This document shows positions 1 to 64,000 of a stretch of DNA of 64,000 nt, one piece after another; position 1 is the stretch's first letter, and each line of letters begins with the position of its first letter. Source of the stretch: Stenotrophomonas acidaminiphila (GTDB taxonomy: Bacteria > Pseudomonadota > Gammaproteobacteria > Xanthomonadales > Xanthomonadaceae); the NCBI GenBank assembly GCA_002951995.1, contig CP019797.1:3084501-3148500 (forward strand), written 5' to 3'. The position numbers and the translations under genes are program-made. Below the pieces are notes generated by a model. It was not told where the DNA came from, searched no databases, and worked only from the letters and a program-made list of their open reading frames with translations.

Positions 1-1
1 G

Positions 2-301
2 CTGCGCGCGCCGCTGCGGGCGCTGGTGCAGGCGCAGCAGCAACTGCTGCAGGCCGAGCACGAAGTGGCGCAGGTGGCCGACGTGCTGCGCCGCGACCAG
101 AAGTACGCGCCGGCCGGGCGGCCGTCGATCCATATCGTGCAGCTGCGCAAGCAGCAGGCGGCCGCAAAGCAGGTAATGCTGATCGCGCGGCAGCGGCTGG
201 CGCAGGTGGCGCAGACCTTCGTGCAGGCCAGCGGGCTGGCGCTGAAGCCGAAGCAGTCGCCCAGCGAGGCGGTGGCGGCGTGGCTGCAGGCGCTGCGCTG
301 A
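2..301 (+). CDS. C-terminal part of an unrecognised helical protein
   Basis: An open frame enters the window from the left at base 2 and stops at TGA 299-301, leaving the last 99 residues. The visible part is rich in Gln, Ala and Arg, has no Cys and no membrane segment, and the run AQQQLLQAEHEVAQ looks like a coiled coil. Codon bias toward G/C in third positions matches the neighbours. I do not recognise the family. The true start lies outside the window; internal GTG codons such as that at 26 are unlikely to be the start. It is followed by a converging gene (yceI) with one hairpin between them. Confidence 0.6.
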   Translation: MRAPLRALVQAQQQLLQAEHEVAQVADVLRRDQKYAPAGRPSIHIVQLRKQQAAAKQVMLIARQRLAQVAQTFVQASGLALKPKQSPSEAVAAWLQALR

Positions 302-357
302 GCCACCGGTGCCCCCGCGGCGCGGCTCGGCGCCGCGGCGGCCGCGATGAAAAGCAC

Positions 358-380
358 AAGGCCCGCCATTGGCGGGCCTT
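358..380 (-). terminator. Intrinsic terminator downstream of yceI
   Basis: Ten-base-pair stem (AAGGCCCGCC / GGCGGGCCTT) with a three-base loop. On the minus strand it is followed by GTGCTTTTC, a short U-rich tract, so it best terminates the minus-strand yceI gene. Confidence 0.75.
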
Positions 381-414
381 GCGCGTATTGCGTGCGGACC
401 AGGTGCCCGGCGGC

Positions 415-1107
415 TTATTCGGCCTTCGGGATCGAGGCTTCGGTGGTGATGCGCACCTTGACCTCGTCGCTCACGGCTGGAGCGTAGGCGCCCACGCCGA
501 AGTCGCTGCGCTTGAGGGTGGTGGTGGCGTCGAAGCCGACCGACGGCAGCTTCAGCATCGGGTGTTCACCGGCGCCGTTGATGGTGACGTCCAGGGTGAC
601 CGGCTTGGTGGTTCCCTTGACGGTCAGGTCGCCGGTGACGGTGAGCTTGTTGGTGCCGGCGGCTTCGACCTTGGTGCTCTTGAAGGTGGCGGTCGGGAAC
701 TTGGCGGCGTCGAAGAAATCGGCGCTGCGCAGGTGTTCGTCGAACTTGCCGGTGAAGGCGTTCAGGCCCGACAGCGGCAGGGTCACTTCCACGCTGGACT
801 TGCTGACGTCGGCGGCGTCGTAGACCAGGGTGCCGTCGACGTTGCCGAAGTGCGCGCTGGGGTTGGAGAAGCCCATGTGGGTCCACTGCACCAGCACGTC
901 GGTGTGGGTCGGGTCGAGCTTGTAGGTACCGGAAGCGACCTGGATCGGGGCGACTTCGGGCGCGGCCGGGGCGGCGGCGGCTTCGGCCGGGGCGGCGGCG
1001 GTGGTGTCGGCCGGGGCGGCCGGGGCAGCGGTGTCGGCCGGCTTGGAGCAGGCGCTGATGGCGGCGGCCAGGGCCAGCGGGAGCAGCAGCTTGGTGACGG
1101 TGGACAT
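415..1107 (-). CDS. YceI family lipoprotein
   Basis: 230 residues. The start is ATG 1107-1105, preceded by GGAG at good spacing; the frame is open further upstream but without a better start. Residues 1-20 form a signal peptide ending in a lipobox (AISAC), so it should be a lipid-anchored periplasmic protein. An Ala/Pro-rich linker (about 25-60) leads to the YceI lipocalin-like domain with the family pattern FSNPSAHFGNVDGTL and later FGVGAYAPAVSDEV. YceI proteins form a beta barrel that binds isoprenoid or polyprenyl-type ligands; the physiological ligand here is not known. The gene stands alone, downstream of and in the same direction as the nitroreductase gene at 1193-1783. Confidence 0.88.
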   Translation of the reverse strand: MSTVTKLLLPLALAAAISACSKPADTAAPAAPADTTAAAPAEAAAAPAAPEVAPIQVASGTYKLDPTHTDVLVQWTHMGFSNPSAHFGNVDGTLVYDAADVSKSSVEVTLPLSGLNAFTGKFDEHLRSADFFDAAKFPTATFKSTKVEAAGTNKLTVTGDLTVKGTTKPVTLDVTINGAGEHPMLKLPSVGFDATTTLKRSDFGVGAYAPAVSDEVKVRITTEASIPKAE

Positions 1108-1192
1108 GGGTGTCTCCTGGGATGCGGAATGGGAAGGCGGGAACGGTCTTTTCAGCATGCCGGCGCGCCTGTTACGGCGCCGGGTGGAGCGG

Positions 1193-1783
1193 TCAAACGA
1201 TACGCGCGGCTTCGTCGAAGGACAGGCGCGGCAGGCGCGGGAACACGCCGGAAGGATCGCCATAGCCCAGGTTGACGAGGAAGTTGGACTTGATGGCGGT
1301 ACCGGCGAAGAAGGCGGCGTCGACCTTGGCGTTGTCGAAGCCGGACATGGGGCCGGCGTCCAGGCCCAGCGCGCGCGCGGCCAGCATCAGGTAGGCGCCC
1401 TGCAGGCTGCCGTTGCGGAAGGCGGCCTCGTGGCGGCCTTCGCGCGGGCCGTCGAACCAGGACTTGGCGTCGGTGTGCGGGAACAGGTACGGCAGCTTTT
1501 CGTGGAAATCCTCGTCGTAGCCGACGATCACCGTGACCGGCGCGGCCAGGGTCTTGGCCAGGTTGCCTTCGGACAGCGCCGGGGCCAGCTTCTGCTTGGC
1601 TTCGGCGGACTTGACGAACACGAAGCGCGCCGGCGTGGAGTTGGCCGCGGTCGGGCCCCACTTCAGCAGGTCGTACAGTGCGCGCAGCTGGCTGTCCTCG
1701 ACCGGGCGGTCCTGGAAGGCATTCTGGGTGCGCGCGGTGCGGAACAGCTGGTCGAGCGCGGCATCGGCAAGAACATCAGACAT
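1193..1783 (-). CDS. RutE/HadB-type nitroreductase (malonic semialdehyde reductase family)
   Basis: 196 residues, exactly the usual length for the RutE/HadB branch of FMN-dependent nitroreductases. The start ATG is preceded by GGAG five bases away. Family patterns are visible along the length: [11 protein letters not shown] near the N-terminus, [16 protein letters not shown] (flavin site region, about 45-60), the [10 protein letters not shown] stretch (about 145) and LVNLGYG near the end. The family reduces aldehydes or quinone-like and nitro substrates with NAD(P)H in the cytoplasm. No pyrimidine-degradation (rut) genes are nearby, so the RutE role is not supported by context; a general oxidoreductase role is equally possible. 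Confidence 0.88.
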
Positions 1784-1913
1784 GGAAACTCCGTGATGGA
1801 TTGGCTACGGTCGTGGCCTTGTACGGGCAAGCCCCGGACAATGCCAGCGCAGCAGAGGCCGCAGTGTAGGGCGTCGTGACTGTTGCAACACCCGGCCTGA
1901 CTGAAACGAATTA

Positions 1914-2888
1914 ATGCCACACGCGAAACGATCGACGCTTCCCTGGACGATCACCGACGGCCGCGCCGGCAACGTGCGCCAGGCCGTGGCGTTGGCGTCG
2001 GCGCTGCGCCTGGGCGGCCAGCAGCGGCTGCAGCTGGCGCCGCGCGCGCCATGGCGCTGGCTGGCGCCGCGCACCCTACCCGGCGCCGCGCGCGGCTTTG
2101 GCGAAACGTTCGAACGCCTGGCCACCGGGCCGGCGCCGGCGCTGGCGATCGGCTGCGGCCGCCAGGCCGCCGGCGCGCTGCGGGTGCTCGGCGCGCGTGG
2201 CACGCGCACGGTGCAGATCCTGGACCCGCGCATCAATGCCCGCCACTGGGACTTGGTGGTGGTGCCCGAGCATGACCGCCTGCGCGGCGGCAACGTGCTG
2301 ACCCTGCTGGGCAGCCTGAACCCGGTGACCGACGACTGGCTGGCCTGCGGCCGCGCCGCGTTCGCCAGCTTCGAGCAGTTGCCCGGGCCGCGCACCGCGC
2401 TGCTGGTGGGCGGCCCCACCGACCATGCGCCGTGGCAGCAGGCGGAGATCGTGCCGGTGCTGCGCGAACTGGCCGCGCGCATCCGCGCCGAAGGCGGCAG
2501 CGTGCTGGCCACCACCTCGCGGCGCACGCCGCGGCCGGTGACCCAGGCGCTGCTGCGCGCGTTCGACGACGTGCCCGGGGTGATCTGGAGCGACGGCGGC
2601 GACGGCAGCAACCCGTATGCCGGCCTGCTGGGCTGGGCCGACCGGGTGGTGTGCACGCCCGATTCGGTGAACCTGCTGTCCGAGGCGTGTGCCACGCGGG
2701 TGCCGGTGGGCGTGCTGCTGGGCCAGCGCGCGCAGGCGCGGATGCTGCGCTTCCAGCGCGCGCTGCGCGCGCGCGGGCGCCTGCTGGACGGGCTGGACGC
2801 GCTGCAGGCCGATCCGCGGCAACCGATAGAACCGCTGCGCGAAACCCCGCGCATCGCCGCCGAGGTAAAGGCGCGGCTTGGCCTGTAA
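1914..2888 (+). CDS. Mitochondrial fission ELM1-like (DUF1022) protein
   Basis: 324 residues. The N-terminal pattern TITDGRAGNVRQA, the middle LLVGGPTDHAPW and the C-terminal WADRVVCTPDSVNLLSEA are typical of the ELM1/COG3660 family, found in alpha- and gamma-proteobacteria and, as ELM1, in plant mitochondria. The fold resembles glycosyltransferase-B type nucleotide-sugar enzymes, but no bacterial activity is established. There is no signal peptide, so it should be cytosolic, possibly membrane-associated. Transcribed divergently from the nitroreductase gene across about 130 bp. Followed 37 bp later by the DUF2145 gene in the same direction. Confidence 0.88.
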   Translation: MPHAKRSTLPWTITDGRAGNVRQAVALASALRLGGQQRLQLAPRAPWRWLAPRTLPGAARGFGETFERLATGPAPALAIGCGRQAAGALRVLGARGTRTVQILDPRINARHWDLVVVPEHDRLRGGNVLTLLGSLNPVTDDWLACGRAAFASFEQLPGPRTALLVGGPTDHAPWQQAEIVPVLRELAARIRAEGGSVLATTSRRTPRPVTQALLRAFDDVPGVIWSDGGDGSNPYAGLLGWADRVVCTPDSVNLLSEACATRVPVGVLLGQRAQARMLRFQRALRARGRLLDGLDALQADPRQPIEPLRETPRIAAEVKARLGL

Positions 2889-2925
2889 CGCTTTCTTACG
2901 TGCCCCCTGCAAGGATGCGCCGCCG

Positions 2926-3773
2926 ATGAACCGCCCTCTTCCCGCCCTGCTGGCGCTGGGCCTGGCCACGCTGGCGCCGGCCGCGCTGGCGCAGCCGCCG
3001 GCCTGCGCCCCGCGCTACCCGCCGCCCACCACGATGGCGGCGATGTTCGACATGGCCGCGCTCACCGCCGACACCCTGGACGCCCTGCCCGGGGTGGACG
3101 TGGCCATTGCCGCGCGCGGCGGCCAGGACCTGAGCCGTTATGGGCTGCGCCACAGCCACCTGGCGTTCCTGCGCCGCGACGCCGCCGGCCGCTGGGAGGT
3201 ACTGCACCTGCTCAACCGCTGCCAGGGCGGTACCTCGGCGCTGTACCGCGAGGGGCTGGTGAATCTGGTGGGCGAAAGCGCCATCCGCACCGACCTGCGC
3301 GTGGGCATTCCCAGCGCCGCGGTACGCGCGGCGCTGGCGCAGTTGCTGGACGGCGACGCCGCGCCGGCGCGTGCCCTGCACCAGCCGCGCTACAGCATGC
3401 TGGCCTACCCCGGCAGCAGCGACTACCAGAACTCCAACCAGTGGGTGCTGGAAGTGCTGGCCGCGGCGATGGCGCGCGCCGGCGAGGGCCGCGTGCTGGA
3501 CGGGCGCAGCGCGGCCCGCGACTGGCTGCAGCGCAACGACTACCGCCCGCGCGGCTGCACATCGGCCTGGGCAAGCGGCTGGGCGCGCGCCTGTTCGCCG
3601 ACAACGTGGCGGTCACCGACCACCCGGCCAGCGAGCGCCTTTCCGGCAACTATTCGGTGGTGACGGTGGAATCGGTGTTCGATTTCCTGCACCACCGTGG
3701 CGCGCTGGAGCGCGAGCTGAGCATTCCCCACCAGGGCGACGCGGCCGCCGCGCCCGCCCCTTCTTCCCCGTGA
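2926..3773 (+). CDS. DUF2145 secreted protein, frameshifted in this assembly
   Basis: The start ATG 2926 opens with a clear Sec signal peptide ([18 protein letters not shown]). The frame reads DUF2145 sequence (HSHLAFLRRD, YREGLVNLVGE, SDYQNSNQWVLEV) up to YRPRG, then continues in another frame as LHIGLGKRLGARLFADN and ends at TGA 3771-3773 after VVTVESVFDFLHHRG. One missing base in the GG at 3553-3554 (GG for GGG) explains the break; adding it restores about 282 residues, the usual family size. DUF2145 proteins are exported and of unknown function. The next gene, 16 bp downstream, is also exported and probably cotranscribed. Confidence 0.82.
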
Positions 3774-3789
3774 CCCCAGGAACGCCCCC

Positions 3790-4308
3790 ATGAAGCCCTT
3801 GCCCGCCGCTGCCGCCCTGACCTTCGCCCTGGCCCTGCTGCTGCCCACTGCCCCGGCACGCGCCGGCGACAACCTGAACACCTCCGACGTCTCGGTGCTG
3901 CTGGTCAGCGGCAGCGCGGTGATGGTGGTCTCCGGGCCGGTGTTCCTGTCGGCGGCGGGCGTGAACCGCGCCAGCGAGCTGTCCAGGACGGCGGACGCCC
4001 CAGGCGACGGCCGCCGCCGGATCAGTGCCGGGCCGCTGCCGGACATGCAGGTCAAGGCGATCGCACCGACCGCCGATGGCGGCCGCAGCGTGACCCTGGT
4101 GGACCCGCGTGACCCGGCAAACAGCGCGCGCCTTCAGTGGCCGCAGCGCGAGGACAACCCGGCCGCCAATTTCGTGCCCGGCCAGACCGTGGCCTTCACC
4201 CCCAGCCCGCGCGGCAGCGGCTGGATGCTGCGCGCCGAGGATGGGGCGGTGCTGACCTTCGTGCCGACCATCGAGGCGGCCGACGACAGCCACAGCGCCA
4301 CGCTGTAG
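3790..4308 (+). CDS. Secreted protein of unknown function, partner of DUF2145
   Basis: 172 residues with an N-terminal signal peptide ending near ARA-GD (residue 25). The mature part begins LNTSDVSVLLVSGSAVMVVSGPV, a hydrophobic beta-rich stretch, followed by a charged region and a C-terminal portion (VPGQTVAFTPSPRGSGWML) that looks like a small beta domain. It starts 16 bp after the DUF2145 stop with an AGGA-like ribosome site, so the two are probably one operon and both periplasmic. I cannot name a family with certainty. No cysteines remain in the mature part and there is no membrane anchor after the signal peptide. Confidence 0.7.
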   Translation: MKPLPAAAALTFALALLLPTAPARAGDNLNTSDVSVLLVSGSAVMVVSGPVFLSAAGVNRASELSRTADAPGDGRRRISAGPLPDMQVKAIAPTADGGRSVTLVDPRDPANSARLQWPQREDNPAANFVPGQTVAFTPSPRGSGWMLRAEDGAVLTFVPTIEAADDSHSATL

Positions 4309-4469
4309 GCCCGTACCCGGCCACCGGCAGCGGGTGAAGGGCGGTAAAGCCGGCGGCCGGTACAATGCCGGCCCGTTGTTGCCTGCCTGCTCCGGCACCG
4401 CCACCCACTTTTTCCCGCCCGCCGGCGGCCACGCTCCCTGGCGTTGCCGTCCGTTGCCTGCCTGCTGCC

Positions 4470-5024
4470 ATGCCCCCGACTCCGCCGATCCGTTTCGCCC
4501 CGCTCACTCCGCTGTCGCTGCTGCTGGCCGTGCTGGCCATGGGCGCGGTGGTGCTGGGCTCGAACGTGCTGGTGCAGTACCCGATCAACGACTGGCTGAC
4601 CTGGGGCGCCTTCAGCTATCCGGTGGCGTTCCTGGTGAGCAACCTGATCAACCGCCGCTTCGGCCCGCAGGCGGCGCGGCGCGTGGCCTGGGCCGGGTTC
4701 GCGGTGGCGGTGCTGCTGTCGGTGTGGATCGCCACGCCGCGCATCGCGGTCGCCTCGTGCATGGCCTTCATCTGCGCGCAGCTGCTGGACATCACCGTGT
4801 TCGACCGGCTGCGCCGCGGCAACTGGTGGCGCGCGCCGGCGGTGGCCACCAGCTGCAGCGCGACCCTGGACACGGCGATCTTCTGGACCATCGCCTTCGC
4901 CGGCGCGCCGCTGCCGTGGGTGAGCTGGGCGGTGGGCGACTGGCTGGTCAAGCTGGGCATCGGCCTGTGCCTGCTGGTGCCGTTCCGCGCACTGCTGTGG
5001 AAGATGGCCCCGGCGCGGATGTAA
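4470..5024 (+). CDS. VUT/YhhQ-type queuosine-precursor transporter
   Basis: 184 residues with five to six hydrophobic segments. The pattern FSYPVAFLVSNLINRRFGPQAARR (about 45-65) and the later CATLDTAIF-like stretch are those of the VUT/DUF165 (YhhQ) family, inner-membrane carriers that take up queuosine precursors such as preQ0 for tRNA modification. An in-frame ATG at 4365 would add 35 residues, but it lies inside a promoter-like GGTACAATGC box, so 4470 is preferred. The gene stands alone between the secreted pair and the repeat array; no other queuosine genes are in the window. Confidence 0.83.
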   Translation: MPPTPPIRFAPLTPLSLLLAVLAMGAVVLGSNVLVQYPINDWLTWGAFSYPVAFLVSNLINRRFGPQAARRVAWAGFAVAVLLSVWIATPRIAVASCMAFICAQLLDITVFDRLRRGNWWRAPAVATSCSATLDTAIFWTIAFAGAPLPWVSWAVGDWLVKLGIGLCLLVPFRALLWKMAPARM

Positions 5025-5050
5025 GGCGCCGCGGCGGCGTGTTTCACGGC

Positions 5051-5627
5051 AGCGGGGCTTGCCCCCGGCGTGTGGCTTTGCCGGTGATGCCCCGTGCCGG
5101 GCGAGCCCGGCACCTACGGTCCCGCGGGGCGCGGCTGCACCTGCGCCTGCGCCAGCGCGCACAACGCATCGGCAGCCTGCGTCCCTGCGGCAATGGCCAT
5201 CGCGGCGTAGATGCGGGGCTTGCCCCGCATTCGGCCTTCCCGGTGAGGCCCCGTGCCGGGCGAGCCCGGCACCTACGGTTCCGCGGGGCATGGCTGCACC
5301 TGCGTCGTGCCATCCCCGCGCGAACATCGCCTCGGCAACCTGCCTCCTTGCGGCAATGACCATCGCAGCGTAGATGCGGGGCTTGCCCCGCATTCGGCCT
5401 TCCCGGTGAAGCCCGTGCCGGGCGAGCCCGGCACCTACGGTCCCGCGGTCGCGAGTACACCTGCGTCGTGCAATCACAGCGCGCACAACGCATCGGCAGC
5501 CTGCCTCCCTGCGGCAATGACCATCACGGCGTAGATGCGGGGCTTGCTCCGCATTCGGCTTTCCTGGTGATGCCCCGTGCCAGGCAAGCCCGGCGCCTAC
5601 GCTTCGAATGGCAAGCCCGGTACCTAC
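5051..5627. repeat. Tandem array of GTAG palindromes (SMAG/REP-like), period about 162 bp
   Basis: This gene-free stretch is a set of short palindromes starting with GTAG. Plus-oriented copies (GTAGATGCGGGGCTTGCCCC...) lie at 5207-5230, 5370-5393 and 5531-5554, with a decayed copy near 5051. Minus-oriented copies (read as GTAGGTGCCGGGCTCGCCC...) lie at 5094-5117, 5253-5276, 5415-5438 and 5577-5600, with a truncated one at 5610-5627. Plus and minus copies alternate, forming a composite unit of 161-163 bp repeated three to four times, including the non-palindromic spacer. This is the layout of REP/BIME elements, known as SMAG in Stenotrophomonas. Confidence 0.88.
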
Positions 5628-8428
5628 GCTTCGAACGGCAGGCCCTGCGCCACCGCCGCGGCGGTGATCGCCGCGCACGCGCTTTCGATGCCCGGGGTCG
5701 GCACGGTGATGCGCGGGCGCCGGTCCAGGGTGCACGACAGTCCGGCATCGAGCAGGGTGGCGTGGGCGTCGTGCAGGGCCGTGGCGGTGGCGGGCGGCAG
5801 CCAGCCGCTGGTGGCCAGCGCGTCGATCAGGCGTGGGGTTTCGCGCGGCCCGCACAGCGCCGGGGCGCTCGCCGCGCCGGCCAGCACGCCGGTCTGCAGC
5901 AGGAACTCCAGGTCCACCAGGCCGCCGGCGCCCTGCTTGAGGTCCAGCCGCGCGGCATCGCTGCGGTCCAGCTCGGCGCGCATGCGCGCGCGCATCTTCA
6001 ACACGTCGCCGAACAGGGTGCCGGGGTCGCGGGTGCGGCCCAGCGTGCTGCCGCGCACCTGCTCGAACGCGGCCAGCAGGGCCGCGTCGCCGGCCACGCC
6101 GCGGGCGCGCACCAGTGCCTGGTGTTCCCAGGTCCAGGCGCGCTCGCGCTGGTATTCGGTGTAGCTGGCCAGCGAGGACACCAGCGCGCCCTTGCCGCCG
6201 TCCGGGCGCAGGCGCACGTCGATGTCGTACAGGCGCCCGGCGGCGGTGACCGCCGACAGCAGCGCCATCACTTTCTGCGCCAGCCGCGCGAACCAGCGGC
6301 TGCTCTCCAGCGGGCGCCGGCCGTCGCTTTCCTCGGCCGCGGGCGGGTGGTCGTACAGGAACACCAGGTCCAGGTCGGACCCGAAGCCCAGTTCCAGCCC
6401 GCCCAGGCTGCCGTAGCCGATGATGGCGAAGCGCCCGCCGGGCACCTGGCCATGTGCGGCGGCCAGGTCGGCGTGCGCCATGGCCAGCACGGTGTCGACC
6501 ACGGCGTCGGCCAGCTGCGCCAGCTGCCGGGTGCAGTCCACCGCGCGCTGGCGGCCATCGTGGAAGGCCAGCGCCATGCGGAAGCTCAGCGCCAGGCGTA
6601 CCTCGTTGAGCGCGCGCAGCGCGGCTTCCGGGTCGTCGATGGCCAGTGCCGCGGCGCACGCGTCGCGCATTTCCTGCGCCTCCGGCAGCGGCCCGGCCAC
6701 GCGCGTGTCCAGCAGTTCGTCCAGCAGCAGCGGGAACGCCACCAGGCGTTCGGACAGCAGCGCGCTGCGCGCCAGCACGTTGACCAGCCGGGTAAGCGCG
6801 CTGGGTTGTTCGTCCAGCAGCGCCAGGTAGCTGGTGCGGCGCAGGATCGCCTGCAGCAGGCCGAGCACGCGGCGCAGCGCGGCGTCGGGCTGCGGCGAGC
6901 GGGTGGCCGCGTGCAGCAATGCCGGCAGCACCCGGTCCAGGCGCGCGCGCGCGGCGTCGGACAGCGATTTCACCCCGAGCGACTGCGCGAACTCGCGCAG
7001 CGACTGGTCGGCGCCGGCGGCGTCGGCGAAGCCGGCCGCGGCCAGCACCTCGGCGTCGCCGCCACCGGGCAGCACCCGCCAGTAGCTGGACAGCGCGTCG
7101 GGCGCGGCCTGGCCGCGGCGTGGCGCCAGCAGCGCGGCGAATTCGGTGGCCACACACTGGCGCTGCTCGTCCAGCGCCACCAGCAGTTGGTCCCAGCCGG
7201 CATGGCCCAGGCCCAGCGCGATGCGCAGGCGGTCGTCGGCATCGGCCGGCAGGCGGTGGGTCTGCGCGTCGCGCAGCATCTGCAGGCGGTTCTCCAGCCG
7301 GCGCAGGAAGCGGTAGGCGTGGGCCAGCGCGGCGCCGTCGGCCGCGTCCATCTGCCCGGATTCCACCAGCGCCTGCAGCGCCGGCAGCAGCCGCCGTTCG
7401 CGCAGCGCCGGTTCGCGGCCACCGCGGATCAGCTGCAGCGCCTGGGCGAGGAACTCGATCTCGCGGATGCCGCCGGGGCCGCGCTTGATGTCGTCGAAGC
7501 GGTCGCTGCGTGCGACTTCGGCGGTGATCGCGGCTTTCATCTCGCGCAGGCCGTCGAGCGCGGTGAAGTCCAGGTAGCGGCGGTAGACGAACGGGCGCAG
7601 GGTTTCCAGCCAGGCCTCGCCGGCGGCGATGTCGCCGGCCACCGCGCGTGCCTTGATCCACGCATAGCGCTCCCAGTCGCGGCCTTCGCGCTGGAAGTAC
7701 TGGTCCATGCCGGCGAAGGACAGCGCCACCCGCCCGGCGCTGCCGAACGGACGCAGGCGCAGGTCGACGCGGTGGCAGAAGCCGTCGGCGGTGGTTTCGT
7801 CCAGCAGCCGCGCCAGGCGCTGGCCCAGCCGCGCGAAGTATTCCTCGGCCGCCAGCGGCCGCGCGCCGTCGGACTCGCCCGCCTGCGGGTAGGCATAGAC
7901 CAGGTCGATGTCGGAGGAAAAATTGAGTTCGCCGCCGCCCAGCTTGCCCAGCCCGAACACCACCAGCCGCTGTGCGCTGCCGTCGTCGGCGCGGACCACG
8001 CCGTGGCGCTGGGCGAACTCCTGCTCCAGCGCGGCCAGCGCTAGCTGCAGGCAGTCCTCGGCCAGGGCGGTGGCGCCGCGCAGGGTGGCGTCGACGTCGT
8101 CCAGCCCGTTCACGTCGCGCCAGACCAGCCGGGTGGAGGCGGCGGCGCGGTAGCGGCGCAGCTGCACCGGCCAGGCGCTGGGCTGCAGCGGGTCGAGCAC
8201 GGGCAGCGGCAGCGGCGCGTCGACGGCCAGCTGCGCCAGCAGCTCCGGCTGCCGGCACAGGGTGTCGATGGCGAAATCGCTGGCCAGCGCCAGCCGCCGC
8301 AGGCCGGCCTCGACGTCAGGGACCTGCGGCCAGTGCGCCGGGTCTGGCGCGGCGAGCCTGAGGCGGGCGATGGCGCGGTCGAGCAGGGCGGCCACGGGCG
8401 GGGGCGGGTCGGAAATCGGCAAGGTCAT
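5624..8428 (-). CDS. glnE: Bifunctional glutamine synthetase adenylyltransferase / adenylyl-removing enzyme
   Basis: 934 residues, close to the 946 of E. coli GlnE. Two nucleotidyltransferase centres are visible: [19 protein letters not shown] (about residue 160-180, the deadenylylating half) and [19 protein letters not shown] (about 665-685, the adenylylating half). The enzyme adds or removes AMP on glutamine synthetase in response to PII and glutamine, setting nitrogen assimilation. The start MTLPISD at 8428 is chosen over upstream in-frame codons because conservation begins there. The stop codon TAG (5626-5624) lies inside the last, truncated GTAG repeat. No glnA or glnB is in the window. 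Confidence 0.96.
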
Positions 8429-8486
8429 GGGCCCATTCTGGCATTGCCGGGCGCCTGCCCCGCGGGAGCGGAGGCTCCAAGACAGC

Positions 8487-8502
8487 TGATGTGACAGCAT
8501 CA
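8487..8502. promoter_or_regulatory. Palindrome upstream of vapB, candidate operator
   Basis: TGATG-N6-CATCA inverted repeat, 26 bp before the antitoxin start. Ribbon-helix-helix and AbrB antitoxins commonly bind palindromes in this position to repress their own operon; binding here is only inferred. Confidence 0.35.
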
Positions 8503-8527
8503 CGCATCAATCATCAGGGAGAGCCTC

Positions 8528-8779
8528 ATGCGCACCACCCTCGACATCGCCGACGACGTGCTGTTTGCCGCCAAGGAGCTGGCACGCCGCGAGAAGAAGC
8601 CACTCGGCCAGGTGATCAGCGAACTGGCGCGGCGGGCGTTCGCCCAGTCCGATGCCCCCTGGGGCACGACCGGCGTGGCCGAACCCCTGGCCGATTACGG
8701 CATTCATCCGCTGCCGCCACGCGGCGTGGTGGTCAGCAATGAACTCATCGACCGCCTGCGCGACGAAGAGGGCATCTGA
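8528..8779 (+). CDS. VapB-type antitoxin
   Basis: 83 residues. The N-terminal MRTTLDIADDVLFAAKELA... pattern is a ribbon-helix-helix DNA-binding domain of the CopG/VapB kind; the C-terminal part (SNELIDRLRDEEG) is the acidic tail that usually wraps the toxin. AGGGAGAG precedes the ATG. It overlaps the toxin gene by one base (TGATG), the usual translational coupling of type II toxin-antitoxin pairs. Expected role: neutralise the PIN-domain ribonuclease encoded next and autorepress the operon. Confidence 0.85.
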   Translation: MRTTLDIADDVLFAAKELARREKKPLGQVISELARRAFAQSDAPWGTTGVAEPLADYGIHPLPPRGVVVSNELIDRLRDEEGI

Positions 8780-9207
8780 TGCGTGCGTTGCTCGACGTGA
8801 ACGTGCTGATCGCACTGCACGACAGCGACCACGTCCACCATCACCCTGCCTCGGCCTGGCTGCGCACGCATATCGCGCATGGCTGGGCCAGTTGTCCGCT
8901 TACCCAGAACGGTTGCCTGCGCATCATGTCCCAGCCCGGATACGCCAAGCCGCAACCGCTGGGCAGCCTGGTGAGCATGCTGGCGCGTTCCACGTCCACG
9001 CCCTTCCATGCGTTCTGGCCAGACGCCATCAGCGTGCTGGATCGCACGCATTTCCAGCACGCCTACATCCACAGTCCGCGACAGTTGACCGATCTGTACC
9101 TGCTGGCGCTCGCGGTGCACCACGGCGGGCGGCTGGTGACCTTCAACCGGCACATTGCGCTGAGTGCGGTAGCGGGCGCGCGGCCCGAGCACCTGGTGCA
9201 GTTGTAA
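8779..9207 (+). CDS. VapC-type PIN-domain ribonuclease toxin
   Basis: 142 residues, PIN fold. The acidic residues expected at the metal site are present: Asp in MRALLDVNVLIAL (D6), Glu/Asp region around SVLDRTH, and D in SPRQLTDLYLLALAV, followed by the conserved GGRLVTFNRHI near residue 120. It belongs to the branch annotated as TA-system VapC family rather than the tRNA-fMet cleaving class, so the RNA target is unknown. Translation is coupled to the antitoxin by a one-base overlap. A strong terminator lies 45 bp downstream, so the pair forms a self-contained two-gene cassette. Confidence 0.86.
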   Translation: MRALLDVNVLIALHDSDHVHHHPASAWLRTHIAHGWASCPLTQNGCLRIMSQPGYAKPQPLGSLVSMLARSTSTPFHAFWPDAISVLDRTHFQHAYIHSPRQLTDLYLLALAVHHGGRLVTFNRHIALSAVAGARPEHLVQL

Positions 9208-9251
9208 GGCCGACCGCGGCACCGGGCACGGCACCGGGAGACCGCAAGTAA

Positions 9252-9285
9252 AAAGCCCGCTGGCAGCGAACTGCCAGCGGGCTTT
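9252..9285 (+). terminator. Terminator after the vapBC-like operon
   Basis: Fifteen-base-pair perfect stem (AAAGCCCGCTGGCAG / CTGCCAGCGGGCTTT) with a CGAA loop, 45 bp after the toxin stop; A/U-rich flanks on both sides, so it could act in both directions. Confidence 0.85.
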
Positions 9286-9338
9286 GCTCCCTCCCCCACG
9301 TCGGGATGCAGGGCGATCCTGCGGGGTCGGCGTACAAG

Positions 9339-9356
9339 TTGCACGCTGCAGTGCAA
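9339..9356. promoter_or_regulatory. Inverted repeat TTGCAC-N6-GTGCAA, candidate operator
   Basis: Perfect six-base half-sites separated by six bases, 155 bp before the CoA-transferase start and upstream of a -10-like GATAAT at 9475-9480. The geometry is that of a dimeric regulator site; which protein binds is unknown. Confidence 0.35.
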
Positions 9357-9510
9357 AAAAGCCGCTGGCACCGGCAAGGCCCCTGAAACGGCCCGTGGCC
9401 GGCCCCGCCGCCCCCGCATCGCCGGGCGAATGCCATCCCACGAAGGTAGAACACCGCCGGTGGCCGCCATCCGGGATAATCGGCCATCCCCACGAGCCAA
9501 CGTCGTTTCC

Positions 9511-11025
9511 ATGTCTGTAGAACGCATCCTGGACCCGCGCCTGCGCGAACGGGTCGTCTCCGCCGAACACGCCGCCAGCCTGATCCAGCCGGGCGAAACC
9601 GTCGCGATGAGCGGTTTCACCGGTTCCGGTTACCCCAAGGCGGTGCCGCAGTGCCTGGCCCAGCGCATCGAACAGGCGCACGCGCGCGGCGAGGAGTTCC
9701 GCATCAACCTGCTGACCGGCGCCTCGACCGCGCCGGAGCTGGACGGCGCGCTGGCCAAGGTCGATGGCATCGCCATGCGCATGCCGTTCCAGAGCGACCC
9801 GGACGCGCGCAAGCGCATCAACGCCGGCAAGCTGGACTACCTGGACATCCACCTGTCGCACGTCGCCCAGCACGTGTGGTTCGGCTTCTACAACGAGATC
9901 GACACCGCGGTGGTCGAGGTCTCGGCGATCCACGCCGACGGCTCGCTGGTGCCGTCCACCTCGGTGGGCAACAACAAGACCTGGCTGGACCTGGCCAAGA
10001 AGGTGATCATCGAGGTCAACGCGTGGCAGCCGCTGGGCATGGACGGCATGCACGACGTCTATTACGGCACCGCGCTGCCGCCGCACCGCAAGCCGATCCC
10101 GCTGGTGCGCGGCGACGACCGCATCGGCCAGACCACGCTGCGCTGCGACCCGGACAAGATCGCCGCGGTGGTGCTGACCCACGCGCCGGACCGCAACAGC
10201 CCGTTCAACCCGCCCGATGCCGACAGCCAGCGCATCGCCGGGCACCTGATCGAGTTCCTCAAGCATGAAGTGGCGCGCGGGCGCCTGCCGGCCAACCTGC
10301 TGCCGCTGCAGTCGGGCGTGGGCAACATTCCCAATGCGGTGCTGGCGGGGCTGGCCAGCAGCGGCTTCCGCGACCTGGAAGCATTCACCGAGGTGATCCA
10401 GGACGGCATGCTCGAGCTGCTGCGCACCGGCGTGCTGCGCTATGCCTCGTGCACCGGCTTCGCGCTGAGCCCGGTGGCCACCGAGGAGTTCATGCGCAAC
10501 ATCGACTTCTACCGGCAGCGCATCATCATGCGCTCGCAGGAAGTGTCCAACCACCCGGAGCTGGTGCGCCGGCTGGGCTGCATCGGCATGAACGGCATGA
10601 TCGAGGCCGACATCTACGGCAACATCAATTCCACCCATGTCATGGGCAGCAGCATCATGAACGGCATCGGCGGCTCGGGCGACTTCGCGCGCAACGGCTT
10701 CCTGTCGATCTTCCTGAGCCCGTCCACCGCCAAGAACGGCAGCATTTCCTCGATCGTGCCGATGGTCAGCCATGTCGACCACACCGAGCACGACGTGGCG
10801 GTGGTGGTCACCGAGCAGGGCCTGGCCGACCTGCGCGGGCTGCCGCCGCGGGCCCGCGCACGCACGCTGATCGCCAACTGCGTGCACCCGGAGTTCCGCG
10901 ACCAGCTCAGCGATTATTTCGAGCGTGCCTGCCGCGACAGCTACGGCAAGCACACCCCGCACCTGCTGCCGGAGGCGCTGTCCTGGCACCAGCGCTGGCT
11001 GGACACCGGCACGATGAAGGCCTGA
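9511..11025 (+). CDS. Acetyl-CoA hydrolase/transferase family (succinate CoA-transferase-like)
   Basis: 504 residues, matching the AarC/Cat1/ScpC size class. The start ATG 9511 follows a likely -10 (GATAAT 9475-9480) by about 30 bp. Conserved features include MSGFTGSGYPKAVP near residue 35, SVGNNKTWLDLAKKVI, the CoA-loop QSGVGNIPNAVL (about 270) and TEVIQDGM just after it, whose Glu corresponds to the catalytic glutamate that forms the gamma-glutamyl-CoA thioester in AarC. Near the end EQGLADLRGLPPRARA is typical. The enzyme likely moves CoA between succinate and acetate or propionate in the cytoplasm. Single-gene unit ending at a hairpin. Confidence 0.92.
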   Translation: MSVERILDPRLRERVVSAEHAASLIQPGETVAMSGFTGSGYPKAVPQCLAQRIEQAHARGEEFRINLLTGASTAPELDGALAKVDGIAMRMPFQSDPDARKRINAGKLDYLDIHLSHVAQHVWFGFYNEIDTAVVEVSAIHADGSLVPSTSVGNNKTWLDLAKKVIIEVNAWQPLGMDGMHDVYYGTALPPHRKPIPLVRGDDRIGQTTLRCDPDKIAAVVLTHAPDRNSPFNPPDADSQRIAGHLIEFLKHEVARGRLPANLLPLQSGVGNIPNAVLAGLASSGFRDLEAFTEVIQDGMLELLRTGVLRYASCTGFALSPVATEEFMRNIDFYRQRIIMRSQEVSNHPELVRRLGCIGMNGMIEADIYGNINSTHVMGSSIMNGIGGSGDFARNGFLSIFLSPSTAKNGSISSIVPMVSHVDHTEHDVAVVVTEQGLADLRGLPPRARARTLIANCVHPEFRDQLSDYFERACRDSYGKHTPHLLPEALSWHQRWLDTGTMKA

Positions 11026-11045
11026 GGCCCGCATTTGCCGCACCG

Positions 11046-11074
11046 CATGAAGCCCGGGATTCCCGGGCTTCATG
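11046..11074. terminator. Bidirectional hairpin between converging genes
   Basis: Fourteen-base perfect inverted repeat (CATGAAGCCCGGGA / TCCCGGGCTTCATG) between the CoA-transferase stop and the converging yegP stop. U-tract is poor on both strands. Confidence 0.6.
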
Positions 11075-11094
11075 CGTTTACGGGCGGGCCCGGC

Positions 11095-11433
11095 TCAGCC
11101 GCCGGTCTGGTCCTTGACCGTCGTGGCCTGGCCGTTGGCCTTGACGCTGCTGATGCCGGCTTCGCGCGCGGCCCGCGATGCATACAGCTGGCTGCTGCCG
11201 ATCACCTGGTGGTTGGCCGCCGTGAGGTTGAAATGGTAACGGCCGTCGCTGGCCGTCCTGCGCGCGTAGCGCGCGTCGTCGGCACAGTTGGCGCGTACCG
11301 AGGCGATGCCGTTCTCCGCGGCCGCGCGCGTGGTGTAGCGCTCGCTGCCCAGGATGACTTCGGCATTGCCGGCCTTGAGCACGAAGTGGAACTGGCCGTC
11401 ACTGCTGCGATGCAACTCGAACCAACCCTTCAT
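11095..11433 (-). CDS. YegP family (DUF1508) protein
   Basis: 112 residues with the two tandem DUF1508 repeats: FELHRSSDGQFHFVLKAGNAEVI (residues 5-27) with its ENGIASVRAN partner, and ASDGRYHFNLTAANHQVIG with EAGISSVKAN. Each repeat forms a small beta-alpha unit; YegP proteins are short cytosolic proteins of unknown function, often stress-induced. ATG 11433 starts exactly at the first repeat. The gene is monocistronic and converges on the CoA-transferase gene with the hairpin at 11046-11074 between them. Confidence 0.9.
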   Translation of the reverse strand: MKGWFELHRSSDGQFHFVLKAGNAEVILGSERYTTRAAAENGIASVRANCADDARYARRTASDGRYHFNLTAANHQVIGSSQLYASRAAREAGISSVKANGQATTVKDQTGG

Positions 11434-11565
11434 CAGGTTTCCCCGCTGCTGGAGTCGCCGGCGCGCGACACCGCGGCACCGCCGCCGCCCCGCTCCGGCC
11501 GGAGGCCCGCCGCAAGCGGGCCGCTGTGGCCGCGCAAAGCCCCACGGCCAGGCCCGAATCTACCC

Positions 11566-11826
11566 TTATCGGCCGCCGTGTTCGAGCCAGGCCAGCTTGC
11601 GGTCGCGCGGTTGCCGCTTCAGCTGCCACTCCGCGCGCGACGCGGCGGCGCGGTCGGCGTACTGGCGGACACCCAGCACGCGCAGCGGCGGGTGCGCGCG
11701 GGTGTAGCGCGCGCCCTTGCCGGCCGCATGCGCCTGGAAGCGCGCCTGCACGTCGGTGGTGATGCCGGCGTAGTAGCTGCCGCCGCTGCACTCCAGCAGG
11801 TACAGGAACCAGGCGCCGCCGGCCAC
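11566..11826 (-). CDS. GIY-YIG nuclease superfamily protein (YhbQ-like)
   Basis: 86 residues. The core [19 protein letters not shown] has the GIY-YIG pair in the variant form LYL...YAG, followed by the conserved Arg (QARFQAH) and the Glu-bearing helix (SRAEWQLKR), as in the short YhbQ/UPF0213 family. These are stand-alone single-domain proteins; a DNA structure-specific nuclease role is known for related members but not proven for most. The start is the GTG at 11826; no ATG is available close to the domain, and the ribosome site is weak. It sits 17 bp downstream of the secreted protein gene at 11844-12287, in the same direction. Confidence 0.85.
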
Positions 11827-11843
11827 GTTGCCCCGTCCGCGGC

Positions 11844-12287
11844 TTACAGGCTGGCGGCGTCGGCGATCTTGCACATGCCCTCGCCCACGGCCTTGTTCGA
11901 GGTCATCTGCCCGCCCTTGATGCTGAAACGCACTTCCACGCGGATGCTGCCGTCGTCCTGGCGGCGCACGGTGGTGCGCAGCGGCACGGTGGAACCGCCG
12001 CCACCGCGCACCGGGTTCTCGGCGGCGATGTAGCCGGTGCGCTCGTTCGGCGACACCGACACCATGCCCTCGGCCTCGATCGCGGCGACGGTCTTGCGGA
12101 AGGCTTCGGCGTAGCTGACGCCTTCGTGTTCGGTCGCGGCCAGGAACTGCTTGCCGGTGGTGAAGCCGCCGGTCACCGACAGATTCTGCAGGCAGCCACT
12201 GCCCGAGTCCTGGACCGGCTTTTTGGCCACGGCCAGTGCCGGCACCAGCATCAATGCCATCGCGACGGTGCAACTGAGGATACGCAT
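11844..12287 (-). CDS. Secreted protein of unknown function
   Basis: 147 residues with a signal peptide ([20 protein letters not shown]). The mature domain carries a Cys near its start (GSGCLQNL) and one near the end ([10 protein letters not shown]), probably a disulfide, and a middle part with the pattern [17 protein letters not shown]. The ATG at 12287 is preceded by GGAGAAGGAA; a GTG directly before it is also in frame. It looks like a small periplasmic domain of alternating helix and strands; I do not recognise a named family. Same direction as the GIY-YIG gene that follows. Confidence 0.65.
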
Positions 12288-12358
12288 CACTTCCTTCTCC
12301 CTGGTACGGTGATTGATCGGCTTCCTGCCGGACGCGGCGCGTCCTGTTCCACACAGCA

Positions 12359-12383
12359 GGCGGGAGGCCTGGCGCCTCCCGCC
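12359..12383 (-). terminator. Hairpin downstream of aroG
   Basis: Ten-base-pair GC-rich stem (GGCGGGAGGC / GCCTCCCGCC) with a five-base loop, 53 bp after the aroG stop. There is no U-tract on either strand, so termination would be weak or Rho-assisted. Confidence 0.45.
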
Positions 12384-12435
12384 GGGTAAGCTACTTGGAG
12401 CGGCCGGCCGTTGCCAGTGCAGGCGTCACACCCGC

Positions 12436-13508
12436 TCAGGCGGCCGCCTCCAGCCGCGCGCGGCGGCGCACCCGCACCGCCTCGGCCAGGCGCTCGAGCA
12501 CCTGCACGGTGCTGTCCCAGCCGATGCAGCCGTCGGTGATGCTCTGGCCGTAGACCAATGGCTGGCCGTCGACCAGGTCCTGGCGGCCGGCGACCAGGTG
12601 GCTCTCGACCATGACCCCGACCACGCGCGATTCGCCCGCTTCCAGCTGCCCGGCGATGTCCGCGATCACCTGCGGCTGGTTCTCCGGCTTCTTGCTGCTG
12701 TTGGCATGGCTGGCGTCGATCATCAACCGCGCCGGCAGCTGCGCCCTGGCCAGCACCTCGCTGGCCGCCTGCACGCTGGCCGCGTCGAAGTTGGGCAGCT
12801 TGCCGCCGCGCAGGATGACGTGGCAGTCGGGGTTGCCGCGGGTGGCGACGATGGCGGTGCCGCCTTCCTTGGTGACCGACAGGAAATGGTGCGGATGCGA
12901 GGCCGCGCCCACCGCATCGGCGGCGATCTTGACGTCGCCGGTGGTGCCGTTCTTGAAGCCCACCGGGCACGACAGCCCGGAGGCCAGCTCGCGGTGCACC
13001 TGGCTTTCGGTGGTGCGCGCGCCGATCGCGCCCCAGGCCACCAGGTCGGCGATGTACTGCGGCGAGATCACGTCGAGGAACTCCACGCCGGCCGGCAGGC
13101 CCAGCCGGTTGATGTCGCGCAGCAGGCCGCGCGCCACCCGCAGGCCCTTGTTGATGTTGAAGCTGCCGTCCAGGTCCGGGTCGTTGATCAGCCCCTTCCA
13201 GCCGACGGTGGTGCGCGGCTTCTCGAAGTACACGCGCATGACGATTTCGAGTTCGCCGCCAAGCGCGTCGCGCAGCGGGCGCAGGCGCTGGGCGTAGTCC
13301 ATCGCCGCCACCGGGTCGTGGATCGAGCACGGCCCGACCACCACCGCCAGGCGGTCGTCATGGCCATGCAGGATGTGGTGCAGCGCGGCGCGGGCGTCGG
13401 CCACCGTCTGCGAGGCCTGCTCGTCGCAGGGCAGCAGCGAGATCAGGTGCGCCGGCGGGGTCAGCGGATCGAGCCGGCGGATGCGAAGGTCGTCGGTGTG
13501 GGGGGCAT
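12436..13508 (-). CDS. aroG: 3-deoxy-7-phosphoheptulonate (DAHP) synthase, class I; frameshifted at the N-terminus in this assembly
   Basis: First enzyme of the shikimate pathway: condenses phosphoenolpyruvate and erythrose 4-phosphate in the cytoplasm. Class I signatures are clear: VVVGPCSIHDP, MRVYFEKPRTTVGWKG, GFKNGTTGDVKIA, HANSSKKPENQ and ITDGCIGWDST. In the assembly the ATG at 13508 leads out of frame; the family N-terminus (HTDDLRIRRLDPLTPPAHL) is read only if the run of six C after ATG is seven. With that base the protein is 357 residues, normal for AroG. A GTG at 13404 would give an implausibly short 322-residue form. Preceded by an aromatic leader peptide and attenuator (13632-13766). 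Confidence 0.92.
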
Positions 13509-13631
13509 TGCGGGGTCTCCGGTGTCAAGCGTGGTGGGGGCCCCAGCGGAAGGCGGCATGAAAAAACGGCAGGACAGTCGTTTTTCACGGCGAAGCCGCC
13601 CGCAGGGTGGCGCACAGGGATGTGCGCCATG

Positions 13632-13662
13632 AAAAAAGCCGCCAGGTTCGCTGGCGGCTTTT
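13632..13662 (-). terminator. Attenuator terminator upstream of aroG
   Basis: Minus-strand stem AAAAGCCGCCAG (13662-13651) with CTGGCGGCTTTT (13645-13634), loop of five, then six U (13637-13632). It lies 24 bases after the leader-peptide stop and 124 bases before aroG. Its 5-prime arm (13657-13649, CCGCCAGCG) is perfectly complementary to CGCTGGCGG inside the leader peptide coding region (13717-13709), giving an alternative antiterminator. Confidence 0.85.
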
Positions 13663-13685
13663 CGGGAGTGCGTCTGAAAGTTTCT

Positions 13686-13766
13686 TCAGGGTGAGCGCAG
13701 TCCTTCCTCCGCCAGCGGCTTCGGAAAGTAGTACCAGAAGTAAAAGCTGGCGCGGGTTGCGTTCAT
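13686..13766 (-). CDS. aroG leader peptide rich in aromatic residues
   Basis: A 26-residue ORF starting at ATG 13766 and ending at TGA 13686, containing seven aromatic codons in a row (SFYFWYYFP, residues 7-15). All three aromatic amino acids, the end products of the pathway that aroG opens, are represented. Directly upstream of these codons GCGCCAGC (13753-13746) can pair with GCTGGCGG downstream (13716-13709), and the latter can instead pair with the terminator arm. This is the complete 1:2, 2:3, 3:4 arrangement of ribosome-mediated attenuators. The ribosome site before the ATG is weak; too short for automatic gene finders. Function is inferred from this architecture. Confidence 0.82.
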   Translation of the reverse strand: MNATRASFYFWYYFPKPLAEEGLRSP

Positions 13767-13882
13767 GGGCAGCATTGATAACACGGTTTTTTGTGCGATG
13801 CGACAGTTTCAACCGCAACCGCGATTCACCCCCGGGGCGCGATACTTGTGCGTCTTCCCCCGATGCCCGGCGAGGCCCGGCC

Positions 13883-14326
13883 ATGACCACCGACACCCTG
13901 CTGCAGGTCGCCTGCCCGCACTGCAACGCCATCAACCGCCTGCCGGCCGCGCGGCTGGCGCAGTCGCCGGCGTGCGGACGCTGCCACCGGCCGCTGTTCG
14001 CCGCCACCCCGGTGGCGCTCGACGCCGCCGCCTTCGAGGCCCACGCGCAGCGCTCGCAGCTGCCGCTGCTGGTCGACTTCTGGGCGGCCTGGTGCGGCCC
14101 CTGCCGGCAGATGGCACCGGAGTTCGCCAGAGCGGCCGCGCAGCTGGAGCCGCAGGTGCGCCTGGGCAAGCTCGACACCGAGGCCGAACCGGCGCTGGCG
14201 GCGCGCTTCGGTATCCGCAGCATCCCCACGCTGGTGCTGCTGCACGGCGGCCGCGAGCTGGCGCGCCAGTCCGGGGCGATGCCGGCCGGCGCGATCGTGC
14301 AGTGGGTGCGCGCGCAGTTGCGGTGA
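13883..14326 (+). CDS. trxC: Thioredoxin TrxC (thioredoxin 2)
   Basis: 147 residues. An N-terminal zinc ribbon with CPHC (C11, C14) and CGRC (C31, C34) precedes the thioredoxin fold, whose active site WCGPC spans residues 70-74; IRSIPT with the cis-proline follows. The combination defines thioredoxin 2, a cytosolic disulfide reductase that in E. coli is induced by oxidative stress and whose zinc site responds to oxidants. Transcribed divergently from the aroG leader; the 116 bp between the two starts must hold both promoters (GATACT near 13840 is a possible -10 for trxC). Followed by GTAG-type repeats. Confidence 0.93.
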   Translation: MTTDTLLQVACPHCNAINRLPAARLAQSPACGRCHRPLFAATPVALDAAAFEAHAQRSQLPLLVDFWAAWCGPCRQMAPEFARAAAQLEPQVRLGKLDTEAEPALAARFGIRSIPTLVLLHGGRELARQSGAMPAGAIVQWVRAQLR

Positions 14327-14355
14327 GCGCCCGGCATCGAAACAACCCGCATACC

Positions 14356-14480
14356 GTAGATGCGGGGCTTGCCCCGCATGAAGCTTCACCGCGAAAGCCC
14401 GGTGCGGGGCGAGCCCTGCACCTACGGCACGGTAGCTTCATCGCAAAATCCATCGTGCGGGGCGAGCCTCGCCCCACAAG
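14356..14480. repeat. GTAG palindromes (SMAG/REP-like) between trxC and groEL
   Basis: A plus-oriented copy at 14356-14379 is identical to those in the array at 5.2-5.5 kb; a minus-oriented copy follows at 14402-14425 and a decayed, GTAG-less copy at about 14454-14478. This is the same composite unit as the 5.05-5.63 kb array, placed between the ends of two converging genes. Confidence 0.8.
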
Positions 14481-14515
14481 ACACCCGGTCCGGCGACGGG
14501 GAACCGGAAAGCAGA

Positions 14516-14537
14516 AACCCCGCCTCGCGGCGGGGTT
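14516..14537 (-). terminator. groEL terminator
   Basis: AACCCCGCC / GGCGGGGTT stem with a four-base loop; on the minus strand followed by TCTGCTTTCC. It lies 37 bp after the groEL stop. Confidence 0.75.
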
Positions 14538-14573
14538 CCTTCGTGCAACGGCAGCGGTGAGGCTGCGGCGGAC

Positions 14574-16226
<1,653 letters not shown>

Positions 16227-16275
16227 TCAGTGGATCAGGGTTTAAGGGGTCTTGGGAGTCGTTCGGAAACGCGGC

Positions 16276-16563
16276 TCAGCCGATCACGGCCAGCACGTCG
16301 TCCTCACGCAGCACCTTGTATTCGACGCCGTCGGCCTTGTAGGTGGAACCGGCGTACTGGCCGTAGATGACCTTGTCGCCGACCTTCAGCGCCGGGGCGC
16401 GGACGCTGCCGTTGTCCAGCGGCTTGCCGGGGCCGACGGCCACGACTTCGCCCTTGGTGGACTTTTCCTTGGCCGAATCGGGGATCAGGATGCCACCGGC
16501 AGAGACTTCCTCGGCTTCGATGGGCTTGACCACGACGCGGTCGTGCAGCGGCTTGATGCTCAT
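16276..16563 (-). CDS. groES: 10 kDa co-chaperonin GroES
   Basis: 95 residues, the standard GroES length. Starts [12 protein letters not shown] and contains the mobile-loop region [16 protein letters not shown] (about 20-35) that contacts GroEL, and ends [15 protein letters not shown]. It caps the GroEL cavity during protein folding. First gene of the groESL operon; leader of roughly 105 bases from the predicted heat-shock promoter. Confidence 0.98.
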
Positions 16564-16676
16564 GTGAGACCTCTTGGATGTTGGTGATGGGTCTGGAAAG
16601 TCCGGTGGTCGCCACCGCTGCCGTCCGGCAGCAGCGACGCCACGCCTAAAAACGCCCGTCGCCGGGCTTGGCTGGG

Positions 16677-16704
16677 AAATGGGGACCGCCGGCGGGCTTT
16701 CAAG
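16677..16704 (-). promoter_or_regulatory. Sigma-32 (heat-shock) promoter of groESL
   Basis: On the minus strand CTTGAA (16704-16699), a 14-base spacer, then CCCCATTT (16684-16677), an almost exact match to the sigma-32 consensus. No CIRCE inverted repeat was found between it and groES, so HrcA control is not supported here. Confidence 0.85.
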
Positions 16705-16779
16705 TGCCTGAACCCAACTTCCTGCGACCCCGCCACCGGTGCCCCGGCGGCGGCGGCGGCATCTGCGACAATGCCGCGG

Positions 16780-17105
16780 ATGGACGCCCGCCTTGTCTTC
16801 TGTACCTGCCCCGACGCCGCCACCGCCCAGGCGCTTGCCCGGCTGCTGGTCGAGCAGCGGCTGGCCGCCTGCGTGAACTTGTTGCCGCATATACAGTCTG
16901 TGTATCGCTGGCAGGAGCGGGTCGAGCAGGCGGAGGAAGTCCAGCTGCTGATCAAGACCACCGCCGATCGCCTGGACGCGCTGACCGCGGCGCTCCTGCA
17001 GCACCACCCGTATGAATTGCCGGAAATACTGGCCGTTTCCCCAGCGCGGGGCTGCCGGCCTACCTGGACTGGATCCGGGCCCAGACCCGCGAGGACCTGA
17101 CTTGA
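16780..17105 (+). CDS. cutA: Divalent-cation tolerance protein CutA, frameshifted in this assembly
   Basis: Starts [12 protein letters not shown] (ATG 16780; an ATG at 16771 overlaps a promoter-like GACAATG). Family patterns [14 protein letters not shown] and SVYRWQ, then [10 protein letters not shown] and HPYELPEI follow. After AVS the reading frame changes: the family C-terminus [16 protein letters not shown] is read one frame over and ends at TGA 17103-17105. One missing base at about 17046-17050 explains it; restored length is about 108 residues. CutA is a small trimeric cytosolic protein linked to copper and divalent-metal tolerance. Next to dsbD, as in many gamma-proteobacteria, 2 bp upstream of it. 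Confidence 0.87.
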
Positions 17106-17107
17106 AG

Positions 17108-19432
17108 ATGCTGTTGCGCCGTTTCACCGCCCTGTGCCTGCTTACCCTCTGTGCCTTCCCGGCGCTCGCCCTGGACGAGAAGGACCTGCTGCCGGTCGAC
17201 CAGGCCTTCGCCCTCCAGGTCCAGGCGGACACGCGCGACCGCATCGAGCTGCGCTGGGACATCGCCCCGGGCTACTACCTCTACCGCCACCGCACCAGCG
17301 TCAAGGCCGGGCCCGGGTTCAGCGCCGGCGCGCTGCAGATGCCGGCCGGGGAAAAGAAGCACGACGAGTTCTTCGGTGACGTCGAGACCTACCACCGGCA
17401 GCTCAAGGCCACCCTGCCCGGCACCGCGGACGCCGCCGCCGGGACGGTGACGCTGGAGGTGCGCTACCAGGGCTGCGCCGATGCCGGCGTGTGCTATCCG
17501 CCGCAGAAGCGCACCGTCGAGGTCCGGCTGCCCGGCGCCGCGGCCACCCCTGCCGCGGCGACCGGCGCGCCGCTGTTCAACCCGCTGGCGCGCACCGACG
17601 GCGGCGGCCTGAAGCTGCCGGGCAGCGCCGCCACCCAGTCGCTGCCGCTGCCCTCGGAGCAGGCGTTCGGCTTCGAGGCGATCGTCGACGACGGCAACCG
17701 CCTGCTGCTGCGGTTCTCGCCGGCACCGGGCTACTACCTGTACCGCGACCGCACCTCGCTGGCGCTGGAAGGCGCGGCCGGGATCCGCACCGGCAAGCCT
17801 CAGTGGCCGGCGGGCACCTCCCACCGCGACGAGCATTTCGGCAACGTGGTGGTCTACTTCGACCAGGTCGACGTCCCGCTGCCGCTGCACCGCGAACGCG
17901 CCGACGCCAGCCCGGCGACGCTGGTGGCCACCTTCCAGGGCTGCCAGACCGACGGCATCTGCTACCCGCCGATGACCCGGCGGGTGCGGCTGTCGCTGCC
18001 CGCCGGCAAGGTCTCGCCCAGCGGCGAGGCCATGGTCACGCCGCTGGTGATCACGCCGCTGCCCAGTGGTCGCAAGCCCGCCGACCCGGTGGCCATCGAC
18101 CCGGCCAACCCGCCCGCCCCGCAGCCGCTGGTGGTCCGTTCCAACGACAGCGGCAACGGCGCCGCCACCACGCCCGACGCCTCGGCCGACAACGCCGGCC
18201 GCAGCCAGCCGCCGGGCAGCGCCGGCGAGGATGACTCGCTGGCGTGGATCCTGCTGCTGGCGCTGGCCGGCGGCCTGGTCCTGAACCTGATGCCATGCGT
18301 GCTGCCGGTGCTGTCGCTGAAGGTGCTGGGGCTGGCGCAGAGCGGTGAGAGCCGCCAGCACGCCCGCCGCCACGCGCTGTGGTACACGCTGGGGGTGCTG
18401 GTGGCGTTCACCGCCATCGGCGCGCTGGTACTGGCCCTGCGCGCGGCCGGGCAGGCCGCCGGCTGGGGCTTCCAGCTGCAGCACCCGTGGTTCATCGCCG
18501 CGCTGGTGTACCTGATGTTCGTGGTCGGCCTGAGCCTGAGCGGCGTGTTCACCCTGGGCGGCAACCTCGGCGGCGTCGGCCAGTCGCTGGCGCAGCGCCA
18601 GGACGCGGCCGGCGACTTCTTCACCGGGGTGCTGGCCTGCGTGGTCGCCAGCCCGTGCATCGCCCCGTTCATGGGCCCGGCGCTGGCCTATGCGTTCACC
18701 GCGCCGGCGGCGGTGGCGATGCTGGTGTTCCTGGCCCTGGGGCTGGGGCTGGCGCTGCCGTTCCTGCTGATCGGCTTCGTGCCGGCGCTGGCCCGGCGCC
18801 TGCCCAGGCCCGGCGCCTGGATGGAAACCTTCAAGCAGGTGCTGGCGTTCCCGATGTACCTGACCGCGATCTGGCTGCTGTGGGTGCTGGGCAAGCAGCG
18901 CGGCATCGACGCGATGGCGCTGCTGCTGGCCGGCGCGGCGCTGCTGGCGCTGGGGCTGTGGTGGTTCGAGCGCAACCGCTGGCGCAGCCGCCGCGCGGGC
19001 ATGGCGCTGGGCGCGGTGCTGGCGCTGCTGGCACTGGTGCCGGTGTGGGGCGTGACCCGCATGGAACCGCCGGCACGCGCGGCCAGCGAGGGCACGGTGG
19101 CGTACTCGCCGGAAATGCTGGACCGGCTGCGCGCGGACAACCGCGTGGTATTCGTCAACATGACCGCCGACTGGTGCGTGACCTGCAAGGCCAACGAACG
19201 CAACGTGCTCGACCGCGATACGTTCCGCGACACCCTCAAGCGGGTGGACGCGGTGTACATGCGCGGCGACTGGACCAACGTGGACCCGCAGATCAGCGCG
19301 TTCCTGGAGCAGCACAAGGCGGTGGGCGTGCCGCTGTACGTGGTGTACGGGCCGGGTGCGCCGCCGCGCGTGCTGCCGACCGTGCTGACCCAGGCCATCG
19401 TCGAGGACGCGCTGCTGCGCGCGGCGCGCTGA
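17108..19432 (+). CDS. dsbD: Thiol:disulfide interchange protein DsbD with a duplicated N-terminal domain
   Basis: 774 residues, about 200 more than E. coli DsbD. A signal peptide ends near ALA-LD (residue 20). Two DsbD-alpha-like periplasmic domains follow, each with the [11 protein letters not shown] motif (about 53 and 205) and its own Cys pair ([11 protein letters not shown] and [11 protein letters not shown]). A Pro/Ala linker leads to an eight-helix membrane domain with [10 protein letters not shown] and the SPCIAPFMG cysteine, then a periplasmic thioredoxin domain with WCVTCK (about 690). It carries electrons from cytosolic thioredoxin to periplasmic thiol enzymes. Starts 2 bp after cutA and 1 bp before the TlpA-like gene: one operon. 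Confidence 0.93.
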
Positions 19433-19433
19433 G

Positions 19434-20006
19434 ATGCGCAGCGCGGCAGGGTGGGTGGTGGGCATCGCCGCGGCGGCCGGGCTGGCCGCCGGCGCCTGGC
19501 TGAGCCGGCCCGCGCTGCCGCCGATGAACGAGCCGTCGACGCCGCCCGCGGCCACGGCGCCCGCGGCGCTCGCCCCGGGCGACCGGGTGCCGGCCTTCAC
19601 CCTGCCCGACCTGGACGGCATGCCGGTGCGGTTCCCGGACCGCTTCCTGGGCCGGCCGCTGCTGATCAACGTCTGGGCCAGCTGGTGCGCCCCCTGCATC
19701 GAGGAGATGCCGGAACTGGCGCGCTTCGCCGCCCGCCATGCCGACGACGGCCCGCAGGTGGTGGGGCTGGCACTGGACACGCATGAAGCCGTGCTCGATT
19801 TTCTCGGCAACGTGCCGGTGTATTACCCGATCGTGCTGGAGACCCCCGGCCCGGCCGACGCCAGCGTCAAACTGGGCAACCACCAGGGGCTGCTGCCCTA
19901 CAGCGTGCTGATCGACGCGCAGGGGCGCGTGGTCCGGCAGAAGCTGGGCCCGTTCAAGGCCGGTGAGATCGAGGCGTGGGCCGGGCTGGACGAAGAAGCG
20001 CGCTAA
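19434..20006 (+). CDS. TlpA/ResA-type membrane-anchored thioredoxin
   Basis: 190 residues. One N-terminal membrane helix (about 5-25) anchors a periplasmic thioredoxin-like domain with the active site WASWCAPCIEEMPE (W-C-x-x-C, about 80-95) and the cis-Pro region QGLLPYSVLID. TlpA/ResA proteins are periplasmic disulfide reductases, often serving cytochrome c maturation or protecting thiols. Only one base separates it from the dsbD stop, so it is probably translated with DsbD and may receive electrons from it. No ccm genes are nearby. Confidence 0.9.
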   Translation: MRSAAGWVVGIAAAAGLAAGAWLSRPALPPMNEPSTPPAATAPAALAPGDRVPAFTLPDLDGMPVRFPDRFLGRPLLINVWASWCAPCIEEMPELARFAARHADDGPQVVGLALDTHEAVLDFLGNVPVYYPIVLETPGPADASVKLGNHQGLLPYSVLIDAQGRVVRQKLGPFKAGEIEAWAGLDEEAR

Positions 20007-20216
20007 CCGCGGCGAACGTGACGCCAACATCCGCCAGCACGCCGCGCCCATGGCGCCCCGCGGACGCCGCGCGCATGCGTCCACACGACGCCCCGGGCAC
20101 CCGGCGGGATCCCGGGCAATTTCAAACAATCGATTAAAACGTCGTCAATTTCGCCGAACTGGACAGTATTCCCCGGTTCGCTCACACTGCCGCCCTTTCC
20201 CGCCCACCGCTGGCCC

Positions 20217-20651
20217 ATGGCAAAACTGCTGGTCCTCCACGGCCCCAACCTGAACCTGCTCGGCACGCGCGAGCCGGAGGTCTATGGGCACACCACGCTG
20301 GCCGACATCGACGCCGCGCTGGCGCGCCAGGCGCAGGCGGCGGGGCACGCGGTGGAGAGCCTGCAGTCCAACGCCGAGCATGTGCTGGTGGAGCGGGTGC
20401 AGGCCGCGCGCGGCGATGGTACCGGTTTCATCCTGATCAACCCGGCCGCCTTCACCCACACTTCGGTGGCGCTGCGCGACGCGCTGGCCGCGGTGGCCAT
20501 CCCGTTCATCGAGATCCACCTGTCCAACCCCCACGCCCGCGAGCCGTTCCGCCAGCACAGCTATTTCAGCGACAAGGCGGTCGGCGTGGTCTGCGGCTTC
20601 GGCGCGGACAGTTACCGCTACGCCATGGACGCGGCACTGCTGCGGCTGTGA
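20217..20651 (+). CDS. aroQ: 3-dehydroquinate dehydratase, type II
   Basis: 144 residues, standard for the dodecameric type II enzyme. Contains [16 protein letters not shown] at the start (with the Arg of the lid loop and the catalytic Tyr in PEVYG), [17 protein letters not shown], and [18 protein letters not shown] (catalytic His). It converts 3-dehydroquinate to 3-dehydroshikimate in the shikimate pathway. It stands 61 bp before accB in the same direction; aroQ-accB-accC is a widely conserved order. An AT-rich stretch at 20117-20150 upstream probably holds the promoter. Confidence 0.97.
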
Positions 20652-20712
20652 CCCCCATTCCCGGGCGGTGGGCGCGAGCGCGCCACCGCCTACACCACCC
20701 AAGAGGCATCCT

Positions 20713-21195
20713 ATGGACCTGCGCAAAATCAAGAAGCTGATCGACCTGCTGGAAGAGTCGAACCTGGCGGAGATCGAGATCAAGGAAGGCGAGGAATCCG
20801 TGCGCCTGTCGCGCACCCCGGTCGGCGGCTACGCGCCGGCGCCGGTGATGGCCGCCCCGGCCCCGGTCGCCGCCCCGGCCGCGGCCGCGCCGATGCCGAT
20901 GAGCTCGCCGACCGAAGCGTCCACCGGCGGCACCGCCAAGCCGGGCAACGCCCTGCCGGACGGCCACGTGCAGCGCGCGCCGATGGTCGGCACCTATTAC
21001 GCGTCGCCGTCGCCGGACAAGCCGCCGTTCGTCAGCGTGGGCCAGCAGGTCAAGGCCGGCGAGACCCTGGCGATCATCGAGGCGATGAAGATGTTCAACC
21101 CGATCGAGGCCGAGGTGTCCGGCACCGTGGTCGCCATCCTCGGCGAAAGCGGCAACCCGGTGGAGTTCGACCAGCCGCTGTTCGTGATCGCCTGA
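20713..21195 (+). CDS. accB: Biotin carboxyl carrier protein of acetyl-CoA carboxylase
   Basis: 160 residues. An N-terminal helical domain ([16 protein letters not shown]) is followed by an Ala/Pro linker (about 35-75) and the biotinyl domain with [10 protein letters not shown], the lysine being residue 126; the thumb-containing [13 protein letters not shown] confirms the AccB type. The biotin swings between biotin carboxylase and the carboxyltransferase to make malonyl-CoA for fatty-acid synthesis. The start codon follows AAGAGG by a few bases. accC follows 10 bp downstream. Confidence 0.97.
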
Positions 21196-21205
21196 GGCGC
21201 CGGCC

Positions 21206-22573
<1,368 letters not shown>

Positions 22574-22594
22574 GCGCGGTGCGTCGCGGGTGAA

Positions 22595-22624
22595 GGAAGA
22601 AGGCGGGGAAACCCGCCTTCTTCC
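22595..22624 (+). terminator. Terminator of aroQ-accBC
   Basis: Thirteen-base-pair stem (GGAAGAAGGCGGG / CCCGCCTTCTTCC) with a GAAA loop, 22 bp after the accC stop. Confidence 0.88.
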
Positions 22625-22750
22625 GTCTGCGCGGCCGCATGGGGGTGCAACGGCCCCGGGCACCACGGCACCCGTGGCCGGCAAGAGAAGGAAAACATCC
22701 GCCGCCTCGTCTAGGATGCCCGCTTCCGTTCTGCCGTCGCCGTCATCGCC

Positions 22751-23665
22751 ATGCCCTTTCTCGAACTCACCCTGCGCTGCACCGAAGCCACCCAGCCCCG
22801 CTACGAGAACGCCCTGGAGGACGTCGGCGCGCTGGCGGTGACGATGCTCGACGCCGATGCCGACACCAGCAACGAACGCGCGATCCTGGAGCCGGGCGTG
22901 GGGCAGACGCCGCTGTGGAACGAACTGGTGCTGAGCGCACTGTTCCCGGCCGATACCAACGCGCTGGCGCTGCTGGCCGCGCTGGAATCGTTCGACGCCG
23001 GGCTGGACTGGAGCAGCGCCGGCTTCCGTTCGGTCCAGGACGAGGACTGGGAACGCGCCTGGCTGGACCAGTTCCAGCCCATGCAGTTCGGCCAGCGCAC
23101 TTGGATCGTACCGTGGAACCATGAACTGCCCGAAGCGGCGCAGGCCGCCGACGCCGCGGTGGTGCGGCTGGATCCCGGCCTGGCGTTCGGCTCGGGCACC
23201 CACCCGACCACCGCGCTGTGCCTGCGCTGGCTGGACCAGCTTTCGGCCGAGGGCGAACTGGCCGGCCGCAGCGTGCTCGACTTCGGCTGCGGCTCGGGCA
23301 TCCTCGCCCTGGCCGCGCTCAAGCTCGGCGCCGCCGCCGCGGTGGGCGTGGACAACGACCCGCAGGCGCTCACCGCCACCGCCGACAACGGCGAGCGCAA
23401 CGGCGTGCACATCGCCGCGTACCTGCCCGAGGACGAGCCGGCGGCGACCTACCCGGTGGTGGTCGCCAACATCCTGGCCTCGGCGCTGGACGCGCTGGCC
23501 GAACGGCTGGCGGCGCGGGTGGCGCCCGGCGGGCGCATCGCCCTGTCCGGCATCCTGCATGGCCAGGAAGGCGAACTGCTGGAACGCTACGCGCCGTGGT
23601 TCGTGCAGCTGGAAGCCGTGCAGGACGGCGACTGGATGCGCATTACCGGCGTGCGCCGTGCTTGA
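22751..23665 (+). CDS. prmA: Ribosomal protein L11 methyltransferase
   Basis: 304 residues. The N-terminal L11-binding domain ([10 protein letters not shown]...) is followed by [15 protein letters not shown], the signature [14 protein letters not shown] (about 140), the SAM-binding [14 protein letters not shown] (about 178-190) and [10 protein letters not shown]. It trimethylates lysines and the N-terminus of L11. The cluster accBC-prmA-DUF3426-fis-purH is conserved in xanthomonads. The next gene starts 29 bp downstream. Confidence 0.96.
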
Positions 23666-23694
23666 ATGAACGCAGCGTCCGCGACCGACCTGCC

Positions 23695-24444
23695 ATGAGC
23701 GAAGAAACCCCGCCGCCCCGTCCTTCGCTGGCCACGCTCCTGCGGAGCGGGGCCACACCGCCGCCGGACACCCCGCCCGCCCGCGACGGCGACGTCGATG
23801 GCGGCGGCGATGCGCCGCAGCCGGTACCGCCCGCGGACGGGGCCGCCGACGGCGAAGCGCCGGCCCTGGGCGACGCCGCCGCGGACAGCGCGCAGGACGG
23901 CGACGGCCCGGCGCAGGAAAGCGGCAGCGCGCCGAGCTTCCTGCAGCGCTCCCCGGTGGCAACCGCCAGTGGCCGCCGCGCACCGCGCTGGCAGTGGCTG
24001 CTGCTGGCCGCGCTGGCCCTGCTGCTCGCCGTCCAGGTGGTGATCGCCGACCGCGCCACGCTGGCCGCGCGTCCCGGCTGGCGCCCGGTCGTGGCCGGCC
24101 TGTGCGCGGTGCTGCGCTGCAGCCTGCCGCCGTGGCACCAGCCCACGGCCTACACCATGCTGCAGCGCGAAGTGCGGCCGCTGCCCGGGCGCCCGGGCGT
24201 GCTGCAGGTACAGGCCAGCTTCCGCAACGACGCGCGCTGGGCGCAGGCCTGGCCGGCATTGTCGTTGTCGCTGTCCGACGCCGACGGCCGGGTGATCGGG
24301 CGCCGCCTGCTGCAGCCGCGCGACTATCTGGGCAGCGCGCACGACCCCGCGCAGCGGCTGGAACCGGGACAGAGCGCACAGATCGCGTTCCTGCTGCGCG
24401 AGCCGTCGGCGGCCACGGTGGCCTACGCGTTCGAGTTCCGCTGA
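23695..24444 (+). CDS. DUF3426 membrane protein
   Basis: 249 residues. A long acidic, Pro/Ala/Asp-rich N-terminal half (1-85) leads to one transmembrane helix (WQWLLLAALALLLAVQVVI, about 100-118) and a periplasmic DUF3426 domain with the patterns CAVLRCSLPPW and PGVLQVQASFRNDARWAQAWP. Many relatives begin with an MJ0042-type zinc ribbon; none is present here, as the N-terminal half lacks Cys. Function is unknown. It sits between prmA and fis in the conserved cluster. ATG 23695 is the first start in frame after the prmA stop. Confidence 0.82.
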   Translation: MSEETPPPRPSLATLLRSGATPPPDTPPARDGDVDGGGDAPQPVPPADGAADGEAPALGDAAADSAQDGDGPAQESGSAPSFLQRSPVATASGRRAPRWQWLLLAALALLLAVQVVIADRATLAARPGWRPVVAGLCAVLRCSLPPWHQPTAYTMLQREVRPLPGRPGVLQVQASFRNDARWAQAWPALSLSLSDADGRVIGRRLLQPRDYLGSAHDPAQRLEPGQSAQIAFLLREPSAATVAYAFEFR

Positions 24445-24484
24445 CCCGGCGCCCGACATGGCGGCCCCCTCGTTCACGCGCTAG

Positions 24485-24814
<330 letters not shown>

Positions 24815-25126
24815 GCGGCGCCATCGCTGCGCGCTGGCGCCGCACGGTCTGCAGTACAAACCGCGGGCCCCGTCTTTCGCCCTGCATACCCCGCGCCTTC
24901 GGCGCGCCCCCTGACCCAGGGGGCTTTGCTCCGGATATATCCCCCACTGCCTGCGGTGGGTGCCGAGCGTTGGACGGCACGTCATCGACAGCACCTGTCG
25001 GACAAGCCGGTGCTGCGCACCACCCCGAACCGGCAACCGGCAGTACCGGTCGTCACCGCTGCAACCGGACCGGCACGCTGCGCGCGGCTACAATACGGGC
25101 CCGCTTCCGCTTCCCTCCCCACCCCC
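24815..25126. other. Non-coding interval between fis and purH
   Basis: 312 bp with no credible gene. It holds a hairpin directly after the fis stop (GCGGCGCCA 24815-24823 with TGGCGCCGC 24835-24843, no U-tract), a second short hairpin near 24940-24960 (CCCACTGCCTGCGGTGGG), and a -10-like TACAAT at 25089-25094 that probably begins the purH transcript. Confidence 0.6.
25089..25094 (+). promoter_or_regulatory. -10 element of purH
   Basis: TACAAT, 33 bp before the purH ATG, in the GGCTACAATACGGG setting seen before other genes here. No clear -35 hexamer at 16-18 bp. Confidence 0.5.
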
Positions 25127-26710
25127 ATGTCCGCTGATCTGCTGCCCGTGCGCCGGGCCCTGCTGTCCGTTTCCGACAAGACCGGCCTGGTCGAACTGGC
25201 CCGCGCGCTGGCCGCGCACGGCGTTGAACTGTTGTCCACCGGCGGCACCGCCAAGGCGATCCGCGAGGCCGGCCTGCCGGTCAAGGACGTGTCCGACGTG
25301 ACCGGCTTCCCGGAGATGATGGACGGCCGGGTCAAGACCCTGCACCCGATGGTGCACGGCGGCCTGCTCGGCCGCGCCGGCACCGACGATGCGGTGATGG
25401 CCGAACACGGCATCGCGCCGATCGACCTGCTGGTGCTGAACCTGTACCCGTTCGAGTCGGTCACCGCCAGGGCCGACTGCACGCTCGCCGACGCGGTGGA
25501 GAACATCGACATCGGCGGCCCGGCCATGCTGCGCAGCGCCGCCAAGAACTTCGCCCGCGTCGCCGTGGCCACCAGCCCGGACCAGTACGCCGCGCTGCTG
25601 GCCGAACTGGACGCCAACGGCGGCCAGCTGTCGGCGGCCAGGCGTTTCCAGCTGTCGGTGGCCGCGTTCAACCGCGTCGCCCAGTACGACGCGGCGATCA
25701 GCAACTACCTGTCGGCGATCAGCGACACCGCCGCCGCGGTGCCGGTGCGCGAGGAATACCCGGCGCAGATGAACTCCACCTTCGTCAAGGTGATGGACCT
25801 GCGCTACGGCGAGAACCCGCACCAGAGCGGCGTGTTCTACCGCGACCTGTACCCGGTGCCGGGCACCCTGGCCACGTTCGTGCAGCTGCAGGGCAAGGAG
25901 CTGAGCTACAACAACCTGGCCGACGCCGATGCCGCGTGGGAATGCGTGCGCCAGTTCGAGCTGCCGGCCTGCGTCATCGTCAAGCATGCCAACCCGTGCG
26001 GCGTGGCGGTGGCCGCCGATGTCGGCGCCGCCTACGAGATGGCCTACAACACCGACCCGACCAGCGCGTTCGGCGGCATCCTGGCGTTCAACCGCACGCT
26101 GGACGCGGCCACCGCCAAGACCATCCTCGACCGCCAGTTCGTCGAAGTGCTGATCGCCCCGGACTACGAGCCGGCCGCGCTGGAGTACGCCACCAAGAAG
26201 GCCAACGTGCGGGTGCTGCGCATCCCGGCCGGCGACGCGCGCAACAACTACGACACCAAGCGTATTGGTTCTGGCCTGCTGATCCAGAGCGCCGACAACC
26301 GCGGCATGAGCGCCGACGAGCTGAAGACGGTGACCCGGCGCGCGCCGACCGCGGCCGAGCTGCGCGACCTGCTGTTCGCCTGGCGCGTGGCCAAGTACGT
26401 CAAGTCCAACGCCATCGTCTATGCCAGGGACGAGCGCACCATCGGCGTCGGCGCCGGGCAGATGAGCCGGGTGTACTCGGCGCGCATCGCCGGCATCAAG
26501 GCCGCCGATGCCGGGCTGGTGGTGCCGGGCTCGGTGATGGCCTCCGATGCGTTCTTCCCGTTCCGCGACGGCCTGGACGCCGCCGCCGAAGCGGGCATCA
26601 CCGCGGTGATCCAGCCGGGTGGCTCGATGCGTGATGCCGAAGTGATCGCCGCGGCCGACGAACATGGCATCGCCATGGTGTTCACCGGCGTGCGCCACTT
26701 CCGCCACTGA
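25127..26710 (+). CDS. purH: Bifunctional AICAR formyltransferase / IMP cyclohydrolase
   Basis: 527 residues, normal for PurH. The N-terminal IMP cyclohydrolase half shows [30 protein letters not shown] and DGRVKTLHP; the C-terminal formyltransferase half shows [25 protein letters not shown] (catalytic Lys-His), [10 protein letters not shown] and [11 protein letters not shown]. It performs the last two steps of IMP synthesis. The start is ATG 25127. purD lies 1.3 kb downstream, separated by two lipoprotein genes. Confidence 0.97.
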
Positions 26711-26720
26711 GGCCGCAGGC

Positions 26721-27542
26721 ATGGCGGCGGGCATGATCCGGACGCTGGCGGTACTGCTCGCCGCGCTCGTGCTGGCGTCGTGCCGGCAGGATGCGGCCAC
26801 CCAGGACGGCGGCACGGCGCAGGCGCCGGACGGCGATGCGGCCGTGCTGGCGCTGCTCAAGGCGCGTTACGGCGCGCCGGCGCGGCTCAAGGGCCCGTGG
26901 ACGCAACGCCTCGACGACCCGCAGCTGGACCCCGCGCGCCAGGTCCAGCGCGCGCTGTGCGCCGACCGCGGCATCACCCTTGCGGGCGGCCGCTATCGCA
27001 TGCTGGCGGTCTGCACCCGCTATGCCGACGCGACCCCCGTGGAACTGGGCGTCAGCGACTTCATCGTGCTGCGCGAGGCCGCCGATGGCAGCGTGGGCAT
27101 CGCCGCCGAGCTGCCGGGCCGGGCCAGCGGCAGCGGCGGCCAACCGGGCGCGATCAGCATCCTGCAGGTCGGTGCCGGTGCCTGGGCCTACCAGATCGAC
27201 GAAGAGCGGGTGGTGGTGGGCGCGCGGATGCGCGACCGCAGCTGGCTGGTGTTCGACGGCGGCGACACGGTGGCCGAAGCGGGCTGGCTGCGTGCCCACC
27301 TGGACGACCAGAATGCGATCGACTGCGTCACCACCGGCAGCTGCCGGCCCGGGACGCTGGACCTGGATTTCGACGCCCGTCCGGACGACAGCGAGCCCGG
27401 GCTGCGCTACTGGCCGTTGCGCGTGCACGAGGCCGGCAACGGCTGCACCGGCACGGTGGATGCGCTGCATTCCATTGCCTACGATCCGGCGCAATCGCGC
27501 TACCTGGTCCCGGCGCGCATGCAGCTGGAGGGTTGCGGCTGA
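26721..27542 (+). CDS. Lipoprotein of unknown function
   Basis: About 273 residues (an ATG at 26733 would remove four). Signal peptide [17 protein letters not shown] with a lipobox, so it should be a lipoprotein. The mature part has four to six cysteines ([34 protein letters not shown]), suggesting disulfides, and no recognised domain. It starts 11 bp after the purH stop and overlaps the next gene by one base (TGATG). Together they form a two-lipoprotein insert inside the purH-purD pair, perhaps assembling in the same complex. No function can be inferred. Confidence 0.68.
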
Positions 27543-27949
27543 TGCGCTGGCGCCTGCCCCTGTTCCTGGCCGCCTGCCTGGCGGCGGCCACCGGGTGCGG
27601 CAACCACGCGCTCGACCAGGCGCAGCGCGCGGCCCTGCAGGAGATCGGCGCGCAGCTTCCGCGTCCCTATCGCGACGGGCTGGTGGTCGAATCGGTGCAC
27701 CGCGACGGCGACGAGCTGGTGCTGGTGATCCGTTCGGCGGAGATCACCGTGGCCATGGCCAAGGCCAGGCCCGCCGTGTTCGACGCGCTGCGCGACGACG
27801 AGCAGGCCGCGATGCAGGCACTGTGCGCCGATCCGCTGTTCGCCCCGCTGCATGCCGCCGGCGGCGGCGTGCGCCGGCACTTCGTCGATGCCGACGGGGC
27901 GGTGTTCTTCGACGCCACGCTGAAAGCCTCCGATTGCCTTTCCCCTTGA
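27542..27949 (+). CDS. Small lipoprotein of unknown function
   Basis: 135 residues. Signal peptide [15 protein letters not shown] with a lipobox Cys at about 19. The mature part ([21 protein letters not shown], later [15 protein letters not shown]) is a small mixed alpha/beta domain with two further Cys, and resembles the generic pattern of bacterial proteins sensing or blocking in the periplasm, but I cannot assign a family. It is translationally coupled to the preceding lipoprotein by a one-base overlap, and purD begins 22 bp downstream, so purH, both lipoproteins and purD may be one transcript. Confidence 0.68.
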
Positions 27950-27971
27950 ATGCCCCTACAGGAACTGCCCC

Positions 27972-29257
27972 ATGAAAATCCTCGTCATCGGCGCCGGCGG
28001 CCGCGAACATGCGCTGGCCTGGAAGCTGGCCCGGTCCGCGCGCGTGAGCGAAGTGATCGTCGCCCCGGGCAATGCCGGTACCGCGACCGAAGCCAAGTGC
28101 CGCAACGTGGCGGTCAAGGTCACCGACATCGCCGGCCTGCTCAAGTTGGCGCAGGACGAGGCCGTCGGCTTGACCGTGGTGGGCCCGGAAGTGCCGCTGG
28201 TGGCGGGGTGGTGGATACCTTCCGCGCGGCGGGGCTGCGCATCTTCGGGCCGACCGCCGCCGCCGCGCAGCTGGAAGGCAGCAAGGCCTTCGCCAAGGAT
28301 TTCCTGGCCCGCCACGGCATCCCCACCGCGTTCTACGCGGTGCACACCGAGGTCGATGCGGCACTGGCCTACCTGCGCGAGAAGGGCGCGCCGATCGTGA
28401 TCAAGGCCGACGGCCTGGCCGCCGGCAAGGGCGTGATCGTGGCGATGACGCTGGACGAAGCCGAGGCCGCGGTGCGCGACATGCTCAGCGGCAACGCCTT
28501 CGGCGATGCCGGCGCGCGGGTGGTGATCGAGGAATTCCTGGAGGGCGAGGAAGCCAGCTTCATTTCCATGGTCGATGGCCGCGTCGCGCTGCCGATGGCC
28601 ACCAGCCAGGACCACAAGCGCGTGGGCGACGGCGACACCGGCCCCAACACCGGCGGCATGGGCGCGTACTCGCCGGCGCCGGTGGTGACGCCGCAGGTGC
28701 ACGCCCGGGTCATGCGCGAAGTGGTCGAGCCGACCGTGGCCGGCATGATCGCCGACGGCGTGCCGTTCACCGGCTTCCTGTACGCGGGGCTGATGATCGA
28801 CGCCACGGGCGCACCGAAGGTGATCGAGTTCAACGTGCGCTTCGGCGACCCGGAAACCCAGCCGGTGATGCTGCGCCTGCAGTCGGACCTGGTCGACCTG
28901 CTCGAAGCGGCCATCGACGGCGCACTGGCGGGCGTGGACGCTCAATGGGATCCGCGCCCGTCGCTGGGCGTGGTGATGGCGGCAAAGCCGTACCCGGACG
29001 CGCCGATCACCGGCGATGTGATCAGCGGCCTGGATGACGTACCGGCCAGCGCCAAGGTGTTCCATGCCGGCACCGCGCTGGACGCCGACGGCAACGTGGT
29101 CAGCGCCGGTGGCCGCGTGCTGTGCGTGGCTGCGCTGGGCGACAGCGTCGGCGACGCGCAGGCCCATGCCTACGCCGGCGTGGCGAAGATCCACTGGGCC
29201 AACGAATTCCACCGCAACGACATCGGCTGGCGCGCGATCGCACGCGAGCAGCAGTAA
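27972..29257 (+). CDS. purD: Phosphoribosylamine-glycine ligase, frameshifted in this assembly
   Basis: The N-terminus [20 protein letters not shown] and [11 protein letters not shown] read in one frame; [14 protein letters not shown] onward reads in the next and runs to TAA 29255-29257. The break falls in the G run 28205-28208; five G instead of four restores a 428-residue protein (E. coli has 429). ATP-grasp features are intact: [37 protein letters not shown] and [13 protein letters not shown]. The enzyme makes glycinamide ribonucleotide, the second step of purine synthesis. A strong terminator follows. Confidence 0.93.
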
Positions 29258-29281
29258 ACCACCGGGGTGGCGGAAGATGAG

Positions 29282-29307
29282 AAGGGCGGCCCCGGGGCCG
29301 CCCTTTT
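29282..29307 (+). terminator. purD terminator
   Basis: AAGGGCGGCCCC / GGGGCCGCCCTT stem followed by TTCGTTG, 25 bp after the purD stop. Confidence 0.85.
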
Positions 29308-29390
29308 CGTTGTCTCCCTCTGCCGGCGGGATGGAACACGGCCCATGGCGGCGAGAGGCGCAAGGCGCAGAGCTGCCGCTGTCGCTTCCT

Positions 29391-30386
<996 letters not shown>

Positions 30387-30462
30387 GGCAATGCTCCAGA
30401 ACGGGGGACGCCACTGTAGGGCGCGGGAACCCGGCGATAAATCGGGGTAATCTGCAACATCA

Positions 30463-31383
30463 ATGAAGCAGCACTTCACAATAGCCCCCTCCCTGCTGCC
30501 GGCGCTGGCGGCCTTCGCCTGCGTCGCCCGCCACGCCAGCTTCAGCCAGGCGGCGATCGAACTGGGCATGTCGGCGTCGGCGGCGTCGCAGTCGGTGCGC
30601 ACCCTGGAGCGGCGGCTGGGCGTGCGCCTGCTGCACCGGACCACGCGCCGGGTCGGCCTGACCGAGCCGGGCGAGCGCCTGCTGCGCGAGGCCGCACCGG
30701 CGCTGGCGCGCATCGGCGGCGCGCTGCAGGCACTGGAGGAAAGCCGCGACGTGCCCGCCGGGCGCCTGCGCATCACCGCGCCGCGGATCGTGGTCGAACA
30801 GATGCTGCTGCCGCACCTGCCGGCGTTCTCCATGCGCTTTCCGCATGTCGAGGTGGAGCTGGCGGTGCAGGCGGCGCTGACCGACCTGGTGGCCGAAGGT
30901 TTCGATGCCGGCATCCGCCTGGGCGAATCGCTGGCCGATGGCATGGTGGCGGTGCCGCTGGGCCCGCCGCAGCGCCTGGTGGTCGTGGCCGCGCCGGACT
31001 ACCTGCGCCGGCACCGGCCACCAGACACGCCGCAGGCGCTGGCCGCGCATGCCTGCATCCGCTACCGGCGCAGCGACGGCCGGCTGATGCCGTGGGAGTT
31101 CAGCCGCGACGGGCACGATTTCAGCGTCGAGGTCGGCGGCGGGCCGATCTTCAACGACAGCGGGCTGGGCCGGCGCATGGCCATCGCCGGCCTCGGCCTG
31201 GCGCAGGTGTTCGAAGCGGCCGCGGCCGAGGACCTGGCCGCCGGCCGCCTGCAGCGCCTGCTCGATGCGTGGCAGCCGCCGTTCCCCGGCTTCCACCTGT
31301 ACTACCCGTCGCGCGAGCAGCTCGCGCCCAAGCTGCGGGTGTTCGTGGATTTCATGCGCGACGCCAACGCTCCGCCCCGGTAG
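30463..31383 (+). CDS. LysR-type transcriptional regulator
   Basis: 306 residues. The N-terminal winged helix ([35 protein letters not shown]; helix-turn-helix about 20-50) and [26 protein letters not shown] are typical, followed by the LysR substrate domain starting at [11 protein letters not shown] (about 95). The sequence [17 protein letters not shown] marks the subgroup of the YafC/DmlR kind that often regulates a divergent oxidoreductase. It is divergent from the aldo/keto reductase gene, its likely target. Its stop codon TAG lies within a GTAG palindrome. Confidence 0.93.
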
Positions 31384-31400
31384 AGCAGCGCCTGCTCCAC
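31380..31400 (+). repeat. GTAG palindrome at the end of the LysR gene
   Basis: GTAGAGCAGCGCCTGCTC: GTAG followed by a GAGCAG-CGC-CTGCTC hairpin, the layout of SMAG/REP elements but with a different stem from the array at 5 kb. The TAG of GTAG is the stop codon of the LysR gene. Confidence 0.6.
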
Positions 31401-31598
31401 TGACGTCTTGCACCGATGCTCCGCAGGAGCGCGCTGCCGTGCGCGACGAAGCACCCACGGCAAGGCCCAACCGCGCACGGCAGTGCATGCCTGCGGGGCA
31501 GCTGCTTCGCACCAACGGCCTTGCCCCATTGCCTTGCCGCTTTCATTCGCGCACGGCAAGCTGGGCCATCCCCACGCTTGGCGACCCACCGCACCGGC

Positions 31599-33797
31599 AT
31601 GCGCCCCACCGAACGCCTGTTGAACCGGCTCTGGGCCCATGAGAAGGCCAGCTACGGCCTGCGCGTGTTCATCGCACTGGGCACGCTGATGGCCGTGTGC
31701 TGGTACCGCGGCGACCTGCAGCCGCTGCCGTCGCTGTTCCTGGGCACCATTGCCAGCGCCGTGGCCGAGACCGACGACAACGGCTGGGGCCGCAGCAAAT
31801 CGGTGCTGCTGTCACTGCTGTGCTTCGTCGCCGCCGCCGCCGCGGTCATCCAGCTGTTCGACTGGCCGCTGCCGTTCGTCGCGGCGCTGGCACTGGCCGC
31901 GTTCGCGCTGACCCTGCTGGGCGCCCTGGGCGAACGCTACGCCTCCATCGGCCAGGCCACGGTGACCCTGGCGATCTACACCATGATCGCGATGGACCAG
32001 CACCGCGGCGCCGGCACCGGTGCGGCCTGGCGCGACGTGGCGCAGATGCTGGCCGGCGCGGCGTGGTACGGCGCGCTGTCGATCCTGTGGACGGTGATGT
32101 TCGCCAACCGGCCGGTGCGCGAGCGGCTGGCGCGGCTGTTCGCCGAGCTCGGGCGCTACCTGCAGCTCAAGGCGGACCTGTTCGAGCCGGTGCGCCATGG
32201 CGACCTGGAGGCACGGCGGCTGGCGCTGGCCGAGCAGAACGTGCGCGTGGTCGAGGCGCTCAACGCGGCCAAGACCGCGATCCTCAGCCGCTTCGGCCGC
32301 TCCGGGCGCCCCGGGGTGCAGTCCGGGCTGTATTTCCGCCTGTACTACATGGCGCAGGATTTCCACGAACGCGCCAGTTCCTCGCACTATCCCTACGAGG
32401 CGCTGACCGAGGCGTTCTTCCACAGCGACGTGCTGTACCGCTGCCGGCGCCTGCTGTCGCTGCAGGGCAGCGCCTGCATGGCGCTGGGCCAGGCCATCCG
32501 CCTGCGCCAGCCGTTCGACTACGGCGAGCGCAACCGCCAGGCCGGGCAGGACCTGGAACATTCGCTGCAGTACCTGCGCGACCAGCACAACCCGCACTGG
32601 CAGCGCCTGCTCGGCTCGCTGCAGCTGCTGGCGAGCAACCTGTCCAGCATCGCGCGGCAGTTGTCCGAGGCATCGCTGGCCGACACGCCACTGGAAGGCA
32701 TCGACACCCGCCTGCGCGATTCCTCGCCGCATACCCTGCGCGAGATGGCCACCCGGCTGCGCCAGGCGCTGACGCCCGGCTCGGTGCTGTTCCGCCACGG
32801 CGTGCGCATCGCCCTGGCGCTGATCGCCGGGTACGCCGTGCTCAAGCTGGTGCACCCCAGCAACGGCTACTGGATCCTGCTCACCATCGTGTTCGTGTGC
32901 CGGCCGCACTTCGGCGCCACCCGGCTGCGGCTGGTGCAGCGCATCGGCGGCACCCTGGTCGGGCTGGGCGTGACCTGGGCGCTGATGCAGCTGTTCCCGG
33001 GCACCACGCTGCAGTTGCTGCTGGCGCTGGCCGCGGCGCTGCTGTTCTTCGTCACCCGCACCGAGCGCTACGTGATCGCCACCGCCGCGATCACCACCAT
33101 GGCGCTGCTGTGCTTCAACCTGCTCGGCGACGGCTTCGTGCTGATCTGGCCGCGGCTGCTGGACACGCTGATCGGCTGCGTGATCGCCGCCACCGCCTCG
33201 CTGCTGATCCTGCCCGACTGGCAGGGGCGGCGCCTGCACCGGGTGATGGCACAGGTGATCGCCACCAGCGCCCGTTACCTGGACGAGGTGCTGGGCCAGT
33301 ACCGCAGCGGCATGCGCGACGACCTGCCCTACCGCATCGCCCGCCGCGACATGCACAACGCCGACGTCGCACTGTCGGTGGCGCTGTCCAACATGCTGCG
33401 CGAGCCCGGCTACGCGCGCGGCAACCTGGATGCCGGGTTCCGCTTCCTGGCGCTGTCCAACACCCTGCTCGGCTACCTGTCCGCGCTCGGCGCGCACCGC
33501 GCGCGCGCCACGGTGACCGACGATCCCCTGGTCAGCCATGCCCAGCAGTGCCTGCAGCAGGCGCTGGCCAGGCTGTCGGCCGCGCTCGCCGCGCGGCGGC
33601 CGGTGCCGGCGGCCGAGGTCGATGAGGCCGCGCTGGCGGATACGCTGGAGCAGTTGCCCGGCGACAGCGACGACAAATCGCGCCTGGTACGCACCCAGCT
33701 GGCGCTGATCCTGCGCCTGCTGCCGCGGCTGCGCGCGGCGGCGGACGAAGCGGTGGGCGCGCCGGCGCCGGCCACGCTGGCGGCTCCGCAGGGCTAG
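31599..33797 (+). CDS. FUSC family inner-membrane protein (YccS-like)
   Basis: 732 residues. Two blocks of about six membrane helices (25-185 and 390-530) separate two cytoplasmic regions, as in YccS/AaeB. The first block starts YGLRVFIALGTLMAVCWYRGD and includes SLFLGTIASAVAETDD; the second has the FUSC signature YWILLTIVFVCRPHFGATR and LIGCVIAATASLLILPDWQGRR. Such proteins are thought to act in efflux of aromatic acids or envelope integrity, but the substrate is unknown. The ATG at 31599 is the first that fits the family. The TAG stop overlaps the converging MFS stop by three bases. Confidence 0.92.
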   Translation: MRPTERLLNRLWAHEKASYGLRVFIALGTLMAVCWYRGDLQPLPSLFLGTIASAVAETDDNGWGRSKSVLLSLLCFVAAAAAVIQLFDWPLPFVAALALAAFALTLLGALGERYASIGQATVTLAIYTMIAMDQHRGAGTGAAWRDVAQMLAGAAWYGALSILWTVMFANRPVRERLARLFAELGRYLQLKADLFEPVRHGDLEARRLALAEQNVRVVEALNAAKTAILSRFGRSGRPGVQSGLYFRLYYMAQDFHERASSSHYPYEALTEAFFHSDVLYRCRRLLSLQGSACMALGQAIRLRQPFDYGERNRQAGQDLEHSLQYLRDQHNPHWQRLLGSLQLLASNLSSIARQLSEASLADTPLEGIDTRLRDSSPHTLREMATRLRQALTPGSVLFRHGVRIALALIAGYAVLKLVHPSNGYWILLTIVFVCRPHFGATRLRLVQRIGGTLVGLGVTWALMQLFPGTTLQLLLALAAALLFFVTRTERYVIATAAITTMALLCFNLLGDGFVLIWPRLLDTLIGCVIAATASLLILPDWQGRRLHRVMAQVIATSARYLDEVLGQYRSGMRDDLPYRIARRDMHNADVALSVALSNMLREPGYARGNLDAGFRFLALSNTLLGYLSALGAHRARATVTDDPLVSHAQQCLQQALARLSAALAARRPVPAAEVDEAALADTLEQLPGDSDDKSRLVRTQLALILRLLPRLRAAADEAVGAPAPATLAAPQG

Positions 33798-34973
33798 CGT
33801 CGCGCCGACGCGCGCGGCATTGCCAGCAGCGCCGCCAGCGCCAGTGCGATGCCCACCGCGCACACCCCGTTCCAGCCGTACCGGGTCCAGCCCAGCGTGC
33901 CCAGCGCGGAACCGGCCGCGCCACCGATGAAGTAGCAGGTCATGTAGGCCGCGGTGATGCGGCTGCGGGCGCTCTCGTCCAGGCGGTAGATCGTGCTCTG
34001 GTTGTCGATGTGCACCGCCTGCACCGCCACGTCCAGCGCCAGCACGCCCACCACCAACGCGGCCAGCGACACCGGCGCCAGCAGCAACACCCCCACGACA
34101 GCAGCAACAGCACCAGCCCGCCACCGGTCACCAGGCGGCCGTGGCCGCGGTCGCTCAGGCGCCCGGCGCGGCTGGCGGCCAGCGCACCGGCGGCACCGAC
34201 CAGCCCGAACAGGCCGATGCTGGCGATGGAATAGCCATAGGCCGGCCCGGACAGCAGGAACGCCAGCGGCGTCCAGAACACGCTGAAGCCGGCGAACAGC
34301 AGCGCGCCCAGCCATGCGCGCCGGCGCAGCACCGGTTCGTCGCGCAACAGCGCCAGCACCGAGGCGAGCAGCCGTGGATACGACAGCGTCGCCCGCGGCC
34401 GGTAGGCCGGCAGCGCGCGCGCCAGCGCCAGCGCCATGAGCAGCAGCGCGACGCCGGCCACCCAGTACACGGTATGCCAGGAGCCGATCCCGGCCAGCAG
34501 CCCCGAAGCCGTGCGCGCCAGCAGGATGCCCAGCAGCAGCCCAGCCATGAGCGTGCCGACCACGCGCCCGCGCCGCTCCGGCGCCGCCAGCGTCGCCGCA
34601 TGCGGGATGATCACCTGCGCGGCCACCGCGCACAGCCCGCTGAGCGCGGTGCCGGCCAGCAGCTGCGTGAAATGGCCGGCGCTGGCACTGACCAGCAGCC
34701 CCAGCGCCGCCAGTACGAACAGCGCCACGATCAGCCGGCGCCGTTCCAGGCGGTCGCCCAGCGGCACGATCAGCAGCAGCCCGGCGGCATAGGACAACTG
34801 CGCGACCGTCACCACCCAGCCCACGCGACCGGCGCCCAGCCCGAACGCGTCGCCCAGCAGCTGCAGCAGCGGCTGGGCGTAATAGTTGCTGGCCACGATC
34901 AGCCCGGTGGCGGCGGCCAGCAGCATGACCCGGCGCTGGCTGAGCACGTGCGGTTGGGGGATTGGCTGGACAT
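33794..34973 (-). CDS. MFS transporter, frameshifted in this assembly
   Basis: A 12-helix carrier of the drug:H+ antiporter kind. VMLLAAATGLIVASNYYAQPLLQLL, the loop motif PLGDRLERRRLI and LCAVAAQVIIPHAATLA read in one frame to VLLLLS; the rest (VGVLLLAPVSLAALVV, MTCYFIGGAAGSALG) reads one frame over to TAG 33796-33794. One missing base near 34090-34098 explains it. The start is uncertain: ATG 34973 (SSQSPQPHVLSQRR) fits only if the G run 34956-34960 also lacks a base; otherwise GTG or TTG starts serve. Restored length about 393. Substrate unknown. Divergent from the LysR gene at 35073. Confidence 0.82.
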
Positions 34974-35072
34974 CACGGCCTCGATGGGGAACAACGGAAG
35001 GCAAGTCTGTGGGCCACCCATGAATGACGCCAATGTATTGTTTTCATCCTTTCCATCTTTCTGAGTGATGGC

Positions 35073-36008
35073 ATGTTCACCCTGCGCCAGCTGGAGTTCG
35101 TCGTCGCCGTCGCCGAGGAGGGCGGGTTCACCGCCGCCGCCGCGCGCTGCCATACCGTGCAGTCGGCGCTGAGCCACCAGGTGGCGCGGCTGGAGGACGC
35201 CTTCGGCGCACGCCTGTTCGAACGCGGCCACCGCCAGGTGCGGCCCACCGCGGCCGGTGAAGTGTTCCTGCGCAACGCCCGGCTTACCCTGCAGGCCGCC
35301 GACCGGCTGCAGGAGGAAATGGCGCTGGCGCTGGGCACGGTGCGCGGGCGCATCCGCATCGGCCAGATCACCGCGCTCAGCGTGGTCGACGTGCCCGCGC
35401 TGCTGGCCCGCTTCCGCAGCGCGCATCCGGCCGTGGACGTGCACCTGCGCGTGGGCATGAGCGAGGAACTGCTGGCCGAGCTGGCCGAGGGCCGGCTCGA
35501 CGTGGCCCTGGTCGGCGTCGGCCCGCAGGTGCCGCTGCCGGCGCAGCACCGCCTGCTCGACGAGGAAGGCCTGTCGCTGCTGCTGCCGCCCGGGGATGCG
35601 CTGGCGGCGATGCAGCGGGTGCCGCTGAGCGCGCTCAACGGCGTGCCGCTGGCGGCGCTGGTGCCCGGCGCCGGGGTGCGCCGGATGATGGACGACGCGC
35701 TGGACGAGCGCGGCGTCGTGCCGCGGCTGCAATACGAAGTCAGCCACGGCGAACTGCTGCGCCAGCTGGTGGCCGCCGGGCTGGCGGTCGCGGCGATCCC
35801 GGACAGCATGGCCGCGCGCATGCACGCGGTGGAGGTACGCCCGCTGGACGAACCGTTCCGCTTCCGGACCTGCGCGGTGTGGCGTGCCGATCCCACTCCG
35901 GCCGCGCGCGCCCTGCTCGCGCTGCTGCCCGCCGCCGCGACGCACGGGGCGGGCAGCGAACCTGCTAAGGTGCGCCGCAAACCAAGGAACCCACGTGGCC
36001 GGCCATAA
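35073..36008 (+). CDS. LysR-type transcriptional regulator
   Basis: 311 residues. FTLRQLEFVVAVAEEGGFTAAAARCHTVQSALSHQVARLE is a standard LysR helix-turn-helix (residues 2-40), followed by the substrate-binding domain starting near RGRIRIGQITAL (about 90). It is transcribed away from the MFS gene, the classical arrangement for a LysR regulator and its efflux target. The 3-prime end overlaps the GTG start of the next gene by 14 bp. The last 15 residues (AKVRRKPRNPRGRP) are basic and likely unstructured. Confidence 0.93.
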   Translation: MFTLRQLEFVVAVAEEGGFTAAAARCHTVQSALSHQVARLEDAFGARLFERGHRQVRPTAAGEVFLRNARLTLQAADRLQEEMALALGTVRGRIRIGQITALSVVDVPALLARFRSAHPAVDVHLRVGMSEELLAELAEGRLDVALVGVGPQVPLPAQHRLLDEEGLSLLLPPGDALAAMQRVPLSALNGVPLAALVPGAGVRRMMDDALDERGVVPRLQYEVSHGELLRQLVAAGLAVAAIPDSMAARMHAVEVRPLDEPFRFRTCAVWRADPTPAARALLALLPAAATHGAGSEPAKVRRKPRNPRGRP

Positions 36009-37883
36009 CCAGTTCGCGCTGCTCGGACAGCGCCGCTTCCTGCCGTTCTTCGTCGTCCAGGCGCTGGGCGCCTTCAACGACAACGTGTACCGCCAGGCGA
36101 TCATCGGCCTGCTGTTCTTCCTCGGCGTCAGCACCAGGGAACGCAGCATCTACGCCATGCTCGCGCCGGCGATCTTCATCCTGCCCTACTTCCTGTTCTC
36201 GGCGCTGGCCGGCCAGTTCGCCGAGAAGCTGGAGAAGCAGCGGCTGATCGTCATCACCACCACGATGGAAATCGTGATCATGTCGCTGGCCGCGCTGGGC
36301 TTCCTCACCCAGAGCATGCCGGTACTGCTGGTGGCGCTGTTCTGCACCGGGCTGCAGTCCACCCTGTTCGGACCGGTGAAGTACTCGGTGCTGCCGTCCA
36401 TCCTCAAGCCGGAGGAACTGACCGGCGGCAATGGCCTGGTCGAGATGGGCACCTCCCTCTCCATCCTCGGCGGCATGATCGCCGGCGGCATGATCTTCAC
36501 CCTGGCCGGCAGCCACGGCCCGGTCGTGGCTTCGGTGGCGGTGATCGCGCTGGCGGTGGCCGGCAACATCGCCGCGCGGCTGATCCCGAAAGTGGATGCC
36601 GGCGCGCCCGGCCTGAAGATCAACTGGCACCCGCTGTCCGAATCGCTGGCGGTGCTGCGCATGGCCAGGAAGCAGAAGGCGGTGCGCAACGCGGTACTGG
36701 GCGTGTCCTGGTTCTGGTTCGTCGGCACCGTGCTGACCTCGCAGCTGCCGGCCTACGCCGAGATCAACCTGGGCGGTGGCTCGACCCTGTACATCTTCGC
36801 CCTGGCGCTGTTCTCGGTAGGCACCGGCACCGGCTCGCTGCTGTGCGAGAAGCTGTCCGCGCGCACCGTCGAGATCGGCCTGGTGCCGCTGGGCGCGTTC
36901 GGCATGAGCGCGTTCCTGTTCGACCTGTACTTCGCCCGTACCGGCACGGTGGCGGCGAGCGGGCTGGACGTGGCCGGCTTCCTGCGCCAGCCCGGCAGCG
37001 TGCGCATCGTCATCGACCTGCTCGGCATCGGCCTGTTCACCGGCCTGTTCGTGGTGCCGCTGTTCGCGCTGATCCAGAGCCGCACGCCGAAGTCGGAGAT
37101 GTCGCGCGTGTTCGCCGCGCTCAACATCCAGAACTCGGGCTTCATCGTGCTGGCGGCGATGGCCGGCCTGCTCACCCAGAGCGTGCTGGACTGGAGCGTG
37201 CCGCAGCTGTTCCTGGCGCTGGCCATCGCCAACGTGCTGGTGGCCGGCTACATCTTCAGCATCGTGCCCGAGTTCCTGATGCGCTTCCTGAGCTGGGTGA
37301 TGGTGCGCGCGCTGTACCGCCTGCGCCGGACCGGCATCGAGGAACACGTGCCCGACGAAGGCGCGGCGCTGATCGTGTGCAACCACGTCAGCTACATGGA
37401 CGCGCTGATCCTGGCCGCGGTGATCCCGCGCCCGGTGCGCTTCGTCATGTACTACCGGATCTTCAACATCCCGCTGATGCGCTGGATCTTCCGCACCGCC
37501 AAGGCCATTCCCATCGCCAGCCCCAAGGAGGACGCCGAACTGATGCAGCGCGCGTTCGACGCCATCGACGCGGCGCTGGCCGAAGGCGAACTGGTGTGCA
37601 TCTTCCCGAGGGCGCGCTGACCCGCGACGGCGACATCGCGCGGTTCCGCTCCGGGGTGGAGAAGATCCTCGCGCGGCGGCCGGTGCCGGTGGTGCCGCTG
37701 GCGCTGAAAGGCATGTGGAGCAGCATGTGGAGCCGCCGCGACACGCGGCTGGGGCGGATGCGGGTACCGCGCCGCTTCCGCGCCCACATCGAGGTGGTGG
37801 CCGCCCCCGCGGTCGACGGCACCGCCACCGACGCGGCGGCGCTGGAGGCGCGGGTACGGGCATTGCGCGGCGACGACGCCTGA
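35995..37883 (+). CDS. LplT-like MFS transporter fused to a PlsC-type acyltransferase, frameshifted in this assembly
   Basis: Starts at GTG 35995 (AAGGA six bases before). Residues 1 to about 415 are an LplT-like flippase (QALGAFNDNVYRQAIIG at the start, FGPVKYSVLPSIL, GNGLVEMGTSLSILGGM). From about 440 a glycerolipid acyltransferase domain begins, with NHVSYMD (HX4D, catalytic) and later VPVVPLALKGMW. After CIFP the frame changes: EGALTRDGDIARFR is read one frame over to TGA 37881-37883; one missing G at about 37607 explains it, giving 629 residues. LplT-Aas systems flip and reacylate lysophospholipids; the acyl-ACP synthetase part of Aas is absent here. Confidence 0.88.
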
Positions 37884-37973
37884 CCGGCTTTACCGCCTGC
37901 CCGGCAAATCGCTACGCTACCCGTCCACACGCGGCTGCAGGGATTGCACGGCATCCGCCGACACCGAGGAACC

Positions 37974-38300
37974 ATGGACATCCCACCGCCCCCTCCCAGC
38001 GCTCCCGCCGCTCCCGCGCCGCAGCAGGTGCACCACTACTACCATCCGCAGAAGTCCGGCGGCGTGGCGGCGCTGCTGGAGGTGCTGCCGGGGCTGTTCC
38101 TGCAGACGTTCGGCATCGGCCACATGTACGCCGGCAACGTCGGCACCGGCCTGATCATCATGTTCGGCTACTGGGCGCTGACCTTCGTCAACATCCTGCT
38201 GTGCTTCGTCTTCATCGGCTTCATCACCTGGCCGCTGTGCTGGGTCGCGGCCATGATCCTCTCGTCGCTGACCGCGGCGAACGCCTGCAAGTCACGCTGA
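37974..38300 (+). CDS. TM2-domain membrane protein
   Basis: 108 residues. A Pro-rich N-terminus (1-20) with HHYYHPQ, then a TM2-like pair of helices: LLEVLPGLFLQTFGIGHMYAGNVGTGLIIMF, with the family's GIGHMYAG turn, and a second hydrophobic stretch through LCFVFIGFITWPLCWV. GAGGA precedes the ATG at 37974. TM2 proteins are small inner-membrane proteins of unknown function. It is followed at 23 and 4 bp by a CD225 protein and a DUF2752 protein in the same direction, forming a likely operon of three small membrane proteins. Confidence 0.85.
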   Translation: MDIPPPPPSAPAAPAPQQVHHYYHPQKSGGVAALLEVLPGLFLQTFGIGHMYAGNVGTGLIIMFGYWALTFVNILLCFVFIGFITWPLCWVAAMILSSLTAANACKSR

Positions 38301-38322
38301 TCGCCATCCCACCGGAGAACCC

Positions 38323-38631
38323 ATGAATACCGTCAATCCCGCCAGCAGCATCCCCAACCACCTGGCCTGGTCGATCATCGCCACGGTCCTGGCCACCTGC
38401 CTGTGCTGCCCGCTGGGCCTGGTGGGCATCGTCGCCATCGTGTTCTCCAGCAAGGTCAACAACCTGCTGGCCCAGGGCGATATCGACGGCGCGCGCCGTG
38501 CCTCCAACAACGCCAAGACCTGGTGCTGGGTGGCCACCGCGCTGGCCATCATCGGCGTGGTGTTCAACGCCATCTACTTCGCCATGGGCGGCGCCGCCGC
38601 CTACATGGAAATGCTGCAGAAATACCAGTAA
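38323..38631 (+). CDS. CD225/dispanin family membrane protein
   Basis: 102 residues with two hydrophobic helices. PNHLAWSIIATVLATCLCCPLGLVGI is the CD225 core (Trp, double Cys, CPLG), followed by the amphipathic SKVNNLLAQGDIDGARRASNNAKTW and the second helix (WVATALAIIGVVFNAIYF). CD225 is the domain of vertebrate interferon-induced transmembrane proteins; bacterial members have no proven role. It sits between the TM2 and DUF2752 genes. Confidence 0.9.
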   Translation: MNTVNPASSIPNHLAWSIIATVLATCLCCPLGLVGIVAIVFSSKVNNLLAQGDIDGARRASNNAKTWCWVATALAIIGVVFNAIYFAMGGAAAYMEMLQKYQ

Positions 38632-38634
38632 GCC

Positions 38635-39051
38635 GTGGCATTGGTGCTCGAAACCCGGCACAGGCTCGGGCTGGCGGGGGTCGCACTGGCGATTCCCGCC
38701 GGCCTCTGGCTGCTGTGGCATTTCGACCCGAACGTCGAGGGCAACCCGTTCCCGCCCTGCATGTTCCTGGCCTTCACCGGCTACTACTGCATCGGCTGCG
38801 GACTGACCCGCGCGCTGCACGCGCTGGCCCACGGCGACCTGCTGCGCGCGTTTTCGATGAACCCACTGGGCCTGGTGACCCTGGCCCTGATCCCGTTGAT
38901 GGTGCTGTGGTCCGCCGGCTGGAACCCACGCTGGTTGCAGCCGCTGATGAAGGTGGTGATGGCGCCGAAGCTGTGGCTGGCGGTGCTGCCGGCCTACTGG
39001 ATCGCCCGCAACCTGCCCTGGTATCCGTTCACCCTGCTGGCACCGGGCTGA
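38635..39051 (+). CDS. DUF2752 membrane protein
   Basis: 138 residues from GTG 38635, 4 bp after the CD225 stop. The family signature is present: FPPCMFLAFTGYYCIGCGLTRALHALAHGDLLRAFSMNP (about 40-75), with the three cysteines C-x-C-x-x-C-like spacing, between hydrophobic helices. Function is unknown; DUF2752 genes are often found beside TM2 and CD225 genes. The operon ends here, followed by GTAG-type repeats. Confidence 0.9.
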   Translation: MALVLETRHRLGLAGVALAIPAGLWLLWHFDPNVEGNPFPPCMFLAFTGYYCIGCGLTRALHALAHGDLLRAFSMNPLGLVTLALIPLMVLWSAGWNPRWLQPLMKVVMAPKLWLAVLPAYWIARNLPWYPFTLLAPG

Positions 39052-39121
39052 AAAACACCGGGCGGCAACCTCCGGCGCGCCATGCCTTGCGCGCGTGCCG
39101 GCATCGCGCGCACCAGGCCCC

Positions 39122-39248
39122 GTGCCGGGCAAGCCCGGCACCTACGTTTGCGCCCCGGCGGCATCAGGCGACCGGCGTGTGGAGGCGGCTCTTGCCCCGC
39201 ATGAAACCCCCTCGGCGATGCCCCGTGCCGGGCACGCCCGCCACCTGC
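39122..39248. repeat. GTAG palindromes (SMAG/REP-like) after the DUF2752 gene
   Basis: A minus-oriented copy at 39122-39145, a decayed plus-oriented one at about 39179-39203 and a degenerate minus copy at 39225-39248 (GCAG instead of GTAG). Same composite unit as the array at 5 kb, lying between converging genes and ending 8 bp before the ampE stop. Confidence 0.75.
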
Positions 39249-39255
39249 GCCGGTC

Positions 39256-40142
39256 TCAGCCCACCCAGCCGGCGATGATCAGCAGCGCCAGCAGCGCCAT
39301 CCACAGCAGCAGCATGCGCCAGACCATGCTCATCGCGTCGCGCAGCTCGGGGTGACGCTCGGCGTGCGGGACCAGGCCGGCCTCGCGCGCATCGGCCGCG
39401 TCCTCGGCCAGCTCCATGCCGACCCCGGCGCGCGCGGCCTCGCCCAGGAATCCCAGGTCCAGCGCCCAGCGGTTGCCGCCGGCGCGGCGCCATGCCGAGA
39501 ACACCGTGTCGAAATTGCCGACCAGCGCCATCGACAGGGTCATCAGCTGGGCCACCGGCCATTCCAGCAACGCCAGCGCCCAGCCCCCGTTTCGCGGGCT
39601 TCGGCGGCCACCCCGGCGGCGATCGGCCCATGCACCGACTGCACCAGCAGCCGGTACAGTACCGCCCCCAGCGGGCCCAGCAGCAGGAACCAGAACAGCG
39701 GCGCGAACCAGCGCCGCAACGCGTTGTACAGGGTCGCGTCGACCAGCGTCGGCAGATCCTCGCGCAGGCTGCCGCCGGCCGACTGCAGCTGTGCGACCGC
39801 CGCGTCGTAGGCGGCCGGGTCTTCGGCGTCGATGACCGCCTCGACGTCGCGGTCGAGGTCGCGCGGCCCCCAGCACAGCGCCAGCACCCCCATGCCGAAC
39901 AGCAGCGACGGCAGCCCGTGCAGGTGCCCGGCGAGCAGCCACTGCACGACCGCCACCAGCAACACCCAGGGAAGGATCGCCAGCAGCAGCCCGAAGCGGC
40001 CGGCATTGCCGCCGCCTTCGTGTACCTGCAGCCAGCCCAGCCAGCGCCCGAACCAGCGCCAGTCGCGCAGCGCCGCCATCGCCGCGGGCGCCAGGTGGCC
40101 AAGGACCAGTGCCGCGATCACTGCTACCAGGGTCGTGAACAT
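39256..40142 (-). CDS. ampE: AmpE-like signalling modulator membrane protein, frameshifted in this assembly
   Basis: MFTTLVAVIAALVLGHLAP starts at ATG 40142, followed by three or four membrane helices, the family stretch LALCWGPRDLDRDVEAV (about 90-105) and LWWFAPLFWFLLLGPLGAVLYR-like helices. After AEAR the frame changes; NGGWALALLEWPVAQLM is read one frame over to the stop at 39256. One missing base in the TTT at about 39590 (EAREN... restored) gives 295 residues against 284 in E. coli. AmpE is an inner-membrane protein associated with AmpD and beta-lactamase induction; no ampD is nearby, so the role is only by homology. Confidence 0.8.
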
Positions 40143-40218
40143 GCGATTCCTCCGGGTCCCGATTGTAGGCCCCGCCATGGCCGCGCAGGCTGTTGCCGGC
40201 GACGACCCGCTGCCGGCT

Positions 40219-41124
40219 TCATGGCTGCCGGCGCCGGTACCAGTCCTCGATCAGAGTACGGGCGATCGAGATGCGTGGCGACAACAGGATGCCCTGGCCA
40301 TCGTCGGCCTGCTCGCGGCGCAGTGCCGCGCCGATTTCCTCGGCATCGAACCAGCGTGCGTCCTCGAGCTCGCCGTCGACCTGCGGCACGTCGCCGTGCG
40401 CGGTCGCGCGGAAGCCGACCATCAGCGCCCCGGGGAAGGGCCACGGCTGGGTGCACAGGTAGTCGGCCTGGATCACCCGCACCCGGGTCTCCTCGAACAC
40501 TTCGCGCGCGACGGTCTGCTCGAAGGTCTCGCCGGGCTCGACGAAACCGGCCACCACTGACCAGCGTCGCGGCGCCCAGCTGGCTTGGCGGCCCAGCAGC
40601 AGGCGGCCGTCATGCTCGACCGCGACGATGACCGCCGGATCCACCCGCGGGTAGTGCTCGGTACCGCACTGGCCGCAGCGCCCGATGAAACCGCCGCGCC
40701 CGAACACCACCGCGGCGCCGCAGACGCCGCAGAAGCGGTTGCGCGAGTGCCAGTACGACATGCCGCGCGCATAGCAGAACACGCCGGACGCCTCGGCCGG
40801 CCACTCGGCGGCGGCGCGGCGCAGGTCGATGCGTCCCGGCGCCTGTACCGACACCATCGCCGCTTCAACCACGAACCAGGCGCGCGCCTGCTGCATGCCC
40901 AGGAAGATGGCGGTGCCCGGGCCGCCGCCCAGTTCGCGGCCACTGGTCAGGAACGGCTGGCCATCAGCGTCGGCGAAGGCGGTGCCATCGGCGTCGAGTA
41001 CCAGCACCCGGGCATCGGGCCACAGCCGCGCCAGCGCGTCGGCGTCGTCGCGCAGTGCGTCGGCGCGGTCCAGCGCTGCGCCGGCAAAGGCATGGGCGTG
41101 GAAGGAAGAATCGGAAGCAGGCAT
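40219..41124 (-). CDS. nudC: NAD(H) diphosphatase NudC
   Basis: 301 residues. A zinc ribbon with CGVCGA and CGQCGTEHYPR (about 135-160) precedes the Nudix domain: the box GFVEPGETFEQTVAREVFEET (about 195-215) and the NudC-specific QPWPFPGALM just after it, which distinguishes it from other Nudix enzymes. NudC cleaves NADH and, in E. coli, removes NAD caps from RNA 5-prime ends. The start ATG 41124 is the only one consistent with the family N-terminus. Monocistronic as far as can be seen. Confidence 0.95.
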   Translation of the reverse strand: MPASDSSFHAHAFAGAALDRADALRDDADALARLWPDARVLVLDADGTAFADADGQPFLTSGRELGGGPGTAIFLGMQQARAWFVVEAAMVSVQAPGRIDLRRAAAEWPAEASGVFCYARGMSYWHSRNRFCGVCGAAVVFGRGGFIGRCGQCGTEHYPRVDPAVIVAVEHDGRLLLGRQASWAPRRWSVVAGFVEPGETFEQTVAREVFEETRVRVIQADYLCTQPWPFPGALMVGFRATAHGDVPQVDGELEDARWFDAEEIGAALRREQADDGQGILLSPRISIARTLIEDWYRRRQP

Positions 41125-41210
41125 CGTCGGCAGACTACCGGCAAACCAGCGTGGCGAGAAGCGGCCGGCGTCCGCCGCGGGATGCGCGTGCCGGCGGCCT
41201 GGCGCCGCGC

Positions 41211-41596
41211 TCAGACGGCGAAACTGCTGCCGCAGCCGCAGGTCGTGCGGGCATTGGGATTGCGGATCACGAACTGGGCCCCGGTGAGGCTTTCCGAGTA
41301 ATCGACCTCGGCGCCCATCAGGTACTGCAGGCTCAGCGGGTCCACCAGCAGGGTCACGCCATCGGTGACCACCGCCAGGTCGTCGTCGGCCCGGTTCTCG
41401 TCGAACTCGAAGCCGTACTGGAAGCCGGAACAGCCGCCGCCCTGGATATAGACGCGCAGGGCCAGGGCAGCGTTGCCCTCCTCGCGGATCAGCTCGCCCA
41501 CCTTGGCCGCGGCGGCCGGGGTGAAGTTCAGCGGGCGATCAAGGGACTGGTAATCGGGGCGGCCGTTGCGCCGGGCAGGGAAACGAGCGTGCTCAT
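41211..41596 (-). CDS. erpA: Iron-sulfur cluster insertion protein ErpA, frameshifted in this assembly
   Basis: The C-terminal 96 residues read normally: [43 protein letters not shown] and the cluster cysteines CGCGSSF at the end (with the Cys of GGCSGF). The natural N-terminus, [22 protein letters not shown], is split: ATG 41596 leads into another frame, and one missing G in the run 41556-41559 explains it. The restored length is 128 residues, that of xanthomonad ErpA. It passes Fe-S clusters to apo-enzymes such as IspG/IspH. It is followed by the bactofilin genes. Confidence 0.9.
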
Positions 41597-41627
41597 GCGC
41601 CCAGCATGGGGACGCCCGCCCGCCGAT

Positions 41628-42056
41628 TCAAGCCTCCGCCGCTTCAGCCTGCGCCTGCAGCGCGGCCGCCTCGGGCGAGGGCAGCGCGGCCATCGTCGTG
41701 GCATGCACCAGGCGGCCGTTGAGCTGCGCGCCGGCGCCCATCTCCACCACCTGGTAATGGACGTTGCCGTTGACCCGGGCGGTGGGCGTCAGTTCGATGC
41801 GTTCGCCGGCGTGGACGTCGCCGTCCATGCGCCCGCTGAGCACCACCACCGACGCGCGCACCTCGCCGTCGATATGGCCCTGTTCGGCCAGGGTCAGCAC
41901 CGCCTTGGCGCCCTCCTCGGCGATCACCCGGCCCTCGATGCGGCCTTCCACGTACAGGCCGCCGCTGAACACCACGTCGCCCCGGATCACCACCTGCGGC
42001 CCGATCAGGGCGTCCACCACCAGGTGGCTGTCGCGGCTGGACTTGTTCTTGAACAT
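41628..42056 (-). CDS. Bactofilin (polymer-forming cytoskeletal protein)
   Basis: 142 residues. The central domain carries the bactofilin right-handed beta-helix repeats: VVDALIGPQVVIRGDVVFSGG, GRIEGRVIAEEG, GHIDGEVRAS, GRMDGDVHAG and NVHYQVVEMGAGAQLNGRLVH, each turn ending in G-D/V. The N-terminus (FKNKSSRDS) and C-terminus (Ala/Gln/Glu-rich) are disordered, as usual. Bactofilins polymerise without nucleotide and organise cell shape, poles or exopolysaccharide machines. It overlaps the DUF6776 gene by one base (TGATG), so the two are translationally coupled. Confidence 0.92.
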   Translation of the reverse strand: MFKNKSSRDSHLVVDALIGPQVVIRGDVVFSGGLYVEGRIEGRVIAEEGAKAVLTLAEQGHIDGEVRASVVVLSGRMDGDVHAGERIELTPTARVNGNVHYQVVEMGAGAQLNGRLVHATTMAALPSPEAAALQAQAEAAEA

Positions 42057-42795
42057 CACTGCTCCCCTCTGCCGTTGCCGGCGAGTTTCCAATCGAATGT
42101 CTGCGTCGCGCTCCCCCGGGCCCGGTCAACGAGACTCGCACACGTTGCGGGGTGAAATCCTTGGGCAGCATCACGCTGCCGTCCAGGCGCTGGAAATAGC
42201 GGAACGAATAGGCCTGCCCGGGCACGTCGCGGCGCTGGTGGAGCTCATCCCAGCTCACCGTCGCCAGCTTGCCGCCCTTGACCCCTTCCACCGAGAACCG
42301 CATCTGCCCCTGGCTGATGGCCCCCCTGTTCAGGTTCTGCGTCAGCACCACACTGTACTGCCAGGTGCCGGCGGCTTCGGCGGAGAACTCCACCGAATGC
42401 GCATTCAGCCCCTTGCGCTGGCTGGTGGCGCCCACCAGGCGCTCGTAGAACGCGACGTCCGCGCGCAGCCCGGCGATCTCCTCGTCACGCTCGGCCAGCG
42501 ACGCCTGCACCTCGGTGTTGGCCGCGCGGCTGATCTTGTCCGATGCCTCCAGCGTGGCCTGGCGCTGCCGCAGCTCCTCGATCTGCGCGCGCTGCGCGGC
42601 CACGGTGCGCTCGCTCTGGCGCAGCCGCTCGCGCAACCCGCCGGCATCGGGCGAGGCGTAGCGGGCGGCCAGCCAGCCGACCAGCAGCAGCGACACCAGC
42701 CAGGCGACGGCGAGGGCGGCCAGCCGGGTCCAGGCCGATCGCTGCGGGGTGCCGCGCAGGGTGATCTGGAAACGCGACGGGGATCGGTTGCTCAT
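42056..42795 (-). CDS. Coiled-coil membrane protein (DUF6776), frameshifted in this assembly
   Basis: A single N-terminal membrane helix (about 20-40) is followed by a coiled coil (RLRQSERTVAAQRAQIEELRQRQ, about 55-100) and a beta domain (GTWQYSVVLTQNLNRGAISQGQMRFSV). After TGPGG the frame shifts; SATQTFDWKLAGNGRGEQ is read one frame over to TGA 42058-42056, restored if the C run 42113-42117 has one more C. Length then is 246. Proteins of this family occur beside bactofilins; a role in shaping or anchoring the bactofilin filament is plausible but unproven. Start ATG 42795, 30 bp after a stretch of non-coding sequence. Confidence 0.8.
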
Positions 42796-42964
42796 GGCGC
42801 TGCATCACCGGTGCCGGGTCCTGCGCGAAGCGGCACCTTCGCTCCGGTTGAAACGGCTGGGCAGTGTAAACGACTCCCGGCATGGCCTGCCGGGAACTGG
42901 CAATCGCCAGGGGCATGGTCGATAGTTGCGATTCTGCTCACAGTTCCCGCGGGAGTCCGCGACC

Positions 42965-43603
42965 ATGACCGACGCCCACGTTTTCGTCATCGGCATCCTG
43001 CTGGCCTGGCTGGCCGGCATCCGCGTGTACCTGACCGTGTTCGGCGTCGGCCTGGCCGGCGTGCTGGGCTGGGTCGAGCTGCCACCGGCACTGCAGGCCA
43101 CCCAGTCCTGGTGGGTGCTGGGTACCTCGGCGGCGCTGGCGACCACCGAGTTCTTCGCCGACAAGATCCCCGGCGTGGATTCGATCTGGGACCTGCTGCA
43201 GACCCTGGCGCGGGTACCGGCCGGGGCCTTCCTGGCCGCGGCCACGTTGTCCCCGGATGGGCATCTGGGTGCCGGCGCGCTCGCCGCCGGCGCCGGCGTG
43301 GCGCTGGCCAGCCATGGCCTGAAGGCCGGTACCCGCGCACTGCTGAACACTTCCCCGGAGCCGGCCAGCAACTGGGCCGCATCGGTGGCCGAGGACGGCG
43401 TGGTGATTGCCGGCCTGGCCCTGGCGCTGGCCCACCCGTGGCTGGCGCTGGCGCTGGTGGTAGGCGCCAGCCTGCTGGGTGCGCTCACCGTATGGCTGGT
43501 GTGGCGCGCGCTCTGGCGCGGGGTCAAGCGCCTGTTCGCCGCACCAGCGCCGGCCGCGCCAGCGGCACCGGCCAGGGACCATTCGCTGCCACCGGCTCGT
43601 TGA
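42965..43603 (+). CDS. DUF4126 membrane protein
   Basis: 212 residues with five to six hydrophobic helices. Family patterns: GVGLAGVLGWVELPP, ATTEFFADKIPGVDSIWDLLQTL (about 70-92), and SHGLKAGTRALLNTSPEPASNW (about 130-150). Function is unknown; the fold is predicted to be a small integral membrane protein. The start ATG is preceded by GGGAGTC. It is followed at 31 bp by the REC-GGDEF-EAL gene in the same direction. The last residues are Ala/Pro-rich. Confidence 0.85.
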   Translation: MTDAHVFVIGILLAWLAGIRVYLTVFGVGLAGVLGWVELPPALQATQSWWVLGTSAALATTEFFADKIPGVDSIWDLLQTLARVPAGAFLAAATLSPDGHLGAGALAAGAGVALASHGLKAGTRALLNTSPEPASNWAASVAEDGVVIAGLALALAHPWLALALVVGASLLGALTVWLVWRALWRGVKRLFAAPAPAAPAAPARDHSLPPAR

Positions 43604-43634
43604 CCGCATAATCCACGGCATACGGGGAGTACCG

Positions 43635-45452
43635 ATGGCAAGCAACGACACACCCACTTCCTCCGCCCGGCTGACGCGCGCGGAGGTCCCGCCGGCTGAC
43701 TACTGGCAGCGCTGGAGCGTGGAGAACGCGCCGCCGGCCGAGGCGGTCCGCGCGCATATCGCCGCCGCGCCGGCCACCGCGCCCGAGCCGGGCCAGGCCG
43801 CCGCAGCGGCCGAAACGCCCTATCGCGTGCTGATCGTCGAGGACGACCGCTCGCAGGCCCTGTTCGCGCAGAGCGTGCTGCACGGCGCCGGCATGCAGGC
43901 CATCGTGCAGATGGACGCCGAAGGCGTGCAGCAGGCGATCGTCGAGCACCGCCCCGACCTGATCCTGATGGACCTGCACATGCCCGGGCTCGATGGCATG
44001 CGCCTGACCGCGCTGATCCGCCAGAACCCGCAGCAGCAGTTGCTGCCCATCGTGTTCCTGACCGGCGACCCGGACCCCGAGCGCCAGTTCGAGGTACTCG
44101 ACAGCGGCGCCGACGACTTCCTCACCAAGCCGATCCGCCCGCGCCACCTGGTCGCCGCGGTGGCCAACCGCATCCGCCGCTCGCGCCAGCAGGCGCAGGG
44201 CACGGCCGAAGGGCTGGCGCTGAGCAACCCGGAGACCGGCCTGCCCACGCGCCACAACCTGATGCTGCAGCTGGATACGGCACTGGCCGGATCCGAGCAC
44301 GGCGGGTTGATGTTCATCGAGATCGCCAGCGCGCTGGGCCTGCGCGAACGCTATGGCTATGCCGCCTTCGAACGGTTGATGGTGCAGGCCGGCCGGCGCC
44401 TGGCCGAAGCCGCGCGGCCGCACCTGCTGGCGCGGCTGAACGACAACAGCTTCCTGCTGCTGGGCCGCGGCATGGACGAGGACGCGGTCGAGGCGCTGGC
44501 CCGTTCGGTACGCCAGGCACTGTCCGCGCACCCGTTCGTGGTGCGCGATGACGAATCGCTGCATCTGCGCTGCGCGGTCGGCCACGCCCGCCTGTCGCAG
44601 GGCTTCGAGGATGCCGGCGTCGCGCTGGAGGCGATCGAGCGCACCGCCCTGCAGGCGCGGCTGCTGGCCGACGGCGTGGCCGCCCACCAGGGCAACGGCG
44701 ATGCCGCCGCGCAGGAACACCTGGCCCTGCTGGAAGGCCAGATCGAGCTGGCCTACCAGCCGATCGTGGCCGTCGCCGGCAGCGACACCGCGCAGTACCA
44801 GGTACTGCTGCGCCTGCGCCGCAACGACGGCACCCTGCTGTCGGCCGGCCAGGTGATTCCGGCGGCCGAAGCGGCCGGGCGCATCGGCGACCTCGACCAG
44901 CAGGTGCTCGACCACGCGCTGGGACTGCTGCACCGCTACCAGCACGCCATGCCACCGATGCGGCTGTTCGTGTCGCAGTCGCTGCGCAGCCTTGCCCGCG
45001 AGGCCTTCGCCGGCTGGCTGCTCAAGGCCATCGCCGACCGGCAGATCGCCGGCAGCTCGCTGGTCATCGACGTGCGCCTGGGCGATGCGCTGGTGCACGC
45101 GGTGACGCTGCAGCAGTTCTGCGAGCGGCTGATGCCCGCCGGCGTGCAGTTCTGCCTGAGCCAGTTCGAACCCGGCGACGAGGCCAACGCGCTGATGACC
45201 CAGCTGCCGCTGGGCTTCGTGCGCATGGCCGGGCGTTTCGCCGGCAGCCATGCCAGCCAGAAGCTGCGCGACGAGCTGCGTGGCGCGATCGACGCCGCGC
45301 ACCGCGCCGGGCTGCAGATCATCGGCCAGCAGATCGAGGACCCACAGGCCGCCGCCGCGATGTGGATGAGCGGCATCGACTTCATCCAGGGCAACGTGGT
45401 GCAGTCGGTCGGCAGCGAGCTGGACTTCGACTTCCAGAACACGGTGCTCTGA
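43635..45452 (+). CDS. FimX-like protein: receiver plus degenerate GGDEF and EAL domains
   Basis: 605 residues. An N-terminal tail (1-62), a CheY-like receiver (about 63-185) with the phosphoacceptor D113 in LILMDLHMPGLDG and Lys in DFLTKPIRP, a GGDEF-like domain (about 205-345) lacking the GGDEF signature, and an EAL-like domain (about 355-600). The catalytic EAL motif reads QVLLR, and the acidic pair, DFG loop and lysine are also replaced (SQFEPGDE, FVRMAGRF); the end is FIQGNVVQ. This is the pattern of FimX-type proteins, c-di-GMP receptors rather than enzymes. It shares an operon (1 bp gap) with a hybrid histidine kinase. Preceded by GGGGAG. Confidence 0.88.
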   Translation: MASNDTPTSSARLTRAEVPPADYWQRWSVENAPPAEAVRAHIAAAPATAPEPGQAAAAAETPYRVLIVEDDRSQALFAQSVLHGAGMQAIVQMDAEGVQQAIVEHRPDLILMDLHMPGLDGMRLTALIRQNPQQQLLPIVFLTGDPDPERQFEVLDSGADDFLTKPIRPRHLVAAVANRIRRSRQQAQGTAEGLALSNPETGLPTRHNLMLQLDTALAGSEHGGLMFIEIASALGLRERYGYAAFERLMVQAGRRLAEAARPHLLARLNDNSFLLLGRGMDEDAVEALARSVRQALSAHPFVVRDDESLHLRCAVGHARLSQGFEDAGVALEAIERTALQARLLADGVAAHQGNGDAAAQEHLALLEGQIELAYQPIVAVAGSDTAQYQVLLRLRRNDGTLLSAGQVIPAAEAAGRIGDLDQQVLDHALGLLHRYQHAMPPMRLFVSQSLRSLAREAFAGWLLKAIADRQIAGSSLVIDVRLGDALVHAVTLQQFCERLMPAGVQFCLSQFEPGDEANALMTQLPLGFVRMAGRFAGSHASQKLRDELRGAIDAAHRAGLQIIGQQIEDPQAAAAMWMSGIDFIQGNVVQSVGSELDFDFQNTVL

Positions 45453-45453
45453 C

Positions 45454-47739
<2,286 letters not shown>

Positions 47740-47916
47740 ACCCGGCTCATGCGCATGCGCGCGTCGCGCCCGAGCGCGCGTGCGGGCAAGGGAGTGAGAT
47801 CACCGCCGCGCAGGCAGCACCGCACTGCGCAGGTGAGGGATGCCGTGGCACACGGCGGCGCGGACGCGCCGTAGCCGGGGAGCCGGCAGTGCCCGGCGCG
47901 GCGCCGGGCCGCAGGT

Positions 47917-48387
47917 TCAATCGTCCAGCTTGGTCAGCAGGTAATTCGGTTCGCCGATGCGCTCGATCAGGTCGAGCTGGGTTTCCAGCCAGTCGATGTG
48001 CTCTTCCTCGGAATCGAGGATCTTCACGAACAACTCGCGGCTGACGTAGTCGCCGATGCTCTCCGCGTACGCCACGGCTTCGCGCAGCACCGCCACGGCT
48101 GAGGTTTCCAGCGCCAGGTCGCAACGCAGGATTTCCACCGGGCTCTCGCCGATGCGCAGCTTGCCCAGCGCCTGGAAATTCGGCAGCCCCTCGAGGAACA
48201 GGATGCGGTCGGACAAGGCGTCCGCATGCTTCATCTCGTCGATGGATTCCTTGTACTCGTGCTCGGCCAGTTCCTTCAGGCCCCAGTTCTTCAGCATCTT
48301 GGCGTGCAGGAAGTACTGGTTGATCGCGGTCAGCTCGTTGTAGAGCACCTTGTTGAGGAATTCGATGACCTTGGCGTCGCCTTTCAT
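47917..48387 (-). CDS. bfr: Bacterioferritin
   Basis: 156 residues, normal. Di-iron ligands are present: [17 protein letters not shown] (E18), [12 protein letters not shown] (E51, H54), [10 protein letters not shown] (E94) and [12 protein letters not shown] (E127, H130); M52 coordinates the inter-subunit heme. The 24-mer stores iron and detoxifies Fe(II). The start ATG is preceded by GGAG. It lies beside bfd, which releases its iron, but each has its own reading direction context: both are on the minus strand, bfd upstream by 145 bp. Confidence 0.96.
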
Positions 48388-48532
48388 GGGGGTTGCTCCT
48401 GCACGCGTTGAACGCGCGCACTGTAGCGTCACGCGTGCGGCGATGAAGGAACGCGAATCGTATGCATTGGTCCGGCCGCGATGGCGGCAGCGTCCCGCGA
48501 GGTCACCCCGCGGCGGTGCGCCGCGACGTTCT

Positions 48533-48742
48533 TCAGGCCACCCTGGCCAGGCCGAGGATCGGCAGCGGCAGGTCGCGCGCCGCGCGTGCCCGGGCCAGCA
48601 GCTCGCCCGCCATCTCCAGGCAGGAACCGCAGTTGGAACCGCAGCCGGTACGCATCGTCAGTTCGGCAACCGAACTGCAGCCGTTGTCGGCCGCTTCGCG
48701 GATCTGGTGGTCGGTGACACCGTTGCAGATGCAGACGTACAC
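48533..48742 (-). CDS. bfd: Bacterioferritin-associated ferredoxin
   Basis: 69 residues from GTG 48742, which matches the family N-terminus [17 protein letters not shown] longer form from ATG 48784 is rejected because that codon lies inside the -10 element of the promoter. The four cysteines of the [2Fe-2S] site are C4, C6 and the CGSNCGSC pair (about 37-44). Bfd reduces bacterioferritin so that iron can leave. A Fur box overlaps its promoter, so it should be expressed under iron starvation, as in Pseudomonas. It is read toward bfr. Confidence 0.9.
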
Positions 48743-48782
48743 GGGGGCGCTGGGCAGGACCGGCCGGGAGTGGCCGGACACC

Positions 48783-48812
48783 ATTTCATCGAAAACGAGA
48801 ACGATTGTCAAT
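48783..48812 (-). promoter_or_regulatory. bfd promoter with overlapping Fur box
   Basis: On the minus strand TTGACA (48811-48806), exactly 17 bp, then TGAAAT (48788-48783). The plus strand of the same region reads AACGAGAACGATTGTCAAT (48794-48812), a close match to the Fur box and overlapping the -35 and spacer, so Fur-Fe(II) would block RNA polymerase. Confidence 0.8.
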
Positions 48813-48848
48813 TAAAATCCTGAATCGTTCTCGATCAGACGCCGCCAG

Positions 48849-49468
48849 TCAGGCCGTCGGCCCCTCGCCCTGCGCCTTGCGCGGCCAATAGCCGCGCTTG
48901 CGGGACCGCTTGCGCGGGCGCTCATGGCCCGCCGCATGGCCCGGCATCCACGCCTCCTGGGCGCTCTTCGGCATCGCGGTAACGCCCTGCCCGGCGATGC
49001 CCCGCGCCAGTGGCGCCAGGTGCCGCAGCGCACGCGCGTAGACCCCGCGCTTGAACATCACCACATGCTCGACCGGGTACCAGAAATCCACCCAGCGCCA
49101 ATGGTCGAACTCGGGGCCTCGGTATGGTCCAGGCGCACATGGCCCTCGTCGCCGGTCAGCCGCAGCAGGAACCAGACCTGCTTCTGGCCGATGCAGACCT
49201 GCTTCTCGGTGCGGCGGATGGCGCGACTGGGCAACCGGTAGCGAAGCCAGCCCGGGGTAGCCCCGAGCACTTCGACATGTTCAGGCAACAGGCCGGTTTC
49301 TTCCTGCAACTCGCGATACATGGCCTCGACCGGGGTCTCGTCGGAGTTCATCCCACCCTGCGGGAACTGCCAGCCATCCCGGCGCACGCGTCGTGCCCAG
49401 AACACCTGTCCGTCTTCCCGCATCAGCACGATGCCGACGTTCGGTCGATAGCCGTCCGGATCGATCAC
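48849..49468 (-). CDS. rppH: RNA pyrophosphohydrolase RppH, frameshifted in this assembly
   Basis: Starts at GTG 49468 with AGGAG eight bases upstream: [14 protein letters not shown], the Nudix box [22 protein letters not shown] (about 38-60), and [12 protein letters not shown] are intact. After DHTEAP the frame changes; [25 protein letters not shown] is read one frame over to the stop at 48849. One missing G in the run 49113-49116 explains it; restored length 206. RppH removes pyrophosphate from triphosphorylated RNA 5-prime ends and starts decay. The basic C-terminal tail ([10 protein letters not shown]) is a xanthomonad feature. Confidence 0.9.
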
Positions 49469-49545
49469 GATGCGGACTCCTAAATATTTCTACTGGCTTG
49501 GACTCTGCCATGGCCGCTGCAATGCCACAAGCGTGGAAAAAACAG

Positions 49546-49574
49546 TTGACAGGCAAGCCGCCGATACGCAGAAT
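49546..49574 (+). promoter_or_regulatory. Promoter of the tRNA-Met gene
   Basis: TTGACA (49546-49551), 17 bp spacer, CAGAAT (49569-49574); the expected start near 49581 lies 8 bp before the tRNA 5-prime end. Confidence 0.75.
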
Positions 49575-49588
49575 TGCGGGCTCCCTGA

Positions 49589-49665
49589 GGCTATGTAGCT
49601 CAGCCGGTTAGAGCACAGCACTCATAATGCTGGGGTCGGTGGTTCGAGTCCACCCATAGCCACCA
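49589..49665 (+). tRNA. tRNA-Met (CAT), elongator
   Basis: 77 nt including the encoded CCA. Acceptor GGCTATG pairs with CATAGCC, D loop CAGCCGGTTAGAG, anticodon loop CTCATAA between CAGCA and TGCTG, and TTCGAGT in the T loop. The 1-72 pair is G-C, so it is an elongator rather than an initiator tRNA. A CAT anticodon could also be read as lysidine tRNA-Ile, but the body matches enteric elongator tRNA-Met. Confidence 0.9.
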
Positions 49666-49696
49666 AGGGAGCAGGAGCTCGGCTCCTGAAAGCCAC

Positions 49697-49771
49697 AGCC
49701 CCGTCGCCAAGCGGTAAGGCATCTGACTCTGACTCAGACATTCGGAGGTTCGAATCCTTCCGGGGCTGCCA
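49697..49771 (+). tRNA. tRNA-Gln (CTG)
   Basis: 75 nt with CCA. Acceptor AGCCCCG pairs with CGGGGCT; the anticodon loop is CTCTGAC between TCTGA and TCAGA, so the anticodon is CTG. T loop TTCGAAT. Follows tRNA-Met by 31 bp in the same direction and is ended by its own terminator. Confidence 0.92.
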
Positions 49772-49779
49772 GATACCGA

Positions 49780-49809
49780 AGACCAGATCGAAAGATCTGG
49801 TCTTTTTTT
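49780..49809 (+). terminator. Terminator after the first tRNA-Gln
   Basis: AGACCAGATC / GATCTGGTCT stem, GAAA loop, then seven T. Confidence 0.88.
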
Positions 49810-49837
49810 GCCTGCTCCAGCGGTCTTGCCACGCCTG

Positions 49838-49867
49838 TTGGCCTCGGCCGCCGCGGCATGCGATAAT
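49838..49867 (+). promoter_or_regulatory. Promoter of the second tRNA-Gln
   Basis: TTGGCC (49838-49843), 18 bp spacer, GATAAT (49862-49867), 12 bp before the tRNA. Confidence 0.6.
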
Positions 49868-49879
49868 CCACCCCTGCCT

Positions 49880-49954
49880 AGCCCCGTCGCCAAGCGGTAA
49901 GGCACCTGACTCTGACTCAGGCATTCGGAGGTTCGAATCCTTCCGGGGCTGCCA
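49880..49954 (+). tRNA. tRNA-Gln (CTG), second copy
   Basis: 75 nt with CCA, nearly identical to the copy at 49697-49771; the anticodon stem differs only at one pair (CCTGA / TCAGG instead of TCTGA / TCAGA) and the loop CTCTGAC again gives CTG. It has its own promoter and terminator, so the two copies are independent units. Confidence 0.92.
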
Positions 49955-49964
49955 AACAGCAAAG

Positions 49965-49994
49965 GCCTGATCGAAAGATCAGGCTTTTCTTTTT
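49965..49994 (+). terminator. Terminator after the second tRNA-Gln
   Basis: GCCTGATC / GATCAGGC stem with a GAAA loop, then TTTTCTTTTT. Same design as the terminator at 49780. Confidence 0.88.
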
Positions 49995-50066
49995 GCCCGT
50001 CCTGCCATCGGCAGGCACCTCGACCGGGCGGCCGCGCGGCATGGCCTTCGCGCCACCCTTGAACGA

Positions 50067-50094
50067 CAAAAGCCCGGCCAAGGCCGGGCTTTTG
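50067..50094. terminator. Bidirectional terminator between the tRNA cluster and rpsI
   Basis: CAAAAGCCCGGCC / GGCCGGGCTTTTG stem with a two-base apex; T-rich on both strands. It terminates the minus-strand rplM-rpsI operon 46 bp after the rpsI stop. Confidence 0.85.
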
Positions 50095-50139
50095 TTTTCC
50101 CAGCGGGATCCCGGAGGATCCCACGCCAGGCGCGATGGA

Positions 50140-50532
50140 TCAGCGCTTGGAGAACTGGGTGGCGCGGCGGGCCTTGTGCAGACCAACCTTCTTGCGCTCG
50201 ACTTCGCGGGCGTCGCGGGTCATGAAGCCGGCCTTGCGCAGCTCGGACTTCAGGCCTTCGTCGTACTCGACCAGGGCGCGGGCGATGCCCAGGCGGATCG
50301 CACCGGCCTGGCCGGTGGTGCCGCCGCCGGTGGCGGTGACGATGACGTCGAAGCTCTCGGTGTTCTTGGTCAGCTCGAGCGGCTGGCGCACGATCATGCG
50401 CGCGGTCTCACGGCCGAAGAACTCGTCCAGCGGACGGCCATTGACGGTGATGTTGCCCGAACCCTTGCGCAGGAACACGCGGGCGGTGGAGGACTTGCGG
50501 CGGCCAGTGCCGTAGTTTTGCGTGATAGCCAT
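50140..50532 (-). CDS. rpsI: 30S ribosomal protein S9
   Basis: 130 residues, standard length. Starts [23 protein letters not shown] and ends with the conserved basic tail QFSKR that reaches the decoding-site tRNA. Follows rplM with a gap of 2 bp, the near-universal L13-S9 operon. Confidence 0.98.
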
Positions 50533-50534
50533 GA

Positions 50535-50963
<429 letters not shown>

Positions 50964-51051
50964 GAAAGAACTCAGGTTAGGTCGGGCTCATTGCGGCGCT
51001 GCACTGCCGGAACTCTGCCACGCGTTGTGAAGGTGAAACACAAGAGGCGGG

Positions 51052-51080
51052 ATTGTACCGGCCGCGGCCGGCTCACGCAA
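51052..51080 (-). promoter_or_regulatory. Promoter of rplM-rpsI
   Basis: Minus strand TTGCGT (51080-51075), 17 bp spacer, TACAAT (51057-51052). Confidence 0.65.
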
Positions 51081-51156
51081 GCCGCCGCCCGCCCGGCCTT
51101 GGCAGCCCCGGGGACAGCGGCGAGAATCCGGCTCTCCCCCACCCCGCCTGGACGCC

Positions 51157-51801
51157 ATGATCACCGACCGCGCCTTCACGCCCCTGGATCGCCTGCTGAC
51201 CGAGGCCCAGCGCGCCCTGGACACGGTGTTCGGCAACCCGCCGGCGCGCCGGCCCAACCCGGCCGGCGACACCCCGGACGTGGTGCTGGAACCCGATGAA
51301 AGGCGCCACGCCGCGGGCCTGATGCGCATCAACCACGTCGGCGAAGTCTGCGCACAGGGGCTGTATTTTGGACAGGCGGCCGTCGCCCGCGATGCGTCCA
51401 CCCGCGCGCACCTGCTGGCAGCGGCGCAGGAAGAGACTGACCACCTGGGCTGGTGTGCGGACCGCCTGCGCGAGCTCGACAGCCGCCCCAGCCTGTTCAA
51501 CCCGCTGTGGTATGCCGGCAGCTATGCCATCGGCACCCTCGCCGGGCTGCGCGGCGACGGCTGGAACCTGGGTTTCGTGGTGGAAACCGAGCGCCAGGTC
51601 GAGGCGCACCTGGACGAACACCTGGAGACCCTGCCAGCGGCCGACCAGCGCAGCCGCGAGATCCTCAAGGTCATGAAGATCGACGAGGCGCGCCACGCCG
51701 ACCATGCCGAACACGCTGGCGCGCGACTCCTGCCGCCACCGATCCCGACGGTGATGGCACTGGCCTCGCGCGCCATGAAAGCCATCGCCTATCGCCTCTG
51801 A
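51157..51801 (+). CDS. coq7: Demethoxyubiquinone hydroxylase (Coq7 family)
   Basis: 214 residues, usual for bacterial Coq7. Di-iron ligands are spread along the sequence: [12 protein letters not shown] (E, with the upstream His), [13 protein letters not shown] (E-x-x-H), [14 protein letters not shown] (E) and [15 protein letters not shown] (E-x-x-H). It hydroxylates demethoxyubiquinone at the membrane, a late step of ubiquinone synthesis. Divergent from rplM. No other ubi genes are nearby. Confidence 0.95.
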
Positions 51802-52202
51802 ATCCAGGCCCCGGGCCCACGGCGCTACGCCTAGAGCGCCCGGAGCCCCCTGCAGCACCGCCTTTCTCCAGGCGGGCGCGACGATCGCCGCGGGGACAGG
51901 CGAACCCGACGCCCCGGCCGGGTTCAGCGCGGCGCCCGCGGAGGCAGCACCCGCGCGCGCCGCCCCTGCCACTGCCGATCCGCGCAGTGATGGCACCGGC
52001 CGCCCGGCCGGCAAAGGCCAGCGCCGGCCAGCCCCCGGGCACCCCAGTCCACACAGCGGAACGCACGACGCCTGCAACCCGTCCGGTGCGCCGCGGCCTT
52101 TGCAAAAGCCGGCGCACCGAAGGCACGCGGGATGGGCCGACCCGCGGCGGGCCCCGGGGCTGGCCACACAAACCCCGGGGCCTGGCCGCGCCGCGGCCAG
52201 GA
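51802..52202. other. Gene-free interval between coq7 and sugE
   Basis: 400 bp, very GC-rich. No frame shows a recognisable protein; long minus-strand frames here extend through coq7 and are shadows. Near 52150-52200 there are palindromic GC-rich runs (CCCCGGGGC, GGCCGCGCCGCGGCC) that may serve as terminators for both converging genes, but no U-tract is present. Confidence 0.5.
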
Positions 52203-52517
52203 TCACCCCACCACTTTCAGCCCGATCACGCCGGACACGATCAGGCCGATGCACAGCAGTCGCGGCCACGAGGCGCTGTCACCGAACAGCACGATGCCCA
52301 GCGCCGCGGCGCCGACCGCGCCGATCCCGGTCCAGATCGCATAACCGGTGCCGATCGGGATCGACTTGAGCGACTGCGACAGGCACCAGAAGCTGACCCC
52401 CATCGCGGCCAGGGTGCCCACGCTGGGCCACAAGCGGGTCCAGCCCTCGGTGTACTTCAGGCCGATCGCCCAGACGACTTCGAACAGGCCGGCCACCAGC
52501 AGATAGATCCAGGCCAC
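52203..52517 (-). CDS. sugE: SMR-family guanidinium/quaternary ammonium exporter (SugE/Gdx)
   Basis: 104 residues, four membrane helices. [24 protein letters not shown] (with the essential Glu of the first helix, FEVVWA), [28 protein letters not shown] and the last helix match the SugE/Gdx branch rather than EmrE (Lys in QSLKSIP). Gdx proteins export guanidinium with proton antiport. The start is GTG 52517, preceded by the strong AAGGAGG. An upstream leader carries two ACGG hairpins and a terminator, indicating riboswitch control by guanidine. Monocistronic on the minus strand between speD and the empty interval. Confidence 0.93.
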
Positions 52518-52540
52518 GGGTTTCCTCCTTGGGTACGGGA

Positions 52541-52578
52541 CAAAAAAGAAGCGGCCCGGTGCGTGAGCACCGGGCCGC
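52541..52578 (-). terminator. Riboswitch-controlled terminator upstream of sugE
   Basis: Minus-strand GCGGCCCGGTGC / GCACCGGGCCGC 12-bp stem, four-base loop, then TTCTTTTTTG. It ends 24 bp before the sugE GTG, an unusual place unless conditional. Confidence 0.88.
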
Positions 52579-52625
52579 CGTCGGCTGTGGTCCGCGGATC
52601 GCTCCACGGGGCGGGCCGTCCCGCC
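52574..52625 (-). ncRNA. Guanidine-II (mini-ykkC) riboswitch-like element upstream of sugE
   Basis: Two hairpins on the minus strand: P1 GGCGGG-ACGG-CCCGCC (52625-52610) and P2 GCCG-ACGG-CGGC (52585-52574), 24 nt apart, each with the ACGR tetraloop that binds guanidine in guanidine-II riboswitches. The 3-prime arm of P2 overlaps the first five bases of the terminator stem (52578-52574), so ligand-stabilised P2 would weaken the terminator and turn sugE on. The downstream gene is a known riboswitch partner. Exact structure and ligand are inferred. Confidence 0.78.
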
Positions 52626-52678
52626 GGGTATTTCAGGAGCGGCAGGCTAGCAACCGCTCCCCGAACCGCATGTAACCG

Positions 52679-53473
52679 TCACTCGGCCAGGTTGCGACCG
52701 TGGAACAGCTCCTCGATCTCGCGGCGCAGCAGCGCCTCGATCTTCATGCGCTCCTTGAACGACAGGTTCTTCGCCTTCTCCTCGAACAGGTACTGGTCAA
52801 GGTCGAAGTCCTTCAGGTGCATCTTCGTGTGGAAGATGTTTTCCTGGTAGACGTTGACGTCGAACATCTCGTAGCGCGACTTGATGTTCTTGGCCAGGAA
52901 GTTCTGGATCGAGTTGATCTTGTGGTCGATGAAGTGCTTCTTGCCCTTCACGTCGCGGGTGAAGCCACGGACGCGGTAGTCCATGATCACGATGTCCGAC
53001 TCGAGGCTCTCGATCAGGTAGTTCAACGCCTTCAGCGGCGAAATCACGCCGCAGGTGGCGACGTCGATGTCGGCGCGGAAGGTGGCGATGCCTTCCTGCG
53101 GGTGGGTCTCGGGATAGGTGTGGACGGTGATGTGGCTCTTGTCCATGTGCGCGACCACGGCGTCGGAGATCAGCTCCTTGCCCGCGGCCTTCTTGTCGAT
53201 CACCGGCTCCTCGGAGATGAGGATGGTCACCGACGCACCCTGCGGATCGTAATCCTGGCGGGCGATGTTCAGGATGTTGGCGCCGATGATCTCGGCCACA
53301 TCGGTGAGGATCTGCGTGAGTCGATCGGCGTTGTATTCCTCGTCGATGTACTCGATGTAACGCTGGCGCTCCTCTTCGGTACGCGCATAGCAGACGTCAT
53401 AGATGTTGAAGCTCAGCGCCTTGGTGAGGTTGTTGAAACCCTGCAACCTCAGGCGAGGCAACGGCTTGACCAC
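52679..53473 (-). CDS. speD: S-adenosylmethionine decarboxylase proenzyme
   Basis: 264 residues from GTG 53473, the xanthomonad length (class 1A, like E. coli). [22 protein letters not shown] at the N-terminus and the self-cleavage motif [15 protein letters not shown] (the Ser becomes the pyruvoyl group, about residue 112) are clear, plus [11 protein letters not shown]. It supplies decarboxylated AdoMet for spermidine synthesis. The gene is divergent from clp, an arrangement conserved in Xanthomonadaceae; 144 bp lie between the start codons. Confidence 0.95.
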
Positions 53474-53584
53474 GGCGGTCGGTCCTGTGAATGGTGGGAA
53501 AGGGGGCAATTATGGGGCAAACCGCCCCCTGGCGAAACGTGCGCGGCCAACAGGCGTTTGCCCCTTATGGCCGGCGTCGCTAAG

Positions 53585-53602
53585 CTTGTCCGTTAAGACA
53601 AG
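53585..53602. promoter_or_regulatory. Inverted repeat between speD and clp
   Basis: CTTGTC-N6-GACAAG, perfect six-base half-sites with six-base spacing, 15 bp before the clp ATG. The spacing equals that of CRP/Clp sites (TGTGA-N6-TCACA), so an autoregulatory or competing site is possible; the half-site sequence differs. Confidence 0.45.
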
Positions 53603-53617
53603 TTCATAAACACGAAC

Positions 53618-54319
53618 ATGAACGTCATCATGAGTCCAGGGATCGCCAACACCGTGCCTACCGTGCGCCTCGCCTCCAGCCCCTTGGCCCTGGACATCGC
53701 CACCATCGATCGGTTCCTGGCCCACAGCCACCGCCGCCGCTATCCGGCGCGTACCGATGTGTTCCGCCCGGGCGACCCGGCCGGCACCATGTATTACGTG
53801 GTCAGCGGCTCGGTCAGCATCATCGCCGAGGAGGACGAGGACCGCGAGCTGGTGCTGGGCTACTTCGGCGCTGGCGAGTTCGTCGGCGAGATGGGCCTGT
53901 TCATCGAATCGGACAAGCGCGAGGTGATCCTGCGCACCCGTACCCCCTGCGAACTGGCCGAGATCAGCTACGAACGGCTGCACCAGCTGTTCCTCGGGCC
54001 GCTGTCCAGCGACGCCCCGCGGCTGCTGTACGCCATCGGCTCGCAGATTTCACGGCGCCTGCTGCATACCAGCCGCAAGGCCAGCCGCCTGGCGTTCCTG
54101 GATGTGACCGACCGCATCGTGCGCACCCTGCACGACCTGGCCCGCGAGCCGGAATCGATGAGTCATCCGCAGGGCACCCAACTGCGCGTGTCACGCCAGG
54201 AGATCGCCCGGCTGGTGGGCTGTTCGCGGGAAATGGCCGGGCGCGTGCTCAAGAAGCTGCAGGCCGACGGCATCCTGCACGCGCGCGGCAAGACCATCGT
54301 GCTGTACGGAACGCGTTGA
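53618..54319 (+). CDS. clp: CRP-like c-di-GMP-responsive regulator Clp
   Basis: 233 residues from ATG 53618 (ATG 53630 would give 229, the usual Xanthomonas length). The cyclic-nucleotide-binding domain (AHSHRRRYPARTDVFRPGDPAGTMYYVVSGSVSIIAEED, then GEFVGEMGLFIESDKREV, about 85-105) and the C-terminal CRP helix-turn-helix (VSRQEIARLVGCSREMAGRVLKKL, about 195-215) are highly conserved with Xcc Clp. In Xanthomonas Clp binds DNA without cAMP and is inhibited by c-di-GMP; it controls exoenzymes and virulence genes. Two hairpins follow the gene. Confidence 0.95.
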   Translation: MNVIMSPGIANTVPTVRLASSPLALDIATIDRFLAHSHRRRYPARTDVFRPGDPAGTMYYVVSGSVSIIAEEDEDRELVLGYFGAGEFVGEMGLFIESDKREVILRTRTPCELAEISYERLHQLFLGPLSSDAPRLLYAIGSQISRRLLHTSRKASRLAFLDVTDRIVRTLHDLAREPESMSHPQGTQLRVSRQEIARLVGCSREMAGRVLKKLQADGILHARGKTIVLYGTR

Positions 54320-54366
54320 AAGCGCGTAGACGTACTTTCAACGCAAAAGTCTGCAAAGCAGACTTT
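54313..54366 (+). terminator. Two tandem hairpins after clp
   Basis: First: GCGTTGAAAG (54313-54322) with CTTTCAACGC (54335-54344), spanning the clp stop codon. Second: AAAGTCTGC (54346-54354), loop AAA, GCAGACTTT (54358-54366). No strong U-tract; the second is the likelier terminator. Confidence 0.6.
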
Positions 54367-54533
54367 GGGCCCCGGCGTACTGGACACCCGAATCCCCACG
54401 CCTGCTGGCGCGCGCCCTTTGCCAAAGGGGGCTGTTCCGGCGGGAACTCGGCTTCGCCCGCCTCAAGGCAGGGCAGCTACGTCCCGCCTCCCATCTCCTT
54501 GACGCATCCGCCCCAAGCGAACAGGCTCCGGTG

Positions 54534-55292
54534 ATGGAATTTGGAAGCGAGTTCTACTGGTTCATCCTGATCGGAATCGGGGCACAGCTGGTCGATGGCG
54601 CGCTGGGCATGGCGTTCGGGCTGGTGTCCTCGTCGGTCCTGCTGAGCATGGGCCTGCCGCCGGCGGCGGTGAGCGCCAGCATCCACACGGCCGAGGTGTT
54701 CACCACCGGCGCGTCCGGCGTATCGCATCTGGCAGCGGGCAATGTCGACCGGCGGCTGTTCCTGCGCCTGGCATTGCCGGGGGCGGTCGGCGGCGCGCTG
54801 GGCGCCTATGTCCTGACCCAGTTGCCCGGCGAGTTCATCCGCCCCTTCATCTATCTCTACCTGCTGGCGCTGGCGATCTTCATCCTGGCCCGCGCGGCCG
54901 GCCGCTTCACCCCACGCAGCGAGGTGCAACGGGTGCCGGTGCTGGGCTTCTTCGCCGGCCTGCTCGACGCCAGTGGCGGCGGCGGCTGGGGGCCGGTGGC
55001 GACCTCGACCCTGCTCGCGCGCGGCGGCCAGGCGCGCACCACCATCGGCACGGTGAATGCCGCCGAGTTCATCGTCACCCTGTCGATCTCGGCCACCTTC
55101 CTGCTGTCGATGGGGCTGCAGCACCTGTCCATCGTCGCCGGACTGCTGGTGGGCGGGATGATGGCCGCGCCGGTGGCGGCGCTGCTGGTCAAGCACCTCA
55201 ACGAGCGCTGGGTGCTGGTGGCGGTGGGCGTGCTGGTGCTGTCGATCAGCCTGTTCCAGATCGGCCACGCGCTGCACCGCTGGCTGGGATGA
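54534..55292 (+). CDS. TauE/SafE family sulfite/sulfoacetate exporter-like permease
   Basis: 252 residues with about eight membrane helices. The family pattern GAQLVDGALGMAFGLVSSSVLL (about 15-37), GAVGGALGAYVLTQLP and LDASGGGGWGPVATSTLLARG (about 140-160) is present. TauE/SafE permeases move sulfur-containing or other small organic anions; the substrate cannot be told from sequence. Start is ATG 54534; a GTG directly before it is also in frame. Converges with the HAD gene. Confidence 0.9.
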   Translation: MEFGSEFYWFILIGIGAQLVDGALGMAFGLVSSSVLLSMGLPPAAVSASIHTAEVFTTGASGVSHLAAGNVDRRLFLRLALPGAVGGALGAYVLTQLPGEFIRPFIYLYLLALAIFILARAAGRFTPRSEVQRVPVLGFFAGLLDASGGGGWGPVATSTLLARGGQARTTIGTVNAAEFIVTLSISATFLLSMGLQHLSIVAGLLVGGMMAAPVAALLVKHLNERWVLVAVGVLVLSISLFQIGHALHRWLG

Positions 55293-55322
55293 CCGCCGCC
55301 GGCCACCGGCCGGCAGCGCCGC

Positions 55323-56039
55323 TCAGGCCGGTTCGCCGCCGCGGTCGACGCAGCCCCAGTTGAGGATGCGGGTACCGGCCGGCAGCACCCGGCGGAAATA
55401 GGCCACCCGCGCCTGTTTGGGGTTGACCACCACCGGCGCCCTGGCCGCGCGCAGCAGCGGCAGGTCGGCGGTGCTGTCCGAATAGGCGATGGCGATGTCG
55501 CCATAGCCGCGCTCGCGCAGCATGCGCATCTTCTCTTCGTTGTGGCAGTGGCGGGTGGCGCCCATGGCGCCCAGCCGCGGCCCCACTTCGCTGCCGACCA
55601 CCGGCACGTCCTGGTGCGCGACGAAGGCCAGGATGGCCCGCGCCAGCTCCGGCGGCGCACCGGTCGCGACCACCACCCGGTCGCCGGCGCGGCGATGCGC
55701 GGCGAATACCGCCAGCGCGCGCGGCAGCAGGCGCGCGCGGATGGCCGGCTCGTGCGCGCGCACGTACTGGTCGATGATGCCGTTGAACTCGCGTGCCCGG
55801 TGCAGGCCGAACGTCGCGATCCACACGTAGCCGGAGATACCAAAACGGCGCGTCGGCAGCAGCGCCACCAGCGGGCCCAACAGCGGCGTGGCCAGCACTG
55901 CCGCCAGCATCCGCAGCGGGTTGCGGCGGATCAGCCAGGCGAACAGGTGGCTGCCGGAATCGCCGTCGTACAGGGTGTGGTCGAAATCGAAGACGACCAG
56001 CTGCGCGTCGTCGCGGGGAACGGGGTAGGACTCGGTCAT
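55323..56039 (-). CDS. HAD-superfamily hydrolase (subfamily IB)
   Basis: 238 residues. Motif [16 protein letters not shown] (about 14-28; Asp nucleophile), motif II VVATGAP (about 120), motif III with Lys in NEEKMRML and motif [14 protein letters not shown] (about 190). Subfamily IB enzymes are phosphatases, often of phosphoserine-like or lipid substrates; substrate unknown. It overlaps the trpC stop by 4 bp (ATGA), so it is translationally coupled to the trp operon, but no function in tryptophan synthesis is known. Confidence 0.9.
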
Positions 56040-56830
56040 GCGCTGAAGAATAGCTGACGCAAGCCCTCGCCCGGCTCCTCCACGCGCATGAAGGCCTCGC
56101 CGACCAGGAAGGCGTTGACGCCGGCCTCGCGCATGGTCCTGACGTCGCTCGGGCCGAGGATGCCGCTCTCGGTGACCAGCAGGCGGTCACGCGGCACCGC
56201 CGCGCGCATCGACAGGGTGGTGTCCAGCGATACCTCGAAGGTGCGCAGGTTGCGGTTGTTGATGCCCACCAGCGGCACCGGCACCTGGATCGCGCGCTCC
56301 AGCTCGTCGATGTCATGGACTTCCACCAGCACGTCCATGCCCAGCTGCATCGCCAGGTCGGACAACCCGGCCAGCTGGCGGTCGTCCAGCGCCGAAACGA
56401 TGAGCAGGATGCAGTCCGCGCCCAGCACGCGGGCCTCGACCACCTGATAGGGGTCGATGACGAAATCCTTGCGCAGCACCGGCAGCGTGCAGGCCTCGCG
56501 CGCCTCCCGCAGGTAAGCGTCGGCGCCCTGGAAGAAGTCCACGTCGGTGAGCACCGACAGGCAGCTGGCGCCGCCCAGCTCATAGCTCACCGCGATCTCC
56601 GCGGGGCGGAAGTCAGGGCGGATCACGCCCTTGGACGGGCTGGCCTTCTTGACCTCGGCGATCACCGCCGGGTCGCCGTTGGCGATGGCCGCCTGCAGCG
56701 CACTGGCGAAACCGCGCACCGGCGGCGCGTCGGCCACGCGCGCCCTCAGCTCGGCCAGCGGCACGCGGGCACTGCGCTCGGCCACCTCCTGCGTCTTGCG
56801 GGCAAGGATGGTGTTGAGGATGTCGCTCAT
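56036..56830 (-). CDS. trpC: Indole-3-glycerol-phosphate synthase
   Basis: 264 residues. Beta/alpha barrel features [14 protein letters not shown] (about 50, catalytic Lys), [55 protein letters not shown] and TESGIL are intact. Forms indole-glycerol phosphate. It is the sole trpC (not fused to trpF), as in Pseudomonas. The start ATG 56830 lies 52 bp after the trpD stop. Confidence 0.97.
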
Positions 56831-56882
56831 GGCTCTGCTTTCCTGGAATGCGGTACGGCGGTAGGGGAAGACGGGGGGACGC

Positions 56883-57914
56883 TCAACCGGCCAGCGCGCG
56901 GCTGACGGCGACGTACTGCTGCATGCGTGCGCGGGCGCTGCCGTCGGCGATGACCGCGCGCGCCCGCGCCAGGCCATCGGCGATGCTGTCGGCCACGCCG
57001 GCAGCGTACAGCGCGGCGCCGGCATTGAGCGCGACGATGTCGTTGGCCGGGCCGGGCTGGTTGTCGAGCACGCCGCGCAGCATGGCGATGGACTCTGCCG
57101 GATCGGCGACCTTGAGGTTGCGGCTGGCCGACATGGCGATACCGAAATCCTCCGGGTGGATCTCGTACTCGCGCACCTTGCCGTCGCGCAGCTCGCCGAC
57201 CAGGGTGCCGGCGCCGAGCGAAATCTCATCCATGTTGTCACGCCCCCACACCACCAGCGCACGCTCCGCGCCGAGCTCGCGCAGCACCCGCGCCTGGATG
57301 CCCACCAGGTCGGGGTGGAACACGCCCATGAGGATGTTGGTGGCGCCCACGGGGTTGGTCAGCGGGCCGAGGATGTTGAAGATGGTGCGCACGCCCATCT
57401 CGCGGCGTACCGGCGCCACCACCTTCATCGCCGGGTGGTGCATCGGCGCGAACATGAAGCCGATGCCGGTCTGTTCGATGAGCCGGGCCACCTGGTCCGG
57501 CTGCAGCTCGATCGCCGCGCCCAGCGCCTCCACCGCATCGGCGCTGCCGGACTTGGACGACACGCTGCGGTTGCCGTGCTTGGCCACCCTGGCGCCGGCC
57601 GCGGCCACCACGAACATCGAGCAGGTGGAGATGTTGAAGGTATGCGAGCCGTCGCCGCCGGTGCCGACGATGTCGACCAGGTGGGTCTTGTCGGCCACCG
57701 CCACCGGCAGCGCGAACTCGCGCATCACCGTGGCCGCGCCGGCGATCTCGCCGACGGTTTCCTTCTTCACCCGCAGTCCGGTGAGGATGGCCGCGGTCAT
57801 GGTCGGGGACACCTCGCCACGCATGATCTGCCGCATCAGGTCGACCATCTCGTCGAAGAAGATCTCGCGGTGCTCGATGGTGCGTTGCAGGGCTTCCTGC
57901 GCGGTGATGGTCAT
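56883..57914 (-). CDS. trpD: Anthranilate phosphoribosyltransferase
   Basis: 343 residues. [21 protein letters not shown] at the N-terminus, [18 protein letters not shown] (PRPP loop, about 78), [21 protein letters not shown] and [11 protein letters not shown] are all present. Transfers phosphoribosyl to anthranilate. Lies 13 bp after the DUF1543 stop and 52 bp before trpC, in the same direction; the order trpG-DUF1543-trpD-trpC is thus part of one transcript. Confidence 0.97.
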
Positions 57915-57927
57915 GAAAACTCCAGGA

Positions 57928-58446
57928 TCAGGAAATGACGATGTAATCGCTCTGGCAGCGGATGCCTTCGTGGGCGCCGGGAACCAGGTGCACGTACAGG
58001 CCGCCGATGGGGCCGACGGGCAGGCAGCTGTCGACCTCGAACAGGGCGTCGCGGTGTGGCTTGATCCATGCCGCGCCGGCCTGCCGCAGCGCCTTGCGCT
58101 TGGCGTCGGCCGGGTCGTCGGCGACCACCAGCAGGTAGCGGTGGGCCTCGCCGAACTCGCCGGCGACGTAGCCGCCCAGGTTCACGAAGTAGAGCCGCGG
58201 TGCATCGGCGGCCGGCACGTCCGCGGACAGGCGCACCTGCCACTGCTCGACGCCATCGACCGTCATCCACGAATCCAGGTGCAGCCCCGCCGCATCGCCG
58301 AACCATTGCTGGCGCAGCTGCGGGTAGCTCTGCTCGATACCGGGGGCCACGGCGAACACCACGTCATGCACTTCGGTGTTGGCGCGCGCATGGCGGCCGC
58401 CGAGCATCACCACGAACAGCCGCAGCGCTTCGGTGCCGCTCAGCAC
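57928..58446 (-). CDS. DUF1543 domain protein
   Basis: 172 residues. The repeated family pattern appears twice: [24 protein letters not shown] (about 10-33) and [23 protein letters not shown] (about 85-108). Function is unknown; it is cytosolic, without Cys-rich or membrane segments. Its start overlaps the trpG stop by 7 bp (58440-58446), so it is translated from the trp message, and trpD follows in 13 bp. A role in the pathway is not known. Confidence 0.85.
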
Positions 58447-59024
58447 GTGCGGTCCAGGAAGTTCTTCATCAGCGCGTGGCCGTGCTGGGTGAGGATGGAC
58501 TCAGGATGGAACTGCACGCCTTCCACCGGGTACTGGCGGTGGCGCAGGCCCATGATCTCCTCCATCGAGCCGTCCGGGTTCTCGGTCCAGGCGGTGATCT
58601 CCAGCACGTCCGGCAGCGTGTTCTTGTCCACCACCAGCGAGTGATAGCGCGTGGCCTCGTAGCGGTCCGGCAGGCCGGCGAACACGCCCTTGCCCTCGTG
58701 GCGGATCGGCGAGGTCTTGCCATGCATGATGTTGCCGGCGCGGATCACGTCACCGCCATACACCTGGCCGATGCTCTGGTGGCCCAGGCACACGCCGAAG
58801 ACCGGGATGGTCGGGCCGAGCCGGCGGATCACCTCCAGCGACACGCCGGCGTCGTCGGGCGTCTTCGGCCCCGGCGACACCACGATGTGCGAGGGATTGA
58901 GCGCGGCGATCTGCTCGACGCTGAGCGCGTCGTTGCGCACCACCTTCACCTCGGCACCCAGCATCTGCAGGTACTGCACGAGGTTGAAGGTGAAGCTGTC
59001 GTAGTTGTCGATCATCAACAGCAT
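58440..59024 (-). CDS. trpG: Anthranilate synthase component II (glutamine amidotransferase)
   Basis: 194 residues. [19 protein letters not shown] at the N-terminus, the oxyanion stretch [15 protein letters not shown], the nucleophile region [13 protein letters not shown] (Cys about 79), and the His/Glu pair [15 protein letters not shown]. Supplies ammonia to TrpE. It sits downstream of the ClpP-like gene rather than directly after trpE, from which it is separated by about 780 bp. Confidence 0.96.
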
Positions 59025-59034
59025 GGTTCGTCTC

Positions 59035-59805
59035 TCATCGTTGTCCTGTTGCGGCGGGCGGCTGCGGGTGGTCGGCCACCAACCGCCATTCCCCGTCCCA
59101 GCGCCCGTAGCCGGGCATGCCATAAGCGGGGTCGGCCGCCACCGAATCGATTCCAAATTTCGCCATGTCCGCGACCGTAACGGTCCAGTTGCACCCGCAG
59201 TCCTGCAGCTGGCCGAGCACCGTTATCCGCGGATCGACTCCGATCCTGGCGTAGAACGCGGCCTGCTCGGCCGAGATCCTGCGCAGCCACTGCCTGGCCG
59301 TCCGCTTCATGGACCACCGCTCCCACCAGGTAGGTGGCCGGCCGAGCTGTCTCTGCACGCCCGAGTAATCAAAATCCTCAAGCAGATTCTTCTGGATCAT
59401 GGAGCCGTGCCAGATCACCAGCGCGCCGCTTTCCACGATCTTCCGCCGACCTGCCGGAAACACGTAATTCGCGCAGGACGACATGCAGACATCACCGACG
59501 ACGCGCACGTCCAGGCCGCGGTCACGGACCAGCCCGCCCAGCGCAAGCCCGGCTTCGACATCGCCGCCGCCCGAGCGGATCGCCAGTTCCTTCAACGAGC
59601 CGTCGGCCTCAAGCAGCATGCGTACCGCGGCAACGGAGGCCTGCGTTATCCGGCCGTCGTAATGAACGACCCTGCCTTCGGCACGGACCGCCGCCTGCGC
59701 GCCATCCACGGTGCCAGCGGCTTGCGCAGCGGACACCGTCGTCGCCGCTCCCGTCACTGCAGCGAGCAGGACGACTGGCAGGCAATTGGCGGCCATGCCG
59801 TTCAC
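59035..59805 (-). CDS. ClpP/crotonase-fold periplasmic protein (COG3904-like) inside the trp operon
   Basis: 256 residues. A signal peptide ([21 protein letters not shown]) implies export. The core [19 protein letters not shown] (about 75-93), [21 protein letters not shown] (about 100-120) and [11 protein letters not shown] resemble the ClpP/crotonase oxyanion folds of COG3904 proteins; the Ser-Ser (C-M-S-S-C) could be nucleophilic, but the His and Asp of a triad are not certain. It lies between trpE (2 bp upstream of its start) and trpG (11 bp after its stop), so it is cotranscribed with the pathway without an obvious function. Its codon use looks a little less GC-rich than its neighbours. 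Confidence 0.7.
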
Positions 59806-59806
59806 C

Positions 59807-61282
59807 TCACAACCCTTTCGCCGCCTGCGCCACCGCGCGGAACAGCGCGCGGCCCTTGTTCATGGTCTCCTGCCACTCGGCGTCGGGGTCGGAGTCGTAG
59901 ACCACGCCGCCACCGGCCTGCACGTACAGGTAACCGCCCTGGATGACCGCGGTGCGGATGGCGATGGCGGTGTCGCCGTCGCCATGCCAGCCGATGTAGC
60001 CGACCGCGCCGGAATAGACGTTGCGCTTGACCGGCTCCAGCTCGCGGATGATCTCCAGCGCGCGGATCTTGGGCGCGCCGCTGACGGTGCCGGCCGGGAA
60101 CGTGGCGCGCAGCACGTCGCTGTAGCTCAACCCGGCCTTCAAGGTGCCGGTGACTTCGCTGACGATGTGCATGACGTGGCTGTAGCGTTCGATCACGAAC
60201 TGCTCGCCCACCCTCACCGTGCCCGGCTCGGCGATGCGGCCGACGTCGTTGCGGCCCAGGTCGATCAGCATCACGTGTTCGGCGCGCTCCTTGGGATCGG
60301 CCAGCAGCTCGACCTCCAGCGCCTTGTCCTGTTCCGGCGTGGCGCCGCGCGGGCGGGTGCCGGCGATCGGGCGCACGGTGACGATGCCATCGCGCAGCCG
60401 CGCCAGGATTTCCGGCGAGGAGCCGACCACCTGGGTGCCGCCGACGTCGATGAAATACATGTACGGCGACGGATTCAGCGCACGCAGGGCGCGGTATACG
60501 TCGATCGGCCGCGCACGGAACGGCACGCGCAGGCGCTGGCTCGGCACCACCTGGAAAATGTCGCCGGCGCGCACGTACTCCTGTGCCTTGCGCACCACCG
60601 CGTGGTACTCCTCGCGGGTGAACGAGGACTGGAAATCCTGCTCGTCGATGGCATCGGACACCTGCGCCTGCGGGTAGCCGGCCCCGCCCTGGCGCAGCCG
60701 GTGCGCCAGTTCGTCCAGGCGGCGGTTGGCGCGGGCCCAGGCCTGCGGCTGCGCCGGGTCGGCATGCACGATCAGGTACAGCCGGCCCTTGAGGTTATCG
60801 AACACCGCCAGCTCTTCGGAGAGCATCAGGTAGATGTCCGGCGTGCCGAGTTCGTCGGGTTTGTCGCCCGCGCCCAGGTGCGGCTCGATGTACTGGATGC
60901 ACTCGAAGCCGAACCAGCCGACCAGGCCGCCGGTGAAACCCGGCAGGCCATCGAACTGTGGCACCGAGTGCTGCGCGCGCAGGACTTCGACCTCGGCCAA
61001 CGGGTCGGCGACCTCGCGGCGTTCGATCACTTCACCCAGTTCGCTTACTTCCAGCGTATGGCCGCGGACGCTGTAGATGCGCCGCGCCGGCAGGCCGATG
61101 ATCGAATAGCGGCCGAAGCGTTCGCCGCCCTCGACCGATTCGAACAGGTAGGTATGCGGGCCGTCGGCGAGCTTGAGATAGACCGACAGCGGCGTGTCCA
61201 GGTCGGACAGCACTTCGCGGACGACGGGGATGCGGGTATGGCCTTCAGCGGCCTGCTGCTGGAACTGCTCTTGCGTGATCAA
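59807..61282 (-). CDS. trpE: Anthranilate synthase component I
   Basis: 491 residues from TTG 61282 (MITQEQF; GGAAGGAAAG ten bases before). The N-terminal [17 protein letters not shown] region with the Ser of feedback binding, and the catalytic half with [41 protein letters not shown] and [16 protein letters not shown] are all present. Converts chorismate and ammonia to anthranilate. Its start is overlapped by the leader ORF with WWRWW (61245-61394), and its ribosome site may pair upstream. Confidence 0.96.
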
Positions 61283-61394
61283 GACGGCTTTCCTTCCGGG
61301 AATCGACGGTGGCGGTACGGACGACGGCAACGGGCCACCATCGCCACCAGCGGCGAGCGGAAGAAAGGGAACGCTTGGTCGTCAGAATGGACAC
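61245..61394 (-). CDS. trpL: trp leader ORF with tandem Trp codons, overlapping trpE
   Basis: A 49-residue ORF from GTG 61394 to TGA 61247-61245 containing RRWWRWWP, four Trp codons in five (61349-61335, on the minus strand). It overlaps the first 38 bp of trpE in another frame. A -10-like TACAGT (61406-61401) ends 6 bp before the GTG, so the message may be leaderless. No intrinsic terminator follows, but the trpE Shine-Dalgarno can pair with the segment just upstream of the Trp codons. I infer that stalling at the Trp codons frees the trpE start; this is not proven. Confidence 0.75.
61288..61367 (-). promoter_or_regulatory. Proposed translational attenuator of trpE
   Basis: On the minus strand CTTTCTTCCG (61367-61358, just upstream of the Trp codons) can pair with CGGAAGGAAAG (61298-61288), which is the trpE Shine-Dalgarno, with one bulge. 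Nested inside, GGTGGCG within the Trp codons (61348-61342) pairs with CGCCACC (61314-61308). A ribosome stalled at the Trp codons would open both. Confidence 0.6.
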
Positions 61395-61507
61395 CGCGCA
61401 ACTGTACCGCAAATGGGCCGCAGCGGGGGCCGCGGCGCCCGGCCGGAACGCTTGCACAGGCAACTGTCCAAGCCCGCCTGGGGGTGCGCGGCGCCCCTCC
61501 ACGGGCC

Positions 61508-62899
61508 TCAGGCCAGGGCAGCGGGCGGCCGCCGTGGCAGCTGCACGGTCACGCACAGCCCCGGGGTGCCGCCCAGGCCCGGGTCGCCCGCGGACAGCAC
61601 AACGGTGCCGCGATGGCGGCTGACGATGGCGCGCACCAGGCTCAGGCCCAGCCCGGTACCGGGCTGGCCGCGGTCGGCCTGCAGGCGTTCGAAGCGATCG
61701 AACACGCGCTGGCGGTCGCCTTCGGGGATGCCCGGGCCCTGGTCGCGGATGCGCAGCACGGCATGCTCGCCGTCCACCGCCGTGTCCACGCTGACGGTAC
61801 CGCCGGTGGGCCCGTACTTGAGCGCGTTGTCGAGCAGGTTCACCAGCACCTGGAACAGCTGGTCGGGGTCGCCCGCCACCTGCAGCGGCACGCCGGAGAC
61901 GCACAGGCGCATGCCGCGCTGCGCGGCAACCGGCTGGTAAAGCTCGACCACGTCGGCGACCAGCTGGTCCAGGTCGACCACGGTGGCATCGTCGGTGGTC
62001 GCCGCCTGCGCCTCGATCCGCGACAGCCGCAGCAGCGCGGAAAAAGACTGCAGCAGGCCGTCGGCCTCGGCCAGCCCCGACTCCAGTTCGGCCAGCGCCG
62101 CCGGCGACGCGGCAATGGCCGGTACCGCGCGCATCGTCTCCAGCCGGGTGCGCAGGCGGCTCAGCGGGGTGCGCAGGTCATGGGCGATGTGATCGGTGGC
62201 GTGGCGCACCGCGTCGAGCAGCGCCTGGATCCGGTCGAGCATGCCATTGAAGCGCAGCGCGACGCGGTCGAAGGCATCGCCACTGCCATCGCTGCGCACG
62301 CGCAGGTCCATTTCGCCGGCCGCCACCCGCTCGGCGGTGCGGTCCAGGCTGCCGAGCCGGCGCGCCACCCAGCGCGAGGTCCAGCCGCCGACCATCGCCC
62401 CCATCACCGCCGCCGCCAGCAGCGCGGCCAGCGCCGAGTGCAGGATCAGGCGCAGGAAGCCGTCCTCCGAACGCATGCGCAGGCCGGCGACCAGGTACTG
62501 GCCGTTGTCCAGCCGCTGCTGGTGCGCGACCACCCGCGGGGCGTCGTCGGCCTCGACGTCGGTGAACTCCAGCCAGCGCGCATGCGCGGTCCAGCCCGGC
62601 ACGTTCGCCAGCGTGCCGACGATGACCTCGCCGCGCGCGTCCAGCAGCATGTACACCATGTCCGGGTCGTCCGGGGTGCCGATACGCCCCTGCAGTTCCT
62701 CGCGCAGCCGCGCGTAGCCGGCGTGCCGGTAGAGATCGCGCAGCCCGGCCGCGTCGGTACGCACGACCTCGTGCGCGTCGCGCTCGAGCAGGGCGGACAC
62801 CGCGGCATAGACGCCGGTGCCGAGCACGATGAACGCCAGCAGGAACGCGACCGACACCGCCAGCGCCAGCCGCGAGGTGGTGGAGCGCGGCAGGCGCAT
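61508..62899 (-). CDS. Sensor histidine kinase
   Basis: 463 residues. Two membrane helices (about 15-35 and 160-180) flank a periplasmic domain of about 125 residues; HAMP (about 180-235), HisKA with DHIAHDLRTPLSRLRTRLE (H about 252), and HATPase_c with NLLDNALKYGP, IRDQGPGIP and GTGLGLSLVRAIV. Signal unknown; no ligand-binding family is visible in the periplasmic part. It overlaps the response regulator by one base (TGATG), so the pair is one operon. Confidence 0.93.
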   Translation of the reverse strand: MRLPRSTTSRLALAVSVAFLLAFIVLGTGVYAAVSALLERDAHEVVRTDAAGLRDLYRHAGYARLREELQGRIGTPDDPDMVYMLLDARGEVIVGTLANVPGWTAHARWLEFTDVEADDAPRVVAHQQRLDNGQYLVAGLRMRSEDGFLRLILHSALAALLAAAVMGAMVGGWTSRWVARRLGSLDRTAERVAAGEMDLRVRSDGSGDAFDRVALRFNGMLDRIQALLDAVRHATDHIAHDLRTPLSRLRTRLETMRAVPAIAASPAALAELESGLAEADGLLQSFSALLRLSRIEAQAATTDDATVVDLDQLVADVVELYQPVAAQRGMRLCVSGVPLQVAGDPDQLFQVLVNLLDNALKYGPTGGTVSVDTAVDGEHAVLRIRDQGPGIPEGDRQRVFDRFERLQADRGQPGTGLGLSLVRAIVSRHRGTVVLSAGDPGLGGTPGLCVTVQLPRRPPAALA

Positions 62900-63579
62900 C
62901 AGCCGTCGAGCCGGTAGCCGGCACCGCGCACCGTATGCAGCAGCGGCGTGGCGAAGCCATGGTCGATCTTCTGCCGCAGGCGGCTGATATGCACGTCGAT
63001 CACGTTGGTCTGCGGATCGAAATGGTAGTTCCACACCGACTCCAGCAGCATGGTGCGGGTGACCACGCGGCCGGCGTTGCGCATCAGGTACTCCAGCAGC
63101 ATGAACTCGCGCGGCAGCAGGTCGATGGCACGGCCTGCGCGCGAGGCGGTGCGGCGCAGCAGGTCCAGTTCCAGGTCGGCCACCTGCAGCCGCGTCGACA
63201 CGGCGGCCGGCGATGCCCCGGGAGCGCGCCGCGACAGGCCATCGAGCCGGGCACTGAGTTCGGCGAACGCGAACGGCTTGACCAGGTAGTCGTCGGCACC
63301 GGCGCGCAAGCCTTCCACCCGGTGGTCGACATCGGCCAGCGCGGTCAGCAGCAGCACCGGCACCGTATTGCCGGCGCCGCGCAGCGTGCGCAGCACGGTG
63401 AGCCCGTCCAGGCCGGGCAGCATGCGGTCCAGCACGACCGCCGCGTAGGTTTCGGTAGTGGCCATGAACAGGCCATCGCGGCCGTTGTCCACGCAGTCGA
63501 CGACGTGCCCGTCCTCGCGCAGTCCCTTGGCGATGTAGGCCGAAATCTGGGTATCGTCCTCGACGACCAGTATGCGCAT
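62899..63579 (-). CDS. OmpR-type response regulator
   Basis: 226 residues. Receiver (1-120) with the acidic VVEDD (about 5-9), phosphoacceptor in AAVVLDRMLPGLDG (D51) and Lys in DDYLVKPFAFAEL; winged-helix DNA-binding domain (130-226) with LLPREFMLLEYLM, TNVIDVHISRLRQKI and TVRGAGYRLDG. Partner of the histidine kinase that follows and overlaps it. Start ATG 63579; the ORF is open further upstream without a better start. Confidence 0.95.
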   Translation of the reverse strand: MRILVVEDDTQISAYIAKGLREDGHVVDCVDNGRDGLFMATTETYAAVVLDRMLPGLDGLTVLRTLRGAGNTVPVLLLTALADVDHRVEGLRAGADDYLVKPFAFAELSARLDGLSRRAPGASPAAVSTRLQVADLELDLLRRTASRAGRAIDLLPREFMLLEYLMRNAGRVVTRTMLLESVWNYHFDPQTNVIDVHISRLRQKIDHGFATPLLHTVRGAGYRLDG

Positions 63580-63633
63580 GACGGCGTGGCTGTGGCCTGG
63601 GTCGGGCAAGCATAGCGCCGGCGGCGGCGCGGT

Positions 63634-63900
63634 TCAGCGGGTCGGAGCGGGCGTTGCCGCGGGGGCGGCGCGGTTGCCGCCGGACGCGGCTGGCGCGCGG
63701 CGCTCGCATTTGCCCAGCGCGCTGCGCTTGAGGCAGCGCGGCAGCACTTTTGCCGTTGCCGGGCGGGGTGCGGAAGCCGGCGCACTGGCGCCCGCGGGCG
63801 TAGCCGGGGCCGCAGGTGTGCCGGGCAGACCCGTGCCCCCCAGGACCGCCAGCATGACCAGGGCCGCCAGCGAATACGGGTGATGGATGCTGGTGTTCAT
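63634..63900 (-). CDS. Small secreted or anchored protein
   Basis: 88 residues from ATG 63900. An N-terminal hydrophobic helix (SLAALVMLAVLGGTGLPG) followed by an Ala/Pro/Thr-rich stretch and a basic C-terminal part with two Cys (PRCLKRSALGKCERR). It could be a short periplasmic protein or a membrane-tethered peptide. I recognise no family; conservation is unknown, and it may not be real. It lies just upstream of the two-component operon, in the same direction. Confidence 0.4.
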   Translation of the reverse strand: MNTSIHHPYSLAALVMLAVLGGTGLPGTPAAPATPAGASAPASAPRPATAKVLPRCLKRSALGKCERRAPAASGGNRAAPAATPAPTR

Positions 63901-63943
63901 GGCCCTGCCCTCGGTCACGGTGACTCGACCGGACGCAGGCGGA

Positions 63944-63969
63944 TCACGCCGGCCGACGGACCGGCGTGA
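63944..63969 (-). terminator. Hairpin near the right edge of the window
   Basis: TCACGCCGG / CCGGCGTGA stem with an eight-base loop, between the stop at 63988 and the small ORF. It may end the gene that enters from the right; no U-tract. Confidence 0.4.
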
Positions 63970-63987
63970 CCCTCCCGGGCCGGGGAC

Positions 63988-64000
63988 TTACTTGCCGTCT
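63988..64000 (-). CDS. Possible last codons of a gene entering from the right
   Basis: A minus-strand frame reads Asp-Gly-Lys-stop at the window edge (TAA 63990-63988), directly upstream of a hairpin. Four codons only; whether this is the end of a real gene cannot be decided from the window. Confidence 0.25.

Follow-up and report, generated by a model that had tools for sequence, protein, structure and literature searches.

The window analysed here, a 64-kb stretch of the Stenotrophomonas acidaminiphila genome, contains aroG on its minus strand (12436–13508). The gene encodes a DAHP synthase of type I (PF00793, E 9e-92), whose best match among solved structures is a Phe-regulated DAHP synthase (1gg1). 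The initial annotation placed the start of the gene at the ATG at 13508–13506. Relatives use this codon as the start, but here it does not lie in the conserved aroG frame, which is read from 13485, because the C run that follows it differs in length. An in-frame start is missing at three of 137 Xanthomonadales loci: the window, L189 on a truncated contig and L203 in an incomplete genome. Relatives have intact copies of the aroG start, and the frame break in the window is most likely due to a homopolymer sequencing error.

Upstream of aroG and on the same strand is a leader ORF of 26 codons, MNATRASFYFWYYFPKPLAEEGLRSP (13766–13686), that runs from an ATG at 13766–13764 to a TGA stop at 13688–13686 and has no Shine–Dalgarno-like motif. 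Its codons 8–14 (13745–13725) are the candidate control codons F Y F W Y Y F, encoded by TTT TAC TTC TGG TAC TAC TTT. Behind the ORF, an intrinsic terminator is predicted at 13662–13632, with a 12-bp stem (13662–13651/13645–13634), a loop (13650–13646) and a U6 tract (13637–13632). The antiterminator would be formed by region 2, CGCTGGCGG (13717–13709), as its 5' strand and region 3 (13657–13649) as its 3' strand; region 3 overlaps the 5' arm of the terminator. A further element, region 1 (GCGCCAGC, 13753–13746), can pair with region 2 over seven of its eight bases. An extended -10 promoter-like element, TGTTATCAA (13783–13775), precedes the leader, with its TG at 13783–13782 and its hexamer TATCAA at 13780–13775. 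All these features are on the minus strand. Beyond them are a thioredoxin gene on the plus strand (13883–14326) and, further upstream, a groEL-like gene on the minus strand (14574–16217).

Much of this arrangement had been proposed in the initial annotation. The minus-strand ORF of 26 codons with seven successive aromatic codons can be read directly from the sequence, and the coordinates of the 12-bp stem and its U6 tract (13662–13632) are borne out. Region 2 is present as well, but it is one base longer than had been quoted, and the nine-base pairing with region 3 that had been claimed is found to be mismatch-free over 13717–13709 and 13657–13649. The 135-nt element folds with -51.9 kcal/mol, as compared to -36.5 ± 3.8 in shuffled sequences (z -4.05; 0/200). 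When both strands of the 64-kb window were scanned for frames of 12–45 amino acids with at least five aromatics per ten residues, three distinct frames were found (six if nested starts are counted separately). Of these three, the aroG leader was the only one with a terminator behind it in the terminator scan.

Conservation and distribution of the aroG leader

The initial annotation had named conservation in relatives as a check, and here the leader is strongly conserved. Our search of 297 genomes of the family identified aroG in 99, and 98 of these have the leader and terminator upstream of the gene. The sole miss is L189, where the contig ends. All 30 best same-genus loci also contain leader and terminator, and the same-genus loci L050 and L054 and the uncultured Stenotrophomonas locus L058 encode an identical leader peptide.

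The leader extends beyond this family. We examined 80 named loci out of 591 that were found, and 56 of these have a leader with a terminator (including the doubtful leader L111). The remainder consists of 17 loci without a leader and seven with an aromatic ORF but no detected terminator. Examples of leaders are MSAKFYFYFFWHLKPLADREG in Burkholderia (L084), MITVATSYFWYFSYDSSLAAGGSRSI in Bradyrhizobium (L088) and MTCFFFTGYFYFSNSNPKAVE in Rugamonas (L064). The terminator scan revealed no leader with terminator at any of nine enterobacterial and Vibrionaceae loci (L115, L117, L121, L124, L126, L129, L131, L133 and L135), and several Rhodocyclales and Methylotenera loci are also without one. At L078 (Candidatus Burkholderia humilis), the aromatic block is followed by a different tail and the scan detected no terminator; this locus possibly represents a decaying switch.

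For the comparisons below, near-identical elements (at least 93% alike) were collapsed from 183 to 85, and the addition of new loci brought the set to 91 leaders: 49 from Xanthomonadales, 13 alphaproteobacterial and 29 beta/other. L111 was removed before de-duplication, and L072, L113, L119 and L125 were retained despite an uncertain-looking terminator call. A covariance model built from the alignment of the 49 Xanthomonadales leaders was used to scan 398 Pseudomonadota genomes. In 152 of these genomes at least one match reached E <= 0.01, although many matches were partial and covered the terminator end only. The best 30 full-length matches, from 30 genomes, all lie immediately upstream of aroG, in the same orientation; seven of these are from the window's own family, on which the model was trained. 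Among 23 other full-length matches listed, 18 are likewise upstream of aroG on the same strand, which brings the total to at least 48 of the 398 genomes. The remaining five comprise four without an aromatic leader and L259, where a short FRFFFYF leader precedes the Phe-tRNA synthetase genes pheS/pheT. We take the latter to be the known pheM attenuator. In the window's own genome, the aroG leader locus was the only strong match.

Pairing, spacing and the control codons

RNAalifold recovered the terminator from the Xanthomonadales alignment, but no convincing antiterminator and no helix between regions 1 and 2. As the middle part of the leaders aligns poorly, we used partner-swap tests in its place. 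The pairing energies of the leaders' own strands were compared with those of 2000 partner permutations across 85 leaders, with no correction for common descent. For regions 3 and 4, and also for regions 2 and 3, own partners beat all 2000 permutations (kinship ignored). Covarying stems had been named beforehand as a second check, and both the terminator and the antiterminator pairings do covary in these tests. The proposed pairing of region 3 with region 4 is thus found both as the terminator stem read in the window and as a covarying helix across leaders. In the alignment, 99.3% of the terminator helix cells are paired, and four of the 11 pairs changed on both sides. Within Xanthomonadales alone the swap test for regions 2 and 3 was weak (257/2000 permutations as good), because both strands hardly vary there. 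Of 91 leaders, only 50 reached p <= 0.05 when the region 2 sequence was shuffled. The stem located between regions 2 and 3 covaries in Xanthomonadales (0/2000) but not in the alpha and beta leaders taken together (537/2000).

Region 1 shows a different picture. Here 16 of 2000 permutations were as good as the own partners (Wilcoxon p 0.14, 85 leaders). Comparison with shuffled region 1 sequences gave p < 0.05 in 22% of the 85 leaders, with p 0.095 in the window. Region 1 is strong in some leaders of Burkholderia and Bradyrhizobium. Overall, the partner-swap and shuffling tests do not support the pairing of regions 1 and 2 as a conserved element. The initial annotation described a complete attenuator of four regions. 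The region 1 pairing that it listed exists in the window but lacks general conservation, and 'complete' in this sense is therefore unsupported for the family.

When the whole leader was searched, the best complement of region 3 proved in 87 of 91 leaders to begin 5 to 17 nt past the last aromatic codon. This suggests that the antiterminator strand would sit just outside a ribosome stalled on that codon. We modelled such stalling with a 15-nt leading edge, assuming that the RNA as far as region 3 is at folding equilibrium, and scored the antiterminator core, with the region searched from the last aromatic codon on. A score averaged over the whole terminator arm had blurred the step, with 38 of 91 leaders qualifying, and the core score was used instead. 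With the last aromatic codon in the A site, the modelled antiterminator probability was 0.93; it dropped to 0.42, 0.19 and 0.03 at one, two and three codons further on and to 0 at the stop codon. Averaged over the aromatic codons, it exceeded 0.5 in 85 of 91 leaders and was 0.5 or lower in the other six. In the window leader, it was 1.0 for codons 8–14, 0.2 for codon 15 and 0 beyond. A leading edge of 17–18 nt shifts the step one codon earlier, and one of 12–13 nt one codon later.

Substitution patterns separate the aromatic block from the sequence that follows it. Counted over those non-redundant Xanthomonadales leaders that share one length, the block has 132, 268 and 520 differences at codon positions 1, 2 and 3, and the sequence behind it has 523, 514 and 678. 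Third-position differences are in clear excess within the block but only slightly so in the tail, which suggests that the block evolves as translated codons, whereas the tail, which contains region 2, would be held more as RNA. The corresponding counts were too small to tell in the alpha (3/7/9) and beta leaders (11/7/15). Of the 49 Xanthomonadales leaders, 39 have their stop codon 12 codons past the last aromatic one. Two leaders (L161 and L186) have a premature stop in the tail but keep the antiterminator bases; they appear to be natural cases in which peptide and RNA function are separated.

These observations bear on the view that the hairpin is a mere terminator of upstream transcription and that the aromatic ORF arose by chance. 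Intergenic intrinsic terminators are common, and the groEL-like gene lies on the same strand further upstream. However, the opposite-strand thioredoxin gene separates it from the leader, and the ORF, the spacing and the pairing are all conserved across several proteobacterial groups. As this conservation and the codon-position signal in the aromatic block both speak against a chance ORF, we rejected it, and we consider the whole explanation extremely improbable.

The identity of the control codons indicates what the leader may sense. Phe, Tyr and Trp occur together in 48 of 49 Xanthomonadales leaders and in all 13 alphaproteobacterial ones. A Trp codon is found in the block of only 11 of the 29 beta/other leaders and is missing from the other 18. 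The lack of Trp in these 18 leaders qualifies the proposal that one leader reads all three charged tRNA pools. Phe codons in the leaders are predominantly TTT (94/134 in Xanthomonadales, 13/13 in alpha and 90/121 in beta/other leaders), unlike those of aroG at the same loci (12/262, 5/47 and 39/185, respectively). Slow reading of the codon would make the sensor sharper; alternatively, the preference may reflect a need for unstructured RNA. The leader could instead sense mainly one or two aromatics (Phe, perhaps Tyr), with the other aromatic codons tolerated but non-regulatory. The preference for TTT and the frequent lack of Trp in beta/other leaders are consistent with this, as is the fact that the only off-target of the covariance model with an aromatic leader, L259, precedes pheS/pheT. 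On the other hand, nearly all Xanthomonadales and all alpha leaders keep the three residues, and in the stall model of the window leader region 2 stays free at every aromatic codon position. We regard sensing of mainly one or two aromatics as possible but rather unlikely.

Taken together, aroG is very likely controlled by a ribosome-stalling transcription attenuator that would sense the charging of the Phe, Tyr and Trp tRNAs, as judged from sequence comparison and modelling. Conservation and covariation agree with the attenuation mechanism as it was originally proposed. Transcription would begin at or beside the leader AUG, and the leader would be translated without a Shine–Dalgarno site. If charged tRNA-Phe, tRNA-Tyr or tRNA-Trp were scarce, the ribosome would halt on one of the seven aromatic codons and leave region 2 just past its leading edge, where it could pair with the emerging region 3. 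The terminator could therefore not form and aroG would be transcribed. With all three tRNAs charged, the ribosome would proceed over region 2 toward the stop codon; region 3 would then pair with region 4, and transcription would end at the U-run near 13632.

Promoter and start of the leader

As to the promoter position, which the initial annotation had also named as a check, the promoter-like element lies upstream of the leader and is conserved in 48 of the 49 non-redundant Xanthomonadales leaders as a TGnTA motif whose hexamer ends 7–10 nt before the start codon; this arrangement is found in 2% of shuffled sequences. Only one of these 49 leaders has a Shine–Dalgarno-like motif, as opposed to 26 of 40 aroG starts. 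Eight of the 13 alpha leaders have TGAC-N18-21-TA at a similar distance from the start. Among 28 beta/other leaders, we found 17 TATAA-like boxes, located 25–47 nt upstream. The leader, its control codons, the predicted terminator, the putative antiterminator strand and the promoter-like element are conserved at the sequence level.

The geometry of the TGnTA element resembles that of leaderless transcripts. A TGnTA box is reported to precede leaderless mRNAs in Bradyrhizobium japonicum (PMC4842269), and trpL of Sinorhizobium meliloti is described as leaderless (PMC7298713, PMC10117765). Given this geometry and these two precedents, we predict that the leader mRNA is leaderless in Xanthomonadales, and probably in Rhizobiales too. 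Transcription is predicted to start at the leader start codon or within 1–2 nt of it.

Ten of the 49 non-redundant Xanthomonadales leaders (L148, L160, L176, L179, L180, L187, L188, L190, L202 and L203) have a GTG start despite their leaderless-type promoter geometry. Leaderless mRNAs usually start with ATG.

The likeness to S. meliloti trpL in promoter geometry (PMC7298713, PMC10117765) also accords with a role for the leader product itself, either through nascent-chain arrest by the peptide or through the terminated leader acting in trans as a small RNA, similar to rnTrpL/peTrpL. For arrest, the order of the aromatic residues is informative: it varies by lineage, with FYFWYYF, FYFYFFW, SYFWYFSY and FFFTGYFYF among the blocks. 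Such variation fits a sequence-specific arrest peptide poorly. We consider arrest or action in trans improbable as the explanation of this locus, and prefer attenuation by ribosome stalling.

Known attenuators and control of DAHP synthase

Ribosome-stalling attenuation is known for the trp, phe (pheA, pheST) and his operons. In common with these attenuators, the aroG leader has a short ORF containing a series of control codons and, as predicted, an intrinsic terminator before the gene with a mutually exclusive antiterminator. It differs in having three types of aromatic codons and in preceding an enzyme of the common pathway. Further differences are the region 1:2 pairing, which is not generally conserved, and the leaderless-type start in Xanthomonadales. 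In the ilvGMEDA and thrABC attenuators of E. coli, one leader also senses several amino acids, but these are branched-chain amino acids or Thr/Ile and not aromatic ones.

Rfam 15 returned no family other than three tRNAs at gathering score in the window, and none other than one tRNA in 20 of 135 related loci. The Rfam Phe_leader (RF01859) matched 13687–13629, behind the aromatic codons, with 22.6 bits (E 0.2), below its gathering score of 55. The present aroG leader was not described in the open-licence literature that we searched, although subscription papers may contain an earlier mention.

A closely related system is the uORFC-13-1 motif upstream of the DAHP synthase gene aroF in Acholeplasma, for which attenuation has been proposed (PMC8632094). 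The motif is reported from 24 representatives in Acholeplasma and environmental sequences, with at least one Phe codon (PMC8632094), and shares with the aroG leader a candidate leader ORF and a terminator before a DAHP synthase gene. It differs in that a Tyr/Trp block is not described for it in the available part of that paper, which also cites an earlier attenuation hypothesis for E. coli aroF (PMC8632094). The S. meliloti trpL/rnTrpL system has a leaderless AUG leader ORF in an attenuator, a feature that is only predicted for the aroG leader. Unlike the latter, it is Trp-specific and precedes trpE(G); trans functions have been reported for it (PMC7298713, PMC10117765). Merino's database, according to PMC1173090, contains predicted attenuators for tyrA operons, some of which start with a DAHP synthase gene. 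PMC5343134 covers how TrpR and TyrR control DAHP synthase genes, and the main text of PMC2965389 does not contain the word DAHP. The attenuator is thus of a kind already known, but a widespread member that precedes aroG and reads three amino acids was not found in the open literature that we searched.

aroG is not the sole DAHP synthase gene in this organism, a possibility that was ruled out by the presence of a type II enzyme (PF01474) in the same genome (L245, G000:C1:864519-865823). No short aromatic leader ORF was found within 600 nt upstream of the type II gene. The aroG leader therefore governs one of two DAHP synthases, and the second enzyme limits the share of the pathway that is under its control.

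The shikimate pathway begins with DAHP synthase. In the textbook case, that of E. coli, expression of this enzyme is controlled through repression by TyrR/TrpR. Relatives of Stenotrophomonas/Xanthomonas and Burkholderia, as well as rhizobia, seem to use one RNA switch on DAHP synthase instead, which seemingly reads all three end products at the point where they share a pathway. Tentatively, and as a reading that we hold to be possible but less likely than not, the observations can be read jointly as an old and unnamed family of DAHP synthase attenuators in alpha-, beta- and gammaproteobacterial lineages that combines three tRNA chargings in one leader. The form in Xanthomonadales, and probably in Rhizobiales, would be leaderless, have no fixed region 1 and be switched by the distance from the last aromatic codon to the antiterminator, and its terminated product may act in trans like rnTrpL. 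If this reading is true, the attenuator would fill the place of enteric TyrR/TrpR repression. Elucidation of the aroG leader, which has no Rfam family, would reveal how a single leader integrates several tRNA pools.
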